Positions 1 through 64,000 of a stretch of DNA of 64,000 nt are shown in pieces. The notes under the pieces are model-generated. The model was not told the origin of the DNA, searched no databases, and was given only the letters and a program-made list of their open reading frames with translations. The number at the start of each line of letters is the position of its first letter. Within the stretch, counting starts at the first letter, position 1. This DNA is from Halogranum gelatinilyticum (lineage in GTDB: Archaea > Halobacteriota > Halobacteria > Halobacteriales > Haloferacaceae), in assembly GCF_900103715.1 (NCBI RefSeq), contig NZ_FNHL01000008.1, positions 1-64,000 on the forward strand. The letters are read 5' to 3'. The translations under genes and the position numbers were made by a program.

Positions 1-318
1 CGCGTAGTACCCGCGTGCCCATTTGATTTTCTCGCCGTTGTGGTCAGCGTGGCGGTGGTTGTATTTCCGCGAGCTAATCCCTTTGAACCAATTGGCGAGA
101 AGGGACGGGGCGTGCTTCGGTGGACTACTGACGAACAGGTGGATGTGGTCAGATTGGACTGTCAAGTCGATGATTTCGAGTCCTTTGTCGTCAGCGATTT
201 CGTGGAGAATGTCTCGCACACGGTCGCCAACCTCGTTAACCAGTACCGACTGTCGGTACTTGGGCAACCACACTATGTGGTAGTTAAGGTTGTAAGTGGC
301 GTGCCGTGTGGTCTTCAT
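1..318 (-). CDS. tnpA: IS200/IS605-family transposase TnpA, 3' end cut by window
   Basis: Y1 (HUH) transposase that moves IS200/IS605 elements as single-stranded DNA. Read from the start at 318 it gives 106 residues in one open frame to the window edge. The HUH metal-binding motif is visible as DHIHLF (His58 and His60), with the family-typical NYHIVWLPKYRQ region near residues 11-22. The catalytic tyrosine should lie past the window edge, so activity cannot be judged. The start ATG is followed upstream by a short AT-rich stretch and a hairpin at 421-442 that looks like the element end. No tnpB is visible in the window; it could lie to the left. Confidence 0.9.
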   Translation of the reverse strand, partial: MKTTRHATYNLNYHIVWLPKYRQSVLVNEVGDRVRDILHEIADDKGLEIIDLTVQSDHIHLFVSSPPKHAPSLLANWFKGISSRKYNHRHADHNGEKIKWARGYYA

Positions 319-420
319 CCGTACTACACACTATGTATCCAGAATATCTTAAAAACACGGTTCACGGTGGGAAATACAGCGATAACATCGTCGGTGGATA
401 TGTACGCTGTTGTCCGCTCG

Positions 421-442
421 ACCCGCGGCTAAAGACGCGGGT
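421..442. repeat. Subterminal hairpin of the IS200/IS605 element
   Basis: ACCCGCG (421-427) and CGCGGGT (436-442) are perfect inverted arms around an 8-base loop. A hairpin this close to the 5' side of tnpA is what the family uses as the transposase recognition structure at an element end. The exact cleavage site is not determined. Confidence 0.65.
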
Positions 443-497
443 ATGCGCTACGATTCTGTATCACGCCCATCAGCCTGATTGCTCGTTGTGACTTTCC

Positions 498-549
498 AAA
501 CAGACTGTATAGTATAACTATTCAGTATGACTATTCAGACCTATTGTTT
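498..549. repeat. 13-bp phased repeat array 1
   Basis: Four successive 13-base units. The two best are AGTATAACTattc at 511-523 and AGTATGACTattc at 524-536. The unit at 537 (AGACCTATTgttt) matches a unit of array 2 (AGTCTTATTgttt at 691). Confidence 0.6.
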
Positions 550-642
550 GGGCTGGTTTATTAGAAGAACCACGTTCCATTACACGTACCACCGCGATGC
601 GGCCTGTCGCCATCGGTACGGGCGATCACGCCACTGGTTCAA

Positions 643-716
643 AGTATTACTACTCAGTCTAACTATTTGGTTTGACTGACTAAACTTTGCAGTCTTATTG
701 TTTGGTCGGACTGAGT
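643..716. repeat. 13-bp phased repeat array 2
   Basis: Units AGTATTACTactc (643), AGTCTAACTattt (656), GGTTTGACTgact (669), then after a 9-base irregular stretch AGTCTTATTgttt (691) and GGTCGGACTgagt (704). Confidence 0.6.
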
Positions 717-962
717 CTTGTTTGGCGGAGAACGGACGACCTGCGGGACGGGTCGCGGCGCGACATCTGAGAGTTGCTCTCCAGGCCCTCGCGCGGACCG
801 GGACTCGTCGCCCCTCGAACTCAGCGTCGCCGTCGACGCCGACGTCGACCAGTGAGGCACTCGTCCGTGTGCTCCGGCGCGGACTGCTCGAGGAGCCAGA
901 GGAGTGATCGGTCGTTGTCGTCGGGAAAAGCCGCCGTACCGGCTGTCTCGTCGGATCGAACT

Positions 963-1027
963 GACGAGACTGCTTAGTTATACTGATTAGTATGACTGAT
1001 TCGTTTTACCAACTATTTCGACTGACT
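963..1027. repeat. 13-bp phased repeat array 3
   Basis: Five units every 13 bases from 963: GACGAGACTgctt, AGTTATACTgatt, AGTATGACTgatt, CGTTTTACCaact, ATTTCGACTgact. Units two and three also form a near-perfect inverted repeat (AGTTATACT / AGTATGACT) around gatt. The array ends about 65 bases past the 3' end of the exchanger gene, on the side away from that gene's promoter. Confidence 0.6.
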
Positions 1028-1091
1028 TGTCGACCGATCTCTACGGACTCTCAACCGAGTTCTGTTGACGCGTCGGCCTGTCTCCGGCGGC

Positions 1092-2129
1092 TCAGGCGAC
1101 TCTGATGACGCTCGTGATCCCGAGCGACTCGGCGACGACCCACGCGACGAAGAGCAGATACGCGACGAGCAGCGTGTACGCCTCCAGGCTCGTCACGGAG
1201 AGGTCGGTCCGGAGGAAGGAAAAGAGAAGCACAGTCGCGAGCGTGAGAACGCCGAGCATCGGGACGGCGACGGCGAAGTCGATGGTGACGCTGCCGACGA
1301 TGAGCACGCCGATAGGGATGGCGACGAGCAGGTCGAAGGTGTTCGAACCGAGGACGTTGCCGAGGCTCGTCACGCCCTTGTTAGCCTTCGCCGTGCGGAC
1401 GCTGACGAGCGTGTCCGGCAGACTCGTGGCCGCCGCGATGATGGTCACGCCCGCGAGGAACTCGGGGATACCGAACGTCGTCCCGAGCGACTCGACGCCG
1501 CCGACCAGCTGCTCGACGGCGACGAGGATGACGAGCAGGCTGACTGCGAGCTTGCCCCACTCGCGGAAGATGGAGACCCCGTCGGTGACCGTCTCGCCGT
1601 CGTGGTCGTTGACGTCCTGCCACTGAATGAAGAGATACAGCCCGTAAAGGAGCAGGGGGAGCATGGCGAGCGGCCGGGTGACCTGGCCGGTCAGGACCGG
1701 TCCGCCCGGGACGGGCAGATAGATGACCGCGAGCGCGAAGGTGACGACGACCGTCGAGACGGCGATCATGTAGAACTGTGCCTCCTTGTAGACGATGGTC
1801 CGGTTCGTCTCCAAGTTCCCGTCGGAGACGATACCCGACAGCGCGGGGATGACAAGGATGTTGAAGATGGCCGAGCCGACGATGGCGCCGACACCCATGT
1901 CGAACGTCCCCGCGAGCGCGGTGAAGACGACGCTCGCCAACTCGGGGAAACTGGAGCCGACGGCGACGACGATAGACCCCTGGACGACCGCGGGGAGGCC
2001 GTAGTAGCCCGAGAGCCGTTCGGCCGACTCTTCGAGCCAGCTGCTGCCGAACCAGATGAAGCCGGTCGCGACGAGGATGACGAGCACGTTGACGACCGGC
2101 GTGTCCGGGAAGAGACCACCGAGGACCAT
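1092..2129 (-). CDS. Calcium/sodium antiporter family (CaCA) membrane protein
   Basis: A 345-residue integral membrane protein of the Ca2+/cation antiporter superfamily (YrbG-like), which exchanges Ca2+ or Na+ across the cytoplasmic membrane. Two alpha repeats carry the ion-binding acidic motifs: GSSFPEL at residues 58-64 in the first half, and ATSLPD followed by GSNTFDLL in the second. About ten hydrophobic segments are spread over the length, and length fits the family. Start ATG at 2129 gives the first membrane segment directly. The gene faces the same way as the Lrp regulator upstream, 114 bases away. Ion specificity is not decided by the sequence. Confidence 0.92.
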   Translation of the reverse strand: MVLGGLFPDTPVVNVLVILVATGFIWFGSSWLEESAERLSGYYGLPAVVQGSIVVAVGSSFPELASVVFTALAGTFDMGVGAIVGSAIFNILVIPALSGIVSDGNLETNRTIVYKEAQFYMIAVSTVVVTFALAVIYLPVPGGPVLTGQVTRPLAMLPLLLYGLYLFIQWQDVNDHDGETVTDGVSIFREWGKLAVSLLVILVAVEQLVGGVESLGTTFGIPEFLAGVTIIAAATSLPDTLVSVRTAKANKGVTSLGNVLGSNTFDLLVAIPIGVLIVGSVTIDFAVAVPMLGVLTLATVLLFSFLRTDLSVTSLEAYTLLVAYLLFVAWVVAESLGITSVIRVA

Positions 2130-2243
2130 TGGTACGTGGGTCCAGCAGTGAAACCGGTATAATCCTTCCGTACCACCGCGGAGTCGCCTTCATCGAGTCG
2201 GCTTCACCGAGCCGCCTTCACCGGGTCGTCCTCACGAGCTGCC

Positions 2244-2747
2244 CTACTTCTCGGCGTCGTCGTCGCCGAGGCCCGACTCATCGGCCTCCTCCAGGAAGCC
2301 GTGGTACGGGCAGACGTACTCGTCGCGGATCAGCTGTTCGTCGACGATGGTGAGACCGAGTCCGTCCAGTTCCTTGCTGATCCGGTTGAGGTCGTCGTGG
2401 TCTCTGCCGATGGCGTTGACGTAGACGTTGCGTTCGCCGGTCATGATCTCGCGGACGGCGGTCACCCCCTGGATATGCCGTGCCTCGTCGGCGAGCGTGT
2501 CCCGCTCCGGGACGGCCGCTGTACAGATGATCTTCGTGTACAGCGGGTAGCCAGCGAGGTCGTAGTCGATGTCGATGTGGTAGCCTCGGATGACGCCGCT
2601 CTCTTCGAGTTTGTTGAGGCGGGTCCGGACCGTACTCGACGACAGCCCGAGCTGTTCGGCGATGTCGGTGGACGACGTCCCGCGCGCGTCCTGCTGGAGA
2701 TAGTACAGGATATGGCGGTCGACGGAGTCCAACTCACCCTCTTTCAT
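2244..2747 (-). CDS. Lrp/AsnC-family transcriptional regulator
   Basis: A 167-residue Lrp/AsnC-type DNA-binding protein. An N-terminal winged helix-turn-helix (about residues 5-55, with DIAEQLGLSSSTVRTRL) is followed by a RAM/AsnC ligand-sensing domain (about 65-140) and an acidic haloarchaeal tail containing a CPYHG motif. The family usually binds amino acids as octamers and acts locally. It is divergently placed to the amino-acid permease gene at 3071, with a GACG-type inverted repeat between them, so control of that permease and of itself is the natural inference. Confidence 0.92.
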   Translation of the reverse strand: MKEGELDSVDRHILYYLQQDARGTSSTDIAEQLGLSSSTVRTRLNKLEESGVIRGYHIDIDYDLAGYPLYTKIICTAAVPERDTLADEARHIQGVTAVREIMTGERNVYVNAIGRDHDDLNRISKELDGLGLTIVDEQLIRDEYVCPYHGFLEEADESGLGDDDAEK

Positions 2748-3070
2748 TACTGGAGAGTGCTGGCGTGCCGGAGTGATATAGTCTTGTTCAGTCTCCGGGC
2801 CCCCCTCCCGACGGTCGACCTGCGACTGAAAACCTACATGATTGACGGAAACGGATTTTTGACGGGTGTATTTTGACGAACCGTCAAATCAATCGGTTTG
2901 TTTATGCATCTCCGTCCAAGAGTAGCCAGTAGACACAACGTGACTTCCTCTCGATTAGCGACACTCCATACGACAGCGGTTCGTTCACGACTCTCCTCCG
3001 ACGGTTCGGCAGTTCTCAGCGCTGACCCGGCACAGAGCGACCGTGGCGGCGGACAGAGCGGTGGCCCTCC
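2748..3070. other. Divergent promoter region between Lrp regulator and permease
   Basis: Region of 323 bases with no gene. It holds an inverted repeat (2872-2888), two further GACGG half sites, and a TATA-like TTTATGC at about 2901-2907. If that TATA serves the permease, the transcript would have an untranslated leader of roughly 140 bases, unusual for haloarchaea. Confidence 0.5.
2842..2888. promoter_or_regulatory. Candidate Lrp operator (TTTGACG inverted repeat with extra half sites)
   Basis: TTTGACG at 2872-2878 and CGTCAAA at 2882-2888 are perfect inverted arms with a 3-base spacer. Two same-direction half sites, TTGACGG at 2842 and 2859, precede it. Position between a regulator and a transporter supports an operator; binding is inferred. 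Confidence 0.5.
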
Positions 3071-5248
3071 ATGAAGGAGTTAGAACGGGACCTCGGACTT
3101 CCTGCGGTCCTCGCCATCAGTATCGGTGCGATGATCGGCAGTGGGATCTTCATCCTCCCGGCACTCGCACTCGAAATCGCCGGACCGGCGGTCATCCTCG
3201 CCTACGCCCTCGCGGGCCTTCTCGTCGTCCCGGCGGCCCTCTCGAAGTCCGAGATGGCGACCGCGATGCCCGAGGCCGGTGGGACGTACATCTACATCGA
3301 GCGCGGCATGGGACCGTTGCTCGGGACTATCGCCGGCATCGGCACGTGGTTCTCCCTCTCGTTCAAGGGCGCGCTCGCGCTCGTCGGCGGCGTTCCCTAT
3401 CTGCTCTTGCTGTTCGACCTGCCGCTGAAGCCGGTCGCGCTCGGTCTCGCGGGGTTGCTCATCCTCATCAACCTCGTCGGCGCGAAACAGACCGGTCGGC
3501 TCCAGGTCGCCATCGTCGTCGTCATGCTGGCCGCCCTCGGCTGGTTCGCCGCCGGGAGCGCGCCGAGCGTCCAGTCGGCTAACTACGTCGGCTTCTTCGA
3601 CTCGGGTCTCGAGGGCATCCTCGCGGCGACCGGACTGGTGTTCGTCTCGTATGCGGGCGTCACGAAAGTCGCGAGCGTTGCCGAAGAGGTCGAAGACCCC
3701 GGCCGGAACATCCCGCTCGGCATCCTCGGCTCGCTCGCGTTCACCACGGTGCTCTACGTCGCCATCGTGGCTGTGTTGGTCGGCGTGACCGACCCCGGCA
3801 GCGTCGCCGGGTCGCTGACGCCGGTCGCCGTCGCCGCGGAGGCGACGCTCGGCCAGTTCGGCGTCGTTGCCGTCATCGCCGCCGCGATTCTCGCGCTCAT
3901 CTCGACGGCCAACGCGGGCATCCTCTCCTCGTCGCGCTATCCCTTCGCGATGAGCCGCGACCGCCTCGCCCCGCCGTCGCTCTCGAAGGTCTCCGAGCGG
4001 TTCGGGACGCCCGTCACCTCCATCACGCTCACGGGTGCGGTGCTCCTGCTGTTCATCGCGTTCGTCCCGATTCTGGACATCGCCAAACTCGCCAGCGCGT
4101 TCCAGATTCTGGTGTTCGCGCTCATCAACGTCGCCGTCATCGCCTTCCGCGAGGGTAGCGCGGAGTACGAACCCGAGTTCACCTCGCCGCTGTATCCCTG
4201 GATTCAGATCTTCGGTCTCGTCACCGGTGGACTCCTCCTGACGCAGATGGGCACGGTCGCCCTCGTCGGTGCGGCCGCCATCATAGTCGGCGGTGTCGCC
4301 TGGTTCTTCTTCTACGTCCGGCCCCGCGTTGACCGCGAGGGCGTAGCGACCGACGCGGTGCGCCGCCGTGTCGGCCGCGACCTCCTCTCGGAGACGGAGT
4401 CGGCCATGAACGACAGCCGTCGCGAGGTCCTCGTCGCGCTCACGAAGAACCTCGACGCCGACCGCGAGCGGTCGCTGGTCTCTATCGCCGCCGACCTCGT
4501 CCGGCCCGACGACGGCCGCGTGGTCGTCGTCCGATTCGAGGAGGTGCCCGACCAGGCACCGCTCACGGACGACCTGACGGTCCAGTCCCCCTCCGACCGC
4601 TCGTTCGAGACGCGGATGGCGTCGCTCTCGGAGGAGCTGGACGTCGACGTCGAGGCCGACGAGATCGTCAGCCACGACACGAAACACGCGGTCGTCAACT
4701 TCGCGGAAAACCGCGGAGTCGATACCATCATCGCCGAGCACGAACCGCTCCGGCTCCGCTCGCGGCTGCTCGGCGACCCCATCGACTGGGTCGTCCGCCA
4801 CGCCTCGTGCGACGTCCTCCTCGTCGACAACCTCGGGTACGACCTGCCGGCACGCATCGCACTCTCCAGCGACGGCGGCCCCTATCCACCGCTGGCAGTG
4901 AACGTCGCCGAGGCGATCGCGAAGGCAGACGGGAGTAAACTCTCGCTGTGGTATCCCGAGAACTCGACGGAGAGCGACCAGTACAAGCGGACCATCGACG
5001 AGTATCAGTCCGAGCTCTCGGCACTGCTCTCCGTCCCGGTGCGTTCGGAGCTGTTCCGGGCCGACGGCGGGCAGCCGTCGACGCCGGACGTGGTGGTGCG
5101 TCCCGGTTCCGACGAACGGCTCCGCAACGTCCTGTTCGACGACGGCCCGGTCTTCCCGAGTCCGGGCTGTACGACCATCACCGTCTACCAGCACGAATCG
5201 AGCCGTCCGCGGCTCGGCCGTCGGCTCCTCGAACGAGTCACCTTCTGA
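3071..5248 (+). CDS. APC-family amino-acid permease with C-terminal UspA domains
   Basis: A 725-residue fusion. Residues 1-420 are an APC-superfamily amino-acid transporter with about twelve membrane segments; the glycine-rich first segment reads IGAMIGSGIFILP and the family SYAGV motif is near residue 195. The rest, from about residue 450, is soluble and resembles two universal stress protein domains, one ending near residue 595 (DWVVRHASCDVLLV) and a more diverged one to the end. Such permease-UspA fusions are common in haloarchaea and are thought to gate transport by nucleotide or stress state. The Lrp gene next door suggests amino-acid control. Substrate is unknown. Confidence 0.9.
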   Translation: MKELERDLGLPAVLAISIGAMIGSGIFILPALALEIAGPAVILAYALAGLLVVPAALSKSEMATAMPEAGGTYIYIERGMGPLLGTIAGIGTWFSLSFKGALALVGGVPYLLLLFDLPLKPVALGLAGLLILINLVGAKQTGRLQVAIVVVMLAALGWFAAGSAPSVQSANYVGFFDSGLEGILAATGLVFVSYAGVTKVASVAEEVEDPGRNIPLGILGSLAFTTVLYVAIVAVLVGVTDPGSVAGSLTPVAVAAEATLGQFGVVAVIAAAILALISTANAGILSSSRYPFAMSRDRLAPPSLSKVSERFGTPVTSITLTGAVLLLFIAFVPILDIAKLASAFQILVFALINVAVIAFREGSAEYEPEFTSPLYPWIQIFGLVTGGLLLTQMGTVALVGAAAIIVGGVAWFFFYVRPRVDREGVATDAVRRRVGRDLLSETESAMNDSRREVLVALTKNLDADRERSLVSIAADLVRPDDGRVVVVRFEEVPDQAPLTDDLTVQSPSDRSFETRMASLSEELDVDVEADEIVSHDTKHAVVNFAENRGVDTIIAEHEPLRLRSRLLGDPIDWVVRHASCDVLLVDNLGYDLPARIALSSDGGPYPPLAVNVAEAIAKADGSKLSLWYPENSTESDQYKRTIDEYQSELSALLSVPVRSELFRADGGQPSTPDVVVRPGSDERLRNVLFDDGPVFPSPGCTTITVYQHESSRPRLGRRLLERVTF

Positions 5249-5834
5249 GAGCGGCGCGGCAGGGCAGCCGTCCCCTGGCTGAATCCGGTCCGAAACGGGT
5301 TGACAGCCCCGGACCTCGAGTGGCCCATCGCCGTCTCGGGAGACCGTCCACGCGACGCGACTCCGAGACACCGCCGAACGTCGTGGTCCCGAGGCTAAGA
5401 GGCGGCTGTCTGGGTAAATAATAGTGTTTAATAAATGCAATGCTATTTGTTAAATCTGCAACTCTGAGACCCCTATGCTCTCTCACTGTTGGGCCACTCG
5501 GCGAGTCTCTGTCTCCGCTCGATACACTGCGAAGAGGACGGGGACCACCAAACCAAAGTAAGCTGATAAACCTCATAATACCGCCCTTGTTCGGCTCTTT
5601 CGCAGCGAACATTCAGCTTCGACACCTCGGGTGAGACCAAACTACGAGTCGGCTCGGACGCCGACGTCGATGGGCCGAGATGTCTAGAGAGCTGTTGGAC
5701 GGACTGACTACAGTCGACTTCATAAGTTCTAGTAATTCACAATACTATCGCCGCTCGGCGACCGTTCGGTCTGCCGGTCGAGCGAAGTCTCCCGGCGGGG
5801 TCCGACGGCGTCATCCGAGGGACGCTCGACCCGT
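5249..5834. other. 586-bp gap between convergent genes
   Basis: No gene recognised. An AT-rich imperfect inverted repeat lies at 5427-5454: TTTAATAAAT and ATTTGTTAAA, one mismatch, 8-base spacer. The region lies between two 3' ends, so it need not hold promoters. The rest is plain sequence with no repeat or RNA that I can identify. Confidence 0.4.
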
Positions 5835-6452
5835 TCAGACGCCTCCGACGCCGGGGGTGACACCGGTGTCGACGGGTTCCGACAGGCTCCGGGCACCGAG
5901 TGCGATCCCCACCATCGACAGCCCGGTGACGAGGAGGTTCACGCCGAACATGACGCCGACCGCCCAGAGTGCGGTCGAGGGAAAGCCAGCCCACAGGAGG
6001 AGGGCGAGGATGATGCCGATGACACCGCTCGCCACTGTCCAGAGCGAGCGTCTCTCACCGCGAAGACGGAGTCCCATCGCGACCTCGACGACACCCGACG
6101 CGAGGAGATAGCCGACGACGAGCAGCGTCAACGTCAACAGTCCGAAGACCGGGTTCAGGAAGACGGCGAGACCGGCGAGCAGGGTGACCGCACCGACCGC
6201 GATCTGCCAGACGAACCCGCGCCATCCGGTGGCTCTGAACGCACCGATCGCCTGCGTCACACCGCCAACGATGAGGAGCACCCCGACGAGAGTCGCGATC
6301 GACAGCCCGGTCAGGAAGGGCGCGAGCGTCGCGACCAGTCCGAGGAGCGCGACGACGACGCCAGCGGCGAGAAGCGGCCGCCAGTTCGACTGAAGACTGC
6401 TCCCGAGTGGTTCGTCCGCTGCACCGGCCGATGGATTGCTTGTACTGGACAT
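5835..6452 (-). CDS. HdeD-family (DUF308) membrane protein
   Basis: A 205-residue protein with six hydrophobic segments in three hairpin pairs, matching the HdeD/DUF308 family. Typical signatures are the repeated GLVATLAPF-like and GVLLIVGGVTQAIGAFRA segments. E. coli HdeD is linked to acid resistance, but function in archaea is not known. The N-terminal 25 residues are polar and serine-rich, ahead of the first membrane segment. A second DUF308 protein is encoded at 14865-15449. It is divergent from the metallophosphoesterase gene. Confidence 0.85.
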   Translation of the reverse strand: MSSTSNPSAGAADEPLGSSLQSNWRPLLAAGVVVALLGLVATLAPFLTGLSIATLVGVLLIVGGVTQAIGAFRATGWRGFVWQIAVGAVTLLAGLAVFLNPVFGLLTLTLLVVGYLLASGVVEVAMGLRLRGERRSLWTVASGVIGIILALLLWAGFPSTALWAVGVMFGVNLLVTGLSMVGIALGARSLSEPVDTGVTPGVGGV

Positions 6453-6673
6453 AGCTAGCGTATCTGTTGGTCGGCAGTGAGATTAAGCAGTCTCGCCGAT
6501 TCGTCCGAGAGTCTCGGAATCGGGACGGTCGAGTTGAGAGGCGGTCGACACGCCGTTACTCACCGGGGGTCTCCCACTACTATCAAGTCGGTAGCCAGCG
6601 TAGGTGGTTCGGGCGATTACCACCTGCTACGGACGGAGAGCGGGGGCGAACAGAGCCGATAACCGCGAGACGT

Positions 6674-8047
6674 ATGACATCCATGCAGCCATCCGGAGAC
6701 CGGACCTACTACTTCATCAGCGACTTGCATATCGGGGGCGACGAGCAGTTGCAGAACGTCGAGTTCGAGGACGAACTGCTGGCGTTCCTCCGTGACCTCG
6801 AACAGACCGACGAGGACGCCGAACTCGTCGTCAACGGCGACGCCTTCGGTCTGTGGGAGTTCACCGAACTCGAAGGACTGGAGAAGCTGGACGCGCTCGT
6901 CGACCGGTATCCGCGACTCTTCGAGCAGTTGCGGAAGACCGGCCAACGGATACCGATCACGTTCATCCCCGGTAACCACGACTACGAACTCGCGTGTTAT
7001 CCGGAGTACGTCGACCGGTTGGCCGAGTACAACGTCGTTCTCGAACAGGAGGTGGTCATCACGCGGGAGGTCGGCGGCCGCCGCCTCTGGATCGAACACG
7101 GCCAACAGCGAGACGCCAACAACCGAAGCCCCGACTTCGGCAACCCGCACGCGAACCCCCCGGGATACTTCGTGAACCGCCACATCACCAGTCGGGCGGG
7201 AAAGATATCGGGACGGGGGAAGTTCAACTGGCTGAAGGACATCCAGTCGGTGACGCCGATGACGCAGATACCCGACTGGATGATCTCGAACTACTTCTAC
7301 CGGGAGATGAGTCCGTTCCTCCGGTACGCTTCTCTGCCGTTTCTCCTCCTGTTCAACGTGAGCGTCCTCTACCTCCTCGTCGTGCTGCTCGACGTCTCGG
7401 GGCTGTGGCCGACACCACAGCGCGTGGTCAACGCGGTCCTCGCGCAGTTCGGTATCGTGGGCGCGCTGATCGACGCCGTCCTGTTCGTCAACCTCGTCGT
7501 CATCGCGATTCTCGTGTTGATTTCGATTCCCCTCTTCTTCTTCGTCCGAGACACGCGGAAGACGCTCAGGCGGTTCGGACTGATAGAGGGCACAGACCCG
7601 GAAGAGATGCGCGACGTGTACGTCGAGGGTGCCCGTGAGGTGTTCGCGGCCCATGCGGAGGTGGCGTGTTTCATCTACGGCCACACCCACCGCCCCTCGG
7701 TGACCGAGGTCGACGGCCGGGTCGTCGTGAACACGGGAACGTGGCTGAAACGGCTCACCCGCAAGTCCGCCGTGTTCGGACTGCTTCCGTGGGTGTTCTA
7801 CCCGTCGTACTGTCTGAACTACGTCCGGATCTTCGAGTCCGAAGGTTCCGTCGCGGTCGAGTACCACCGCGTCGAGAAGTCGACTCCACCGGAGTTGACA
7901 CTGCTCGAACGGCTGCTTACACGCGCACCACGGAGCGGGGCGTCGATTCCCGAACGGACACTCGTCGGCCCACAGCCGAACCGTCGCTCTGCCGACCGTG
8001 AAGAGACACTGTCCACACGGCCGTCGGCCGACGAGAGGTCGGCCTGA
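6674..8047 (+). CDS. Membrane-anchored calcineurin-like metallophosphoesterase
   Basis: A 457-residue metallophosphoesterase. Metal-ligand motifs appear in order: FISDLHIGG near residue 15, NGDAFGLW near 55, PGNHDYE near 100, and FIYGHTHRPS in the last third, with the GTW strand after it. The order resembles UDP-2,3-diacylglucosamine hydrolase-like enzymes, although archaea lack lipid A. Between the third motif and GHTH sit two strong membrane segments (about residues 220-240 and 255-285), so the catalytic fold is interrupted by a hairpin anchor. The open frame continues upstream, but the ATG at 6674 is chosen because conserved sequence begins there. Substrate is unknown. Confidence 0.85.
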   Translation: MTSMQPSGDRTYYFISDLHIGGDEQLQNVEFEDELLAFLRDLEQTDEDAELVVNGDAFGLWEFTELEGLEKLDALVDRYPRLFEQLRKTGQRIPITFIPGNHDYELACYPEYVDRLAEYNVVLEQEVVITREVGGRRLWIEHGQQRDANNRSPDFGNPHANPPGYFVNRHITSRAGKISGRGKFNWLKDIQSVTPMTQIPDWMISNYFYREMSPFLRYASLPFLLLFNVSVLYLLVVLLDVSGLWPTPQRVVNAVLAQFGIVGALIDAVLFVNLVVIAILVLISIPLFFFVRDTRKTLRRFGLIEGTDPEEMRDVYVEGAREVFAAHAEVACFIYGHTHRPSVTEVDGRVVVNTGTWLKRLTRKSAVFGLLPWVFYPSYCLNYVRIFESEGSVAVEYHRVEKSTPPELTLLERLLTRAPRSGASIPERTLVGPQPNRRSADREETLSTRPSADERSA

Positions 8048-8123
8048 GCACTGTCTCGCGCGTTGCAGGCGTCCGAGCCAATAATGTCATCTCACTTATT
8101 GCTACGCCCTGCGTACCCTTCTC

Positions 8124-9500
8124 ATGCGTCTGGTCCAAGTGTTGATACCCGAGGGTAAGAGCGATAGTGTACTCACAGCCCTCGACGACCAAGGAATCGA
8201 CTATGCGGTCTTCGAGGAAGTTGGACGTGGTGACTTCGAAGCGATGGTCCAGTTTCCCGTGCCGCCGAGCGGTGTCGAGCCGATCATGGAGGAACTCACT
8301 GCGGCGGGCATTCGGGACGACTCGTACACCATCGTCCTTCCGACCGAGACGGTCGTCTCACAACGACTCTCGGCACTGGAAGCGCGGTTTCCGAGCCTCC
8401 GCATCTCCCGCGAGGAGTTGTACGCACGGGCGGGAGACCTCGCACCCGCGAACTCGACGTTCTTCGCCTTTCTAATCTTGAGTACAGTCATCGCCACGAC
8501 GGGCCTGTTACTCGACTCCGCGGCCACGATCATCGGGGCGATGGTCGTTGCCCCGCTGATGGGACCGGCGATCTCCGCGAGCGTCGGGACCGTTCTCGAC
8601 GACCAACGGATGGCGGCGAGAGGGGTGAAGCTCCAGGTGTTCGGACTGCTCGCCGCGATTGCGACCGGGGCGATCTTGGGCTGGCTGCTCCAGCAGACGG
8701 TCCTCATCCCACCACAACTCGATATTCAGTCGATTCCGCAGGTCGCAGAGCGGACCAGTCCGAACTTCTTGTCGCTCTTTCTCGCGCTCGGGTCGGGCAT
8801 CGCGGGGGCACTCAGCATCATCCGCGGCTCCGGCTCGTCGCTCGTGGGCGTCGCAATCGCCGTCGCACTCGTGCCGCCCGCCGCGACGGCCGGGCTGGGT
8901 CTCGCCTTCGGTCTCCCGGGTGTCGCCGTCGCGGGGACCGTGCTCGTCGTCATTAACCTGCTCGCCATCAACGTCTCGGCACTCGTCTTGCTCTACGTCG
9001 CCGGCTTCAAGCCGCTGGAGGCGGGGCGGTTCGACGGGGTCCGTTCGTCCGTCTTCTCCCGTATCGTCGTCATCGTCGTCGCCATCGCCGTGCTCTCGGT
9101 CGTCCTCGGTGCCGTGACCTGGACGAGCTTCCAAGCGGAATCCCTCGAACGACAGACGCAGACCGTCCTCCAACAGCAGTTCGACGAGGCCGACATCGAG
9201 GGGGTGCAACTCGTCAGCGTCACCGTCGATTACCGCCCTGCCGACATCCTGCTCGGAAACCAACCGCAGGTCGACGTGCTCGTCGGGATCCCCCGCAGTC
9301 TCGAAGCACCACCCGACCTCGCCCAACGGTTCGACGATACGCTGACCGACGAACTGGGCCGTGACGTCGTCGTCCGAGTGGGCTTCATCGAGGCACAGCT
9401 GTCGGAGGCAGAAGAACGAGACCCACCGCTCGGATGGCCGTCGATGGCGTCGCCGCCGACGGGGACGGCGGAACCGATGGGAACAGCGAGACCGATGTGA
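8124..9500 (+). CDS. DUF389 / TIGR00341-family membrane protein
   Basis: A 458-residue protein with a soluble N-terminal part (about 1-105, beginning MRLVQVLIPEG) and about seven membrane segments from 110 to 335, including GAMVVAPLMGP, a hallmark of DUF389. A polar C-terminal domain follows, ending in a proline- and methionine-rich tail. Function is not established for the family. A TATA-like CACTTATTGC ends about 22 bases before the ATG, in keeping with a leaderless transcript. Confidence 0.85.
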   Translation: MRLVQVLIPEGKSDSVLTALDDQGIDYAVFEEVGRGDFEAMVQFPVPPSGVEPIMEELTAAGIRDDSYTIVLPTETVVSQRLSALEARFPSLRISREELYARAGDLAPANSTFFAFLILSTVIATTGLLLDSAATIIGAMVVAPLMGPAISASVGTVLDDQRMAARGVKLQVFGLLAAIATGAILGWLLQQTVLIPPQLDIQSIPQVAERTSPNFLSLFLALGSGIAGALSIIRGSGSSLVGVAIAVALVPPAATAGLGLAFGLPGVAVAGTVLVVINLLAINVSALVLLYVAGFKPLEAGRFDGVRSSVFSRIVVIVVAIAVLSVVLGAVTWTSFQAESLERQTQTVLQQQFDEADIEGVQLVSVTVDYRPADILLGNQPQVDVLVGIPRSLEAPPDLAQRFDDTLTDELGRDVVVRVGFIEAQLSEAEERDPPLGWPSMASPPTGTAEPMGTARPM

Positions 9501-9800
9501 ACGACGAGAGCCATGTGGATGGCGTGATCGGCGGTACAACCGCGGGCTAACGGCACTCAATGGACTGTCCATCCGTTGCCACGACAGACTGTTAGTTGTT
9601 ACAGAGCTAGCGGTGTCACGAACACTTCGGACGGCCGTGACAGTCGCGATTTGCAGTCTACCGGACGACTAGCCGCTTTTCGGCCACCGGCGGGCCGAGA
9701 CAGATAGTGGCGATTCGCTGGATTGTACAGATATCGTTCTCAAATATTCTCGTTTATCCACAGTACTACCTTATCTCGATACCGTCCGTTGTAGGGGTGT
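9501..9800. other. Intergenic region with a weak copy of the 22-bp motif
   Basis: No gene. At 9598-9619 GTTACA is followed by a centred CTAG and then TGTCAC, a partial match to the near-palindrome found at 22530, 34916 and 63266. A TATA-like CTTATCT near 9770 would serve the gene starting at 9801. Confidence 0.4.
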
Positions 9801-10298
9801 ATGACTTCGTTAGTTGTGCTTGCGTTCAAGACCATAGACGGTGCGGAACAGGCCCGGGAGAAGCTCTACGAACTCCAGAAACAGCAGCTCATCACACTCG
9901 AAGACGCGGCAGTCGTTCGCCGGGACGAGAACGGGAAAGTGAAAGTCAAACAGGCCCACAGCCTCGTCGGTGCGGGCGCGCTCGGGGGTGCCTTCTGGGG
10001 AATGCTCATCGGCCTGCTCTTCTGGGCACCGTGGCTCGGACTCCTCGCGGGGGCGGCATCCGGCGCGCTTTCGGGCAAACTCACCGACATCGGCGTCGAC
10101 GACAAGTTCATCGAGGAGGTGAGCGAGACGATCGAACCCGGCCACTCCGCCCTCTTCTTGATGACCCGCGAGGCACAGGTCGAGCGCGTCAGAGACGAGA
10201 TGACTGACTTCGACTTCGAAATCATCCAGACGAACCTCTCTCCGGCCGACGAACGGGCACTCAAGGACACGTTCGCTGCCGAAGAAGTCAGCGGGTGA
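9801..10298 (+). CDS. DUF1269-domain protein
   Basis: A 165-residue protein of the DUF1269 family. A ferredoxin-like N-terminal part (about 1-50) contains the family LEDAAVV motif, and is followed by a glycine-rich hydrophobic hairpin (about 54-92, GAGALGGAFWGMLIGLLFW) and an acidic C-terminal part. The glycine zipper suggests membrane insertion or assembly. Members are common in bacteria and haloarchaea and have no assigned reaction. It sits ahead of two membrane-protein genes in the same direction, but gaps of about 100 bases make an operon uncertain. Confidence 0.8.
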   Translation: MTSLVVLAFKTIDGAEQAREKLYELQKQQLITLEDAAVVRRDENGKVKVKQAHSLVGAGALGGAFWGMLIGLLFWAPWLGLLAGAASGALSGKLTDIGVDDKFIEEVSETIEPGHSALFLMTREAQVERVRDEMTDFDFEIIQTNLSPADERALKDTFAAEEVSG

Positions 10299-10397
10299 GT
10301 CGACGGGAACGGTGTGGCTTTTTGCGGATTCCGTGACGGCCGCACGGTTCGGTGAGTCACGGGTCTCCGTCGACGACGGTGGCCATCCGGAGCCCAC

Positions 10398-11606
10398 ATG
10401 AGCCGACAACGCGGCATTGCGAGACGGACGACAGAGACTCTCGCCGAGCTGCAGGTCGGCTGGTGGGCGTTCGCGCTCGTCGTCGTCGGCATCGTGGCGT
10501 TCGTCGGCTACGTCTATCTCCCGTGGATCGTCTTCGGGCTGTTCGTCTACTACGTGGCACGGCCCATCGAACGCCGGCTCGACGACGTGCTCCCGTCGCG
10601 AAACCTGTCGGCTCTCGTGACGCTGACCCTCGTCGTCGTCCCGGTCGTCACGGTGCTGGGAGCCGCGGTGCTCGTCACGGTCGTCGAACTCAGCCGGTTT
10701 TTCTCGACCGAGATCGTCGCGAGGCTCGACGAGGCACTGCCGTTCGCGGTCGGCGTGCTCCCACGGGACCCCGCCGAGTTCGGTGCCGTATTCGCCAGCT
10801 GGCTCAGCGGTGGCGCGTTTCAGACCGTCTTCGGGTCGATAACGCAGACGGTCGGGTCGGTCGCTGCGACCCTGTTCAACGGCTTCCTGTCGTTGCTGTT
10901 CGCGTTTTTCCTCCTTCGGGAGGACGACCGACTCGCCGCGTGGTTCGTCCGAAACGTCGCCGGCGAGGACTCCGACGTCGTCGACTATCTTTCTGCTGTG
11001 GACGAGAGATTACAGTCCGTCTACTTCGGCTACACCATCACGATCTTCGTCGTCATGCTCCTGGCGACGGTCGCCTACAGTGCGTTCAATCTCGTCGCCC
11101 CGCCGGGGATGCGGATTCCGGCACCGATTCCGCTGGCCGTCGTCACCGGCCTGTTCACCGTCATCCCGCTCGTCGGCCGGAGCATCGTCTACTTTGTCGT
11201 CGCTGGCTACCTCGCCACCGTCGCGGTACGGACGGACCCGACGTCGCTGTGGTTTCCCCTCGCGTTTCTGGCCGTCATGGAACTGCCCTTCGACAACCTC
11301 ATTCGGGTGTACGTCCGCCCGGCCCTGTCGGGGCGACTGGTCCCGATGAGTTTCATCGTGTTCGCGTATCTCCTTGGCCCGCCGCTGTTCGGCTGGTACG
11401 GCATCTTCTACGGCCCATTGCTCATGGTCGTCGTCGTCCTGTTCTTCCAGTCGAAGCTCCCGGAACTCGTGGGCCGCGGCGGCGACGCGACACAACCGTC
11501 GCAGACCGATACGGTTGACCCGACCGATACGGTCGAACCGTCCGAGAAGGTTGACCCCGCCGAAACAGTTGGCGAGTCGCTCGGGCCGACGTCGGACATA
11601 GATTGA
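10398..11606 (+). CDS. AI-2E/PerM-family transporter
   Basis: A 402-residue membrane protein of the AI-2E transporter (PerM/YdiK) family. Seven to eight membrane segments are visible, with the family pattern of a long polar region after the third and the motif PFDNLIRVYVRP near residue 300. E. coli TqsA exports autoinducer-2 and others act as Na+/H+ antiporters; neither role can be assigned here. The last 45 residues are a low-complexity acidic tail with VDPTDTVEPSEKVDPAET-type repeats, likely recent sequence outside the fold. Confidence 0.88.
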   Translation: MSRQRGIARRTTETLAELQVGWWAFALVVVGIVAFVGYVYLPWIVFGLFVYYVARPIERRLDDVLPSRNLSALVTLTLVVVPVVTVLGAAVLVTVVELSRFFSTEIVARLDEALPFAVGVLPRDPAEFGAVFASWLSGGAFQTVFGSITQTVGSVAATLFNGFLSLLFAFFLLREDDRLAAWFVRNVAGEDSDVVDYLSAVDERLQSVYFGYTITIFVVMLLATVAYSAFNLVAPPGMRIPAPIPLAVVTGLFTVIPLVGRSIVYFVVAGYLATVAVRTDPTSLWFPLAFLAVMELPFDNLIRVYVRPALSGRLVPMSFIVFAYLLGPPLFGWYGIFYGPLLMVVVVLFFQSKLPELVGRGGDATQPSQTDTVDPTDTVEPSEKVDPAETVGESLGPTSDID

Positions 11607-11699
11607 TGCTGTCCCCGACCCAACAGTAGCCATTCGAACAGGGTGGACTCGGTGTCACGACGTCTCTGTGGCCGGTTCACGCTGTCGAGCTAGAAGATC

Positions 11700-12305
11700 A
11701 TGAGCCAAGCGTTACCCGAAGAGAGGATCATCGAGGATGCCAGACGCAACGCCGCCATCGCGTGGGTGCTCACCGCACTCCTCGTGGTGGTCGCCGCCGT
11801 CAGCTTCTTCGCTGGCCTGTTCGTCGACATGGCGGTCGCGGCTGTCGCGGCGGCGGTCGTACTCGTACCAGCATTCGCACACCGAACGTGGACCAGGACC
11901 GTCCCCTGGCCGATACTGCTGCTCGCGTCGCTGCCGCTGGTCGTTCGGGCGTTCGAACCGTCGTTCCTCGCCGATACGGTCGCCGCGCTCGGCATCGCGG
12001 CACTGGCGCTGCTCGTCGTCGTTGTCCTGCAGCTGACGACGACCGTCAGCATGACGCCAAACGTTGCCATCGGCGTCGTCGTAATCGCGACCCTCGCGAC
12101 CGCCGGGTTCTGGGCACTCGGCTCTGCGGCCTCCGCGAGATATCTCGGAACGGGATTCGTCGAGACCAACGACCAACTCATGGGTATCTTTACGTCCGCG
12201 CTGGTGGCCAGTCTCGCCGCCGCGCTCCTCTTCCGCTGGTATTTCGGACGGGTGCTCGAAGCGAACCGCGAGGCGGAACCAATCGAGGAGGTGCGGACCG
12301 TATGA
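11700..12305 (+). CDS. Uncharacterised membrane protein
   Basis: A 201-residue protein with about six hydrophobic segments and a short polar N-terminus. I do not recognise its family. Its stop codon overlaps the ATG of the next gene by four bases (ATGA), so the two are probably translated together, and the partner is a YjdF-like membrane protein. A joint membrane function is inferred only from this coupling. Confidence 0.7.
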   Translation: MSQALPEERIIEDARRNAAIAWVLTALLVVVAAVSFFAGLFVDMAVAAVAAAVVLVPAFAHRTWTRTVPWPILLLASLPLVVRAFEPSFLADTVAALGIAALALLVVVVLQLTTTVSMTPNVAIGVVVIATLATAGFWALGSAASARYLGTGFVETNDQLMGIFTSALVASLAAALLFRWYFGRVLEANREAEPIEEVRTV

Positions 12306-12970
12306 AGCTCCGAGACCGGCTGCATCTTTCGAAAGGTCGCCAGTCCCAACTGGTCAGATTCCTGCAGTTCGTGATGGTCGGCATCCTCTCCATCGGCCTC
12401 TATCTGGGGAACATGGGCGTCGTGGTCAACGCCGCCGTCGGGCTGCTCGTGACGTTCCTCCCCGCCTATCTGGAGCGTAACTACCGGTTCACGATGGACG
12501 TCGCGCTGGTGCTCTGGATTACGGTGGCGATGTTCCTCCACGCGTTCGGGACGCTTCCGCTGCCGGGGTTGGAGTTCACGAGTGCCTACTCAGCGACGTG
12601 GTGGTGGGACCACATGACCCACGCACTCTCGTCCTCGTTGGTCGCGGGTGTCGCCTACGCGATCGTCCGCGCACTCGACGAACACAGCGAGTTCATCCAC
12701 ATGCCGCCGAAGTTCCTCTTCGTCTTCATGCTCATGTTCGTGATGGCGTTCGGGGTGGTCTGGGAACTCCTCGAGTTCTACATCAGCGTCGTCTCCGCGC
12801 TCCTCGGTGCCGAGACCGTCCTCACCCAGTACGGACTCGGCGACACCGTCCTCGACCTGTTCTACAACTCGGTCGGTGGCCTGCTCGTCGCCATCTTCGG
12901 CTCGGCGTATCTCACCGGCGTCTCGGGGCAACTCGCAGAGCGGCTCGGCGCGCAGTCCGCAAAACGGTAG
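12302..12970 (+). CDS. YjdF/DUF2238-like membrane protein
   Basis: A 222-residue protein with about seven membrane segments. Polar motifs inside the membrane, WWWDHMTHALSS near residue 100 and VWELLEFY near 155, followed by GDTVLDLFYNSVGG, match the DUF2238/YjdF group. These proteins have conserved His and Asp in the membrane, but no known reaction. The start at 12302 is chosen over longer open frame upstream because it overlaps the preceding stop, a sign of translational coupling. Confidence 0.78.
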   Translation: MKLRDRLHLSKGRQSQLVRFLQFVMVGILSIGLYLGNMGVVVNAAVGLLVTFLPAYLERNYRFTMDVALVLWITVAMFLHAFGTLPLPGLEFTSAYSATWWWDHMTHALSSSLVAGVAYAIVRALDEHSEFIHMPPKFLFVFMLMFVMAFGVVWELLEFYISVVSALLGAETVLTQYGLGDTVLDLFYNSVGGLLVAIFGSAYLTGVSGQLAERLGAQSAKR

Positions 12971-12996
12971 TCGCGGGACGCTCTCTCGGATTGGAG

Positions 12997-14730
12997 TCAG
13001 TCCTGTCCGGCCGTCTCAGTGTCTCCCCGGAGACCGTCCTCTGGACGCTCGACGGCCGTCGGTGCCGGCTCCGGCTCGGCTATCTCTCTCGGCAGGAGCG
13101 CGGAGGCCACGAGCGTGAGAAGCACGAGCAACACGAGCAGCAAGAGCGACCCTTGTCCCGCATCGACGATTGCCGTATCGAAGGCACCGGCGACGAGGTC
13201 CTGCTCGGCAGGCGACAGTCGAGCCAGGAAGGCCGCCTGCGTCTCCTTCGTCGCCGTCTCGATGGCCGATTGAAGCTGTATCGCCAGCGTGTTCCGCTGT
13301 TCGACCGAGAGGTCCGCACCCTGTACAGAGAAGAGCGCGGTGACGACGCCACGGTAATACTGGTTGAGGAGGAACGACCCGATGACTGCCGTCCCGAGCG
13401 CGTAGCCCAGCATCGCAGTCGCGTTCAGCGCGCCCGACGCCTCCGAGGAGTCCGCCGTGTCGACGGCCGAGAGCGTTATGTCGATCAGCTGTGCCCCCAC
13501 GAGACCGAGACCGAGACCGAAGATCACCATCGGGACCACGGTCTGGCTGAGCGTCATCTCTAGGCTCGTCTGCGGAATCAACAGCAGGAGTCCGACTGCC
13601 ATGAGGACGATACCGCCCTGGATGAGTAGCTTCGGCGAGACGTGCTCCCGCCAGCCAGTGGTGACCATCGACGCGACCAGCGTCGCGAGCGAGAACGGCA
13701 GCATCGCCAACCCGGCCTCGAAGGCCGTGTAGCCGACTCCCGACTGCAGGAACACGGGGATGACGAAGATGAACCCGGCCATGACCAGCGAGCGGGCCAT
13801 GTTCGTGAGTATTCCCGAACTGAACCGTCCGTTCGTGAGGATGCGAATGGGAAGCAGCGGCGACCCACCGGCGCGCTCGACCCGAAGCTCGTGTTGCGCG
13901 AAGAGAGCGAAGCCGAGCAGGCCGCCCCCGATGAGCCAGACCGCCGGAGACGTCCCGAACGGGGTCAACTGAACGCCGCCCAGGACGAACGGGCGTCTCG
14001 CCACGAGCCAGCCGTACGTGCCACCGGCGAGGAAGCCGGCGACGAGCATCGTCGCACCGACCGCCGAGAGGAGCGCGCCCTGGACGTCGAGCCGGTCGCG
14101 CGTCTCGCCGAGTCGCGCTTCGGGGAGATACCGGACGAACACGAGCGTGACGAGGACGACGAGCGCTTCGAGTGCGAAGCCCCACCGCCAGCTGGCGTAC
14201 GTGGTCAGCGCGCCCCCCAGGATGGGACCGACGGCCGCGCCGGTCGCGTTCACCCCTGCCAGAATGCCGAGGGCCTTCGCACGGTCTTTCCCCTCGTAGC
14301 TGAGGACGAGCACGGTGAAGGTCAAAGGGAGCAACACGGCGGCCGCGGCTCCCTCGACGAACGACCAGCCGAGATACAGAACGAGCGGATTCCAACTCAC
14401 TGCTGCGAGCAGCGTCCCCGCTGCGTAGACGACGAGCGTGACGGTCATCAGCCGTCGCAACCCGACCATCGTCGCGAGCTTCCCGCCGGGGAGGATGAGC
14501 GCGGCCATCACCAACGAGTAGACCGCAATCGCGCCCTGTACGACGGAGACGCTTGTATCGAGATCGACAACGATGGCGGGGATGGCGACGTTCATCAGCG
14601 TCGAGTCGATGACCGCGATGAACATCGCGAGACTCACCGCGATTGCTGGCCCCCAGTACTCAAGCCCCGTCGCTCGTTCGTCTGTGGGCGAACCGGCTGG
14701 CGTGTCACTACGTGTCCCGTCAGTACTCAT
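12997..14730 (-). CDS. MFS drug-efflux transporter, DHA2 (14-TM) type
   Basis: A 577-residue major facilitator protein of the EmrB/QacA group, exporting drugs or other hydrophobic compounds by proton antiport. About fourteen membrane segments are present. Motif C-like GVNATGAAVGPILGG lies near residue 160, and DSTLMNVAIPAI near residue 45 is the classic DHA2 start motif. The insertion of about 60 polar residues before the last segment is usual in this group. Start ATG at 14730 follows an open frame with a polar 25-residue leader. It is convergent with the YjdF-like gene and divergent from the HdeD gene. Confidence 0.9.
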   Translation of the reverse strand: MSTDGTRSDTPAGSPTDERATGLEYWGPAIAVSLAMFIAVIDSTLMNVAIPAIVVDLDTSVSVVQGAIAVYSLVMAALILPGGKLATMVGLRRLMTVTLVVYAAGTLLAAVSWNPLVLYLGWSFVEGAAAAVLLPLTFTVLVLSYEGKDRAKALGILAGVNATGAAVGPILGGALTTYASWRWGFALEALVVLVTLVFVRYLPEARLGETRDRLDVQGALLSAVGATMLVAGFLAGGTYGWLVARRPFVLGGVQLTPFGTSPAVWLIGGGLLGFALFAQHELRVERAGGSPLLPIRILTNGRFSSGILTNMARSLVMAGFIFVIPVFLQSGVGYTAFEAGLAMLPFSLATLVASMVTTGWREHVSPKLLIQGGIVLMAVGLLLLIPQTSLEMTLSQTVVPMVIFGLGLGLVGAQLIDITLSAVDTADSSEASGALNATAMLGYALGTAVIGSFLLNQYYRGVVTALFSVQGADLSVEQRNTLAIQLQSAIETATKETQAAFLARLSPAEQDLVAGAFDTAIVDAGQGSLLLLVLLVLLTLVASALLPREIAEPEPAPTAVERPEDGLRGDTETAGQD

Positions 14731-14838
14731 GAAGAGAGAACTTCGCGGTTGTGCTACATCAACTCGTACTCTCTCACGCCGGACAGTCTCTGTTTCCGTC
14801 GTTTCGCTGGCGTCCGAGCGAGCATCTCGCGCATCGAA

Positions 14839-14846
14839 TATTTATC
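14839..14846 (+). promoter_or_regulatory. TATA box of the second HdeD gene
   Basis: TATTTATC ends 19 bases before the ATG at 14865, spacing that would give a leaderless or nearly leaderless transcript. This is the main reason for choosing that start over longer frames. Confidence 0.55.
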
Positions 14847-14864
14847 ACAGGAAACCGACTAGCA

Positions 14865-15449
14865 ATGGGGACAGTAATGGCTACAACACGAGAAACGGCG
14901 TCGAGAACAGCGTCGTCGACCACCGAACCACTGGACGAGCCAGTCGATACGAGACTGCGGCTTGCGGTCGGCGTGATCACCATCGGAATCGGTTTCTTCG
15001 CGATCGCGATGCCACTCGTCACCGGCGTCTTGGTGAGCGTGTGGCTCGGGCTGTTGCTGATCGTCGTCGGTATCGTCCGCACGGAGGCATTGAAACATCG
15101 GTCCGACGTCCGTTTCGGAAGCGTGGCCGCAGAGGTGCTCCGCGCCAGCCTCTACGTCGTCGTCGGACTCATCCTCCTCTTGCTCCCGCTCGAACCGTCG
15201 CGTCTCTCGCTGGTGCTCGCGATTCCGGTCGTCATCGACGGGATCGGCTTCCTCTCGCGTGCTGCACGTGTCGAAACGGGACCGTGGCGGTCCGCGCTCG
15301 TCGGCGTCGCACTCGTCTGCATCTCGGTGCTCCTCGTCGTCGGGTGGCCCGGAAGCACCGCAGTCCTGCTTGGGGGTCTCTTCGGAGGAGGACTCGTGCT
15401 GGTCGGGGCCGTGGCCGTCCTCTCGTCCGTTTCGTCGGAGCTGCAGTGA
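14865..15449 (+). CDS. HdeD-family (DUF308) membrane protein, second copy
   Basis: A 194-residue membrane protein with about six hydrophobic segments (from about residue 30) and a threonine- and serine-rich polar N-terminus. The segment IAMPLVTGVLVSVWLG and the pairing of short hairpins resemble HdeD/DUF308. It is a distant paralogue of the protein at 5835-6452. An ATG at 14877 is a possible alternative start. Confidence 0.75.
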   Translation: MGTVMATTRETASRTASSTTEPLDEPVDTRLRLAVGVITIGIGFFAIAMPLVTGVLVSVWLGLLLIVVGIVRTEALKHRSDVRFGSVAAEVLRASLYVVVGLILLLLPLEPSRLSLVLAIPVVIDGIGFLSRAARVETGPWRSALVGVALVCISVLLVVGWPGSTAVLLGGLFGGGLVLVGAVAVLSSVSSELQ

Positions 15450-16187
15450 TCACTGAGTCGGGTATGGTGACGTGGTTATTCTGTGCTTTTTCGACCTTCT
15501 CACTGCAACCACGTCCTGTTCTGAATCACGGTCGTCCTGAGCGGCGTGTCGCTGCCACGGTCTCTCGTGGATTGAGCAACTCAAGAAAACCAAGCGGGGA
15601 CACGTGAACAGATGCTCAGGACCCTCACCGAGTAAGAGGCCTGCGTGAAAGCCTGAAGAGAATGCAGAAGTAGTTAGAACAATTCGCATCAGAATTCACT
15701 AACAGATCCACGGAGGGAGCCCCGATATGATCCACATTTACATTTATCAGACATTCCCTGAATATCTTGGTTTAATTTTGCCTTTATTCGATAGTACGGG
15801 GTGAATTATAGATAATGGATGTTAAAATGGAGTCTACACGACATCATTCTGTGGCAAGCAGAATGGGTCTACCAGAGTGAGATCCGTGTCACGTTTCCAT
15901 CGGCTGAACTCTTTTGCCAACGAGATAGACGCCATTTCTAAGTGGATCTCACTGGCTAATGAGCACGAGAATTCCGACACGAATAATGTCAGTCACGAGC
16001 GGTCAAAATATCCAATGAGTCTTGTATTGGTACTCCTCAATACCTCCACATCCTGTCTCGAACGAAGCACAAGGTTCACGAGCTGCTCAGGTCCCAATCC
16101 AGGGGCACTGGGTAACGGTGGCCGATGTGGTGCTCTCTACTGTAACACCGCCAACCCACAGGCTATCAAAAAATCCGTACCAATGGT
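15450..16187. other. 738-bp gap, start of the lower-GC block
   Basis: No gene recognised. Composition changes from GC-rich to nearly balanced near 15.6 kb. An open frame at 15877-16308 runs into the esterase gene from the opposite strand and resembles nothing I know. Possible remnants of decayed genes cannot be excluded. Confidence 0.4.
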
Positions 16188-17186
16188 TTACTGGGAATCA
16201 AACTGGGCGTGCAGTCTCTCGCTGATATCCCGGTACGCTTGGTGTACCTTCTCAATATCGATAGGGTCTCCAATCATAGCGAAGAATCCGTGGGTTAGAT
16301 CCTCATAGTTGGAGAACGAGGTGGAGACATTCGACTTTCGGAGCCGTTCCGCATACAGTGCACCGTCGTCCCTGAGTGGGTCGAATCCGGCAGTGAGTAC
16401 GGTGGCTGGTGGCAGCCCGGAGAGATCATTCGCCTTTCGCGGCCACGCGTAGTAGTTCGCGTCGTCGATGTCTGAGTCGGTGTACAGCTCGTAAATCATA
16501 TCGACGATGTCTGCGGTGAGGTCGTACCCGGTTGCGTTTTGCTTGTAGGCCTCACTCGTTCGAGCGTCACCGACGGCAGGATAGATCAGCACTTGGTGTG
16601 CCACCTTGGGACCGTCACGATCACGGGCCAACAGAGCGGTTGCAGCGGCCAAGTTACCACCAGCACTATCCCCCATTACGATTGTCTGATCTGGGTCGAC
16701 ACCGAGTTCGGCCGCTGAATTGGAGACCCATTCAAGAACCGAGTAGCAATCGAGAAGTCCGGCCGGGAACGGGTTCTCTGGTGCTAATCGATAGTCGACA
16801 CTGACAATCGGATAGCCTGTCACGTTGGCCATCTTCCGACACACTCGATTGTGTGTGTCGATGCTACCGGAGATCCACCCACCCCCGTGGAAAAATACGA
16901 TCGAAGGAGAACTCTGAGAACGGTCTGCTCGGGGTTCGTATTGTCGGACCGGAATCTCGCCATTCGGGCCGAGGACAGTATCGTCAGAAACTCTTTCGAT
17001 CGGAATTTCGAGATCCGAACTGAGAGGACTCTCAGCGTCCATCTGACGTAACTCTTCGACGGTCAACTCGCTTGCAGGTGGGTCATCAGAATCGGCATCC
17101 CCCTCAAGATGGTCAGCGATCAGTGGATGCACTTCATCTGCTCTCGATGGAGTCGTCGTTATCGTCGTATCTACGGGTGAAGTCAT
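16188..17186 (-). CDS. Alpha/beta hydrolase, HSL (esterase/lipase) family
   Basis: A 332-residue carboxylesterase-type hydrolase of the hormone-sensitive lipase family. The oxyanion motif HGGGW is at 100-104, the nucleophile Ser174 in GDSAGG, the acid Asp269 in FDPLRDD and the His299 in LTHGF. There is no signal peptide, so it acts in the cytosol. It follows the sugar ABC operon on the same strand after a 127-base gap with its own TATA-like GTATAAATTAC. A sugar-ester deacylase role, releasing acetyl groups from imported sugars, is possible but only inferred from position. Confidence 0.88.
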   Translation of the reverse strand: MTSPVDTTITTTPSRADEVHPLIADHLEGDADSDDPPASELTVEELRQMDAESPLSSDLEIPIERVSDDTVLGPNGEIPVRQYEPRADRSQSSPSIVFFHGGGWISGSIDTHNRVCRKMANVTGYPIVSVDYRLAPENPFPAGLLDCYSVLEWVSNSAAELGVDPDQTIVMGDSAGGNLAAATALLARDRDGPKVAHQVLIYPAVGDARTSEAYKQNATGYDLTADIVDMIYELYTDSDIDDANYYAWPRKANDLSGLPPATVLTAGFDPLRDDGALYAERLRKSNVSTSFSNYEDLTHGFFAMIGDPIDIEKVHQAYRDISERLHAQFDSQ

Positions 17187-17313
17187 GGCTATTGACGCGG
17201 AATTTTCCGTAATTTATACCTGTCCCATACTGTTAAATATGTTCTCATGTGCAAGACACGAAATTACACACCTCCGGGGACATCCCAGAAAGCCACAGGG
17301 CAGTTAGTCGAGA

Positions 17314-17922
17314 TTAACTGAGGGTATTCTCGACGAGTCGGACCTGCATCGAGAAGGCGAACCCCGCATAGACGAGTACGAACGCCACAGTGAACACAGT
17401 CGTCGTAAGGAGCAAGGCGAGTGTGAGAACGCCCATCGTCATCGAGGAAGTCGGGTTCGAAGCGACCCACTGAACGCCGAATCGGAGCGCGTCTTTCCCG
17501 GATTGCCCCTGAGAGAGTCCCACGAACGTAGGGACGAGAACCAATGAGAGATAGACCCCCACATAAAATGTCAGAACCATGATTGCGAGCCGGAGGATGG
17601 TGAATTCGAGTGTCAAGACATAGAGATACGAAGCTGACAGTCCGAAAAACAGGGGTGGCAGTAGCCCGAACACGGTGGCTGGTATCGCCCGTCGGCGGAC
17701 CACACGGAAGACCTGGGTGGGATTGACTCGGTTCCGGTCGGAGTTCAGTTCCCGAATCGCAGTGTAGGCTCCCAACGTCGCAGGACCGATGGTGATAACT
17801 GGGAGACAGCTTACCGTCCAAGCGAGGCTGATAACGACAAGCCAGTAGCTATTGTTGTAGACGAACCTGCTTGTCCCGGAGAGACCATCTCCGAGCCGTT
17901 TCACCGAGGCGTTCGCCATCAC
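17314..17922 (-). CDS. YesL-like (DUF624) membrane protein of sugar ABC operon
   Basis: A 202-residue membrane protein with about five hydrophobic segments, resembling YesL/DUF624 proteins that sit beside CUT1 sugar transporters for plant-polysaccharide fragments. The GTG start overlaps the last base of the upstream permease stop; an ATG one codon later is an alternative. The tight overlap puts it in the solute-binding protein and permease operon. The family's role is unknown; it may help transporter assembly. Confidence 0.72.
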   Translation of the reverse strand: MMANASVKRLGDGLSGTSRFVYNNSYWLVVISLAWTVSCLPVITIGPATLGAYTAIRELNSDRNRVNPTQVFRVVRRRAIPATVFGLLPPLFFGLSASYLYVLTLEFTILRLAIMVLTFYVGVYLSLVLVPTFVGLSQGQSGKDALRFGVQWVASNPTSSMTMGVLTLALLLTTTVFTVAFVLVYAGFAFSMQVRLVENTLS

Positions 17923-18779
17923 TATCCGGTCCCTGCCTGCATCTGGACACTCGAGATAAGCTTATCCTGGAAGATGAGGAACACGACGAACAACGGCAAC
18001 GAGATGACTGCCAACCCAGCCATCATCCGGCTGACGTTGTCCGAGTAGACGCTTTGGAAGGTTGTCGCCCCGACGGGCAGCGTGTAGGCTGTGTCGTTGT
18101 TGAGAACGATCAACGGCCAAAGATACTGGTTCCACGACCAGACGAACATGAAGAGAGCAAGTGCCGTGATTACTGGGAGAGCAAGAGGGACGATGATCTG
18201 CGCGTAGATTCTGAACGTGGAGAAGCCGTCCATCCGAGCGGATTCCTCCAGTTCCTCCGGGATGTCACGGAAGAACTGAACGAGGAGGAAGACACCGAGC
18301 GGTGTCGCAGTGAACGGGAGAATGATCGCCCAGTAGGAGTTCGTCCACCCGATCTGCGTGATCAGCGTGAACAGCGGAATGATGTTCACGTGAGGAGGAA
18401 CCATGAAACTCGCGATAATGGCTGCGAACAGCACACGCTGGCCTCGCCACTCGAGTCTCGTCAGTGAGAACGCGACCATAGAGTCGACAACGAGTACGAG
18501 TACCGTTGTGACGGTTGAAATCACGAACGTGTTCCAGATCCACCGGTAGACCAGATCCGAAGACGTGAATATCTCGATCCAGTATCGGAAGGTGATCTCC
18601 GGGGGAATCCATTGGAAGCCCGAGGACACCGACGCCGGTGTCACCGAAAGCGAGAACATCCGGAACAGCGGGACGGCGAACAAGAACGCCAGCCCGTACA
18701 TCGCGACATAAACACCTGCAGTATACAGGGTTTCGCGGCTCAGTGAAACGTCACTAAGAAGCGAGTTGCGGACAGACAT
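17922..18779 (-). CDS. CUT1 sugar ABC transporter permease (MalG type)
   Basis: A 285-residue inner permease of a binding-protein-dependent sugar importer. It has six membrane segments and the cytoplasmic EAA loop EESARMDGFSTFRIYAQII near residue 180, which contacts the ATPase. Its ATG overlaps the previous permease stop by one base. It would pair with the 302-residue permease and the ATPase at 21212. Substrate is unknown; YesL and a TrmB regulator suggest an oligosaccharide. Confidence 0.93.
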   Translation of the reverse strand: MSVRNSLLSDVSLSRETLYTAGVYVAMYGLAFLFAVPLFRMFSLSVTPASVSSGFQWIPPEITFRYWIEIFTSSDLVYRWIWNTFVISTVTTVLVLVVDSMVAFSLTRLEWRGQRVLFAAIIASFMVPPHVNIIPLFTLITQIGWTNSYWAIILPFTATPLGVFLLVQFFRDIPEELEESARMDGFSTFRIYAQIIVPLALPVITALALFMFVWSWNQYLWPLIVLNNDTAYTLPVGATTFQSVYSDNVSRMMAGLAVISLPLFVVFLIFQDKLISSVQMQAGTG

Positions 18780-19687
18780 TAGCTTTCAACCCCCCGACCG
18801 ATAACAGCGTAATTGAGCATGGAGATGCCCACGAGGAGCAACATGATAACGTATCCGACAGCGGCGCCGTATCCCAGGTCGAACGTTCTGAATCCCAACT
18901 GGTAGAGATAATACACTAAGGTCACAGTCGACTCGCCGGGTCCCCCGTCAGTCATCGTTTGGACCTGACCGAACACCTGGAACTGGAAGACGGTTCCTGC
19001 GATAAGAACGAAAATTATCGCGTTCTTCATCTGCGGGAGCGTCACGTTCCAGAACTGTCTCAACGGGCCCGCACCGTCGAGTTGGGCAGCCTCGTAGAGA
19101 CGTTCAGACACGCTCTGGCGTGCAGCAAGGAGAACAGCGAAGTAGAACCCCGCCTGCCACCAGATCGTGACCAGTGCGAGAGCAGGCAGAGCAAACAGCT
19201 GACTGCTCAGTACGATGCCGAAGAATTCCCTGAGATACACCGTGAAGACGCCGTTTGTGGAATACAGCTGTAACCAGAGAAAGCCGACGATAGAGACCGT
19301 CATGACGTACGGAACGAAGTAGAAGAACTGGAGCAGCTTCGTCCCTGCTACCCCGCGATTGACACCCAGTGCTAGCACCATGCTCACGACCAGAAGTGAC
19401 GGAACGGTGAGGACGACGAACCAGACGGTGTTCTTCAACGCTTGCCAGAACAGCGGATCCTGGATCAACGTGGAGTAGTTAGCGAGTCCGATGAATTCGG
19501 ACTGCGCTGGTTGTAGGAGATTCCACTCGAAGAAGCTCATGTAGAACCCCTTAAGCAGGGGGTACAGCATGAAAACGGCGAATACAGCCAAGTAAGGGAG
19601 CGCGAACAGAATACCGTTGAGAGTGTCGCGGTCTACCCAGTCAGTAGACAACAATCCCCTCTCGTCGTTGGTTGGTCTGATTGGCAT
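18779..19687 (-). CDS. CUT1 sugar ABC transporter permease (MalF/UgpA type)
   Basis: A 302-residue permease with six membrane segments preceded by a polar N-terminus. The EAA loop reads YEAAQLDGAGPLRQFWNVTL near residue 200. It follows the solute-binding protein gene by 14 bases and overlaps the next permease, making one operon. Length and topology are typical of the first permease of CUT1 systems. Confidence 0.93.
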   Translation of the reverse strand: MPIRPTNDERGLLSTDWVDRDTLNGILFALPYLAVFAVFMLYPLLKGFYMSFFEWNLLQPAQSEFIGLANYSTLIQDPLFWQALKNTVWFVVLTVPSLLVVSMVLALGVNRGVAGTKLLQFFYFVPYVMTVSIVGFLWLQLYSTNGVFTVYLREFFGIVLSSQLFALPALALVTIWWQAGFYFAVLLAARQSVSERLYEAAQLDGAGPLRQFWNVTLPQMKNAIIFVLIAGTVFQFQVFGQVQTMTDGGPGESTVTLVYYLYQLGFRTFDLGYGAAVGYVIMLLLVGISMLNYAVIGRGVES

Positions 19688-19701
19688 CGGTAGTCGACAG
19701 A

Positions 19702-21090
19702 TTAGTTCATCCGGCTGCTGATGGCGTTTGCAGCCTTCGTGATTCCTTCCTGTGGCTCAACGTTCTGTGCGTAGATGTTCGACAGCGGCCCACCGATCTC
19801 GGAGGCATAGAAGTTGACGTCGGTCTGCGGCTGATATCGGAGCTGGTCGTTTTCAGCCATCTCCGAAAGGGTCTTGATCACGTCGTATTCTTCGTAGAGC
19901 GGATGGCTGGTGACGACGTCAGACTCGGCAACTTCGGGCGTCGACGGCAGGTGAGCTGCTCCAGTCCCCCACACGGGGTTGTTCTGGGTGATGTATTCGA
20001 CGAATTGGACTCTGGCTTTCTTCTCGGCTTCCGTATGCTCCGGGTTCGACGGGAAGAAGAAAGCGTTGCTCTCACAGAACGTCTTTTTCTCGCTTCCGTC
20101 GAAGCCCCACGGTGCGTGGTACGAGAAGTCCAGGCCGTCGATGACCTCGTTACTCTCGTTCTGGAAGCGGTTAACTGTCCAGTTACCGAGGAATCCCATT
20201 CCCGCTTCCCCGTTTTTGAAGTCGTTGATGCGGACGTTCTGGTCGGAGAGGTCATTCGTGGCGTCCCAGCCGTGTTCCCCGGTAACTGACGAGTAGAACT
20301 CGGCTGCCGCAGCCCCTTCCTCCGTCTCGTGGAACACTGGCTCACCGGTGGTCCAGTCACCGTTCTTGAACACTCTGCCTCCCTGCTGTCGGAGCAGGGA
20401 GTAATACACACGGAATCCCTCGTACACGTTGTTGTACGTCTGGAGGAAGAACGGCCGCTTGTCTGTGTTCTGTTTGATTGCGTTCGCCGCCTCGAAGAGT
20501 TCGTCTTTCGTCGTCGGCTCCATCGGAGCGTTCGCCTCTTCGAGGACGGTGTTATTGGTCGCCAGCATCATTCCGTGAATGTCCATGGGGAGTGCGACGA
20601 CGTTGCCGTCGGCGGTCGCAGCGGGTTCGACGACGTCGTAATACGGGTTCAGCCCGTCCGCCAGGTAGTCGTCAACTGGGTCGAGAATCCCCAACGAGTC
20701 GAAGTACGTCGAGAACGACATCCAATACGAGGCCACGTGCGGCGTGTTACCGGACGCAGCGGCCGTCGTGAGCTTCGTTGGGACCTCACCGAACGGGACT
20801 GACTGCGTGTTCACGGAGATGTGGGGATACTCTTCTTCGAAATCGCTCGTCAGTGACTGCAGTTCTGCGGCTTCGGTGCCACCGAACGACTCCCACAGTG
20901 TAATTTCGACTTGCTCTTTGCTCGAAGTCGTGTTACTACCACTGCCTCCAGTGCTCCCCTCACCGTTATCGGTGTTTCCGTTGTTACTCCCGCCCCCAGT
21001 ACAGCCGGCGAGACCTACAAGACTCCCCGTACCGAGCGTTTTGATGACCTTCCGTCGGCTGGACTGAGAGGTGCTATCTCTGCTAACCAT
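19702..21090 (-). CDS. CUT1 sugar-binding lipoprotein of ABC transporter
   Basis: A 462-residue family-1 extracellular solute-binding protein. A Tat-type leader (SRRKVIKTLG) ends in the lipobox LVGLAGC, so Cys30 would be lipidated and the protein displayed on the cell surface. A serine- and glycine-rich linker follows, then the binding fold starting with VEITLWESFGG. It is the first gene of the permease operon and is divergent from the ATPase gene. The sugar bound cannot be read from the sequence. Confidence 0.93.
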   Translation of the reverse strand: MVSRDSTSQSSRRKVIKTLGTGSLVGLAGCTGGGSNNGNTDNGEGSTGGSGSNTTSSKEQVEITLWESFGGTEAAELQSLTSDFEEEYPHISVNTQSVPFGEVPTKLTTAAASGNTPHVASYWMSFSTYFDSLGILDPVDDYLADGLNPYYDVVEPAATADGNVVALPMDIHGMMLATNNTVLEEANAPMEPTTKDELFEAANAIKQNTDKRPFFLQTYNNVYEGFRVYYSLLRQQGGRVFKNGDWTTGEPVFHETEEGAAAAEFYSSVTGEHGWDATNDLSDQNVRINDFKNGEAGMGFLGNWTVNRFQNESNEVIDGLDFSYHAPWGFDGSEKKTFCESNAFFFPSNPEHTEAEKKARVQFVEYITQNNPVWGTGAAHLPSTPEVAESDVVTSHPLYEEYDVIKTLSEMAENDQLRYQPQTDVNFYASEIGGPLSNIYAQNVEPQEGITKAANAISSRMN

Positions 21091-21105
21091 GATTGTGCTA
21101 TTCAG

Positions 21106-21117
21106 AAGTATATACTT
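21106..21117. promoter_or_regulatory. Palindromic promoter element between binding protein and ATPase genes
   Basis: AAGTATATACTT is a perfect 12-base palindrome in the divergent promoter region, 16 bases upstream of the binding-protein ATG. It overlaps the expected TATA position, so it may be promoter core rather than an operator. Confidence 0.4.
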
Positions 21118-21211
21118 AACTATTGTGTATCAACGAATATGTGGGACCAAGAAGAGTGTCTGACCCTGAACTTGCGCAATATTGAAATACAAGGGCTAGA
21201 TGAGGGACAAT

Positions 21212-22333
21212 ATGGGTTCGATAGAGGTTGACAACGTGCGGAAAGTCTATGACTCGAAAGACGGGGACATTGTTGCGGTAAATGGAGTCTCGTTGTCAGT
21301 TGATGACGGTGAGTTTGTTACGATCGTTGGACCATCGGGGTCGGGAAAGTCGACATTGCTCCGGATGGTCGCCGGGCTGGAGTCGATCACGGACGGGACG
21401 ATCTCGATTGACGGGACGGTCATCAATGATCTGTCTCCGCAGAACCGCGGCGTTGCCATGGTCTTCCAAGAGTATGCGTTGTATCCCCATATGAACGTCA
21501 GGAAGAATATGTCGTACGGACTGAAACTGACGACTGATCTCCCGAGTGAGGAGATCAGAGACCGAGTCGAAGAGACGGCGGAGATGATGGGAATCGAAGA
21601 CCTCCTCGAGAAGAAGCCGGGAAACCTCTCGGGGGGGCAACAACAGCGGGTGGCGACAGGGCGAGCGATCGTACGAGATCCGGAGGTGTTCCTATTCGAC
21701 GAGCCGTTGTCCAACCTGGACGCGAAATTACGACTCCACATGCGGACTGAACTTCAACGTCTCCAAGAGGACCTCGGTACCACTTCACTGTACGTCACCC
21801 ACGATCAAACAGAGGCCATGACGATGAGCGACCGGATCGTAATACTTGATGGCGGTGAGATTCAGCAAGTTGGGACACCAGAGACTGTGTACGCTGAGCC
21901 AACTAATGTCTTCGTGGCGGACTTTATCGGCAGTCCCTCGATGAACTTCTTCGACGTCACTCTTGACGGCACTCGTCTCGTCGGGGCTGATTTCGAATAC
22001 AAGATCTCGGACGAAATCGCCGAACGCGTCAAGCAACATACGAACAGCTCCGAGCTCCTTTTGGGTATCCGTCCGGAGCACATCAGCATCGACAACGAAA
22101 GTGACGGTGCGATCGAGGCACAGTTAGACGTGCTTGAGCACGAAGGTAGCGACAACTACCTGTACTTGGTTAAAGAGGAAACCGAGTGGACCGCGAGGGT
22201 TCCAGGGAACCAGATGCTGGACGCAGGTAGTCACGTTTCACTCACGCTCCCCGAGGAGCACATTCATCTGTTTGAGAAATCGACTGAGCGGAACATCCTT
22301 GTCGAAGACGAACCATCTCCCGTCGTACAGTAA
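21212..22333 (+). CDS. CUT1 sugar ABC transporter ATPase (MalK/UgpC type)
   Basis: A 373-residue ATPase energising the sugar importer at 17.9-21.1 kb. Walker A GPSGSGKST is at residues 40-48, signature LSGGQQQR in the middle, Walker B VFLFDEPLSNLD after it, and a His switch in YVTHDQTEAMT. The C-terminal third is the OB-type regulatory domain of MalK-like ATPases. An upstream in-frame ATG at 21200 would add four residues; the second is preferred because an AATATTGAAAT element at about 21178-21188 fits it better. It is divergent from the binding-protein gene. Confidence 0.93.
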   Translation: MGSIEVDNVRKVYDSKDGDIVAVNGVSLSVDDGEFVTIVGPSGSGKSTLLRMVAGLESITDGTISIDGTVINDLSPQNRGVAMVFQEYALYPHMNVRKNMSYGLKLTTDLPSEEIRDRVEETAEMMGIEDLLEKKPGNLSGGQQQRVATGRAIVRDPEVFLFDEPLSNLDAKLRLHMRTELQRLQEDLGTTSLYVTHDQTEAMTMSDRIVILDGGEIQQVGTPETVYAEPTNVFVADFIGSPSMNFFDVTLDGTRLVGADFEYKISDEIAERVKQHTNSSELLLGIRPEHISIDNESDGAIEAQLDVLEHEGSDNYLYLVKEETEWTARVPGNQMLDAGSHVSLTLPEEHIHLFEKSTERNILVEDEPSPVVQ

Positions 22334-23289
22334 GGCAAAATACCGATCTCACCCCAATCGCTCTTCGGCTTCCGGTTTCTGTTCGAGACTCCCTTTTGTG
22401 GTTACTCTGTAAAGCACGGATGTCCCGGACGTATCTGTCATCTCATCGTATCTCTGGATTAGTGACAACGGGACCAGGTACGCAACAGGCTGGCTCGACC
22501 GAACCTACCCGATGGAACCGGAGACATTCATTACACGACTAGTGGTGTAATTTTGGCGGATTATACACCACAAGTTGTAGCACAAGTGAACACCGTATTC
22601 ACGAACACATGGGCTGGATAACTGCCACTCGAATTTTTGTAGAGGTGGTATACGAACTTCAGCAACGGGTATTCCAGCACAGATCACGTGATTCGGTTAC
22701 TGTTCTGACACCGTTCCGGGTTGCCTTCTCAACCTGCAGGGCACTCGCCGACCGGTTAGTGGAGTTGTAGGACACGTGTCGTGAGGAAAACATGCAAGAC
22801 TCGTGTAAACACAGTTTTGCGGCTGACTCTTCGTTCCTGGACCAGTCCCACGGCCATCTTGAGCGTAACAAACAGATCATCGCCAGATATTGCACTATTT
22901 GGTGGCACTAACGTCGTTCTACCAGAAAGAACGAACTCAAGCGTTTCTCACGGCATATGCAGAGAAGAACTGACTCCACCGGTACTGAACTGGTCAATAG
23001 TGCGTCGCCAAGAACTCTCTTTCCAGAATAGTATTGTTCTATACGCTCAAATCTACACTTTGCTGATTCCGGCATCAGACATCTCGACTGTAACCGACCT
23101 TGACGTCGCCTCCAACTGAGTCATGTTACTAATATCTCACTCACAAACCCACCTATTTCAGCCGCGGCAATACCGATACCGTCGAAAACTGGCTGCAAAT
23201 CTTCGCTTTCGTATGAGTTCAGCTACCCTGAACACTGTCCAAGATTACCACTGATTTTATTAGGGTGGAAAGGATTCGAACACGAAGAG
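22334..23289. other. 956-bp gap upstream of the TrmB regulator
   Basis: No gene recognised. It contains the near-palindrome at 22530-22551 and an overlapping inverted repeat, GTGGTGTA (22542-22549) with TACACCAC (22564-22571). A TATA-like ATTTTATTAGG lies just before the TrmB gene. An open frame at 22781-23119 has no known relative and low-GC composition; a decayed gene is possible. Confidence 0.4.
22530..22551. repeat. 22-bp near-palindrome, copy 1
   Basis: ATTACAC at 22530-22536 and GTGTAAT at 22545-22551 are perfect arms around GACTAGTG; only one symmetric pair is broken. Two other copies are at 34916 and 63266. Confidence 0.6.
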
Positions 23290-24366
23290 ATGGAGACCTC
23301 GGGACTCGTGGATACGCTGGAAGAGGCCGGGTTAGCACCTTACCAAGCGAAAGCATACGTCGGACTACTTGAACTCGAGACGGGATCCGCACAAGAGATC
23401 GCCAATGCAAGCGGTATCCCGAATGCACGAGTCTATGACGTACTGCGAGACCTCGAAGAGATGGGGTACGTAGAATTATACGAACAGGATACTCTTCGGG
23501 CTCGTGCTCTTGACCCAGACATCATCACCGAGGATTTGAACCGTAGAATCAAACGCTTCGAGAAAGCGACAGACGAGATACAAACGCGATGGCAACGACC
23601 CTCCATAGACGACCACACGATTAGCATTATCAGACGGTTCAAGACTATTCTGGAGACTGCAAAGCAGTTCATCTCGGAAGCAGATACACAGATCCACGCG
23701 ACGCTCACCCGTAAACAATACGACAAATTAGAGTGGGATCTCGCTAAGGCGTATCAACGGGGTGTGACAGTTAACGTGACGATTTTGCAAAGTAATCACG
23801 GTGAATCATTGAAGCAAGAGCATATCGAGGGGGTTTGTACGGCTGTCCGCGAGCGTCCTCACTCTTCTCCATTTATCCTCATCGCTGATCTCGAGAAAAC
23901 AGCATTCGCACCTGACCCCATCTCGATCGAAGAGTACGGAGTCACGTTGGAGAATCGCTCGTTTACCCACGTGTTCTTTTGGTACTTCTTGTCGTTTATG
24001 TGGCTCCCCTGGTCGGAACTCTATTCGGAAGTCGGCGAAAAGACGCCGATCAGATACGCAGACATACGCGAGTTTATCATCGACTACGAGCCGTTTTTGA
24101 TGGACGGAGCGACACTGAAAGTCGTCGTGGAGGGTCTGGATATTCAAACACAAGAAGCCCGGCAGCTCTCCGGTACTGTCGTCGATATCGCGTATGCAGA
24201 CGAACTCTCGTTCATGTCCGATTCAAACCCATTGAAGCTGATGGGTATTGCTTCGATTTCGATACAGACTGACGAAGGGGTCTACACGGTTGGCGGGTGG
24301 GGTGCACAGTATGAAGATATCGAGGCACGCCGCATCACCGTTGTCGAAAGCGAAAAGGAGTCTTGA
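23290..24366 (+). CDS. TrmB-family sugar-responsive transcriptional regulator
   Basis: A 358-residue TrmB-type regulator. A winged helix domain (about 5-75, including AQEIANASGIPNARVYDVL) is followed by a helical linker and a TrmB C-terminal sugar-binding domain (about 110-350). TrmB proteins repress sugar transporters or switch glycolysis and gluconeogenesis depending on the bound sugar. Placement after the CUT1 ATPase gene, 956 bases downstream on the same strand, makes the 17-22 kb sugar transporter the likely target. Its DNA is lower in GC than the xylan genes. Confidence 0.9.
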   Translation: METSGLVDTLEEAGLAPYQAKAYVGLLELETGSAQEIANASGIPNARVYDVLRDLEEMGYVELYEQDTLRARALDPDIITEDLNRRIKRFEKATDEIQTRWQRPSIDDHTISIIRRFKTILETAKQFISEADTQIHATLTRKQYDKLEWDLAKAYQRGVTVNVTILQSNHGESLKQEHIEGVCTAVRERPHSSPFILIADLEKTAFAPDPISIEEYGVTLENRSFTHVFFWYFLSFMWLPWSELYSEVGEKTPIRYADIREFIIDYEPFLMDGATLKVVVEGLDIQTQEARQLSGTVVDIAYADELSFMSDSNPLKLMGIASISIQTDEGVYTVGGWGAQYEDIEARRITVVESEKES

Positions 24367-24615
24367 GCGACGTATCGACCCGACTTGGCGTGAAGAGAAC
24401 GCACGCATCACAACCGAAACTCCGAGGCTGTGTTGAGGAGAGTACCAATTGTTTGTATCGCAATATGGGATTTATCGGTCATCGCTGGTGTACGTTTCGC
24501 CAACGGGTGGCATCGACGCAACCGACGTTTCCGGCCCGCACAGTCCCTCTGTCACCGCTGTCAACGAATATGACCTCCAACAGCTATTTCACCACCTCGG
24601 TCGAACGCCGACCGT

Positions 24616-24804
24616 ATGGTCCACTGCCCCGAATGTCAAACGTCCCTCGAAACCATCGACGACATCGAGTTCGTCGAGATGGACGCCCGAACCGGCTTCA
24701 TCAGAGCCTCCAAGCGGTTCTACACGAGTAACTGCGCCGCGTGCGGCGCGACCATCGGCAGCGGCGTCGCCGGTGCGAAAGCCAACGGCGGAGGTGCCGT
24801 CTGA
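24616..24804 (+). CDS. CPxCG-type micro zinc-finger protein, copy 1
   Basis: A 62-residue protein with two cysteine knuckles, HCPECQ near the N-terminus and CAACGA near residue 40, the pattern of haloarchaeal zinc ribbon microproteins. It carries the block GFIRASKRFY, also present in the next gene. Its TGA overlaps the ATG of that gene. Function is unknown; related small zinc fingers in haloarchaea affect growth and biofilm behaviour. Confidence 0.75.
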   Translation: MVHCPECQTSLETIDDIEFVEMDARTGFIRASKRFYTSNCAACGATIGSGVAGAKANGGGAV

Positions 24805-24971
24805 TGGTTCACTGCCCCGAGTGCGAAGAGACTCTCGAAGAACAGTCCGACGTGGAGTTCCTCGACATGGACTCGACGACCGGTTTCTTCCGCGCCTCGA
24901 AGCGGTTCTACCTCGTCGCCTGCGGCCACTGTGGTGCTGCTATCGGCAGCGGCGTGGCTGGCGCGAGATAG
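24804..24971 (+). CDS. CPxCG-type micro zinc-finger protein, copy 2
   Basis: A 55-residue paralogue of the preceding protein, starting MVHCPEC and sharing the GFFRASKRFY block, the CGHCGA knuckle and the ending IGSGVAGA. The ATG at 24804 overlaps the previous stop (TGATG), so the pair is translationally coupled and came from tandem duplication. The first copy has a nine-residue C-terminal extension. Confidence 0.78.
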   Translation: MVHCPECEETLEEQSDVEFLDMDSTTGFFRASKRFYLVACGHCGAAIGSGVAGAR

Positions 24972-24974
24972 AAA

Positions 24975-25298
24975 TTAGTCCCGCCGCTCGAAGCGGTAGG
25001 TCACGACCTCGTCGCTGTCGTCCCACTCGAACCCTTCTGGATGGACGCGCTCCATCCGCTGTTTGTACGCGTCGAGCGACTCGGACCCTTCGCGCTGGGC
25101 GTCCTCGTCGGTGAAGTCGCCGAGCGTCCGCCGGTCGACGCTCACGACTTCGAAGGACTCGCCGTCGATGTCGAAGGTGTCGCCCGCCTCGGCGTAGCGG
25201 TTGCTCGCGCCGCGGGTCAGCTGGGTGATGTCGCCGCTGACGACGGCCTGCTTCACGCGCTCGTTGGGAAGGAGGCTGTCGACGTCGATCTCGGACAT
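24975..25298 (-). CDS. ASCH-domain protein
   Basis: A 107-residue protein fitting the ASCH (PUA-like) RNA-binding superfamily. The start region MSEIDVDSLLPNERVKQAVVS, the AEAGDTFDIDG strand and VVSVDRRTLGDFTDEDAQREG match haloarchaeal members. It could bind RNA or a nucleotide. The ATG at 25298 is preferred over a GTG two codons earlier. It is convergent with the zinc-finger pair, only three bases apart. Confidence 0.75.
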   Translation of the reverse strand: MSEIDVDSLLPNERVKQAVVSGDITQLTRGASNRYAEAGDTFDIDGESFEVVSVDRRTLGDFTDEDAQREGSESLDAYKQRMERVHPEGFEWDDSDEVVTYRFERRD

Positions 25299-25510
25299 AA
25301 CCACACGTAGGGATGGCGGCGTGAAAACCCCTGTGCAGGCGGCGAGGGCGGCAAAACTCTCTCGATTGTTATCGCGCTTCCCGAGGGTCGTGGCCGCCGG
25401 TCGCCGAGCACTGGTAACTGGAAGAATGACCCAGAATCTGCACTGAATAAGTTAGAGAGCTAGTCTAGGATTCTAATCAGAGAACTACATTTGCCACGTT
25501 TTCGTCTTGC

Positions 25511-25545
25511 GGTTATACTAGTTACACTAATGAGTTATACTCAAT
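25511..25545. repeat. 13-bp-type repeat array 4
   Basis: GGTTATACT (25511) abuts AGTTACACTaatg (25520-25532) and AGTTATACTcaat (25533-25545). The units resemble those at 0.5-1.0 kb. The array lies 40 bases past the recombinase stop codon. Confidence 0.5.
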
Positions 25546-25584
25546 AGTAGGTGCGAAGAGATGTGCAATCAGAGTGACGATGGT

Positions 25585-26709
25585 TCACTCGTCGATAAGC
25601 TCGCTGACGTGGTCGGCGCGTTCCTCGGCTTCGATGTGGGAGTAGGCATCGCGCGTCGTCTGTTGGCTTCGGTGGCGGAGGAGATCCTGTGCAGCACCGC
25701 GGTCCTTCCGGAAGACCACGTCGCCGATGCCGCGGCGGGCGGCGTGGAGCTTCAGATACTCGCCGTCAATGTCGATGTCGGCCTCCTCGCAGAGCGTCCG
25801 GACGCGCTTTCGCATCCCGTCGACAGTCACTGCTGGAGGATCGATACCATACTCGGTGAGAACGCCGTCGACGTCCCGCTCACCGAGGAGTGACTCGATT
25901 TCGTCGTCCTCAAGCCCGTTCTCCTGGAGTCCTTCTCGGGCGGCACGGTACTTCGAGGGTGCGTGCTCGGTGGGGAAGACGGGCCACTCGTCGCTCGGCG
26001 GGTCGAGCAGCTCGCGGTATCGGCGGACGGCGGACCGCGCCTGCGACGGAAGCGGCGTCCGTTCCCACTCGCCGGACTTCCCGTAGACCGTAAGCACACC
26101 ACGGTCGAGATCGACGCGTTTCCACCGCAGCCCCTGTCGTCCCTCGCGACTGTCACCGGATGCCCGGAGTACCTCGGCCCCGCGCACGCCGCTAAAGGCC
26201 AGAAGCGAGACGAACGCCCGGTCCCGACATTCGACGAGCGCGTCGGTTCCGCGGTCGTCGACGGCGTCGCGGGCGCGTTCCCCGACGAACTGGAGGAAGC
26301 GATCACGCGTCTCGGGGTCCCAGAACTGCTGTGTACGCTCTCTGTCGTCCGTGGGTAGTGCCTCGCGAGCCCGCTGTTTGAGTGCCGGGTTCTGGCCGAG
26401 ATGGCCGTCGCGGACGCACCACGAGAGAAACCCCGAGAGCCAGTCGAAGTACGTGTGGGCGGTCGTCGCTTCGATGTGGCCGTCGGCAGCGCGGTGACGC
26501 AGCCGCTGGGCGTACCGTCGCATCGTCCGCGTCCCGCTGTCGTCATCGTCGAGGACTGCGAAGTCCAGGCTCCCGCGCTCTGCGGCCCAGTCGGCCCACG
26601 TCGTCACGGCCGTCCGCGCCGTCCGCTTCGAGTACGACGAGTCGAGCGAGCGGACGTAGGCGTCGATAGCGCGGCGGACGGCATCCTTGCCGTCACTCAC
26701 GGCCGACAC
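25585..26709 (-). CDS. Tyrosine recombinase (XerC/D-like integrase)
   Basis: A 374-residue tyrosine recombinase. A SAM-like core-binding domain occupies about residues 8-110. The catalytic set is complete: Arg176 in FSGVRGAE, Lys211 in YGKSGEW, His322 and Arg325 in LHAARR, His346 in LLRHRS and Tyr356 in RDAYSHI. It cuts and joins DNA through the tyrosine. No tRNA gene, flanking direct repeat or other mobile genes were seen, so it may be a resident haloarchaeal recombinase rather than part of an integrated element. The GTG start at 26709 is assumed; a GTG at 26700 is possible. Confidence 0.88.
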   Translation of the reverse strand: MSAVSDGKDAVRRAIDAYVRSLDSSYSKRTARTAVTTWADWAAERGSLDFAVLDDDDSGTRTMRRYAQRLRHRAADGHIEATTAHTYFDWLSGFLSWCVRDGHLGQNPALKQRAREALPTDDRERTQQFWDPETRDRFLQFVGERARDAVDDRGTDALVECRDRAFVSLLAFSGVRGAEVLRASGDSREGRQGLRWKRVDLDRGVLTVYGKSGEWERTPLPSQARSAVRRYRELLDPPSDEWPVFPTEHAPSKYRAAREGLQENGLEDDEIESLLGERDVDGVLTEYGIDPPAVTVDGMRKRVRTLCEEADIDIDGEYLKLHAARRGIGDVVFRKDRGAAQDLLRHRSQQTTRDAYSHIEAEERADHVSELIDE

Positions 26710-27219
26710 CCCGCGAGCGACGGGCGTCTCTCACTGGAGCCGCCTCTTTCGGCCTCGAACCCGGGCAGTGTGGCGAATGCATCGGTGTGGCTCGACCGAC
26801 AGCGGCGACCCCCATAAATCTACTCTCGTTTACTGGGCTAAAACAGAGTGGATGTCCCACTCGGCCGAAGTGGTCTGAGTGGCCGTCTCGCCACTGATGG
26901 CGCGAGTATTCGGGTTGCTTCAGCTATTGTAAATTGCATACTGCTATATCGAATTCTGTCTTGGCCGTGGTCGCGTGGCGAAACGCCGACGGCCGAGCGT
27001 CACTTCCGGGGTCGCGCCCGCTACGGGCGTTTTGGAGCGTGTTCGTGCAGGTGTCCGCTCGCGGGCACCGACCGATGCGTCGCTGAGACGCTTGCAGTCG
27101 TCGTCTCGGCGAGTGTCGGGCGTCTCGGCAGGTGTACGGGGCGACAGTCGTCGCGGAACCTCAGAATCAGCTGTCGAAAAAGAAGGGCGGAACCGTGTTC
27201 TCGGCTACGGGAAGTTTCC
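26710..27219. other. 510-bp gap between recombinase promoter side and GH11 3' end
   Basis: No gene recognised. The recombinase promoter should be in the first 130 bases; a TATA-like ATTTATGG (minus strand) lies near 26813-26820. No tRNA-like cloverleaf could be found. Confidence 0.35.
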
Positions 27220-28422
27220 TCAGACCGACTCGAACGTCCAGAGCTGGTTGCCGTTACCGCTCCAGGACCACTGCTGGACGTTGGCACCGTCCGACGTCGA
27301 GGAGTTCGACACCTCGACGGCCTTGTCGCTGTGGACCGGCTGGATGTGGTACTGGCCGTTGCCCTGGTCGTGGAGTTCGAAGCGCTGGTTGTCGTTGCCG
27401 TAGTCGGTGTACTGCTGGACGTTCGCGCCGTCGTCGGTCGACGAGTTCGCGACGTCGAGGGACTTCCCGCTGTTGACGTTCTCGATGCGGTAGACGCCGC
27501 TGCTCGTCTCCTCGACGTTCCACTGTTGGTTCGAGCCGCCGCCGTAGGAGTACTGCTGGACGTTGGCACCGTCCGACGTCGAGCCGTTCGCGACGTCGAG
27601 GGATTTCCCGCTGTTGACGTTGGTGATGCGGTAGGTGCCGGTGGCGACGGAGCCCGAGGAGCCGCTGTCGCCGCCCGACCCGCCACCGCCGCCACCGCCG
27701 CCGGTCGTGCCGATGGTGACGTTCGAGCTTCCGCTGCTCTGGTAGCCCTCGGTCGCCATGATCATGTAGTCGTGGTTCCCCATGTTCATCCCGTTTGCAG
27801 CCCACGCGTCGAAGTGGTTGCCGGTGGTGATGGTCCCGCTGGACCGCCTGGACTGACGGACGCTCCAGTACTGGTAGAACGTGGCCGTCCCCTCGATAGA
27901 GGGCTTCTCGACGCGCTCCGTCCGGTAGATGTCGTAGGTCTCACCGTCGGTGGTGTGAGTACCCATGAACTCCCCGTCGGGTCGGTAGCTGCCCCAGTTC
28001 TCGACGATGTAGTATTCGACGAGCGGATCTCTTGTCCAGCCGTAGAGACAGAGATAGGCGTTCCCCGAGGGGTTGAACGAGGCGGAGTAGTCCACCTGTC
28101 GACGCCCTCCGGTGCTCCAGCCCTTGCCACAGACGAAGTTGCCCGTGTCGCTCCACTGGGTGCTGTAGTTACCGCCGTCACCCAACGTCATCGAGACCGT
28201 CCCCTCTGCGTTGGTCCAGAAGGAGTAGAAGTAGCCGTCGTCGGTCCCCGTCTGGTTCGTACTGATCGCAGCAGCCGGGGAGGCCATGGCCCCGAGACCG
28301 AGACCGGCCGCGACGGTCGTCGCCGCCGCCTTCATGTAGCCGCGTCGGCTGACTCGGCCGTCGCGCTGTGTCTCCGCTTCTGTGCGTTCCTCGGATCGTC
28401 GTGACTCCGTGTCGTCATGCAT
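27220..28422 (-). CDS. Secreted GH11 endo-1,4-beta-xylanase with CBM13
   Basis: A 400-residue modular xylanase. Tat leader: [16 protein letters not shown] around residues 25-40, cleavage expected near ASPAAA. The GH11 jelly-roll domain spans about 55-238 with nucleophile Glu136 in PLVEYYIV and acid/base Glu225 in [13 protein letters not shown] glycine-rich linker (about 240-258) leads to a beta-trefoil CBM13 of three repeats (each near GKSLDVAN...DGANVQQ), the last ending QLW. It would cut xylan backbone outside the cell. GH11 is rare in archaea. The ATG at 28422 is chosen as the first that keeps the Tat motif close to the N-terminus. Confidence 0.93.
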
Positions 28423-28603
28423 GCTAGCAATCCACCTGCAACCCAACAATACGAGCCATCCGTAATAAATATTATGAACACCCTACTTTTGTTATCTCTC
28501 TGAACCAATAATAAATAGTCCCCTTGGATGTCGAACGGGATGCTTTCGACTCCGAGTGCTACACGGCGCGAAACTCGCCCGGGCGGTCACTCGTGCCGCT
28601 CGG

Positions 28604-30061
28604 TTACTCGGTCGGATACGCCTCCGACTCGCGGAGTATCCTGGACTCGTCGAGGTTCCAGCCGTCGAGATACTGCTCCTCGGCGAGGACGAGTTCCGCG
28701 AACAGCTCACGCGAGGCCTCTGGCGGGAGTGTCCGGACCTGCTGGTCGATACGGAATCCTCGGAAGGCGTGGTCGAGATCGCCCGTGCGCGACGCCTCGA
28801 TGACCGTCTCTTGGGTGTCGATGTGGCCGCGGATCATACTCCGCACGGGTCGCGGGAACCCGCCCGCCGCGACGGGCTGGACGTCGTCCTCGCGGACGAC
28901 CGCGTTCGTCTCGACGACGGCGTCGCGCTGGAGGTCGTCGACCTGCCCCTCGTTGGGGAGGTTGACGTTGGTGACGAACGGGCCGTCGCCGGTGAGCGCG
29001 GCGAGGATGTCCATGAACGTCTCGTTCGAGGATTCGAGCGTGAACTCCCGCTCGCCGTTCATCCACGCCTCGACGTCGGTCGTCTGCTCGGATTCCGCCG
29101 GCGTCCAGTGCTTGGCCCGGTAGTCGCTGCCGGTCCGCTTGACGCCCCAGCGGTTGAGCGTCTCCTTGCCACCCCGCAGGAACGACGTCGCGTACTCGAC
29201 GAGATGGCGGTCGCCAGCCGCGGGCAGTATCCCGAACGTCCGGTAGAGTTCCCACGTGACCTGCCAGTTGTCGGTAAAGACGCTCTCGCCATCGAGGTCC
29301 TCGGCGGTGAACGTCCGTCGCGCCTCCTCGCGGTCAGCGAGGTCGGCGAGCAACGGCCAGAGGTCGACGCCGTCGCACTGTACCTCGTCGACCCAGGTGA
29401 AGTGGTTGATCCCCTTGACGTTCACCGAGACGTCCTCACGGCTGGCGTCCATCCCCAACTCCTCGCGCGCGTAACGAGCGAGGCGGTCACGCGTCCCCAA
29501 CACTTCGTGACAGAGACCCAGCGCGTTGATGCCGGGATACTCGTCGTAGAGTGCCCGCGTGACAAACGTGACGGGGTTGGTGTAGTTGAAGACCCACGCG
29601 TCGGGGCAGTGCTCACGGACTGCGGCCGCGAACTCCCGGTACAGCGGGATGGTCCGCATCGCTCGGAAGATGCCGCCGGGACCGATGGTCGCCGCGACGG
29701 CCCCGTAGATGCCGTACTCCTTCGGGATGTCGAGGTCGTGGACGAACGTCTCGGCCGGGTCGAACTGCGTCGACAGGATGACCACGTCCGCCCCGTCGAG
29801 TGCCTCGTCGATGGCGTCGGTCGCCTCGTAGTGCCACTCCGCGACGGCCTCCTCCTGCCGTTGCACCCAGTTGCCGAACCGAGCGTTGCGCTCGGCACTC
29901 TCGACGTTCACGTCGTAGAGCCGTACGTCGCCGCTGATGTCGGCCAGCGCGAGATCGCGGATGAGCGCGGGTGCCCACTGTCGGCTCCCGCCGCCGATGT
30001 ACGCGATACTGAGGTCGTCCGAGTCGATGCGTCCGCTGGAGTCGAGTGAATCGACTGTCAT
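28604..30061 (-). CDS. GH4 glycosidase, alpha-glucuronidase/galacturonidase-like
   Basis: A 485-residue NAD- and metal-dependent glycosidase of family GH4. The dinucleotide-binding start IAYIGGGSRQWAP (about 19-31), the NYTNPV motif at 159-164 and the metal-ligand CHEV (Cys184, His185), followed by GINHFTW, are all present. CHEV-type members resemble LplD-like alpha-galacturonidases, and some GH4 members are alpha-glucuronidases. Beside a GH67 enzyme and glucuronate genes, removal of 4-O-methylglucuronate or galacturonate is the likely job. No signal peptide: cytosolic. Confidence 0.85.
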   Translation of the reverse strand: MTVDSLDSSGRIDSDDLSIAYIGGGSRQWAPALIRDLALADISGDVRLYDVNVESAERNARFGNWVQRQEEAVAEWHYEATDAIDEALDGADVVILSTQFDPAETFVHDLDIPKEYGIYGAVAATIGPGGIFRAMRTIPLYREFAAAVREHCPDAWVFNYTNPVTFVTRALYDEYPGINALGLCHEVLGTRDRLARYAREELGMDASREDVSVNVKGINHFTWVDEVQCDGVDLWPLLADLADREEARRTFTAEDLDGESVFTDNWQVTWELYRTFGILPAAGDRHLVEYATSFLRGGKETLNRWGVKRTGSDYRAKHWTPAESEQTTDVEAWMNGEREFTLESSNETFMDILAALTGDGPFVTNVNLPNEGQVDDLQRDAVVETNAVVREDDVQPVAAGGFPRPVRSMIRGHIDTQETVIEASRTGDLDHAFRGFRIDQQVRTLPPEASRELFAELVLAEEQYLDGWNLDESRILRESEAYPTE

Positions 30062-30087
30062 CTACTCGGCGAATCACGGAGGAGCGG

Positions 30088-30096
30088 TTTATATAT
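30088..30096 (-). promoter_or_regulatory. TATA box of the GH4 gene
   Basis: TTTATATAT (plus-strand reading) lies 27-35 bases upstream of the GH4 ATG, consistent with a leaderless transcript. Confidence 0.6.
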
Positions 30097-30217
30097 GAGG
30101 GTGAGTCACACGGTCGCCGGGGACGGCGCGGAGACACCGTCGGTCACGTTCACGTCCACTGACCGCCACGGCGACACTGTCGCCGACCCCGAACGGAGCG
30201 CGGTGACGCTCAGGTGC

Positions 30218-31192
30218 TCAGGAGTCGAGCGCGTCTTTGACGGCGTGGTAGGCCGGTTTCGGCTGGTTACGGTCGTCGAACAGGAGCGGGTCGCCGGTGT
30301 ACCGCTCGGCGAAGTCCCGGAAGCCCCGAATCCACGAGTTCGCGTCGCCGACGCCCCACGTCACCAGCGTGTCGACGCCGGTGTCGAGACAGACCTCGAC
30401 CACGTCGCGGTAGAACGCCGCCTGCTGCTCGAGGGCGTCTTCGGGAGCCTCACCGGCGGGGAAGGCGACGTCCATCTCGGTGATCTGCACGTCGAGTCCG
30501 AGTGCCTGGAACCGTCGGATGTTCTCCGCGATGGACTCGGGGTCGGGCCACTCGCCGAGCGCGTGGAGCTGGAGCCCGACGCCGTCGATAGGAACCCCAC
30601 GGTCGAGGAGCCGTTCGAGCAGGTCGTAGATCGCGTCGGACTTCTCGTTGACCGCGTCGGCCCCGTAGTCGTTGTAGTAGAGGTCTGCCTCGGGGTCGAC
30701 CTCGTGGGCCCACTCGAAGGCGCGGTCGAGATACGTCTCGCCCATCGCCTCGTACCAGACCGTGTCGCGCATCGTCCCGTCGTCGTCGACGGCCTCGTTC
30801 ACGACGTCCCAGACATCGACCGTCTGTCGGTACCGCCCGGCGACCGTCTGGATGTGCTCGCGGAGGAACTCCGCGAGCTGGTCGTCCGTGTAGTCCCACG
30901 GCTGGAACCACGTCGGTGTCTGGTTGTGCCAGACCAACGTGTGGCCGCGAACCGCCATGTCGTTCGCCCGCGCGAAGTTGACGATGGCGTCCGCGTCGCC
31001 GAAGTCGTACGTGTCCGGCGTCGGACGGAGCGGTCCCATCTTCAGCGCGTTCTCCGGCGTCACCGCGTTGAACTCGTCGCGGACGCGGGCACGGTAACTC
31101 ACGTCGTTTCGGAGCGCGTCCGGGTCGACGGCGACACCCAGATCGAACTCACGGCTATCAGCTGCCTGTCTCAGTGACTTGTCTGACGACAT
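30218..31192 (-). CDS. Intracellular GH10 endo-1,4-beta-xylanase
   Basis: A 324-residue GH10 xylanase, close to the length of a bare catalytic domain. Landmarks are TPENALKM (45-52), RGHTLVWHN (82-90), acid/base Glu133 in WDVVNEAV, and nucleophile Glu239 in QITEMDV. No signal or Tat leader precedes the fold at the ATG at 31192, so the enzyme acts on imported xylo-oligosaccharides in the cytosol, as in bacterial aldouronate-utilisation operons. It is divergent from the GH43 gene and shares its promoter region. Confidence 0.92.
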   Translation of the reverse strand: MSSDKSLRQAADSREFDLGVAVDPDALRNDVSYRARVRDEFNAVTPENALKMGPLRPTPDTYDFGDADAIVNFARANDMAVRGHTLVWHNQTPTWFQPWDYTDDQLAEFLREHIQTVAGRYRQTVDVWDVVNEAVDDDGTMRDTVWYEAMGETYLDRAFEWAHEVDPEADLYYNDYGADAVNEKSDAIYDLLERLLDRGVPIDGVGLQLHALGEWPDPESIAENIRRFQALGLDVQITEMDVAFPAGEAPEDALEQQAAFYRDVVEVCLDTGVDTLVTWGVGDANSWIRGFRDFAERYTGDPLLFDDRNQPKPAYHAVKDALDS

Positions 31193-31305
31193 CGTCCTGT
31201 TCTGTGCGGAAGACGACCAAAAAACTACGCCCACTCGTGACGCGCTCCGGCCGACGCCGACGCAACGACCCAAATCTTTACCAACGGACAGTGAAACTCC
31301 GTGAC

Positions 31306-32841
31306 ATGGAGTTTCAGAACCCTGTCCTTCCAGGCACGCATCCGGACCCGAGCGTCTGTCGCGTCGGCTCGACGTTCTATCTCGCAGTGAGTTCGTTCGA
31401 ATACTTCCCCGGCGTCGCACTGTACCGCAGCGACGACCTGGTCTCGTGGGAGCAGATCGGCCACTGTTTCGACCGCGAGAGCCAACTCGACCTCAGCGAG
31501 ACCGAGACGTCGAACGGTATCTACGCGCCCACACTCCGACACCACGACGGGACGTTCTATCTCGTGACGACGGACGTCGGCGGGCAGGGCAACGTCCTCC
31601 TCACCGCGGATGACCCTGCGGGCGAGTGGTCGGAACCGATACAGCTCGACGCGCCCGGCTTCGACCCCGACCTCTTCTTCGACGGCGACACCGCGTATCT
31701 CTCGTACGCAGACGGGCCAACGCTCGCCGAGACGAATGTCAAGCAGGCGACCGTCGACCTCGAAACGGGCGAGGTCGGCGAACCGTCCGAACTCTGGCGC
31801 GGTATCGAAGGCACGTTCGCCGAGGCACCTCACATCTACGAGATCGACGGGACCTACTACCTGATCACCGCCGAGGGTGGGACGCACGTCAACCACATGG
31901 TCGTCGCCGCCCGAAGCGACGACCCGACGGGACCGTTCGAGAGCTGTCCGTCGAACCCGATCCTCTCGCACCGCGGCGATCCGATGCAGCCGATCAAAGC
32001 GACAGGCCACGGCGATTTGGTCAGCGCGCCCAACGGGTCGTGGTGGATCATCTTCCTCGGCATCCGCCAGCAGGGTGGCCACCCCGGCTGGCACCAGCTC
32101 GGCCGCGAGACGTTTCTCGCACCCGTCGAATGGGTCGACGGCTGGCCCGTCGTCAACGATGACGAGCTGGTGACACTCCAGATGACGGTCGATTCGCTCC
32201 CCGGAGAGGGAACCGCTCCGCAACGGGCGGAGCCAGCACGGGCGACACGAGCGACCTTCGACGGGGAGACGTTGGACAGTGCGTTCGAATACCGTCGGAA
32301 CCCCGACGAGTCGGCCTACTCGTTGACCGACCGACCGGGGAGCCTGACCCTCTACGGACGGACGGAGAGCCTCGACGACCACGGCGTGACGTTCGTCGGC
32401 CGTCGACAAGCACACTTCGACTGTCAGGTCGACACTCGCCTCAAGTTCGACCCGGCGGAGGGTGCGGAAGCCGGGCTGACCGTCATCGCCGACGAACGCC
32501 ACCACTACGAGATCGGCGTCACCCAGCGGGACGGGAGCACGGTCGCAGTCGTCCGACTGCGTATCGGCGACGCGACCGAGACGGTCGTCGAGACCCCGGT
32601 CGAGGGCACCGAACACTCGCTCCGTGTCGACGCGACGGCCGACGAATACCGCCTGAGCTACCACGACGGAGACGACGACAGCCCGGTTGCAGCGGCCACC
32701 GCCTCGTCGAAATATCTCGCCACCGAAGTCACCGGGGACTTCACCGGGGTGTACGTCGGACCGTACGCGACGACAGGTGAGGACGCGACGCCGCCCGCCT
32801 CCTTCGACCACTTCACCTACGAGCCAACAGCAGAAGAGTAG
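31306..32841 (+). CDS. GH43 beta-xylosidase
   Basis: A 511-residue enzyme with a five-bladed GH43 propeller (about 1-310) and a C-terminal beta-sandwich (about 330-511) like that of XynB-type beta-xylosidases. The general base is Asp14 in THPDPSV, the pKa-setting Asp122 in FDPDLFF and the general acid Glu173 in GTFAEAPH. It would release xylose from xylo-oligosaccharides in the cytosol. The frame extends upstream, but the ATG at 31306 starts the conserved fold and is preceded by an AAATCTTTA element about 30 bases away. Confidence 0.92.
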   Translation: MEFQNPVLPGTHPDPSVCRVGSTFYLAVSSFEYFPGVALYRSDDLVSWEQIGHCFDRESQLDLSETETSNGIYAPTLRHHDGTFYLVTTDVGGQGNVLLTADDPAGEWSEPIQLDAPGFDPDLFFDGDTAYLSYADGPTLAETNVKQATVDLETGEVGEPSELWRGIEGTFAEAPHIYEIDGTYYLITAEGGTHVNHMVVAARSDDPTGPFESCPSNPILSHRGDPMQPIKATGHGDLVSAPNGSWWIIFLGIRQQGGHPGWHQLGRETFLAPVEWVDGWPVVNDDELVTLQMTVDSLPGEGTAPQRAEPARATRATFDGETLDSAFEYRRNPDESAYSLTDRPGSLTLYGRTESLDDHGVTFVGRRQAHFDCQVDTRLKFDPAEGAEAGLTVIADERHHYEIGVTQRDGSTVAVVRLRIGDATETVVETPVEGTEHSLRVDATADEYRLSYHDGDDDSPVAAATASSKYLATEVTGDFTGVYVGPYATTGEDATPPASFDHFTYEPTAEE

Positions 32842-33001
32842 AGGACGTCACAGCGTCGGGTCGCCGGGGTCCGTCCGGCTCCCGATGCGGTACCGCCAGC
32901 AGTTGAGTGTCGAGACGTCCACCCCCGAGTTTATCAGTTCTGACGGACAACGTTTGGTCGATGGGACGCACACGACAGAACCACTGGCGGCCTCGTGGCC
33001 G

Positions 33002-33271
33002 ATGACGGCGAGCGAACAGGGTGCGGAGACGGTCGTTCTCTCGTACGCTCCGGCCGACGACAGAACGGCGACGGCACTCGACGCGGAGTCGTACCGTGCG
33101 TATCTCCGGCGGACACGGGACGGTCCCGTCACCGTCGGCGACGAGTTCGAGGAGTTCGTCAACTGCGGCTGTGGGACGACGCGTGACGTCTCACTCAGGG
33201 TCGAAGACGTCGTCGGGACGGCCGTCGTCACGAGCGAGACGCGGTTCATCTTCGAGCCACGCGACGACTGA
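33002..33271 (+). CDS. Conserved-looking small acidic protein, function unknown
   Basis: An 89-residue acidic protein with strand-like composition and the motif NCGCG near residue 54. No family recognised. The start at 33002 is chosen because upstream in-frame sequence is proline- and arginine-rich, unlike haloarchaeal protein; an ATG at 32885 is in frame as well. It follows the GH43 gene in the same direction after about 160 bases. Confidence 0.45.
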   Translation: MTASEQGAETVVLSYAPADDRTATALDAESYRAYLRRTRDGPVTVGDEFEEFVNCGCGTTRDVSLRVEDVVGTAVVTSETRFIFEPRDD

Positions 33272-33530
33272 CTGTGGAGCGAGCCGCCGCTCGTAGCTGA
33301 CTGATTTCGTCGCGAGAAGCGCCACGAGAGGAGTGTTCACGAGCCTCTCTGGGGACAGACGGTCCCTCTCGCTGGCGCCGTGTAAGGGTGTAATGACTGA
33401 AGACACTCACACGAGTGGCCATCTGTGTTAGGCCATCTAACCCTCTGAGTTGTACCTACATAAAAAACGATGCTAGTGAAAATGTTGCCGCAGTCGTGTG
33501 GTACCCACGAGAGTTCGACGATTGTCGTAG

Positions 33531-33540
33531 TTAAACTTAA
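33531..33540 (+). promoter_or_regulatory. TATA box of the micro zinc-finger gene at 33568
   Basis: TTAAACTTAA ends 27 bases before the ATG, the spacing for a leaderless transcript. It supports a real gene too short to be found by length alone. Confidence 0.55.
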
Positions 33541-33567
33541 GTCTCTGTCGTAAACAGTTCGTCCTGT

Positions 33568-33675
33568 ATGCGTTGCCCCGAGTGTAGCCACACGCTTACC
33601 GTACACGATGAGTTCGGCGACAGCGAGTTCGTCTGCGACCAATGCGGCTATTTCGTTCCGCGGGGTGCAGACTGA
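33568..33675 (+). CDS. 35-residue zinc-ribbon microprotein
   Basis: A 35-residue product starting MRCPECSH and containing CDQCGY, so two CPxC-type knuckles about 16 residues apart could hold one zinc ion. It resembles the N-terminal zinc ribbon of archaeal TFB or a CPxCG microprotein. A TATA box with correct spacing precedes it. Role unknown; it lies between the xylan genes and the aldo-keto reductase. Confidence 0.65.
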   Translation: MRCPECSHTLTVHDEFGDSEFVCDQCGYFVPRGAD

Positions 33676-33718
33676 CCGGGCGTTCACCGACCGCCCGACC
33701 AGCCCCGACTCGGACCCG

Positions 33719-34690
33719 TCAGTGTCCGAAGACCGGGACCGGCTCGTACGGCTCTTCGAGATAGTCGATTTCCGAACTGGTCAAGGTCACGTCGACGGCC
33801 TCCACCGCTGCTTCGAGATGCTCGATACTCGTCGTCCCGATGATCGGCGCGTCGACGATATCCTTGTGGAGGAGCCAGGCGATACTGATCTGTGCCATCG
33901 TCAGGCCCTTCTCGTCGGCGAGTTCGGCCACCCGTTCGTTGATCTCCGTGCCACCGGCTCGGCGATACTCCGGGTTCGGGTTGTGTTTCTGGTCGGGGTC
34001 ACCACGCGTCGTCTCGAACAGTTCTTCGTGCGGACGCGCGAGGTAGCCCTGCGCGAGCGGTCCCCACGGGATCAGCCCGACGCCCTCGTTCCGACAGAGC
34101 GGGTTCATCTCGCGTTCCTCCTCGCGGTAGACGACGTTGTAGTGGTTCTGCATCGTCTGGAACTGTTCTGCGTTCAGGTTGTCGGCGGTGTGGAGCGCGT
34201 CGGCGAACTGGTGGGCCCACATCGACGACGCCCCGAGATACCGGATCTTCCCCCGCCGGACGGCGTCGTCCAGTGCCCGAATCGTCTGCTCGATGGGCGT
34301 CTTCTCGTCCCAGCGGTGGATCTGATAGAGGTCGACCGTGTCCATGCCCAGTCGCTCCAGGGAGTTGTCCAACTCCTGTTCGATGGTCTTCCGCGAGAGT
34401 CCGGCTGCGTTCGGATGGTCCGTTCCCGGGTCGAACCGGACTTTCGTCGCGACGACCTGCTCGTCGCGGTCGTAGCCCGCGAGCGTGTCGCCCAGAATCT
34501 CCTCGCTCTCGCCGTTCGAGTACGCGTTAGCCGTATCGAAGAAGTTGATGCCGAGGTCGATGGCTCGTTCGATGATCTCCGCACCCTCCTCGCTGTCGAG
34601 CATCCAGTCGCTGCCACTGCCGAAGCTCATACAGCCGAGACAGAGACGGCTGACTTCCATGCCGGTGGATCCGAGTGTCGTATACTCCAT
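33719..34690 (-). CDS. Aldo/keto reductase
   Basis: A 323-residue NADP(H)-dependent aldo/keto reductase. The tetrad is visible as Asp and Tyr in FDTANAYSNG (about 51-60), Lys in VATKV near 83 and His in YQIHRWD near 125, with the NADP-binding LGASS and IIGTTS loops. In this locus it could reduce or oxidise pentoses or uronates, but the family is broad. It is divergent from the GH3 gene; the near-palindrome at 34916-34937 lies between them. Confidence 0.88.
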   Translation of the reverse strand: MEYTTLGSTGMEVSRLCLGCMSFGSGSDWMLDSEEGAEIIERAIDLGINFFDTANAYSNGESEEILGDTLAGYDRDEQVVATKVRFDPGTDHPNAAGLSRKTIEQELDNSLERLGMDTVDLYQIHRWDEKTPIEQTIRALDDAVRRGKIRYLGASSMWAHQFADALHTADNLNAEQFQTMQNHYNVVYREEEREMNPLCRNEGVGLIPWGPLAQGYLARPHEELFETTRGDPDQKHNPNPEYRRAGGTEINERVAELADEKGLTMAQISIAWLLHKDIVDAPIIGTTSIEHLEAAVEAVDVTLTSSEIDYLEEPYEPVPVFGH

Positions 34691-34714
34691 GGGTCATGGC
34701 TGACGTTCTGCCAG

Positions 34715-34722
34715 TTATAATT
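34715..34722 (-). promoter_or_regulatory. TATA box of the aldo/keto reductase gene
   Basis: TTATAATT lies 25-32 bases upstream of the ATG at 34690, on the minus-strand reading direction. Confidence 0.55.
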
Positions 34723-34915
34723 CAGTGAATCGGCAACCGCTCTGTGGCCGCACCTCGTGTGCGACACCGTCTGTCTTGTCTCTCACACTATTCTGAAATA
34801 GAGAACAGATTATTCGCCGCAACGTGAAGAATCAGGCACGTTCCAGTTCACCTCACAGTCGACGACACCATCCTCTTCCGTCACACCACCGAATGTCTCC
34901 ATATCGGCCAAATTC

Positions 34916-34937
34916 ATTACAGTATTAGTCTTGTAAT
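34916..34937. repeat. 22-bp near-palindrome, copy 2
   Basis: ATTACA (34916-34921) and TGTAAT (34932-34937) flank TATTAG-containing spacer; the arms extend by one more pair (C/G) outside. It lies about 226 bases before the aldo/keto reductase and 296 before the GH3 start. Confidence 0.6.
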
Positions 34938-35233
34938 GGTTTTACGAGAGTAGTGTGTCACCCATTCACAACAGTCCGGGTCCAGTCCGTTCTGTCCTGT
35001 CCACCAGTAGATTCTCTTTTTCAGAACAAGACTCATTCTACCGAACGACGTGCAAAGAAGCTCTGTACCCAGCTTTGTCGTATCTCGATTCCGCGACACC
35101 AGCCACATCCGCCATTCTCAACGAGAACCCACTGTTCTCTCTTTAAGAATTCGAATATCGTCTCGAATCAGAAGTCCAGAGGGGCGTCGAAGTCGGCCAG
35201 TCCGAACGGTTAAGACACGGGATTGAGTGAACA

Positions 35234-37570
35234 ATGATGATGCACACTGGTTCAGACGGTGGACTCCACGCAACGGCCACCGAACGGCGCGTCGACGACC
35301 TTCTCGAGCAGATGACGCTCGCGGAGAAGGCGGCACAGCTCGGCTCGGTCAACGCCGAGAAGCTTCTCCATGACGACGGCACGCTCGACGAGGACGCGGT
35401 CGACGAACATCTCTCCGAGGGCATCGGCCACCTGACACGCATCGGCGGCGAGGGGAGTCTTCCCCCGCGCGAGGCGGCCGAGCGCACGAACGAACTCCAG
35501 ACGTATCTCCGCGAGGAGACGCGGCTCGGAATCCCCGCGACACCCCACGAGGAGTGTCTCAGCGGCTACATGGGACCGGAAGGAACGACGTTCCCCCAGA
35601 TGATCGGTATGGCGAGCACCTGGTCGCCCGACCTCCTCGAGTCTGTCACGGGGACGATCCGCGAACAGCTGGAAGCCATCGGCACCGCCCACGCGCTCTC
35701 GCCCGTCCTCGACGTCGCACGCGACCTCCGCTGGGGGCGCGTCGAGGAGACGTTCGGCGAGGACTCCTATCTCGTGGCGGCGATGGCCTGCGGCTACGTC
35801 GGCGGTCTCCAGGGTGACGGCGACGGCATCTCGGCGACGCTGAAGCACTTCGTCGGCCACAGCGCGGGCGAGGGCGGCAAGAACCGCAGTTCGGTCAACA
35901 TCGGCCGCCGCGAACTCCGTGAGACCCATATGTTCCCCTTCGAAGCGGCGATCCGCACGGCGGACGCCGAGTCGGTCATGAACGCCTACCACGACATCGA
36001 CGGCATCCCCTGTGCCAGCGACGAGTGGCTCCTGACGGACGTGCTCCGCGGCGAATGGGGCTTCGACGGCACCGTCGTCTCCGACTACTACAGCGTCGAG
36101 TTCCTCCGCAGCGAGCACGGCGTCGCCGCCGACGAACAGGAAGCCGGCGTCGCGGCCGTCGAGGCCGGAATCGACGTCGAACTCCCGTACACCGACTGCT
36201 ACGGCGAGCATCTCGTCGACGCCGTCGAGGCGGGCGTACTCTCGGAGGCGACGCTGGACGAATCGGTCCGCCGCGTCCTCCGCATGAAGGCCGAGAAGGG
36301 ACTGCTCGACGACTCGACGGTCGACCCCGAGGCGGCCGCCGAGCCGTTCGGCACCGACGAGGCACGCGACCTCACCACGCGCGCAGCGCAGGAGTCGATG
36401 ACGCTCCTGAAGAACGAGGACGACCTGCTGCCGCTCGTCGGCGACGACACCGACTCCGTCGCGGTCGTCGGCCCGAAAGCCGACGACGCACAGGAGCTGA
36501 TGGGCGACTACGCTTACCCTGCCCACTACCCCGAGGAAGAGGTCGAGTTCGAGGCGACGACGCCGCTCGACGCCCTCACCGCACGCGGCGACGAGTACGG
36601 CTTCGACGTCCTCCACGAGCAGGGCTGTACGACGACAGGCCCCGAGACGGACGGGTTCGACGCCGCGGCCGACGCCGCAAGCGACGCAGACGTCGCGCTC
36701 GCGTTCGTCGGTGCCCGCTCGGCCGTCGACTTCTCGGACTCCGACAAAGAGCGCGTCAACATGCCGAGCGTCGCCACCAGCGGCGAGGGCTGTGACGTGG
36801 TCGACCTCGGCCTGCCGGGCGTCCAGGAGGAACTGGTCCACCGGCTCGATGAGACAGACACGCCAGTCGTCGTCGTCGTCATCAGTGGGAAGCCCCACTC
36901 CATCGAGTCCGTCGCGGAGTCGGTCCCCGCCGTCGTGCAGGCGTGGCTCCCCGGCGAGCGCGGTGGCGAGGGCGTCGCGTCGGTGCTCTTCGGCGAGCAC
37001 AACCCCGGCGGCCATCTGCCCGTCTCCATCCCGCGGAGCGTCGGCCAGCTGCCTGTCCACTACAACCGCAAGCCCAACACGGCCAACGAGGAGTACGTCT
37101 ACACCGAGAGCGACCCGCTCTACCCGTTCGGCCACGGTCTCTCCTACACCGAGTTCGAGTACGGCGACCTCACGCTGTCGACCGAGGAACTGCCGCCCGC
37201 GGGCACGGTGACGGCGACGGTGACCGTCGAGAACACCGGCGACCGCGCCGGTCACGACGTGGTCCAGCTCTACGCTCACGCGGAAAACCCGGACCAGGCG
37301 CGGCCGGTCCAGGAGCTCGTCGGCTTCGAGCGCGTCCACCTCGACGCGGGTGAGACGACGCAGGTCAGCTTCACGGTCGCCGCCGACCAACTCGCCTACC
37401 ACGACCGGGACATGAACCTCGCGGTCGAGGAAGGTCCTTACGAGTTCCGTACCGGTCACTCGGCAGCCGACATCACGTCGACCGCGTCGGTCACGGTTAC
37501 AGAGACGAAAGAAGTGCCGTCGAACGGTCGGACGTACTTCAGCGAGACGGACGTCACGACCCTCGAATAG
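35234..37570 (+). CDS. GH3 beta-xylosidase/beta-glucosidase
   Basis: A 778-residue GH3 enzyme. The TIM-barrel domain (about 20-320) carries nucleophile Asp284 in VVSDYYS and the substrate-binding KHF motif at 204-206. A beta-sandwich domain follows (about 370-600) and a fibronectin-III-like domain ends the protein. No signal peptide, so it hydrolyses beta-linked oligosaccharides inside the cell. In this setting beta-xylosidase activity is likeliest. Two further ATGs directly after the first make the exact start uncertain by two codons. Confidence 0.92.
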   Translation: MMMHTGSDGGLHATATERRVDDLLEQMTLAEKAAQLGSVNAEKLLHDDGTLDEDAVDEHLSEGIGHLTRIGGEGSLPPREAAERTNELQTYLREETRLGIPATPHEECLSGYMGPEGTTFPQMIGMASTWSPDLLESVTGTIREQLEAIGTAHALSPVLDVARDLRWGRVEETFGEDSYLVAAMACGYVGGLQGDGDGISATLKHFVGHSAGEGGKNRSSVNIGRRELRETHMFPFEAAIRTADAESVMNAYHDIDGIPCASDEWLLTDVLRGEWGFDGTVVSDYYSVEFLRSEHGVAADEQEAGVAAVEAGIDVELPYTDCYGEHLVDAVEAGVLSEATLDESVRRVLRMKAEKGLLDDSTVDPEAAAEPFGTDEARDLTTRAAQESMTLLKNEDDLLPLVGDDTDSVAVVGPKADDAQELMGDYAYPAHYPEEEVEFEATTPLDALTARGDEYGFDVLHEQGCTTTGPETDGFDAAADAASDADVALAFVGARSAVDFSDSDKERVNMPSVATSGEGCDVVDLGLPGVQEELVHRLDETDTPVVVVVISGKPHSIESVAESVPAVVQAWLPGERGGEGVASVLFGEHNPGGHLPVSIPRSVGQLPVHYNRKPNTANEEYVYTESDPLYPFGHGLSYTEFEYGDLTLSTEELPPAGTVTATVTVENTGDRAGHDVVQLYAHAENPDQARPVQELVGFERVHLDAGETTQVSFTVAADQLAYHDRDMNLAVEEGPYEFRTGHSAADITSTASVTVTETKEVPSNGRTYFSETDVTTLE

Positions 37571-37577
37571 GGGTCAC

Positions 37578-37619
37578 TCGGCCGTTTTTCGGCCGATTTG
37601 AGGTATTCGGGTCTTTTTT
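37578..37619. terminator. Hairpin and T-tract between GH3 and xacE
   Basis: TCGGCCG (37578-37584) and CGGCCGA (37590-37596) form a hairpin with a TTTTT loop, starting 7 bases after the GH3 stop. A second T-run follows at 37614-37619. Archaeal termination relies on T-tracts, so this probably ends the GH3 transcript. Confidence 0.5.
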
Positions 37620-37742
37620 CGAGGGAGTCGGGTTCGGGGTCGAGATTGAGGTCGACGGCGATGGGGTGCTGTGTGTGGGTGGCTTGGTCGTCTCAGTTTC
37701 TGTCGTCGGTTCGTGTCGGTGGCCGTTACGCGCAGTATCCGA

Positions 37743-38627
37743 TCAGACGACGACCGTGTCGTTGACGAGTCGGCCGATGTTGTCGATGTCGATAGAGACG
37801 CGGTCGCCCTCTTCGAGCGTGAACGTCTCCGGCGGGACGAGTGCCGTACCCGTCAGCAGCACGACCGTCTCGGGAAGGTTGTTGTGACGACCGAGGTAGT
37901 CGACCAACTTCTCGCAGGAGGTCGCCATCTCGCTCGTGGACGTCGAGTCCTCGTAGACGACCTCTTCGTCGCGTTCGATGGTGAGCGACATCGTGAGGTC
38001 ATGGGGGTCTTCGACGAACTCGGGGGTCGAGACGCAGGGGCCGACGGAACAACAGCGGTCGTAGACCTTCGCCTGCGGGAGATACAGCGGGTTTTCGCCC
38101 TCGATCTCGCGGCTGGACACGTCGTTGCCGACGGTGTAGCCGACGACCTCGCCACGGTGGAGGACGACGCCCAGTTCGGGTTCCGGCACGTCCCACTTGG
38201 AGTCACCGCGGATGCCGATAGAGTCGTGTGTGCCGACTGTCCGCGACGGCGTCGCCTTCAGGAACAGTTCGGGGCGGTCACTCTCGTAGACGTCGATGTA
38301 GACCTCGGGCTTGCCGCTCTCGGCCTTCCGGGCCTCCTCGCTGATGCGGTAGGTGACCCCTGCGGCCCACACCTCTTCGGGGACGACGGGCCGAAGCGCG
38401 TTGGCTTCGACGTCGTCAAGGTCGCGCTCGTCCGCTTCGGGGATTCGCTCGCGGGCGATCGCGTCGATTGTCTGGTTACTAGCGTTGGCCGCCCGTGCGA
38501 GTTCGGTGAACGAACCGAGATCCTCGGAGGTCGACGTCAAGTCGTAAGCGTCACCCTCGTCGTCGATGACGACGAGTGAGTCGGATTCCGACCGATGCTC
38601 TCCGCCGGGAAGTCTGTAGTACCGCAT
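37743..38627 (-). CDS. xacE: 2-keto-3-deoxyxylonate dehydratase
   Basis: A 294-residue fumarylacetoacetate-hydrolase-fold enzyme. In haloarchaea this type removes water from 2-keto-3-deoxypentonate to give 2-oxoglutarate semialdehyde. The fold core is seen in WAAGVTYRISEEARK near residue 88, and metal-ligand acidic residues in EPELGVVLHRGEVVGYTVGND. Its neighbour is xylonate dehydratase on the same strand, which supplies its substrate. A TATA-like ATTTTTAG lies about 25 bases upstream. Confidence 0.85.
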   Translation of the reverse strand: MRYYRLPGGEHRSESDSLVVIDDEGDAYDLTSTSEDLGSFTELARAANASNQTIDAIARERIPEADERDLDDVEANALRPVVPEEVWAAGVTYRISEEARKAESGKPEVYIDVYESDRPELFLKATPSRTVGTHDSIGIRGDSKWDVPEPELGVVLHRGEVVGYTVGNDVSSREIEGENPLYLPQAKVYDRCCSVGPCVSTPEFVEDPHDLTMSLTIERDEEVVYEDSTSTSEMATSCEKLVDYLGRHNNLPETVVLLTGTALVPPETFTLEEGDRVSIDIDNIGRLVNDTVVV

Positions 38628-38710
38628 ACTCGTTGATGACTATAGACCACTAAAAATGTATCGTCGCTCGCAGACGAAATGGGAACCGGAAGTTCTCTCG
38701 CACGACGAAT

Positions 38711-38830
38711 TTACGCTTCGTCGAACAGCGCGAATCAGAGATTCGCTGGCTTGACTCGGCTTACGCTTCGTCGAACACTGCTGAGCGAAGCTCAGCAAGT
38801 TCGGCTTCGGCTTACGCTTCGTCGAACAGC
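38711..38830. repeat. Triplicated xacD 3' end with hairpins
   Basis: The 17-base TTACGCTTCGTCGAACA occurs at 38711, 38761 and 38812. The third copy is the true end of xacD, encoding LFDEA and the stop on the minus strand. Copies 1 and 3 share 20 bases. Between copies are hairpins GCGAATC/GATTCGC (38729-38745) and GCTGAGC/GCTCAGC (about 38780-38796). Confidence 0.75.
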
Positions 38831-40050
38831 GTCTCGCCTTCGACCATGTGCTCCTCGACGGCGTCGAGGTCGAGCGTCAGGCCGAGACCGGGTTCTTCGG
38901 GGATCTCCATGCGACCCTCGCTGATGAGGTTGTCCTCTTCGACCAGGTCCTCCCACCAGTCGAGCTGGTAGGAGTGGTATTCGACTGCCAGGGAGTTCGG
39001 GATGGCGGCCGCGACCTGTGCAGAGGCCATCGTCCCGATGGGCGAGGAGACGTTGTGCATCGCGACCGGGATGTAGTACATATCCGCGAGGTCGGCGATC
39101 TTCCGGGTCTCGCGCATCCCGCCGACGCGCGGCAGGTCGGGCGCGACGATGTCGACCGCCTGCGGTTCCAGCAGCGTGCGCTGGCCGTACTTGCGGTAGA
39201 CGTTCTCGCCGACGGCGATGGGCGTCGCGGTCGACTTCGTGACTTCCTCCTGCACCTCGTGGTTCTCCGGCGGGACGGGGTCCTCGAGCCACCAGACGTC
39301 GTAGTCCTCGAGCGCGCGTGCGAGACGCTTCGCACTGCCGCCGGTGAACGACCAGTGGCAGTCGAAGGCGACGTCGGCGCGGTCGCCGACGGCCTCGGTG
39401 ACGGCCTCGACGATCTCGACCTTGTGGTCGATCTCGGGGCCGCGCAGGTGGCGGTTCGCGCGGTCGACCTCGTGACCCGAGGGGACGTCGAGGTCGAACT
39501 TGATGGCGTCGTAGCCGAGCTCTTCGACGACGCGCTCACCCTCGGCGGCGCAGGCCTGCGGGTTCGCCTCGTCCTCCGTGTGGAGGTCGCAGTAGATGCG
39601 CACCTCGTCGCGGTACTTCCCACCGACGAGCTGGTAGGCGGGGACGTCGAGCAGCTTGCCTGCGGCGTCGTGCAGCGCGATCTCGATGCCCGAGATGGCC
39701 GAGATGACCTTGCCGGAAATCGACCCCTCGCCGGACATCTTCTGGACGAGATGCTCGTAGAGACGGTCGATGTCCAGCGGGTTCTCGCCGACGAGGAACG
39801 GCTTCATCCGCTCGATGATGGCCGTGTCGCCACCGCCCCAGTAGGACTCGCCTGTGCCGACGACGCCCGCGTCGGTGTAGACGCGCACGAGAATCCACGG
39901 ATAGTTGCCGTCGACCATCGTCGTCTGGACGTCGGTGATCTTCGCGTCGCGGACGCCGCCGCGGTCGTTGGTGAGACCCATCGTCTCCGACGATAGGTCA
40001 CGCATCGTATACTCTGCGTTCGGGTCGCTAAGCTTGGCGTGGTCGACCAT
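38812..40050 (-). CDS. xacD: D-xylonate (L-arabinonate) dehydratase, enolase superfamily
   Basis: A 412-residue mandelate racemase/enolase-superfamily dehydratase converting pentonates to 2-keto-3-deoxypentonate in the oxidative pathway. The N-terminal capping domain is followed by the barrel with the general base in YDAIKFDLD, metal ligands in VAFDCHWS, WWLEDPVPP and IAVGEN, and His in VAMHNVSSP. Length matches the characterised Haloferax volcanii protein. Its 3' end is copied twice downstream. Specificity for xylonate over arabinonate is inferred from the locus. Confidence 0.88.
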   Translation of the reverse strand: MVDHAKLSDPNAEYTMRDLSSETMGLTNDRGGVRDAKITDVQTTMVDGNYPWILVRVYTDAGVVGTGESYWGGGDTAIIERMKPFLVGENPLDIDRLYEHLVQKMSGEGSISGKVISAISGIEIALHDAAGKLLDVPAYQLVGGKYRDEVRIYCDLHTEDEANPQACAAEGERVVEELGYDAIKFDLDVPSGHEVDRANRHLRGPEIDHKVEIVEAVTEAVGDRADVAFDCHWSFTGGSAKRLARALEDYDVWWLEDPVPPENHEVQEEVTKSTATPIAVGENVYRKYGQRTLLEPQAVDIVAPDLPRVGGMRETRKIADLADMYYIPVAMHNVSSPIGTMASAQVAAAIPNSLAVEYHSYQLDWWEDLVEEDNLISEGRMEIPEEPGLGLTLDLDAVEEHMVEGETLFDEA

Positions 40051-40161
40051 TGCGTTCGTATATCCCGAAAGCCGCTACTAAAGCTTGCGGGTCGGTAGCG
40101 ATTCTGCCGGGTGGACCGATACTGAACGAAAAGAGCAGCCGAGAGGGCGTGAGAGCGTCTC

Positions 40162-41835
40162 TCAATCCGACTCGTTCGACTCGTCGTAGGCGACGACGGT
40201 CTCCACGCCGTTTTTGGTGATTCGCAGCCGTTGGTTGGCCGCGACGTCCTCGTATGTGCGTTCGGTCCCGTCGGGCCAGGTGACGGTCAGGTCGACCTGC
40301 TCGCGACTCCCGAGACCGAGATGGGTGACGCGGCTCTCCTGTGAGAGGAAGTCCGACTGGACCGTCTGCTGGACGACCGTCTCGCCGCCGGGCGTGGAGG
40401 CGACGACCTCCGCCCCGTAGACGGTCGAGCCAGCGTCGTCGACGACGCGGAAGGCGACGCTGTTGGCCGCGTCGCCGACGCCGACGTTCTCGTAGACGGT
40501 CACCGTCCCGTCGTAGGGTGCGACGATGACGTCGCGGTCGCCGTCACGGTCGTAGTCGAGCGTCACCAGCCCGCGGCCGTCGTGTTCGGTCAGGTTGCGC
40601 TCGGAGGCGTCGAGATTCCGGAACTCGTCGCCGTCGCGCTCGAACAGCATCGGATAGGTGTAGTGGGGGTCATCCGGGTCGATCTGGGTGACGTACTGAG
40701 TCGCGTGGATCAGGTCACGGTCGCCGTCGTTGTCGAGGTCGGTCAGACTCGCTGCCCAGCCCCAGCCGCCCTCTCGAACGCCGTACTTGACCGCGCGGTC
40801 GGTCAGATTACCCGAGCCGTCGTTGATCATCAGCGTGTTGCCCTTCGTCCGGCCGGATTTGAGGACGTTGCCGAAGAGCAGTCTCAGCCGCTCGTGGCGC
40901 TCCTTGTCCTCGACCTCGTCGAGCGGCAGATAGATGTTCGTCGTGAACACGTCCTGGCGGCCGTCGCCGTTCACGTCGGCGATCTCCGAAGACATCCCGT
41001 TACGCGAGGTGTTGCCGCGCAGGACGCGCTCCTCGAAGCTGCCGTCGCCCTGGTTCAGGTAGATCGCGTCGGTATTGTAGTCGTTGGCGACGTGGACGTC
41101 CGGCAGGCCGTCGTCGTTCAGGTCGACGAAGCTCGCCGCGAGACTCCACCGGTCGGCCTCGCTCAGGCCGGAGTCCTCGACGCGCTCGAAGCCGTCGTCG
41201 GTGTTCTCGTAGAGGACGTTCCGGTTGCCGTTGTCCTCGTCGACGAACTGATAGAGGCTGAAGTAGCCCTCGGGCTTGCGGTCGACCCAGTCGCCCGACT
41301 GGTAGACCAGAATGTCGGTGTCGCCGTCGCCGTCGTAGTCGGCTGCGGTCGCACCCATCGGATAGGTCAGATTGCCGAGGTCGGTATCCGACCGTTCGAA
41401 CGTCCCGTCGTCGTTGTGCAACAGGACCGGCTCGGCGTGCGAGCGCAACACGAGCAGGTCCTCCCAGCCGTCGCCGTCGTAGTCGACGAACAGCGCGCCT
41501 TTGACCGCGTCGCCGAACTCGGGGAAGCTCTCGACGCGCGCGAACTCGCCGCCGGTGTTGCGGAACAGCGCGGGCCGCTCGCCGCCGACGGCGAGGACGT
41601 CCTGCCAGCCGTCGTTGTCGTAGTCGGCGACGTAGACGCCGTCGTCACCGTTGCCCGCGCCGCCACCGTCGGTCTGGTAGTCCAGCCCCGAGGATTCGGT
41701 CGACTCCTCGAACTGGATGTCCGTGTCGACGCCCGCTCCGCCTACCGCGCCGAGACAGCCCGCACTCACGACGAGGACTGTGAGCGCGAGCGTCGCGAGC
41801 GTGAGGGTTCGTCGGCGGCCTGCTCGCCCACTCAT
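40162..41835 (-). CDS. Surface lipoprotein with FG-GAP/VCBS repeats and UnbV (ASPIC) domain
   Basis: A 557-residue protein resembling CRTAC1/UnbV proteins. An N-terminal hydrophobic leader ends in VVSAGC, so Cys27 may be lipidated. Many calcium-binding-like DxDxDGxxD motifs (such as DYDNDGWQD and DYDGDGDTD) build a beta-propeller of FG-GAP repeats. A C-terminal ASPIC/UnbV domain occupies about the last 100 residues (TVTWPDGTERTYEDV). Its ATG overlaps the stop of the DyP-like gene by four bases. The job is unknown; joint action with that exported partner is inferred. Confidence 0.85.
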   Translation of the reverse strand: MSGRAGRRRTLTLATLALTVLVVSAGCLGAVGGAGVDTDIQFEESTESSGLDYQTDGGGAGNGDDGVYVADYDNDGWQDVLAVGGERPALFRNTGGEFARVESFPEFGDAVKGALFVDYDGDGWEDLLVLRSHAEPVLLHNDDGTFERSDTDLGNLTYPMGATAADYDGDGDTDILVYQSGDWVDRKPEGYFSLYQFVDEDNGNRNVLYENTDDGFERVEDSGLSEADRWSLAASFVDLNDDGLPDVHVANDYNTDAIYLNQGDGSFEERVLRGNTSRNGMSSEIADVNGDGRQDVFTTNIYLPLDEVEDKERHERLRLLFGNVLKSGRTKGNTLMINDGSGNLTDRAVKYGVREGGWGWAASLTDLDNDGDRDLIHATQYVTQIDPDDPHYTYPMLFERDGDEFRNLDASERNLTEHDGRGLVTLDYDRDGDRDVIVAPYDGTVTVYENVGVGDAANSVAFRVVDDAGSTVYGAEVVASTPGGETVVQQTVQSDFLSQESRVTHLGLGSREQVDLTVTWPDGTERTYEDVAANQRLRITKNGVETVVAYDESNESD

Positions 41836-43142
41836 CGCTGGCTCGGGAGCGCGCGGTCCGCGCGCGGCGGGACGAGATATGTGCTCCGCGAGAGTGTCCC
41901 GAGATAGTCGACGATGCCGTGCTTGTCGTCCGGAACGTCGGTGTCGAGGTCGTACTGGTCGATGTTCATCGCCTTCCGGACGTCGACGAACTTCTGGGTG
42001 TCCGTCTGGACCGACGAGAAGTTGAACGTCGACCCCTCGACGTCGTCGGTGGCGACGCCCTCGGAGCGACGGAGGATCTGTGTCTGGAAGTTCTCGTCGC
42101 GCGCACTCGCGACCTTCTGGGCGTGGCCGACGATGCCGTGTTCGGCCGCCAGTTCCTCCATGTTTGCGACGTTCTCCTCCGTGATGCCGCTGTGGCTACC
42201 CATCCGGTCGCCGATGTCGCCCACGTCGTCGTAGTCGTGAGCCGGACAGTACATCTCCTTCGTCCGCTGTTCGTGGGACTGACCGTACCACTCGTCCAGC
42301 GACGTCCGGATGCGCGAGACGGCGAGCGTCGTCCCGCCCGCAAAGGGACCGTCGGAGAACGTCGCGGTGTCCTCCGGCGGGAGACTGTTGTCGAAGCCCG
42401 CACGGAAGCCCATCGACAGCGGGGCATCCTCCGGGATGTCCTCGTGGCCGATCTCCTGAGCAGGTCGTCCCTTGCCGAGGACACCCGACCGACGCTCGAC
42501 GACCTCGAAGACGCCCGACAGCCGACTGTCGACCGCGACGCCGTTGAGCTGTTCTTTCTCGCCGAACAACGCCTCCTCGGCGGCGAGCAGGATGGACGCG
42601 TAGTCGCTGTCGAGCAACAGCATCGCGTCGAAGTCGGCGGCCAGCGAGGGGTCCTCGCCGAGTTCCTCCAGAATCGCCTCGGGCGTTTGGAGTTCGGGCA
42701 GGTCGATGCCGACCTGTTCGAGATACCGCGGCGCGTAGCCGACGAGAAACAGGAGCCCGTTGTTGATGCTTCCGCTCGTGTCGAGACCGCTCCCCCACTG
42801 GAAGGCGCGTTCGAGCAGCCGGAACGCGTCTTCGACCTGCTGTCGTTCCTCGTCGGTCGGCGGCACCGACCCCTCGTAGGACAGCCCGAGCAGCAACTGG
42901 TGTTGGCTCTGGGTCACCGTCCCGTGCGCACTGTTGACGAGATAGTCGTCCCAGGCGTGTTGACGGTCGGGGAGTTCCGAGCGGTCGTCGGTCCCCTGTG
43001 GATACTCCGGTGGGTCGGGCGTCTCGGCGTCCGGCGACCGTTCGGCCTCCTGGCAGGCGGCGAGGGCACTCGTACCACCGATGGCGAGTGCCGACCTGAC
43101 CAGCGCCCTGCGCGAGAGTCCTCGCGAGTTCTCAGACGTCAT
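41832..43142 (-). CDS. Tat-exported DyP-peroxidase-like lipoprotein with altered active site
   Basis: A 436-residue exported protein. Tat motif LSRRALVRS near residue 9-17 and a lipobox ending at Cys30 (ALAAC). The body follows the dye-decolorising peroxidase pattern: MGFRAGFDN (244-252), DGPFAGGTTLAVSRIRTSL (264-282), a candidate heme-ligand His340, and ILRRS (356-360). However the DyP GxxDG motif reads GFRAG, with Ala248 in place of the distal Asp, and the distal Arg position seems to be Gln379. Peroxidase activity is therefore doubtful. It overlaps the FG-GAP gene and would be co-expressed with it. Confidence 0.75.
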   Translation of the reverse strand: MTSENSRGLSRRALVRSALAIGGTSALAACQEAERSPDAETPDPPEYPQGTDDRSELPDRQHAWDDYLVNSAHGTVTQSQHQLLLGLSYEGSVPPTDEERQQVEDAFRLLERAFQWGSGLDTSGSINNGLLFLVGYAPRYLEQVGIDLPELQTPEAILEELGEDPSLAADFDAMLLLDSDYASILLAAEEALFGEKEQLNGVAVDSRLSGVFEVVERRSGVLGKGRPAQEIGHEDIPEDAPLSMGFRAGFDNSLPPEDTATFSDGPFAGGTTLAVSRIRTSLDEWYGQSHEQRTKEMYCPAHDYDDVGDIGDRMGSHSGITEENVANMEELAAEHGIVGHAQKVASARDENFQTQILRRSEGVATDDVEGSTFNFSSVQTDTQKFVDVRKAMNIDQYDLDTDVPDDKHGIVDYLGTLSRSTYLVPPRADRALPSQR

Positions 43143-43253
43143 CTTCTCTCTGTTACGACTTGACCAGTAAATGCGTTTTTATCGGTTTCCGGAGATGTTC
43201 CGCCGGACTAACCGGTTCGACGCGACCCGGGGTCTCTCACGCCAACCCCCACG

Positions 43254-43260
43254 TATTTAT
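43254..43260 (+). promoter_or_regulatory. TATA box of the HEAT-repeat gene
   Basis: TATTTAT lies 24-30 bases upstream of the ATG at 43284, fitting a leaderless transcript. Confidence 0.55.
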
Positions 43261-43283
43261 CTCCCGCTCCGTATCGTACGGCC

Positions 43284-44192
43284 ATGACCACGGACTCGTC
43301 GAAGCCACTCGATGGTATCGCCCCCGAAGAGACGACACCCGACGACGTGGACGACGCGGAGATTCGTGCCGCGCTCGCCTCGTCCAGCCCACTGGTCCGC
43401 CAACGGGGCGTCGAAGTCCTCGGCTCGCTGGCCGCACAGGATCTCGACGCCGTCGACCCGTTCCTCGACGAGATCGCGACGGCGACCGCCGATGACAACG
43501 TCGCCATCGCGCTGCGAGCTATCGGCGTCCTCGACACCGTCGCCGTCAACGACCCGACGCGACTCGACGGCCGGCTCGACGACCTCGTCTCCGTCCTCGA
43601 CTCCGAGCTCGTCGACGTCCAGCTCACGGGCGGGCGGGTCCTCGCGACGCTCGTCGTCGAACAGCCCGAGCTCGTCAGTCCGTACGTGCGCGAACTCGTT
43701 GCGGCCATCCGCGCCACCGAACTCGACGAGAACCCGCAGAACTTCGGCGAAGTCGTCTCCGACCCGGTGACCCGCCAGACGCTCGAACAACACGAACAGG
43801 GCGAGCGCGACCGACGGCTGGACAGCCGTCGCACCCTCGTCAACGTCGTCGTCGCCGTCGCCGAGACCGACCCGGACGCGGCGGTCGAGGCGGTCGACGA
43901 CCTCGTCGCGCTTCTGGACGACGTCGACCCCACGGTTGCGGGCGGCGCGGTCGACGCACTCGGCGAACTCGCGGCGAGCCATCCCGACGCCGTCGCCCCC
44001 GTCGTCGACCGGCTCGTCGACTGCCTCGACCACTACCACACTCTCGTGCGTGCGCGAGCGATCCGGGCACTCGGCTATCTCGGTGAGGAGTCGACGGTGT
44101 CGGCACTTCAGGAGGTAGCCGAGAACGACGACGACGAGGACGTGCGAGAACTGGCGGCCGATACGGCCGAGTTCATCACAGAAAAACAGTAG
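43284..44192 (+). CDS. HEAT-repeat protein
   Basis: A 302-residue strongly acidic protein made of HEAT-like helical repeats of about 35-40 residues (for example SPLVRQRGVEVLGSLAAQDL and VDALGELAASHPDAVAPVV). Such solenoids serve as protein-binding scaffolds. No enzyme motif is seen. It is transcribed away from the DyP-like gene and has its own TATA box, so it need not be functionally linked to either side. Confidence 0.82.
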   Translation: MTTDSSKPLDGIAPEETTPDDVDDAEIRAALASSSPLVRQRGVEVLGSLAAQDLDAVDPFLDEIATATADDNVAIALRAIGVLDTVAVNDPTRLDGRLDDLVSVLDSELVDVQLTGGRVLATLVVEQPELVSPYVRELVAAIRATELDENPQNFGEVVSDPVTRQTLEQHEQGERDRRLDSRRTLVNVVVAVAETDPDAAVEAVDDLVALLDDVDPTVAGGAVDALGELAASHPDAVAPVVDRLVDCLDHYHTLVRARAIRALGYLGEESTVSALQEVAENDDDEDVRELAADTAEFITEKQ

Positions 44193-44231
44193 CGAACCGA
44201 GCGCGGACGCGCAGAAACGCGGAAACCTAGC

Positions 44232-44465
44232 TCACTCCTCCATCGCACGCTTGGTACAGTACCAGTAGAGCACGCTGAAGGAGACGAACAGGACGACGAC
44301 GAGCACGATGTCGATGACGAGGATGGGGTACGTCTCGTCACCGGGTCGGATGTAGAGCGCGGAGAAACCGAGGAAGAGCGCCGATGCGATGAGAAGTGCG
44401 AGCAGAATCTTGATCCGCTCACGTTGCGCGCAAACGAGATCGACCAGAAACGACGTGTTCGCCAT
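44232..44465 (-). CDS. Small two-segment membrane protein
   Basis: A 77-residue protein with two hydrophobic segments (about 20-37 and 47-68) separated by a short polar loop, and a basic cytoplasmic C-terminus ending CTKRAMEE. No family recognised. It is convergent with the HEAT-repeat gene and precedes, on the same strand, nothing closer than its own promoter. Confidence 0.6.
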   Translation of the reverse strand: MANTSFLVDLVCAQRERIKILLALLIASALFLGFSALYIRPGDETYPILVIDIVLVVVLFVSFSVLYWYCTKRAMEE

Positions 44466-44546
44466 AGTACGTGGTCCGTAGACCCAATAAAAAAAGCCAG
44501 CGGTCGTTCTACTGCTGTTACTCGGTTCTGCTGTCGCGCCGCCGGA

Positions 44547-46583
44547 TCAGTTTCCGTTACCCTTGCCGTTGCCCTTGCCCTTGTTTTCCTTGCCGTTGCC
44601 GTTTCCGTTACCGTTGCCATTGCCGGGCGTCTCCAACTCGACGGTCACGGTGTCGGTGTCGTCGTCGACCGTGACGGTCGTTTCGCCGGAGAGCGCGCCC
44701 TTCTCGGCGGAGATCTCGTACTCGCCCTTGAAGCCGCGGGTGGCGTAGACGCCGTCGTCGTCGGTCTCGCCGGTCTCCTCGGTCCACCACTCGTCGTAGA
44801 CGAGTTCGAGGAACTTCTCGCCGTGCTCGCGGAGCGTCCAGTCGGAGTCGTAGTAGGCACCGGTCGGCCGCCAGTGGTCGTCTTCCCAGAAGCCCCACGA
44901 GATGAGTGCCTCGACGGCAGGCTTGCTGAACGCCACCGTCAGGAAGTCACGCAGGTAGTCGCGCTGGACCGCGACGTCCTGGGCATTCCGACGGCTGAAG
45001 ATCTGGATGTCGAACTCGGTGATGATGAGGGGGACACCGAACTCCGAGAAGTCGTCGAAGCCCGCGATCATGTTCTCGATGTCGAGCATCTGGTTCCACT
45101 GCTGTTGGTGGTGGGCCATGAAGCCGATGCCGTCGAGCGGATAGTCGTTCTCGACGAGGTGGGTGATGTAGTCGTAGTACTGGCTCCGCTGCCACGCACC
45201 ACCGACGACGCCCATCTCGTTGGTGTGGAGTTCGTGGTCGGAGTTCTCGTCGGCGATGTCCCACCACTTGTCGACGGCCTCCCAACCGAGTCCCTCCTTG
45301 TCGCGGAAGTTCGACTGCCAGATGGGGTGGTTGTGCATGTCCCACTCGGCGACGTCGTCCTCGAACTCCACCGCGTGGCTCCGGATCTTCTCGGAGACGA
45401 GCTCGTCGACCTCGTCGGCCGTGTATTCCGAGAGGTCCTTTTCCAGACTCATCCCACCGCCGCCGTCGGGGTTGGCCTGCTCCCACAGGAGGTGGTGGCC
45501 GCGAACCGGGAAGTCACGGTCGTTCAGCCAGTCGAGCGTGGCCTGCGTCGCTTCGTTGTCGATGTCCCAGTCACCCTCCCACGCGGGGAACTTTAGACCG
45601 TTCTCGATGGTCGCCTTGTTGAAGTTCTCCTGGAAGACCTCGCGGTAGCGTTCGTCGTCCTCGCTGTCGCCAGTGATGTGTTCGACGGAGACGGCAGTCC
45701 CGAAGTCGAAGGCGTGCTCGGCCATCTCGACCTCGACGGTCGCGTCGTTCATCGGCTGGCCGCCGGGGTTGAGCACCTCGACTTCCATGTCCGTCTTGCG
45801 GATCTCCTCGATGCGTTCGTGGGCGGCTTCCCGCCATTCGGCGTCCTCGTCGCGCCCCTCGTAGTCGTACGGCGGGAGGTTTCCGAGTGAGATGTCGCCG
45901 TCACTGTAGTCGAAGAGGGCGACGCCACCGAACTCGATGCTCTGCGCGCCGTATCCGGCCCAGAACTCCAGCGTCGGGACGGCGTCGGAACTCGGTTTCG
46001 CGCCGACTTCGATGGGGAAGAAGTAGCGCATCCACTCGCCGGTCGGGGCGATCTCCGCGCCCCGCTGGACGAAGTTCTCTGCAACGGGAGTGTTGCCAGC
46101 AGCGTCGGGTGCGCGGTAGCCGAAGGCGGCGTGTGCCTCGGCATCGTCGGCGTCGCTGCGGACGTAGGCGACGCCGAGCAGGAGGTCGCCCTCGCTGAAC
46201 TCGTGGTCGGAGACGGCACCGCTGTAGGCGATAGCCGAGGGGTCCTCGGTGCCCGCCGAGACCGTCAGCTGCTCGCCCGTCGTGATCGGTACAGCGTCCG
46301 TGTCGACGGTGACTGTTTCCGTCGTCGCGCCGCCCCGCGGTGTGAACGCCTCCGTCGCTGCATCCTCCGTCTCGCCGTAGACGTACGTCCCGTCGGGGAG
46401 GGATTTCTGCTGTCTGGCCGAGGCGGTCAGTTCTGCCCGAAGCGTCTGGTGGTAGTTGTCGAGTGCCGATGACGAGGACTGAGCGGCCGCGGTCGACCCG
46501 ACGGCAGCCGAGACGCCGAGCGCGCCAAGTGATTTCAAGAACAGTCGTCGCTTGCCACTGAGTTGTGAACTATCGTTCGTCAT
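44547..46583 (-). CDS. Tat-secreted GH10-like protein with His at the acid/base position
   Basis: A 678-residue exported protein. Leader: KRRLFLKSLG (11-20) then a hydrophobic stretch ending TAAAQS. A carbohydrate-binding-like beta domain covers about 90-235. The GH10 barrel (about 290-590) has ATIENGLKF (324-332), RGHHLLW (361-367) and nucleophile Glu523 in IITEFDI. The acid/base motif, normally NEP after WDV, reads WDMHNHP, so His419 replaces Glu. The C-terminus is a Gly-Asn-Lys low-complexity tail. It may be a weak hydrolase, a different catalyst or a xylan-binding protein. Confidence 0.88.
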   Translation of the reverse strand: MTNDSSQLSGKRRLFLKSLGALGVSAAVGSTAAAQSSSSALDNYHQTLRAELTASARQQKSLPDGTYVYGETEDAATEAFTPRGGATTETVTVDTDAVPITTGEQLTVSAGTEDPSAIAYSGAVSDHEFSEGDLLLGVAYVRSDADDAEAHAAFGYRAPDAAGNTPVAENFVQRGAEIAPTGEWMRYFFPIEVGAKPSSDAVPTLEFWAGYGAQSIEFGGVALFDYSDGDISLGNLPPYDYEGRDEDAEWREAAHERIEEIRKTDMEVEVLNPGGQPMNDATVEVEMAEHAFDFGTAVSVEHITGDSEDDERYREVFQENFNKATIENGLKFPAWEGDWDIDNEATQATLDWLNDRDFPVRGHHLLWEQANPDGGGGMSLEKDLSEYTADEVDELVSEKIRSHAVEFEDDVAEWDMHNHPIWQSNFRDKEGLGWEAVDKWWDIADENSDHELHTNEMGVVGGAWQRSQYYDYITHLVENDYPLDGIGFMAHHQQQWNQMLDIENMIAGFDDFSEFGVPLIITEFDIQIFSRRNAQDVAVQRDYLRDFLTVAFSKPAVEALISWGFWEDDHWRPTGAYYDSDWTLREHGEKFLELVYDEWWTEETGETDDDGVYATRGFKGEYEISAEKGALSGETTVTVDDDTDTVTVELETPGNGNGNGNGNGKENKGKGNGKGNGN

Positions 46584-46608
46584 GTAGCTCCACTGGCAGC
46601 TAGGAACA

Positions 46609-46633
46609 TCATTACTTAATACTGTGGTAATGA
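46609..46633. promoter_or_regulatory. Inverted repeat at the GH10-like gene promoter
   Basis: TCATTAC (46609-46615) and GTAATGA (46627-46633) are perfect 7-base arms around an 11-base spacer that includes a TATA-like element. It sits 26-50 bases before the ATG, a place where a bound repressor would block transcription. The arms resemble those of the 22-bp near-palindrome. Confidence 0.5.
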
Positions 46634-46784
46634 CAGCAATTTATCCGCTATCTCGGTTATACCAGCCCATTTCAGCTCGGACGGAAGTCGCGGGAGCAGC
46701 CAGCAGCGAGCGGGCGTCGGAGACAGTTCGGTGACGGGACAATCTACATGAACCACGGGGTCGACGTTCGCCCACAGGTCACCG

Positions 46785-47459
46785 ATGACGACAGCTTATC
46801 TCACCGTCGACGACGCACCGTCCGACAGCCTGCCCGCCAAAGTCGCCGCCCTCGACGCGCGGGACGTCCCCGCGCTGTTCTTCTGCGAAGGGCGACGGCT
46901 CACGGAGTATCCGGACCACGCCCGCGAGGCGGTCGAGGCCGGCTACCACCTTGGTAACCACGCCTACTCCCACGAGCACGCCTCGTCGCTCTCCCCGGCG
47001 ACGTTCCGCGAGGAAGTGGCGTGGACCGAGGCACTCCTCGACGACGTCTACGAGAACGCCGGTGTCGACCGCCCGACCCGAACATTCCGGTTTCCCTACG
47101 GTGACGACGGCAGCGATGACGGTGGAGACCACGCCGCGGCCCTGCAAGACATCCTCGCGGAGTTCGACTTCGTGTCGCCGGACGCGGGGCGAGTCACGTA
47201 CGACTGGTACGCGGCGGAACACGCCGACAGGCTCGACTGGTACTGGACCATCGAGGTCCAAGACTGGACGGCCGAGTCGCCTGCGGATCTCCGTGAGCGT
47301 GTCACCTCCGACGCGGTCGGTTCCCGTCTCGACAGCGACTCCGCCGACATCGTCCTCTTTCACGACGCCGGAAACTCCCCCGCGGAGTTCGAAGCTTTCG
47401 TCGACGCGATGCTCGACCGCGGCGTGGAGTTCGGCGCGCCGCTCGATCTCGTCGAGTGA
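46785..47459 (+). CDS. CE4-type polysaccharide deacetylase
   Basis: A 224-residue NodB-homology deacetylase. Motifs: TVDDAP with Asp9-Asp10, metal ligands His59 and His63 in NHAYSH, RFPYG near residue 103 and LFHDAGN near the C-terminus. No signal peptide, so it acts in the cytosol. Placed next to the alpha-glucuronidase, removal of acetyl groups from imported xylo-oligosaccharides is a reasonable guess; other acetylated sugars are possible. It is convergent with the GH67 gene, 41 bases apart. Confidence 0.82.
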   Translation: MTTAYLTVDDAPSDSLPAKVAALDARDVPALFFCEGRRLTEYPDHAREAVEAGYHLGNHAYSHEHASSLSPATFREEVAWTEALLDDVYENAGVDRPTRTFRFPYGDDGSDDGGDHAAALQDILAEFDFVSPDAGRVTYDWYAAEHADRLDWYWTIEVQDWTAESPADLRERVTSDAVGSRLDSDSADIVLFHDAGNSPAEFEAFVDAMLDRGVEFGAPLDLVE

Positions 47460-47500
47460 ACGGTCCTATTGAGAAAACGACGCCGTCGAGCGAGTCGCCG

Positions 47501-49567
47501 TCAGTCGTCGCCGACGCGGCCCTGCTCGTCCGCGACGCTCGAGTAGTCGTAGAAGTAGTCTGTGAGGACGTCACGCCAGCGTTCGGCCTGCGCGACCTGT
47601 TCCTCGAACCGTTCGGCGACGTGCCGGAACCGCCGTTCGTCGATCTCGCCCTCGAGCGACTGCCACTCGTCGCGGAGTCGCTTGGTCTCCTCGACGCCCG
47701 CAAAGCAGTTGTCGTAGAGCCGTTGGACGACAGTCGTCCCGTCGGCGAGTTCGTGGGTCCACGGCAGATGGTGGAAGAACAACAGGAGCTCCTCGGGGCA
47801 GTCCTCGACGGACTCGTACCGTTCGGCGACCGGGTCGCGGTACTGGCCGGCGTAGCCGCTGCCCGTGCTCGTCCGGTCGACGCCGATGCCCTCCTCGGTC
47901 GCGCCGTGGTAGCCCGGCCACTCCTCGGGCGAGGGGTAGTAGTGGTTCTCCAGATACTCCTCGCCGTTGTGCATCATGTGCATGAGACCGAGCCCGCCCG
48001 TCTCGTAGTCGATGCAGGCCTCCCACGAGTCGTGGAGGATGCGAGTCACCGTGTCGACGACTTCCTCGTCGCCGCCGAAGGTCTGGCGGACCCACTCCTC
48101 CGTGACCGCCTCGGCGGACGCCTCGGGGTCCCACGCAACTCGGCCGAAGGCGTAGAGGTTCGCCTGTGCGAGGTACGTCCCCGTCCAGCTGTGGTCCTCA
48201 CCGACGCTGCCGACGCCGACGACGCCCTCGCCGTCGTCGCGGAACAGTGAATGGACTGGCGACCCCGGCCCGTCGGCGTGTGTGTCGAAGTCGAATATCT
48301 CCTCCCACATCGGGAGATGGTAGGTCGCGTGGACGCCCTGCCCGGTGTACTCCTGGGTGATCTGCAGTTCTAGTCCGAGGTCCGTCTCGGGCATCGCGCC
48401 GAAGAGCGTCGACACCGGCTCGCGCGGCTGGAAGTCGATGGGACCGTTCTTGATCTGGACGGTGACGTTGTCGTCGAAGTCGCCGTCGAGCGGTTCGAAG
48501 GTGTCGTAGGCCTGTACTGCGCGGTCCTCGTGGGTTCCGTAGACGAAGGCACGCCACCAGACTCGGCCACCGTGTGGTTCCAACGCGCGTGCGATAGCGT
48601 TCGCGCCGTCGACGTGGTCGCGGCCGTAGTCGTACGGGCCGGGCTGTCCCTCCGAGTCGGCCTTGACGAGAAAGCCCCCGAAGTCAGGAACGAGTTCGTA
48701 GATCTCGTCGGCCTTCTCGCGCCACCACGCCTGGACCTCCTCGTCCAGCGGATCAGCCGTGTCGAGGTCGCCGACGAGCATCGGCGCGGCGAAGTTGACC
48801 GAGAGATACGGCCGAATCCCATAGCGACGGAACACTGACGCGAGACTCGTGAAGGCTTCCAGCCGGTGTGATTCGAGCAGTTGCCAGCCCTCGAAGGCGT
48901 CGAAGGCGGCGTTCGCGCTCGCTCGCTCCGGCTTCGTCGTGTTGACGTTGTTGAAGACGATGCCGTTGACGCCGACGGAGGCGAGGAGTCGCGCGTAATC
49001 CTCGTACCGCGGTCGGAGGTCGGGCAGTCGCTCCCAGTCGAAGATAGACTCGCCGCCGTAGCCGCGCTCGACCGACCGGTGGAAGGGTGTGTCCCACTGG
49101 TTGAGCAGTCGGTTCTCGTAGGCCGGTTCCTCACGCACGTCGAGGTCGTCGACGGGTTCGTGTGTGTTCAGGAGGCGTAAGAGGTGAAACGTTCCGTACA
49201 CCAACCCGCGGTCAGTCGAGGCGGTAACGACGAGACAGTCCTGGCCATTCCACGTCACCGACTTCAACAGATAGCCGCCGTCGGCGAGGTCGTCGACGAC
49301 GTCCGTCGGGACCGACTCGGCGATCATCGCCATGTCGTCGGGCGTCCCGATGGCGAGAAAGCCGTCGGCTGTTGTGGGGGGATGTTGCCAGAGATGTGGG
49401 TCACTCCCGAGCAGGTCGGGGAGCGCGCGCCGGAGTTCGTCGCGAACGGCGCTCAGTTCGGGTGCTTTCTCCGCGATGTACGCGTGTCGACACCGACGTC
49501 GGTACGAGTCGAGACGTCCGTCGGGGACGCGCTCGTACCGGAGCCAGCAGCTGTCGTACTGATTCAT
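47501..49567 (-). CDS. aguA: GH67 alpha-glucuronidase
   Basis: A 688-residue cytosolic enzyme removing 4-O-methylglucuronate from the non-reducing end of xylo-oligosaccharides. The N-terminal domain precedes a barrel with the acid Glu306 in ADSEGQPG, and the base pair Asp378 in GPIDFQ and Glu406 in ITQEYTG; the spacing of about 72 and 28 residues matches known GH67 enzymes. Length is normal for the family and no signal peptide is present. It is divergent from the oligosaccharide importer, fitting uptake of aldouronic acids. Confidence 0.95.
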   Translation of the reverse strand: MNQYDSCWLRYERVPDGRLDSYRRRCRHAYIAEKAPELSAVRDELRRALPDLLGSDPHLWQHPPTTADGFLAIGTPDDMAMIAESVPTDVVDDLADGGYLLKSVTWNGQDCLVVTASTDRGLVYGTFHLLRLLNTHEPVDDLDVREEPAYENRLLNQWDTPFHRSVERGYGGESIFDWERLPDLRPRYEDYARLLASVGVNGIVFNNVNTTKPERASANAAFDAFEGWQLLESHRLEAFTSLASVFRRYGIRPYLSVNFAAPMLVGDLDTADPLDEEVQAWWREKADEIYELVPDFGGFLVKADSEGQPGPYDYGRDHVDGANAIARALEPHGGRVWWRAFVYGTHEDRAVQAYDTFEPLDGDFDDNVTVQIKNGPIDFQPREPVSTLFGAMPETDLGLELQITQEYTGQGVHATYHLPMWEEIFDFDTHADGPGSPVHSLFRDDGEGVVGVGSVGEDHSWTGTYLAQANLYAFGRVAWDPEASAEAVTEEWVRQTFGGDEEVVDTVTRILHDSWEACIDYETGGLGLMHMMHNGEEYLENHYYPSPEEWPGYHGATEEGIGVDRTSTGSGYAGQYRDPVAERYESVEDCPEELLLFFHHLPWTHELADGTTVVQRLYDNCFAGVEETKRLRDEWQSLEGEIDERRFRHVAERFEEQVAQAERWRDVLTDYFYDYSSVADEQGRVGDD

Positions 49568-49808
49568 CGTGTTCGACTGGGCAGTCGGTACCGGGGACTA
49601 AAACGGTAGTGCTCAACCGAATAATTAAACTGGTGTGAGCCGTCAGTTCCGTTAACCGCTGACAGTCAGTGCCACGCAGGTTGTCAGCAATCCGACCCGA
49701 TTCCGGTCCGCGTAGTACCGAGAGCCCCTTTGATACCATTTTTCAGGGGATATAAGCCCATTATAATACACAATGTTTATAATCAACTATAGAATACTAC
49801 GCCATGTT

Positions 49809-51611
49809 ATGTCATCTGATAGCAGGCGGGAGTACGATAGACACATGAGCCGCCGGAGGCTGCTGGCGGCGGCCGGAGCGTCCGGGGTTGCGGCCCTCGC
49901 AGGCTGTTCCGGTGGAAATACCGAACCGACAGATTCGGGTTCCGGTTCTGGTTCCGGTTCGGGGGACACAACAGACGAGTCGGGTGAGTCGGGGATGTCC
50001 GTCGCCGATGCGTCGTTCTCCAACGCCTACACGGGCAACCCGGTCGACCTCCACTTCAACGCCTCGGCAACCCAGAACTTCGCCTGGCCTGCCGGGCGAG
50101 CCGTGTTCGCGCCGTTCCTGAAGTACTCGTTCAACAACTCGGAGTTCATGTACGGCGCGCTCTCCGACCTGCAGATCGAAGACCAGGAAGTCACGATGAC
50201 GTTCCGTGACGACCTCACGTGGAGTAACGGCGACGAGTGGACCACAGAGGACCTGGAGGTCCAGCTCCAGCTGGCCCAGAAGACCGGCAGTTCGCTGTTC
50301 GGCTACGTCGACGACTTCGAGATGGTCGACGACAAGACGGGGAAACTGATCCTGTCGGGACCGACGAACCCCCAGATCATCAAGTTCGAGCTGACGAACT
50401 TCTTCGTCGACACGAAGGCAGAGACCCACGAACAGTGGCTGGACGCGCCCGAAGCAGACTTCCTGCAGTGGGCGTGGGAAGACCCTGTCGCGAGCGGAAT
50501 GTTCCAGTTCGAGAACAAAGACCAGCAGGCCTTCGAGTTCTCGCGTAACCCCGAGTTCTACAAGTCCGACAACGTCAACTTCGAGAGCTATCTCCTCGAG
50601 AGCTACGGTGGGAACACCGCCCAGCACCAGGCACTCATCTCCGGCACTGAGGTGGACGCGTCGACGAGTCTGTTCACACCGCCGGAAATCGCAGACCGCT
50701 TCCCGGACCACGTCGTCGAGGTCAACATTCCGGCGAAGTGGGGCTACGGTATCGTCTTCAACCACAACGACCCGCACTTCGGCAAGCGGAACGTCCGACA
50801 GGCTGTCGCTCACGTCATCAACCGGCAGGCACTCGTCGACAACGCCGGGCCGCGGACGAAGTTCACCGCGCCGATTCCCTGTGGTATCGCGCCGCGCGAC
50901 CAAGAGTACTGGCTCGGTGACTGGTACGACGACTTCGAAACCTACGGCGCGGACGAGACGCAGGCAGAGCAGGCGACGCAGCTGCTCGAAGAAGCCGGCT
51001 ACACCAAGGTGGACGGCACCTGGCAGGACAGTGAAGGCGAAACCCTCGGTGGGGAGTACTTCTCGCCGTCGGGGTGGACCGACTGGACGACGATGACCCA
51101 GACGGTCGTCAGCCAGCTCAACGAGTTCGGCTTCGACTTCTCGGTCAGCACGAAGCCGACGAACGACTGGTTCGGCCAGTACTCCAACAGCAACTTCTCG
51201 ATGGGGTCGCTGTACTGGCTGCCGGGCGGATCGCGTTCGTCGTTCCCGTACTTCCCGCTGTACTACCAGCTGTGGGCGACCGACATCGGTGGCGGCCACG
51301 GCTACCGCGAGAAGGCCGACTCCGAGCAGACCATCCCCAGCCGCGACGGTGGCGAGACGACGCTCAATCCGCTGGAGGTCACGCGTAACATCGCTCGACA
51401 GGCGAACGACGACGAGTCGCGGCCCTACGTCCAGCAGGCAGCGTGGCACAACCACATCGAACTGCCGTTCCTCGGGCTGGTCTCGAAGTTCGAGCAGTCC
51501 TGGGTGACCGACGACGAGTGGACGGTTGCCAGTGAAGACAGTCCCAACCGCCGTGTCAAGTGGCCCCCGTTCTGGTGGGTCCACGAGGGCGAGCTGCAGT
51601 ACCAGGGATAA
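49809..51611 (+). CDS. Solute-binding lipoprotein of Opp/Dpp-type ABC importer
   Basis: A 600-residue family-5 binding protein. The Tat motif MSRRRLLAAAG leads to the lipobox ALAGC, so Cys33 would be lipidated. A serine-glycine linker follows and then the large two-lobe fold. Family 5 proteins bind peptides but also oligosaccharides, such as cello- and xylo-oligomers in thermophiles. The ATG at 49809 is chosen because a TTTATAAT element at 49775-49785 is correctly spaced. First gene of the importer operon, next to GH67. Confidence 0.9.
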   Translation: MSSDSRREYDRHMSRRRLLAAAGASGVAALAGCSGGNTEPTDSGSGSGSGSGDTTDESGESGMSVADASFSNAYTGNPVDLHFNASATQNFAWPAGRAVFAPFLKYSFNNSEFMYGALSDLQIEDQEVTMTFRDDLTWSNGDEWTTEDLEVQLQLAQKTGSSLFGYVDDFEMVDDKTGKLILSGPTNPQIIKFELTNFFVDTKAETHEQWLDAPEADFLQWAWEDPVASGMFQFENKDQQAFEFSRNPEFYKSDNVNFESYLLESYGGNTAQHQALISGTEVDASTSLFTPPEIADRFPDHVVEVNIPAKWGYGIVFNHNDPHFGKRNVRQAVAHVINRQALVDNAGPRTKFTAPIPCGIAPRDQEYWLGDWYDDFETYGADETQAEQATQLLEEAGYTKVDGTWQDSEGETLGGEYFSPSGWTDWTTMTQTVVSQLNEFGFDFSVSTKPTNDWFGQYSNSNFSMGSLYWLPGGSRSSFPYFPLYYQLWATDIGGGHGYREKADSEQTIPSRDGGETTLNPLEVTRNIARQANDDESRPYVQQAAWHNHIELPFLGLVSKFEQSWVTDDEWTVASEDSPNRRVKWPPFWWVHEGELQYQG

Positions 51612-51644
51612 TAAGCCCCCTCGACAAAGCCACCAACGCCAACA

Positions 51645-52643
51645 ATGAACTATTACCTCAGACGAACGGTCAGAATACCCCTGACCATCCTCGCAGTCGC
51701 GACGCTCACCTTCGGGTTGATTCGCCTCCTCCCCGGTGGGCCGTTTACGCAGCTGCGCATCCAGCTTATCCGTCAGGGTGTTCCGGCCGAGCAGGTCAAC
51801 GCTCGTATCGAAGCGCTTCAGAACATCAGACCCGACGCACCGCTCTGGCAACAGTATCTCGACTATCTCATCGGCGTGGTTCAGTTGGATCTCGGTCGTT
51901 CGATATCCCTCAACGCGCCCGTGGTCGAAGTGCTCGCCCGCGCGCTTCCGTGGACGGTCTTCCTCGTCGTGACGTCGACAGTACTGATGTTCGTCGTCGG
52001 CGTCCTCATCGGGGCTGTGCAGGCGTACAAGGAAGGCTCACGGTTCGACAAATTCGCCTCGGGGAGTTCCATCTTCCTGATGGCCGTACCGTACTACATC
52101 TTCGCCGTCATGTTCCTGTTCTTCCTCGCGTTCCAGCTTCAACTGTTCCCGACCGGGAACGCGGTCGAACGGGGCCTCGATGCCGCACTCAGCTTGGAGT
52201 ACATCTTGAGCGTACTCCACCACGCGGCACTGCCGATCCTGGCGTTCACCATCGGTGGCGTCGGGTCGACGGCACTCAACATGCGCGGAAACGGTATTCA
52301 GGTACTCGGTGAGGAGTACGTCGAAGTCGCCCGCCTCCGCGGGCTTTCAGACAGCCGTATTGCGACGAAGTACGTCGCCAAGAACGCTATCCTCCCGATG
52401 TACACGGGACTGCTGCTGCTCATCGGCTTCCGTCTCGGCGGAACCGTCGTTTTGGAGCAGATCTTCTCGTATCCGGGGCTGGGTTACTACCTCATCTCCG
52501 CGGTCAACGCGAACGATTATCCGCTGATGATGGGCTGTTTCCTCATCATCACGATCACGCTCGTCATCGCGGTCTACATCGCAGACCTGACCTACGGTCT
52601 CATCGACCCCCGCATCAGTGCAGGTGATTCCGATGGTTACTGA
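51645..52643 (+). CDS. Opp/Dpp-type ABC permease 1 (DppB-like)
   Basis: A 332-residue permease with six membrane segments, an N-terminal segment with RLLPGGPF and the EAA loop EYVEVARLRGLSDSRIATKY near residue 222. It follows the binding-protein gene by 33 bases and overlaps the next permease, so is part of one operon. Confidence 0.93.
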   Translation: MNYYLRRTVRIPLTILAVATLTFGLIRLLPGGPFTQLRIQLIRQGVPAEQVNARIEALQNIRPDAPLWQQYLDYLIGVVQLDLGRSISLNAPVVEVLARALPWTVFLVVTSTVLMFVVGVLIGAVQAYKEGSRFDKFASGSSIFLMAVPYYIFAVMFLFFLAFQLQLFPTGNAVERGLDAALSLEYILSVLHHAALPILAFTIGGVGSTALNMRGNGIQVLGEEYVEVARLRGLSDSRIATKYVAKNAILPMYTGLLLLIGFRLGGTVVLEQIFSYPGLGYYLISAVNANDYPLMMGCFLIITITLVIAVYIADLTYGLIDPRISAGDSDGY

Positions 52644-53655
52644 AGCCGACTCCTCTTCGTCGTCCGACGATATCGACTGGCGATCCGATTCGTCGTCGGC
52701 CGAGATGAGCCAACGCGACCGGCTCGCTGAGTTCTACGAACAGAGCATCTACGAACCCGCCGTCGTCGCGTGGTCGGACATCCGGACGCGAATCGGCATC
52801 GTCATCCTGAGCGTCTACTTCCTGATGGCGCTCATCGACGTGCTGGGACTCTGGCGCGCACCGGTGCCGAACCAGGCACCGCGCCTGCTCGTCCCCTTCG
52901 CAAATATGCAGTATCCGCTCGGGACGACGCAGTCGGGCGTCGACCTACTCGCACTCATCATCGACTCGACGCCGTTCATCCTGTTGATGGTGCTCGCGGG
53001 CGGCGTATGGGCGACGAGCGTCGCCATCGTCGTCGGAACCATCTCGGGTTACAAAGGCGGTACCGTCGACACCGTCATCACGTCCATCTCGGACCTGTTC
53101 ATGGCGATTCCGGGACTGCCGCTCATCATCGTGCTTGCCATCGCGCTGAGTCCGGAGAACCCGCTTCTCCTCGGTGTGATCCTGACCATCAACTACTGGG
53201 CCGGGCTGGGTCGGTCGATCCGGTCGCAGGTCCTCTCGATTCGTGAGGAAAGCTACGTCGAAGCCTCGCGGACGATGGGAACGAGCACGCCCCGTATCAT
53301 CGTGAAGGACGTGCTGCCGAACATCATGCCCTACATCATGGTCAACTTCGTGCTCGCCGCGCGGTACACCATCTTCGCGTCGGTCGGGCTGTACTTCATC
53401 GGTGTGCTGCCCTACACCGGCCAGAACTGGGGCGTCACGCTGAACAACGCGTACAACCAGGGTGGACTGTTCACCCTCGGCGCGCTCCACTGGCTGCTCG
53501 TGCCCATCGTGGCCATTGTCGGCCTCGCGTTCGGGCTCATCCTAGTCAGTCAGGGCATGGACCGTATCTTCAACCCGCGGGTTCGGACGCGCCTCACCGG
53601 TAAGTCCGAGTCCGTCGAGGAGAGCGACAACGAATCCACGTCCACGTGGGTGTGA
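52633..53655 (+). CDS. Opp/Dpp-type ABC permease 2 (DppC-like)
   Basis: A 340-residue permease with a polar acidic N-terminus of about 45 residues, then six membrane segments and the EAA loop REESYVEASRTMGTSTPRII near residue 203. The ATG at 52633 lies inside the end of the previous gene (11-base overlap). It pairs with permease 1 to form the channel. Confidence 0.92.
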   Translation: MVTEADSSSSSDDIDWRSDSSSAEMSQRDRLAEFYEQSIYEPAVVAWSDIRTRIGIVILSVYFLMALIDVLGLWRAPVPNQAPRLLVPFANMQYPLGTTQSGVDLLALIIDSTPFILLMVLAGGVWATSVAIVVGTISGYKGGTVDTVITSISDLFMAIPGLPLIIVLAIALSPENPLLLGVILTINYWAGLGRSIRSQVLSIREESYVEASRTMGTSTPRIIVKDVLPNIMPYIMVNFVLAARYTIFASVGLYFIGVLPYTGQNWGVTLNNAYNQGGLFTLGALHWLLVPIVAIVGLAFGLILVSQGMDRIFNPRVRTRLTGKSESVEESDNESTSTWV

Positions 53656-53661
53656 TATAAC

Positions 53662-55890
53662 ATGGCGACCAACACTTCACCAAACGACACGGTAGTATCG
53701 GACGACGAGGTCGACGATCCGATCCTCGAGATCGAGGACACGAACGTCACCTACAGCGAGGGCGACACCTACGTCCTCGAAGACGTCAACGTCACCATCG
53801 ACCGCCACGAGGTACTCGGCATCGTCGGCGAGTCCGGCTCGGGCAAGTCGATGTTCGCCTCCGCGCTGCTCGACGCAGTCCCGGACCCCGGTCTCCTGAC
53901 CGGCAAGATCCACTACAACCGCGAGGACGGCTCGACCGTCGACATCCTCGAGATGAGCGACGAGGAACTCCGCCAGTTCCGCTGGGAGGAGATCTCGATG
54001 GTCTTCCAGGGTGCGATGAGTTCGTTCAACCCGACGATGAAGGTCGGGTCGCACTTCAAGGAGACGCTGCGAACCCACGACAAGGACGTCTCGCAGGGGA
54101 TGGAGTTCGCTCGCGAACTGCTGGAGAACCTCTATCTCGAACCGGAGCGCGTGCTCGGCTCGTATCCGCACGAACTCAGCGGTGGGATGCAGCAGCGCGC
54201 GCTCATCGCGCTGAGCATGGTACTCGACCCGGAGGTGCTCGTCATGGACGAGCCAACGGCCGCACTCGACCTGCTGATGCAGCGGTCGATTCTGCAGCTC
54301 CTCGACAACCTCCAGAGCGAGTACGACCTGACGATCATCTTCATCACGCACGACCTGCCGCTGGTCGCGTCGTTGGCCGACCGGATGGCCATCATCTACG
54401 CGTTCCAGTTCGCCGAAATCGGCCCGCGTGACGAGATTATCGGCAACTCCGCGCATCCATACACGAGGGAGCTGTTGAACGCGACCCCGAACCTCGACGC
54501 GCCGTTGGAGGACATGCAGCCCATCGAGGGCGAGGGGCCCGCACCGGTCAACGTCCCCTCGGGCTGCCGGTACCATCCGCGGTGTCAGCTCGCGACCGAA
54601 GAGTGTCGGACCGACGACCCGCCGTTCTCGCCGGTCGACGACGAGAGCAGCCACCGCTCGGCCTGTCACCACCGTGAGGAGGCCCGCGAGAAGATCCCGC
54701 TCAACTTCGGCAAGACCGCCGAAGACTTCGAGCAGCCGCTCCGCGAGGAGTCCGAAGGCGGATCGGCACCGGCGGCTACCACGGGGAGCAGGGAGACGGC
54801 CGACACGCCGTTGCTGTCGCTCAACGACGTCGAAGTCCACTTCGAAGAACAGCAGGGACTCGTCGAACGGTTCACGGAGGACCCGACCGTCGTCCGCGCA
54901 GTCGACGGCATCTCGCTGGACATCGAGGAACAGGACCTCGTCTGTCTGCTCGGCGAGAGTGGCTGTGGGAAGACGACGCTCGGGAAGACGATGATCGGTC
55001 TCCAGAAGCCGACCGGCGGTTCCATCGAGTACCGCGGTCACGACATCTGGGAGGCCAAGGACGGCAACGCCGACATTGACTACGACGAGGTCCGTTCGGC
55101 ACTCCAGATCATCCACCAGGACCCCGGCAGCGCGCTCAACCCCAACCGGCGCATCTCGAATATCCTGTCGGAGCCACTGCGTCACACCCATCCGAACATT
55201 AGCCGTGCCGAGCGGCGTAACCGGATGCACTCGCTCTTGGAGCGAGTCGGCATGACGCCCGCGGCCGACTTCCTCGACCGCTACCCACACCAGCTGTCGG
55301 GTGGCGAGAAACAGCGTGTCGCGCTCGCGCGCGCGCTCCTGATGGACCCGGACGCCATCCTCGCAGACGAGGCCATCAGTGCCGTGGACGTGAGCCTGCG
55401 TATCGGGATCATGGACCTGATGCTCGAACTCCAGGCGGAGTTCGACACCTCGTTCCTGTTCATCAGCCACGACCTCTCAAACGCACGCTACTTCGCCGAG
55501 CACGGTGACGGCCGTATCGCCGTCATGTATCTCGGCGAGATCGTCGAGATCGGCTCCGCCGAGCGGCTCATCCACGACCCGCGACACCCCTACACGGAAG
55601 TGTTGCGGTGGGCGACGCCGAACCTCGACCTCGACGCGATGGACGCCGAGGATCCGCCGATCCGTGAGATCGACGTTCCGGACCCGGTCAACCCGCCGTC
55701 GGGCTGCCGGTTCCACACGCGCTGTCCGGTTGCGCGTGAGGCCTGTCGCGAGGAGCAGCCGCAGCTGTCAGAGCTGGACGACGGCGACGGAGCCGCGGCC
55801 TGCTTCCGCGAGGACCCGGACCACGCGTACTGGGACAGCGAACCCCTCGAGGGCGCGGTCGCCGAACCCGAAGACATCGCACAGCACTGA
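53662..55890 (+). CDS. Fused double ATPase of the Opp/Dpp-type importer
   Basis: A 742-residue protein joining what are usually two subunits (DppD and DppF). NBD 1 (about 1-330): Walker A GESGSGKSM, signature LSGGMQQR, Walker B VLVMDEPTAALD. NBD 2 (about 390-730): Walker A GESGCGKTT, signature LSGGEKQR, Walker B ILADEAISAVD, with Ala in place of the usual Pro. Each half ends in a cysteine motif of the oligopeptide C-terminal type (SGCRYHPRC and SGCRFHTRC). The gene starts six bases after the second permease. Both sites look capable of ATP hydrolysis. Confidence 0.93.
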   Translation: MATNTSPNDTVVSDDEVDDPILEIEDTNVTYSEGDTYVLEDVNVTIDRHEVLGIVGESGSGKSMFASALLDAVPDPGLLTGKIHYNREDGSTVDILEMSDEELRQFRWEEISMVFQGAMSSFNPTMKVGSHFKETLRTHDKDVSQGMEFARELLENLYLEPERVLGSYPHELSGGMQQRALIALSMVLDPEVLVMDEPTAALDLLMQRSILQLLDNLQSEYDLTIIFITHDLPLVASLADRMAIIYAFQFAEIGPRDEIIGNSAHPYTRELLNATPNLDAPLEDMQPIEGEGPAPVNVPSGCRYHPRCQLATEECRTDDPPFSPVDDESSHRSACHHREEAREKIPLNFGKTAEDFEQPLREESEGGSAPAATTGSRETADTPLLSLNDVEVHFEEQQGLVERFTEDPTVVRAVDGISLDIEEQDLVCLLGESGCGKTTLGKTMIGLQKPTGGSIEYRGHDIWEAKDGNADIDYDEVRSALQIIHQDPGSALNPNRRISNILSEPLRHTHPNISRAERRNRMHSLLERVGMTPAADFLDRYPHQLSGGEKQRVALARALLMDPDAILADEAISAVDVSLRIGIMDLMLELQAEFDTSFLFISHDLSNARYFAEHGDGRIAVMYLGEIVEIGSAERLIHDPRHPYTEVLRWATPNLDLDAMDAEDPPIREIDVPDPVNPPSGCRFHTRCPVAREACREEQPQLSELDDGDGAAACFREDPDHAYWDSEPLEGAVAEPEDIAQH

Positions 55891-55991
55891 GACCACGCGC
55901 GGACACTCCCGTCCCGCTATTCGTCCGACGACATTTTTTGGCACTGCGACACCGACAAGCTATTACTACCCACACCGGCATAGTCGACACT

Positions 55992-56342
55992 ATGACACGG
56001 TACACCCCCGAGTGCGTGGACGACACACTCGTTCTCGTCGGCGAGGACGACGGCGACCGGATCGAGATCGGGACCGTCGACGACATCGTCGACGCCATCG
56101 GTGGCGAGACGTATCAGATCGAATACGACCACCACCAGCGAACCCAGCCGTGGCTCCGGACGGACGACGGCGTGCTCGAGATCGACGTACGCGAGGCGGT
56201 GATGACGCTGCCACACACCGAAGAAAAGGTCGCGGACCTCGTCGACTACGATATGTCGACGGACAGATACGGTCTCCCCGCCCGGACGGTCGAGTTCGCC
56301 AACCAACTGGTCGACATCTTCGAGCGGCAGGGAAGTTCGTAG
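55992..56342 (+). CDS. Haloarchaeal protein of unknown function
   Basis: A 116-residue acidic protein, no cysteine-based motif, no membrane segment and no recognised family. The ATG at 55992 is chosen since a CTATTACTACC element lies about 25-30 bases upstream. It lies between the importer and the xylose dehydrogenase gene but on its own promoter; a link to xylan use is not shown. Confidence 0.6.
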   Translation: MTRYTPECVDDTLVLVGEDDGDRIEIGTVDDIVDAIGGETYQIEYDHHQRTQPWLRTDDGVLEIDVREAVMTLPHTEEKVADLVDYDMSTDRYGLPARTVEFANQLVDIFERQGSS

Positions 56343-56388
56343 GTCGTCGCCGACGCGGGTCGTGCGGTCCCGCGACGGTCTCGACCGC

Positions 56389-57486
56389 TCACAACGAGTC
56401 GAGGTCGACTTCTTGACCGGTCTCTGCGGCTTCGTAGATGGCGGCGAGCGCTCGCATATCGACGAGCGCGTGGTCACCGTCGGGCGTCAGCGGCTCTTCT
56501 CGCAGTACGTGGTCGGCGAAGTAGTCGAACTCCTCGGTCATCTCGTCAGCGAAGACGTCGCGGCGGCCGTCGTCGAGTTCGACCTCGCGGCCGTTCATCG
56601 TCCGGTAGGTCAGTGTCTGCGGCGACTCGCCGAGGAACGTCGGTTCCAAGAGGAGTTCCCCTTCGGTGCCGACGAACCGGAGATGACCCGAGAGATGTGA
56701 GTGCTGGCTGGCCGTACAGGCGGCGTAGGTGCCGTCGTCGAACTCGATGGTGAAGGTGGCGTGCTGGTCGGGGACGTCTCGGAACGCCTCGTCTTCGGAG
56801 TGCATCTGGGCGGTCACGCTCACCGGGTCGGTCCCGAGGACGAACCGCGCGGTGTTGAGCGGGTAGATGCCGAGGTCCATCACGGTCGCGCCGTAGCCCG
56901 CGAGGTCGGGGTTCAGCCGCCACTGGTCGGGGTCGCCGGAGACGAAGTCGAGCATCTGCTGGCCCATGTGGCCGTGGACGGCCACCGGCTCGCCGATGGC
57001 TCCCTCGGCGACGAGGTCACGCATCAGTCGGACCTGCGGGTCGGTCTGCATCCGGTAGGCGACCATGAGCGGGACGTCCTCGGTCGCGTCGACGAGCTCC
57101 TCGGCGCGTTCGAGCGTCGCCTCGACGGGTTTCTCACAGAGGACGGCCTTGTCGTGTTCGGCTGCGGCCTCCGCGTAGGGGAGATGCAGCGCGTTGGGCG
57201 TACAGATGTAGACCGCGTCGTACTCGTCGGTCGCCTCGCCCGCGACGAACTCGTCGTAGGTGAGACCGGTCGTGATCGTCGGTGTCGCTTCGACCGTGTC
57301 GTTTGCCTTCTCGTGGCTGCTGCTGACGGCGACGGTCGCTTCGCAGAACTCCGAGGCCTGGATGGCCGGGATCGCCTGTTGTCGGGTCCACCAGCCGAGA
57401 CCGATGATGGCGAGTCGGAGCGTTCCGGAATCCAGTGCTTCCCAGTCACGGGTGCGGACACCCTGCAGTAGGTCGTCGAGTGACAT
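56389..57486 (-). CDS. xacA: D-xylose 1-dehydrogenase (Gfo/Idh/MocA family)
   Basis: A 365-residue NAD(P)-dependent sugar dehydrogenase. The dinucleotide-binding loop [10 protein letters not shown] is at about 28-37, and the family motif EKP at 118-120 holds the catalytic Lys. It resembles haloarchaeal XacA, which oxidises xylose to xylonolactone with NADP+. The frame continues upstream but the ATG at 57486 begins the conserved protein. It is divergent from xacF, sharing about 146 bases of promoter region. Confidence 0.87.
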
Positions 57487-57632
57487 ACTACGAGCGTTCT
57501 CGGCGACTGGCAAAAGTGTAGTGGACGGGGCGGAAAACCGACGGCAACGTTCGTCGTCGTCGAGTCGACGCTCGTCGGCAGGTAGTTGGGGAACCGTAAG
57601 AGTAGTATGCGAGAACCGAGAACATGTGGCTG

Positions 57633-59081
57633 ATGACGGATACGAGAGCAAACTACGTGAACGGAGAGTGGGTCTCCTCGGAGACGGGCGAGACCATCGA
57701 CGTAGAGAACCCCGCAAACCCGAGTGAAGTCGTCGCGAGCTACCAGCAGTCCAACGCGGCGGACGCGGCCGACGCGGTCGACGCCGCCGTCGCCGCACAG
57801 GACGACTGGGCGACGACACCCGGCCCGGAGCGCGGCCGTATCCTCCGAGAGGCGGGCACTATCCTGCAGGAGCGTAAGGAAGAGCTGACCGACTCGCTGG
57901 TCGCCGAAGAGGGGAAGGCCCGTGCCGAGGCAGCCGGTGAAGTCCAGCGCGCCATCGACATCTTCCACTACTTCGCCGTCAAGGCCTCCGACCTCGGTGG
58001 GACGACGAAGTCCCCCAGTGGCCGACAGAAGAACCTCTACATCCGCCAGGAGCCGGTCGGCGTCGCCGCCCTGGTCACGCCGTGGAACTACCCCATCGCC
58101 ATCCCGGTCTGGAAGCTCGCACCGGCACTGGCCGCTGGCAACACGGTCGTCCTGAAGCCCGCGTCGCAGGCTCCCGGCGTCGTCCTCGACGTCGCCGAGG
58201 CTCTGGACGAGGCAGGCCTGCCCGACGGCGTGTTCAACGTCGTGACCGGTCCCGGCAGCGAGGTCGGCTCCGAGTTCATCGAGAACGAGGGCACCGACGC
58301 CGTCTCCTTCACCGGCAGCAGCCACGTCGGCGAGATGGTCTACGAGCAGGCGACCGACTCGGGCAAGCGCGTCCAGACCGAACTCGGCGGCAAGAACCCG
58401 ACGGTCGTCACCGACTCGGCGGACCCCGCAGAGGCGGCCGAAATCGTCGCCACCGGCGGCTTCGGAACGACCGGCCAGTCGTGTACCGGCTGTTCGCGTG
58501 CCATCGTCGACGAGGAGGTCTACGACGACTTCGTCGCGGAACTCGTCGACCGCGCGGAGTCCATCGACGTCGGTCCCGGCAACGACCACGAGATGGGCCC
58601 GCAGGCCAGCGAGAGCGAACTCGAAGGGACCCTCGACTACATCGAGATCGCCCAGAACGAGGGCGCGACGCTCGTCGCGGGCGGCGGCCAGCCCGAGGGC
58701 GAGGAAGTCGAAGACGGCTACTTCGTCGAGCCGACCGTCTTCACCGACGTCGAGAGCGACATGCGCATCGCCCAGGAGGAAGTCTTCGGGCCGGTCGTCG
58801 CCGTCCTGAAGGTCAGTGACTTCGAAGAGGGCCTCGCCGTCGCCAACGACGTCCCGTACGGTCTCTCGGCCAGCGTCGTCACCGACGACCACACCGAGGC
58901 AAACCGCTTCATCGACGAGGCGGAAGCCGGCGTGGTGAAGGTCAACGAGAAGACGACCGGTCTCGAGCTGCACGTCCCGTTCGGCGGCTTCAAGCGCTCC
59001 TCCTCGGAGACGTGGCGCGAACAGGGGGATGCCGGTCTCGACTTCTACACCATCGAGAAGACCGTCTACGACAACTACTGA
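57633..59081 (+). CDS. xacF: 2-oxoglutarate semialdehyde dehydrogenase
   Basis: A 482-residue aldehyde dehydrogenase for the last step of the oxidative pentose pathway, giving 2-oxoglutarate. Catalytic Cys284 lies in GQSCTGCS, Glu250 in TELGGKNP and Asn152 in PWNYPI. Length and sequence features match haloarchaeal XacF. A Met three codons upstream at 57624 is a less likely start. Divergent from xacA. Confidence 0.88.
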
Positions 59082-59220
59082 ACGCGGTTGAGCGACGCGC
59101 GAGCGTCGCCCCATCCGTCGCAGACGACGCTCGCCGACCCCAGTCCGAGTCACGTCACACCCACAACAGCCTCTCCGATTCACCGATTTTTTGCGGCTCG
59201 ACCCCCGTGAGTTGGCCCAG

Positions 59221-59229
59221 TAATTATAT
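59221..59229 (+). promoter_or_regulatory. TATA box of the UspA gene
   Basis: TAATTATAT lies 24-32 bases before the ATG at 59253, consistent with a leaderless transcript. Confidence 0.6.
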
Positions 59230-59252
59230 GGGGGGCTGTCGAACACGGGGAT

Positions 59253-59708
59253 ATGAACGACGCACTTGTCGTGTTAGAAGACAGAGACGCCTGTGAAGAC
59301 CTGCTCCGTGAGGCAGCCATGTACGCGAAGGGCGCGGACCGTGACCTCGTGCTCTACTCGCCGCTGACAACAGAGGAGTTCGAAGAGGCCGCCTCGACAC
59401 TCGACGAGATCGGGCGCGTAGAGAACCGTGAGTACAACGACGACGAGATACTCGGTGTCGCGTTCACCTTCGCCCGCGAACTCGCGAGCGACGCGTTGGA
59501 GGATATGGACGTCGAATGGTCCATCGTCGCCGACGTAGTCGAGGAACGCACGGCCAACCACATCGTCGACGTCGCCGAAGAGCACGACTGCGACCACGTC
59601 TTCACGCTCGGCAGCCAACGGTCGCCGACGGGGAAAGCCGTCTTCGGCGACAGGACCCAGCGGCTCATCCTCAACTTCCCGGGCTACGTGACGACGAAGA
59701 TGAACTAA
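59253..59708 (+). CDS. Universal stress protein (UspA family)
   Basis: A 151-residue single UspA-fold protein. The C-terminal nucleotide loop appears as GSQRSPTGKAVFGDRTQRL near residues 115-135, which resembles the ATP-binding G-2x-G-9x-G(S/T) pattern only in part. It lies 49 bases before uxuA and may be read with it, but has its own promoter. Confidence 0.82.
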   Translation: MNDALVVLEDRDACEDLLREAAMYAKGADRDLVLYSPLTTEEFEEAASTLDEIGRVENREYNDDEILGVAFTFARELASDALEDMDVEWSIVADVVEERTANHIVDVAEEHDCDHVFTLGSQRSPTGKAVFGDRTQRLILNFPGYVTTKMN

Positions 59709-59757
59709 CTCGGCCGCCAGCCCAATCTATTTGCCACCCCTTTCCGAAGCCACTGGT

Positions 59758-60708
59758 ATGGATACGACGCTGATGCTCCCACCGCAGCCTGACCGCCGGT
59801 GGACCATCGCCAAACAGTTGGGACTCTCGACCGCAGTCGTCCGATTCTGGGGCGAGGAGGAGTGGTGGACCTACGACACGCTGTTGCAGACGGCGAACCG
59901 CTTCGCCGACCACGGTCTCGAACTTGACGTAGTCGAGGACCGCCCGCCGATGACGAAGACCGTCCTCGGTCGCGAGGGTCGCGACGAGGAGATTGAGACG
60001 GTCAAGCAGCTCATCCGCAACATGGGTCGCGTTGGCATCGACGTCTACTCGTGGGTCTGGACGGAGAACCCCGTCGGCGTGATTCGGACCTCCGACTCGG
60101 TCCCGCTCCGTGGCGACTCGCGGACGACGGCCTACAGCCACGAGCAATCGGAGCGCGCGCCCGACTACCCCGTCGACATCACCGAGGACGAACTCTGGGC
60201 GAACCTCGAATACTTCCTCGACGAGGTCGTCCCCGTCGCCGAGGAGGCGGGCGTCAAACTCGCGCTGCATCCCGACGACCCACCCGTCGAGTCCGTCCGT
60301 GGTGTGCCTCGACTCGTCAACTCCGTCGAGAACGTCCAGCGTATCCTCGACCTGCACGACAGCCCGAACCACGGGCTGAACTTCTGTCAGGGCAACTTCT
60401 CGGCGATGGGCGCGGACGTCGTCGACACCATCCACCGCTTCGGCGACCGCATCCATTTCGTCCACTTCCGTGACGTGGAGGGGACGGCCGAGGACTTCGT
60501 CGAGACCTGGCACGAGGAGGGACAGACGGATATGCTCGCGACGATGCAGGCGTATCAGGAGATCGGCTTCGACGGTCCCATCCGCCCCGACCACGTCCCG
60601 CGGATGCTCGGCGAGGAGGACCGCTCGGGGACGATGTCCGGCTACACCGACATGGGGCGGCTGTTCGCCGTCGGCTACATGAAGGGGCTGTTGGAGCAGG
60701 GAGAGTAG
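59758..60708 (+). CDS. uxuA: D-mannonate dehydratase
   Basis: A 316-residue TIM-barrel enzyme that removes water from mannonate to form 2-keto-3-deoxygluconate. Metal and substrate residues are seen in LALHPDDPP, NHGLNFCQGNFS, HFVHFRDVEG and IRPDHVP. It is somewhat shorter than the E. coli enzyme, as in archaeal-type homologues. A CTATTTGCC element lies about 30 bases before the ATG. Works after uxaC and a fructuronate reductase. Confidence 0.9.
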   Translation: MDTTLMLPPQPDRRWTIAKQLGLSTAVVRFWGEEEWWTYDTLLQTANRFADHGLELDVVEDRPPMTKTVLGREGRDEEIETVKQLIRNMGRVGIDVYSWVWTENPVGVIRTSDSVPLRGDSRTTAYSHEQSERAPDYPVDITEDELWANLEYFLDEVVPVAEEAGVKLALHPDDPPVESVRGVPRLVNSVENVQRILDLHDSPNHGLNFCQGNFSAMGADVVDTIHRFGDRIHFVHFRDVEGTAEDFVETWHEEGQTDMLATMQAYQEIGFDGPIRPDHVPRMLGEEDRSGTMSGYTDMGRLFAVGYMKGLLEQGE

Positions 60709-60766
60709 TCCCGGACCGACGCCTCGCCGACGACTGAACGGAAGACGACTGAGCGGAAGGAACGAG

Positions 60767-60774
60767 GATTTATC
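60767..60774 (+). promoter_or_regulatory. TATA box of uxaC
   Basis: GATTTATC lies 24-31 bases before the ATG at 60798, consistent with a leaderless transcript. Confidence 0.55.
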
Positions 60775-60797
60775 TTGCCGTCCGAACAGATTCAGCC

Positions 60798-62165
60798 ATG
60801 GGATTCATCGACGAGGACTATCTTCTCGGCACAGCCGCGGCACGTGACCTTTACGACGCCGTCGCCGACCTGCCGGTCGTCGACCCGCACAATCATATCG
60901 ACCTCGCGGAGGTCGTCGAGAACGAGCCGTGGAGCGACATCTGGGAGGTCGAGGGTGCGACCGACCACTACGTCTGGCAGCTCATGCGCAAGCGGGGCGT
61001 CCCCGAACGGAAGATCACGGGCGACGCCAGCAACCGCGAGAAGTGGGACGCGCTCGCCGAGGTCGCCCCGGACTTCGCGGGCAACCCGACCTACGAGTGG
61101 CTCCATCTCGACCTCAAGCGGCGGTTCGGTATCGACGAGCCGCTGAACGCGGAGACGGCCGACGACATCTGGGCGGAGACGAAAGCCCAGTTGGCCGAGG
61201 CCGACAAGCGGCCGCAGGCGGTCCTGCGGGAGATGAGCGTCGAAGTGCTCTGTAGCAGCGACGATCCGACCTCCCGACTCGCGTACCACGAGCGCGCCGA
61301 GACCGAGGTCGAGGGCGTCGACGTCCGGCCGACGTGGCGGCCCGACCGCGCCCTGAAGGTCGAGAACGACGAGTGGAGCACGTTCGTCGCGGAACTGGAT
61401 GCGGTGACAGAGAGCGACGTGAGCGACCTCAGCGGCTTCTGTGACGCGCTCGCGGAGACGCACGACTACTTCGTCGACCACGGCTGTGTCGCCTGCGACA
61501 TCGGCATGGGGACCGAGCCGGTCTCGAAGCCCGTGAGCCACGAGCGTGCCAGCGAGGTCTACGCGGCGGCCCGTCGCGGTGACGACATCGCTGCCGACGC
61601 AGTCCGGGACTTCAAGGCGTATCTCCTCGACTACATCGGTGAATTGAACGCCGCGGCCGACTGGACGACCCAGCTCCACATCGGGGCGGTCCGCGACTAC
61701 CGCGAGAGCCTGTACGAGGACGTTGGCCCGAACGCCGGTGGCGACGTGTCGACGCAGGATGTCGACCTCGTCGCGGGGCTGGACCACTTCCTCGACCGCT
61801 TCGACGGCGAGATGGAGATCGTCCTCTACACGCTGGACCCGACGCATTATCCGAGCGCAACGGTCGTCGCCCGCGCGTACCCCAACGTGAGCATCGGCCC
61901 GGCGTGGTGGTTCAACGACAGCCCGCTGGGTATCGAGAACCAGCTGGAGCGTGTCGCTGCCGTCGACCTCCTGGCCAACTACGCGGGCATGGTCAGCGAC
62001 TCGCGGAAGCTCGTCTCGTACGGCTCGCGCTTCGAGATGTTCCGCCGAACCCTCGCGGACGTCGTGGGCGAGATGGTCGAACGCGGACAGATCCCCTACG
62101 ACAACGCAGAACGGCTCGTGCGGCACGTCGCCTACGACAGACCGAAGGAACTGTACGGGCTCTGA
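60798..62165 (+). CDS. uxaC: Glucuronate (uronate) isomerase
   Basis: A 455-residue amidohydrolase-fold isomerase turning glucuronate into fructuronate (or galacturonate into tagaturonate). The metal motif DPHNHID is at 29-35, and later signatures include VEVLCSSDDPTS and GPAWWFNDSPLG. Together with uxuA and the SDR next door it makes a uronate route to 2-keto-3-deoxygluconate, fed by the GH67 and possibly GH4 enzymes. Confidence 0.93.
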   Translation: MGFIDEDYLLGTAAARDLYDAVADLPVVDPHNHIDLAEVVENEPWSDIWEVEGATDHYVWQLMRKRGVPERKITGDASNREKWDALAEVAPDFAGNPTYEWLHLDLKRRFGIDEPLNAETADDIWAETKAQLAEADKRPQAVLREMSVEVLCSSDDPTSRLAYHERAETEVEGVDVRPTWRPDRALKVENDEWSTFVAELDAVTESDVSDLSGFCDALAETHDYFVDHGCVACDIGMGTEPVSKPVSHERASEVYAAARRGDDIAADAVRDFKAYLLDYIGELNAAADWTTQLHIGAVRDYRESLYEDVGPNAGGDVSTQDVDLVAGLDHFLDRFDGEMEIVLYTLDPTHYPSATVVARAYPNVSIGPAWWFNDSPLGIENQLERVAAVDLLANYAGMVSDSRKLVSYGSRFEMFRRTLADVVGEMVERGQIPYDNAERLVRHVAYDRPKELYGL

Positions 62166-62258
62166 GACGCGCGGACGTAGGTTCAGAGGCGGTAGCCGTC
62201 GGCTGACGGTGCCCGCCACCGATACAGTGAAGTGACGCTCGTGGGTGGAACGAAACGT

Positions 62259-63038
62259 ATGTCATCACAGCTCAGTGGAGAGACCGCTATCGTCACCGGT
62301 TCGAGCAAAGGGATCGGAAAGGGAATCGCCGAGCGTTTCGCCGACGAGGGGGCGAACGTCGTCGTCAACTCCCGGTCGCAGGAGCGCGCCGACGAGGTCG
62401 CCGCGGAGATCCGTGAGAACGGCGGGACGGCCGTCGGCATCGAGGCCGACGTCACCGACGAGGACGCGATGGAAGCGCTCGTCGAGACGACCGTCGAAGA
62501 GTTCGGCAGCGTCGACGTGATGGTCAACAACGCCGGGATGACGATCCTCGGCGAGGCAGCCGAGTTCGACGTCGACGACTGGCGGCACGTCATCGAAGTC
62601 GACCTCGTCGGTACGTTCGTCGGCTGTCAGGCCGCGGGCCGCCAGATGATCGAGCAGGGCGACGGTGGCGCGATTCTCAATATGTCTTCGCTGATGGGTG
62701 GCCGTGGTCTCCAGCTGCGCTCGCCGTACTGCGCCTCCAAGGCAGGCGTCAACAACCTCACGCAGACGCTCGCCGTCGAGTGGGCGGAACACGACATCCA
62801 CGTCAACGCGCTCGCGCCGGGCTTCATCTGGACGGAGATCACGGAACAGACACAGGGGTCTGCGGGCTACACCAACGACGACATCCGCGACCGGACGCCG
62901 CTGAACCGGTTCGGCACCGTCGAGGAGATGGCCGAGTGCGCGCTCTTCCTCGTCGGTCAGAACAACTTCGTCACCGGCGAAGTGCTCTACGCCGACGGCG
63001 GCTGGCAGGCCTACGGCTGGGGCGCGGGCGACCAGTAG
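62259..63038 (+). CDS. SDR oxidoreductase, proposed fructuronate reductase
   Basis: A 259-residue classical short-chain dehydrogenase. NAD(P) motif TGSSKGIGKGI near residue 14, NNAG near 90, Ser in MSSLMGG and catalytic Tyr and Lys in YCASKAG. The pathway needs a reductase between uxaC and uxuA and no mannitol-dehydrogenase-type UxuB is here; Bacillus subtilis uses an SDR for this step. The assignment is therefore by context; the sequence alone would also fit a 3-oxoacyl-ACP reductase or sugar dehydrogenase. Confidence 0.85.
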   Translation: MSSQLSGETAIVTGSSKGIGKGIAERFADEGANVVVNSRSQERADEVAAEIRENGGTAVGIEADVTDEDAMEALVETTVEEFGSVDVMVNNAGMTILGEAAEFDVDDWRHVIEVDLVGTFVGCQAAGRQMIEQGDGGAILNMSSLMGGRGLQLRSPYCASKAGVNNLTQTLAVEWAEHDIHVNALAPGFIWTEITEQTQGSAGYTNDDIRDRTPLNRFGTVEEMAECALFLVGQNNFVTGEVLYADGGWQAYGWGAGDQ

Positions 63039-63380
63039 CCAACCCACCAAACACCAACCTGGCGGATTGGCGACATTCCGTTCGATAGCACTCGTTTCTC
63101 ACTCCTGTTCTACCGCAACCCCATCTCACCGCACCGAGCGGTCTCAGTCGGTGGGAGACAGCACCCGCGGAGCGGCGTCCGTCTCTCGCGCCAGTAGCGT
63201 CTTTGGCCGTGCCGTCGCTTTATTCTCTATCTCAGAACACACGAGAGCCAGTCCCCAGCCAGAAAGTTACAGTACTAGAGCTGTAATGATTGAGGAACCG
63301 AGAACCATAACAGACGGAAGGTACGGGGAAGAACCCAGAGTGAGAGACTGTCGCTACGTTCTCTAATAGAAAACGGAGGG
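63039..63380. other. 342-bp convergent gap with third 22-bp motif
   Basis: No gene of normal size. The third copy of the near-palindrome lies at 63266-63287. A 28-codon open frame starts at 63286, overlapping it; not supported as a gene. Confidence 0.4.
63266..63287. repeat. 22-bp near-palindrome, copy 3
   Basis: GTTACA (63266-63271) and TGTAAT (63282-63287) flank a spacer with centred CTAG. It lies between two 3' ends, not in an evident promoter. Confidence 0.55.
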
Positions 63381-64000
63381 TTAGTAGTTGATGTTGAGTT
63401 CGACGACGTTGGCAGCACTGAGGACGCGTTCGGGGAGCTGTCCGTAGAGGTCCTCGTCGCTGACGCGGCTGGCGGGAGCCGAGACGCTGATCGCGCCCAA
63501 CACCTCGCCGGACGAGGCCTTGACGGGGGCGGCGAGACAGCGTAACCCCTCCAGCCGTTCGCCGTCGTCGATGGCGTAGCCGCGTTCGCGGATGTCGTCG
63601 AGCACGTCGAACAGTTCCTCGCGCGTCCCGATGCTCTTCGGTGTCTTCGTCTCCAGCCCGCGGTGTTCGACAATCTCCTCGACGCGCGACTTCGGGAGGT
63701 AGGCGAGGATCGCCTTGCCGAGCGCGGTCGTGTGGAGGTTCGTCCGCAGACCGGCGTAGGTGTCGAGGTCGACAGCGTCGTCACCCTTCGCCCGCATCAG
63801 GTAGACGCCCATCCCCTGTTCCTCGACGAGGAGGTTCGCGAGTTCACCTGTCTCGGCGGCCAGCGACTTAACCTCGGGTTCGGCCACCTCGTAGAACTCC
63901 ATCGACTTCCGGATGCGGCCGCCGACTTCGAGGAACTTCAGGCCGAGGCGGTACTCGCCGTCGGTCTTCAGCACGTAACCGTGGCTCTGTAACGTCGTCA
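63381..64000 (-). CDS. IclR-family transcriptional regulator, 5' end cut by window
   Basis: The last 206 codons of an IclR-type regulator. The end of the winged helix ([20 protein letters not shown]) leads into the effector domain (about [17 protein letters not shown] onward) with the family [23 protein letters not shown] and GLRCLAAPV signatures. Haloferax uses an IclR activator (XacR) for pentose genes. Here a role in xylan or uronate control is inferred from position. The DNA-binding domain is mostly outside the window. Confidence 0.9.

Follow-up and report, generated by a model that had tools for sequence, protein, structure and literature searches.

Phased arrays in the window

The window, a 64,000-nucleotide stretch of Halogranum gelatinilyticum DNA from the 102.5-kb contig C8, opens in a truncated mobile element. 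Positions 1 to 464 (minus strand) hold the end of an ISHla21-like IS200/IS605 element whose tnpA gene is cut by the contig end (Pfam Y1_Tnp, 2e-30). To the right, at 1092 to 2129 (minus strand), lies an open reading frame resembling sodium/calcium antiporters, with a plasmid homologue annotated as a sodium:calcium antiporter. In the noncoding DNA between them, the initial annotation had described at least thirteen units recurring every 13 bases in three AT-rich patches. The repeats are present as described, with a step of exactly 13 bp, about 12 to 15 units in patches 1–3 together, and 32–40% GC. Each unit is near-palindromic, AGTNNNACT or, in its fuller form, AGTNNNACTNNNN, which combines a near-palindrome of 9 bp with a spacer of 4 bp.

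Patch 1 (472 to 549) begins directly beside the IS end, outside which the array lies, and contains six units in register, starting at 472, 485, 498, 511, 524, and 537 and matching 4, 4, 4, 6, 6, and 4, respectively, of the six palindrome bases AGT...ACT. The outer three (472, 485, and 498) are weak, and the strong core at 511–549 reads AGTATAACTATTC AGTATGACTATTC AGACCTATTGTTT. Patch 2a (643 to 681) has three units (643, 656, and 669, with 6, 6, and 5 matches) and is followed, after a 9-bp shift of phase, by patch 2b (691 to 716) with two (691 and 704, five matches each). Patch 3 (976 to 1027) has four units, at 976, 989, 1002, and 1015, with 6, 6, 4, and 5 matches. Patches 1–3 are mutually out of phase, and no strand is assigned to any array. 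Units do match between patches, as the annotation had also claimed: AGACCTATTGTTT at 537 and AGTCTTATTGTTT at 691 are identical at 11 of 13 positions.

The phasing exceeds chance. Over 465–1092, self-matching is best at lag 13 (z = 5.5). Exact phased pairs occur four times in the 64-kb window versus never in 200 dinucleotide shuffles, and of the other spacings between 9 and 30, none yields a AGTNNNACT pair in the window. We also built a weight matrix from 43 parA-proximal units of other contigs and genomes, with C8 excluded, and compared its scores on C8 with those on 60 random copies of the contig (maximum, 22.9). Exactly four patches exceeded this background. Patch 1 (chain 470–547) scored 46.6, patch 2a 42.2, and patch 3 55.7, the highest value on the contig; patch 2b falls within an overlapping chain (650–714) whose score of 22.2 is at the edge of the null. 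The fourth, an array at 25520 to 25545 that the initial annotation had missed, consists of two units, AGTTACACTAATG AGTTATACTCAAT, with a chain score of 27.2 and a lag-13 z of 2.8 (p = 0.006). It is flanked by a small ASCH-like gene and by a tyrosine recombinase/integrase gene (25585 to 26709, minus strand; Pfam Phage_integrase, 7e-8), whose 3′ end adjoins it. An integrase gene also stands directly before the parA array on pNG700 and pHH400.

Two aspects of the surroundings bear on what the patches could serve. First, the antiporter gene has its 3′ end toward patches 1–3, which thus lie outside its promoter; with the IS on their other side, we rejected the idea that they are the promoter operator of a neighboring gene. 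Second, the replication or partition gene that the initial annotation had suggested seeking on the left is absent: the left neighbor is the IS tnpA, and tblastn over all 102.5 kb of C8 detected neither parA nor its partner gene (see below). A parA just across the left IS was rejected as well, as the contigs able to adjoin that end (C5 by its right end, C6 by its left end) have no close parA. DNA searches with positions 430–1100 or 465–1092 for an orthologous region elsewhere returned only low-complexity matches and one array. C8 also contains two duplications of 85–86% identity, pairing 50006–51602 with 65575–67174 and 77146–78008 with 94072–94934.

A matching array before parA on contig C10

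Our genome-wide tests were pattern and protein searches. In the 3.77-Mb assembly, AGTNNNACTNNTNAGTNNNACT has 13 matches with zero or one mismatch, all on C8 or at C10:5046–5080, and the reversed-pattern control has none in this genome. Phased pairs are thus confined to these two contigs. The annotation had proposed such a genome scan and had named scattering of the same units without phasing through other AT-rich haloarchaeal intergenic DNA as the refuting result. Single unphased units do occur genome-wide, at about the control rate (32 + 27 versus 20 + 27), but phased pairs are not scattered in this genome.

On C10 the repeats form a seven-unit chain (5031–5121; matrix score, 73.1) that ends where a parA gene (5120–5998) starts. 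This gene encodes a Walker ATPase with the deviant Walker A motif EAGGVGKTT (Pfam AAA_31, 2e-21; CbiA, 6e-16), and its best matches among PDB sequences are Soj/ParA segregation proteins. It is the only full-strength parA match in the genome. Judged by these similarities, C10, and not C8, would supply the ParA-family ATPase of a type I partition system. The parA end is overlapped by a small gene (5998–6648) for an acidic partner protein. Two orc1/cdc6 genes are likewise present on C10; one lies upstream and ends a few hundred base pairs before the array.

Several observations bear on whether the two contigs share a replicon. The IS end at C8 1–464 is also the left end of C10 (99.3% identity to C10:1–424), and at their other ends the two contigs each carry half of a tnpB element of one kind, through which they could be joined. 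C8–C10 is one of two compatible joins, the other being C8–C2, with the IS sides of C5 and C6 completing the graph. Contigs of this assembly break in two types of repeated transposon, ISHla21-like tnpA/tnpB elements and solo tnpB elements, with breaks at the right end of C5, the left end of C6, C8, C10, the right end of C2, and the left end of C4; these are compatible with a C5–C8–C10–C6 replicon of ∼478 kb. GC content (61–65% for C8, 62–65% for C10, 65–70% for most chromosomal samples, and 54–60% for C5/C6) is not decisive for the replicon of C8. Because a compatible join exists and the arrays are confined to both contigs, it is plausible that the C8 arrays belong to the replicon of the C10 parA.

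parA-linked arrays across haloarchaea

Relatives of the C10 ParA are found in ∼180 plasmid records, all haloarchaeal among the records listed, and the partner gene in at least 130, annotated as hypothetical. Searches with the same pattern located arrays directly before a parA-partner pair at 17 loci in other genera. For 26 parA genes drawn from many genera, we compared self-matching in the 250 upstream base pairs, at lags 5 through 40, with that in dinucleotide shuffles; the z values, when combined, are 23.0 at lag 13, 22.2 at lag 26, and 14.8 at lag 39. The next-best lags, 17, 35, 9, and 22, reach at most 7.5; they differ from 13 or 26 by 4 or 9, as expected for a near-palindromic unit with a 4-bp spacer. 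The parA-proximal array extends to ∼30 bp from the parA start. The place before parA and the 13-bp phase are constant, whereas the sequence of the unit varies between plasmids: this genome and the Halomarina plasmids have AGTNNNACT, pNRC200 and pHME132 a TGTTCA type, pHALXA02 and pHH126 a CTTAG/TAGATAAG type, and Halorussus halophilus and Halostagnicola a CAAATG type. Neither ParA nor the partner had viral relatives in our searches. Among exact-pattern matches, we set aside as non-arrays a perfect 22-bp palindrome, AGTACAACTACTGAGTTGTACT, which occurs in one genus with no parA nearby. It and close variants recur at eight loci in several genomes of that genus, sometimes as two copies 2–4 kb apart, and are possibly coding.

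Such arrays also occur away from parA. On complete circular Halomarina plasmids, they occur in PSR21 (1.16 Mb, parA at 597 kb) at 537243–537307, 696140–696230, 696348–696399, and 722828–722905; in BND7 (617 kb, parA at 342 kb) at 226911–226975 and 400628–400744; and in BCD28 (94.5 kb, parA at 129) at 68398–68449. These sites are 26 to 125 kb from parA, and their scores, between 46 and 69, compare with 22.9 as the highest null value per 102 kb. On BND7 and BCD28, the annotated distal sites are intergenic. In another genome (G164:C8), a nine-unit array lies 4 kb from the parA array of the same contig. Outside the parA region, pNRC200 and pHME132 have no convincing arrays. Thus, dispersed copies are real but not universal. 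Two further occurrences deserve mention. Two nine-unit arrays are adjacent in a genome of another genus (G254:C3, 284066–284182 and 284247–284363), and a five-unit array of the type seen in the window lies amid phage/virus structural-like genes on a 43.9-kb contig of Haladaptatus litoreus (1813–1877), with no parA within the 8 kb examined. Partition-type sites may be used by a provirus, too.

The partner protein as a candidate adaptor

The gene following parA is small, encodes an acidic product, and overlaps or abuts the parA end at 27 of 27 loci checked; by this arrangement, the putative adaptor gene adjoins parA in the same orientation. Its product family begins with a conserved N terminus of the MKxGxGxDPF type and ends in a conserved domain of ∼80 residues, the two being separated by a long, variable acidic linker. 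Within the C-terminal domain, a five-residue, strand-like segment, the predicted DNA contact, varies with the DNA unit: QFFLR or QYFLR accompanies AGTNNNACT, PLFLQ accompanies GTTCA, QLHLQ accompanies CTTAG, and TFFVH accompanies CAAATG. Across 24 loci, similarity of arrays correlates with similarity of segments (Mantel r = 0.54). The partial correlation is 0.32 given ParA identity and 0.31 given the rest of the domain, with a permutation p of 0.0002 that is optimistic, as the plasmids are related. From this covariation, the partner is probably the protein that binds the 13-bp units.

The family to which this predicted DNA binder belongs is less clear. Searches of the partner against Pfam and NCBIfam gave no family match, including any known DNA-binding family, and the adaptor profile matched no PDB sequence. 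A strand followed by helices is expected for a ribbon-helix-helix adaptor, and in the sequence the strand-like QFFLR is followed by predicted helices. The structure models, however, are of low confidence (pLDDT 53–57), too weak to decide the fold, and the monomer model lacks the strand; no profile match to the ribbon-helix-helix fold was obtained. Two established classes were considered and rejected. An HTH-ParB (CTPase) of the ParABS type does not fit a partner without a Pfam or NCBIfam match. SegAB does not fit an adaptor profile without Pfam, NCBIfam, or PDB matches, a separation from SegB that is based on profile searches.

Discussion

We favor the view, with a probability of roughly two in three, that the patches on C8 are additional parS-like, centromere-type cis-sites of a type I ParA partition system whose adaptor family has not been described before. 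We infer the protein binding, ParA recruitment, repression, and segregation that this view entails. The cassette would consist of a 13-bp-phased array, then parA, then the overlapping gene for a small acidic adaptor, with the array in front of parA as the candidate centromere. Adaptor dimers would bind successive near-palindromic units; as 13 bp correspond to ∼1.24 helical turns, or ∼86 degrees net per dimer, the dimers would wind around the DNA. The parA-proximal array might also repress the operon. On the nucleoid, the adaptor N terminus would recruit ParA and trigger it to move plasmid copies apart, and extra arrays, including the four in the window, would provide more docking sites and thus a dispersed centromere. 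On plasmid pSM19035, which bears the most thoroughly studied analogue, at least four contiguous repeats are needed for full ParA activation (PMC9499535). By analogy, arrays of at least four units might load enough adaptor to trigger ParA, and two-unit sites such as that at 25520 may be weak.

This picture can be extended. Haloarchaeal megaplasmids might in general possess a dispersed, multisite centromere, in which the adaptor reads a 13-bp-phased code that is specific to plasmid type and defines incompatibility groups. With arrays distributed across tens to hundreds of kilobases, large polyploid replicons could then be tagged and moved simultaneously from several points. We put this forward tentatively, as a possibility that we hold to be somewhat short of even odds.

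Several other explanations must be weighed. First, the arrays could be adaptor sites that act solely as transcription operators, in autoregulation of parA and control of distal genes, with no role as a centromere. The closeness of the parA-proximal array to the parA start would suit an operator, and some distal arrays precede a gene, a thioesterase gene in the case of 400628–400744 on BND7. But patches 1–3, between the antiporter 3′ end and the IS, have no obvious promoter to control, and arrays of up to nine units are long for simple operators. Moreover, the comparable pSM19035 arrays serve as both operator and centromere (PMC9499535). A purely regulatory role thus seems unlikely.

Second, the C8 patches could be functionless relics of a parA cassette that was lost or shuffled by the neighboring IS. 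This would account for patch 1 lying directly beside the IS end, for its degenerate outer units, for the absence of parA from C8, and for a region that has no orthologue elsewhere except in its array motif. Decay of this kind is difficult to reconcile, however, with four patches over 25 kb that hold an exact 13-bp phase, with strong cores that retain all six palindrome bases, with the lack of any trace of parA or partner sequence nearby, and with the similar distal patches borne by intact plasmids. We therefore consider it quite improbable that the patches are mere remnants.

Third, the repeats could be replication iterons bound by Orc1/Cdc6 or another Rep protein. The initial annotation had likened them to an iteron or multimer-binding array, and of these the multimer-binding part now appears tied to partition, the same unit and phasing being found before parA on C10 and in many haloarchaea. 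Iterons are indeed phased repeats, and one orc1/cdc6 gene of C10 ends close to the array. Yet arrays track parA and not orc1/cdc6: the genome has ∼12 Cdc6_C loci, most without such arrays, and arrays on only two contigs; elsewhere arrays accompany parA even without an adjacent orc1; and no initiator gene lies near the C8 patches. A replication role is thus very improbable. Finally, chance likeness in AT-rich intergenic DNA, which the low GC content of the patches might suggest, is refuted by the shuffles, by patch scores about twice the maximum of the matrix null, and by the empty reversed-pattern control.

If the partition reading is correct, the 13-bp phase provides a sequence rule that marks a candidate centromere on ∼180 haloarchaeal plasmids, including pNRC200, pNG700, pHH400, and pHME132, which belong to genetically tractable laboratory species. 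With a candidate binding protein named, both the mechanism and its plasmid specificity become testable. Little is known of how archaea inherit their DNA, and the arrays bear on the plasmid segregation part of that problem.

The proposed cassette can be placed among known partition systems. It resembles ParF-ParG-parH of TP228, in which a small ParA and a small adaptor are autoregulated from upstream repeats. The TP228 system differs in being bacterial and in having another unit length and another adaptor family. ParG is a centromere-binding protein (PMC9178275). Within archaea, a 2025 survey found that a bacterial-type ParB beside ParA (parAB) is essentially absent (PMC12704722), and a review counts among unsettled questions what archaeal plasmid centromeres are and whether they are clustered or dispersed (PMC5120986). 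In Sulfolobus SegAB, as in the haloarchaeal cassette, the gene for an archaeal ParA is followed and overlapped by that for a small adaptor, and adaptor sites, putative ones in the haloarchaeal case, lie upstream of the operon (PMC5120986). SegAB, however, is chromosomal and has two single imperfect palindromes upstream, in contrast to the long 13-bp-phased arrays on plasmids here. The AspA-ParB-ParA system of pNOB8 is likewise a ParA-based partition system of an archaeal plasmid, in which dimers starting from a site upstream extend along the DNA in a superhelix (PMC5120986), but it uses three proteins, including ParB, and one 23-bp palindrome, whereas we find two proteins and an explicit array.

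The δ/ω (ParA/ParB-RHH) system of pSM19035 offers a further parallel. It, too, pairs a small ParA with a small adaptor, and the plasmid carries multiple parS arrays, built from short phased repeats, that overlap the promoters of partition genes (PMC9499535). Its repeats, however, are 7-bp nonpalindromic heptads rather than 13-bp near-palindromic units, its ω protein is a proven ribbon-helix-helix protein, whereas the haloarchaeal adaptor has no detectable family match, and the haloarchaeal arrays lie up to ∼125 kb from parA. In open-access full texts on haloarchaeal partition, ParA, and repeats, we found no description of the array or the adaptor. Type I partition sites as such are known; what appears new in the proposed system is the distinctive 13-bp phase, the undescribed adaptor, and the dispersed copies.
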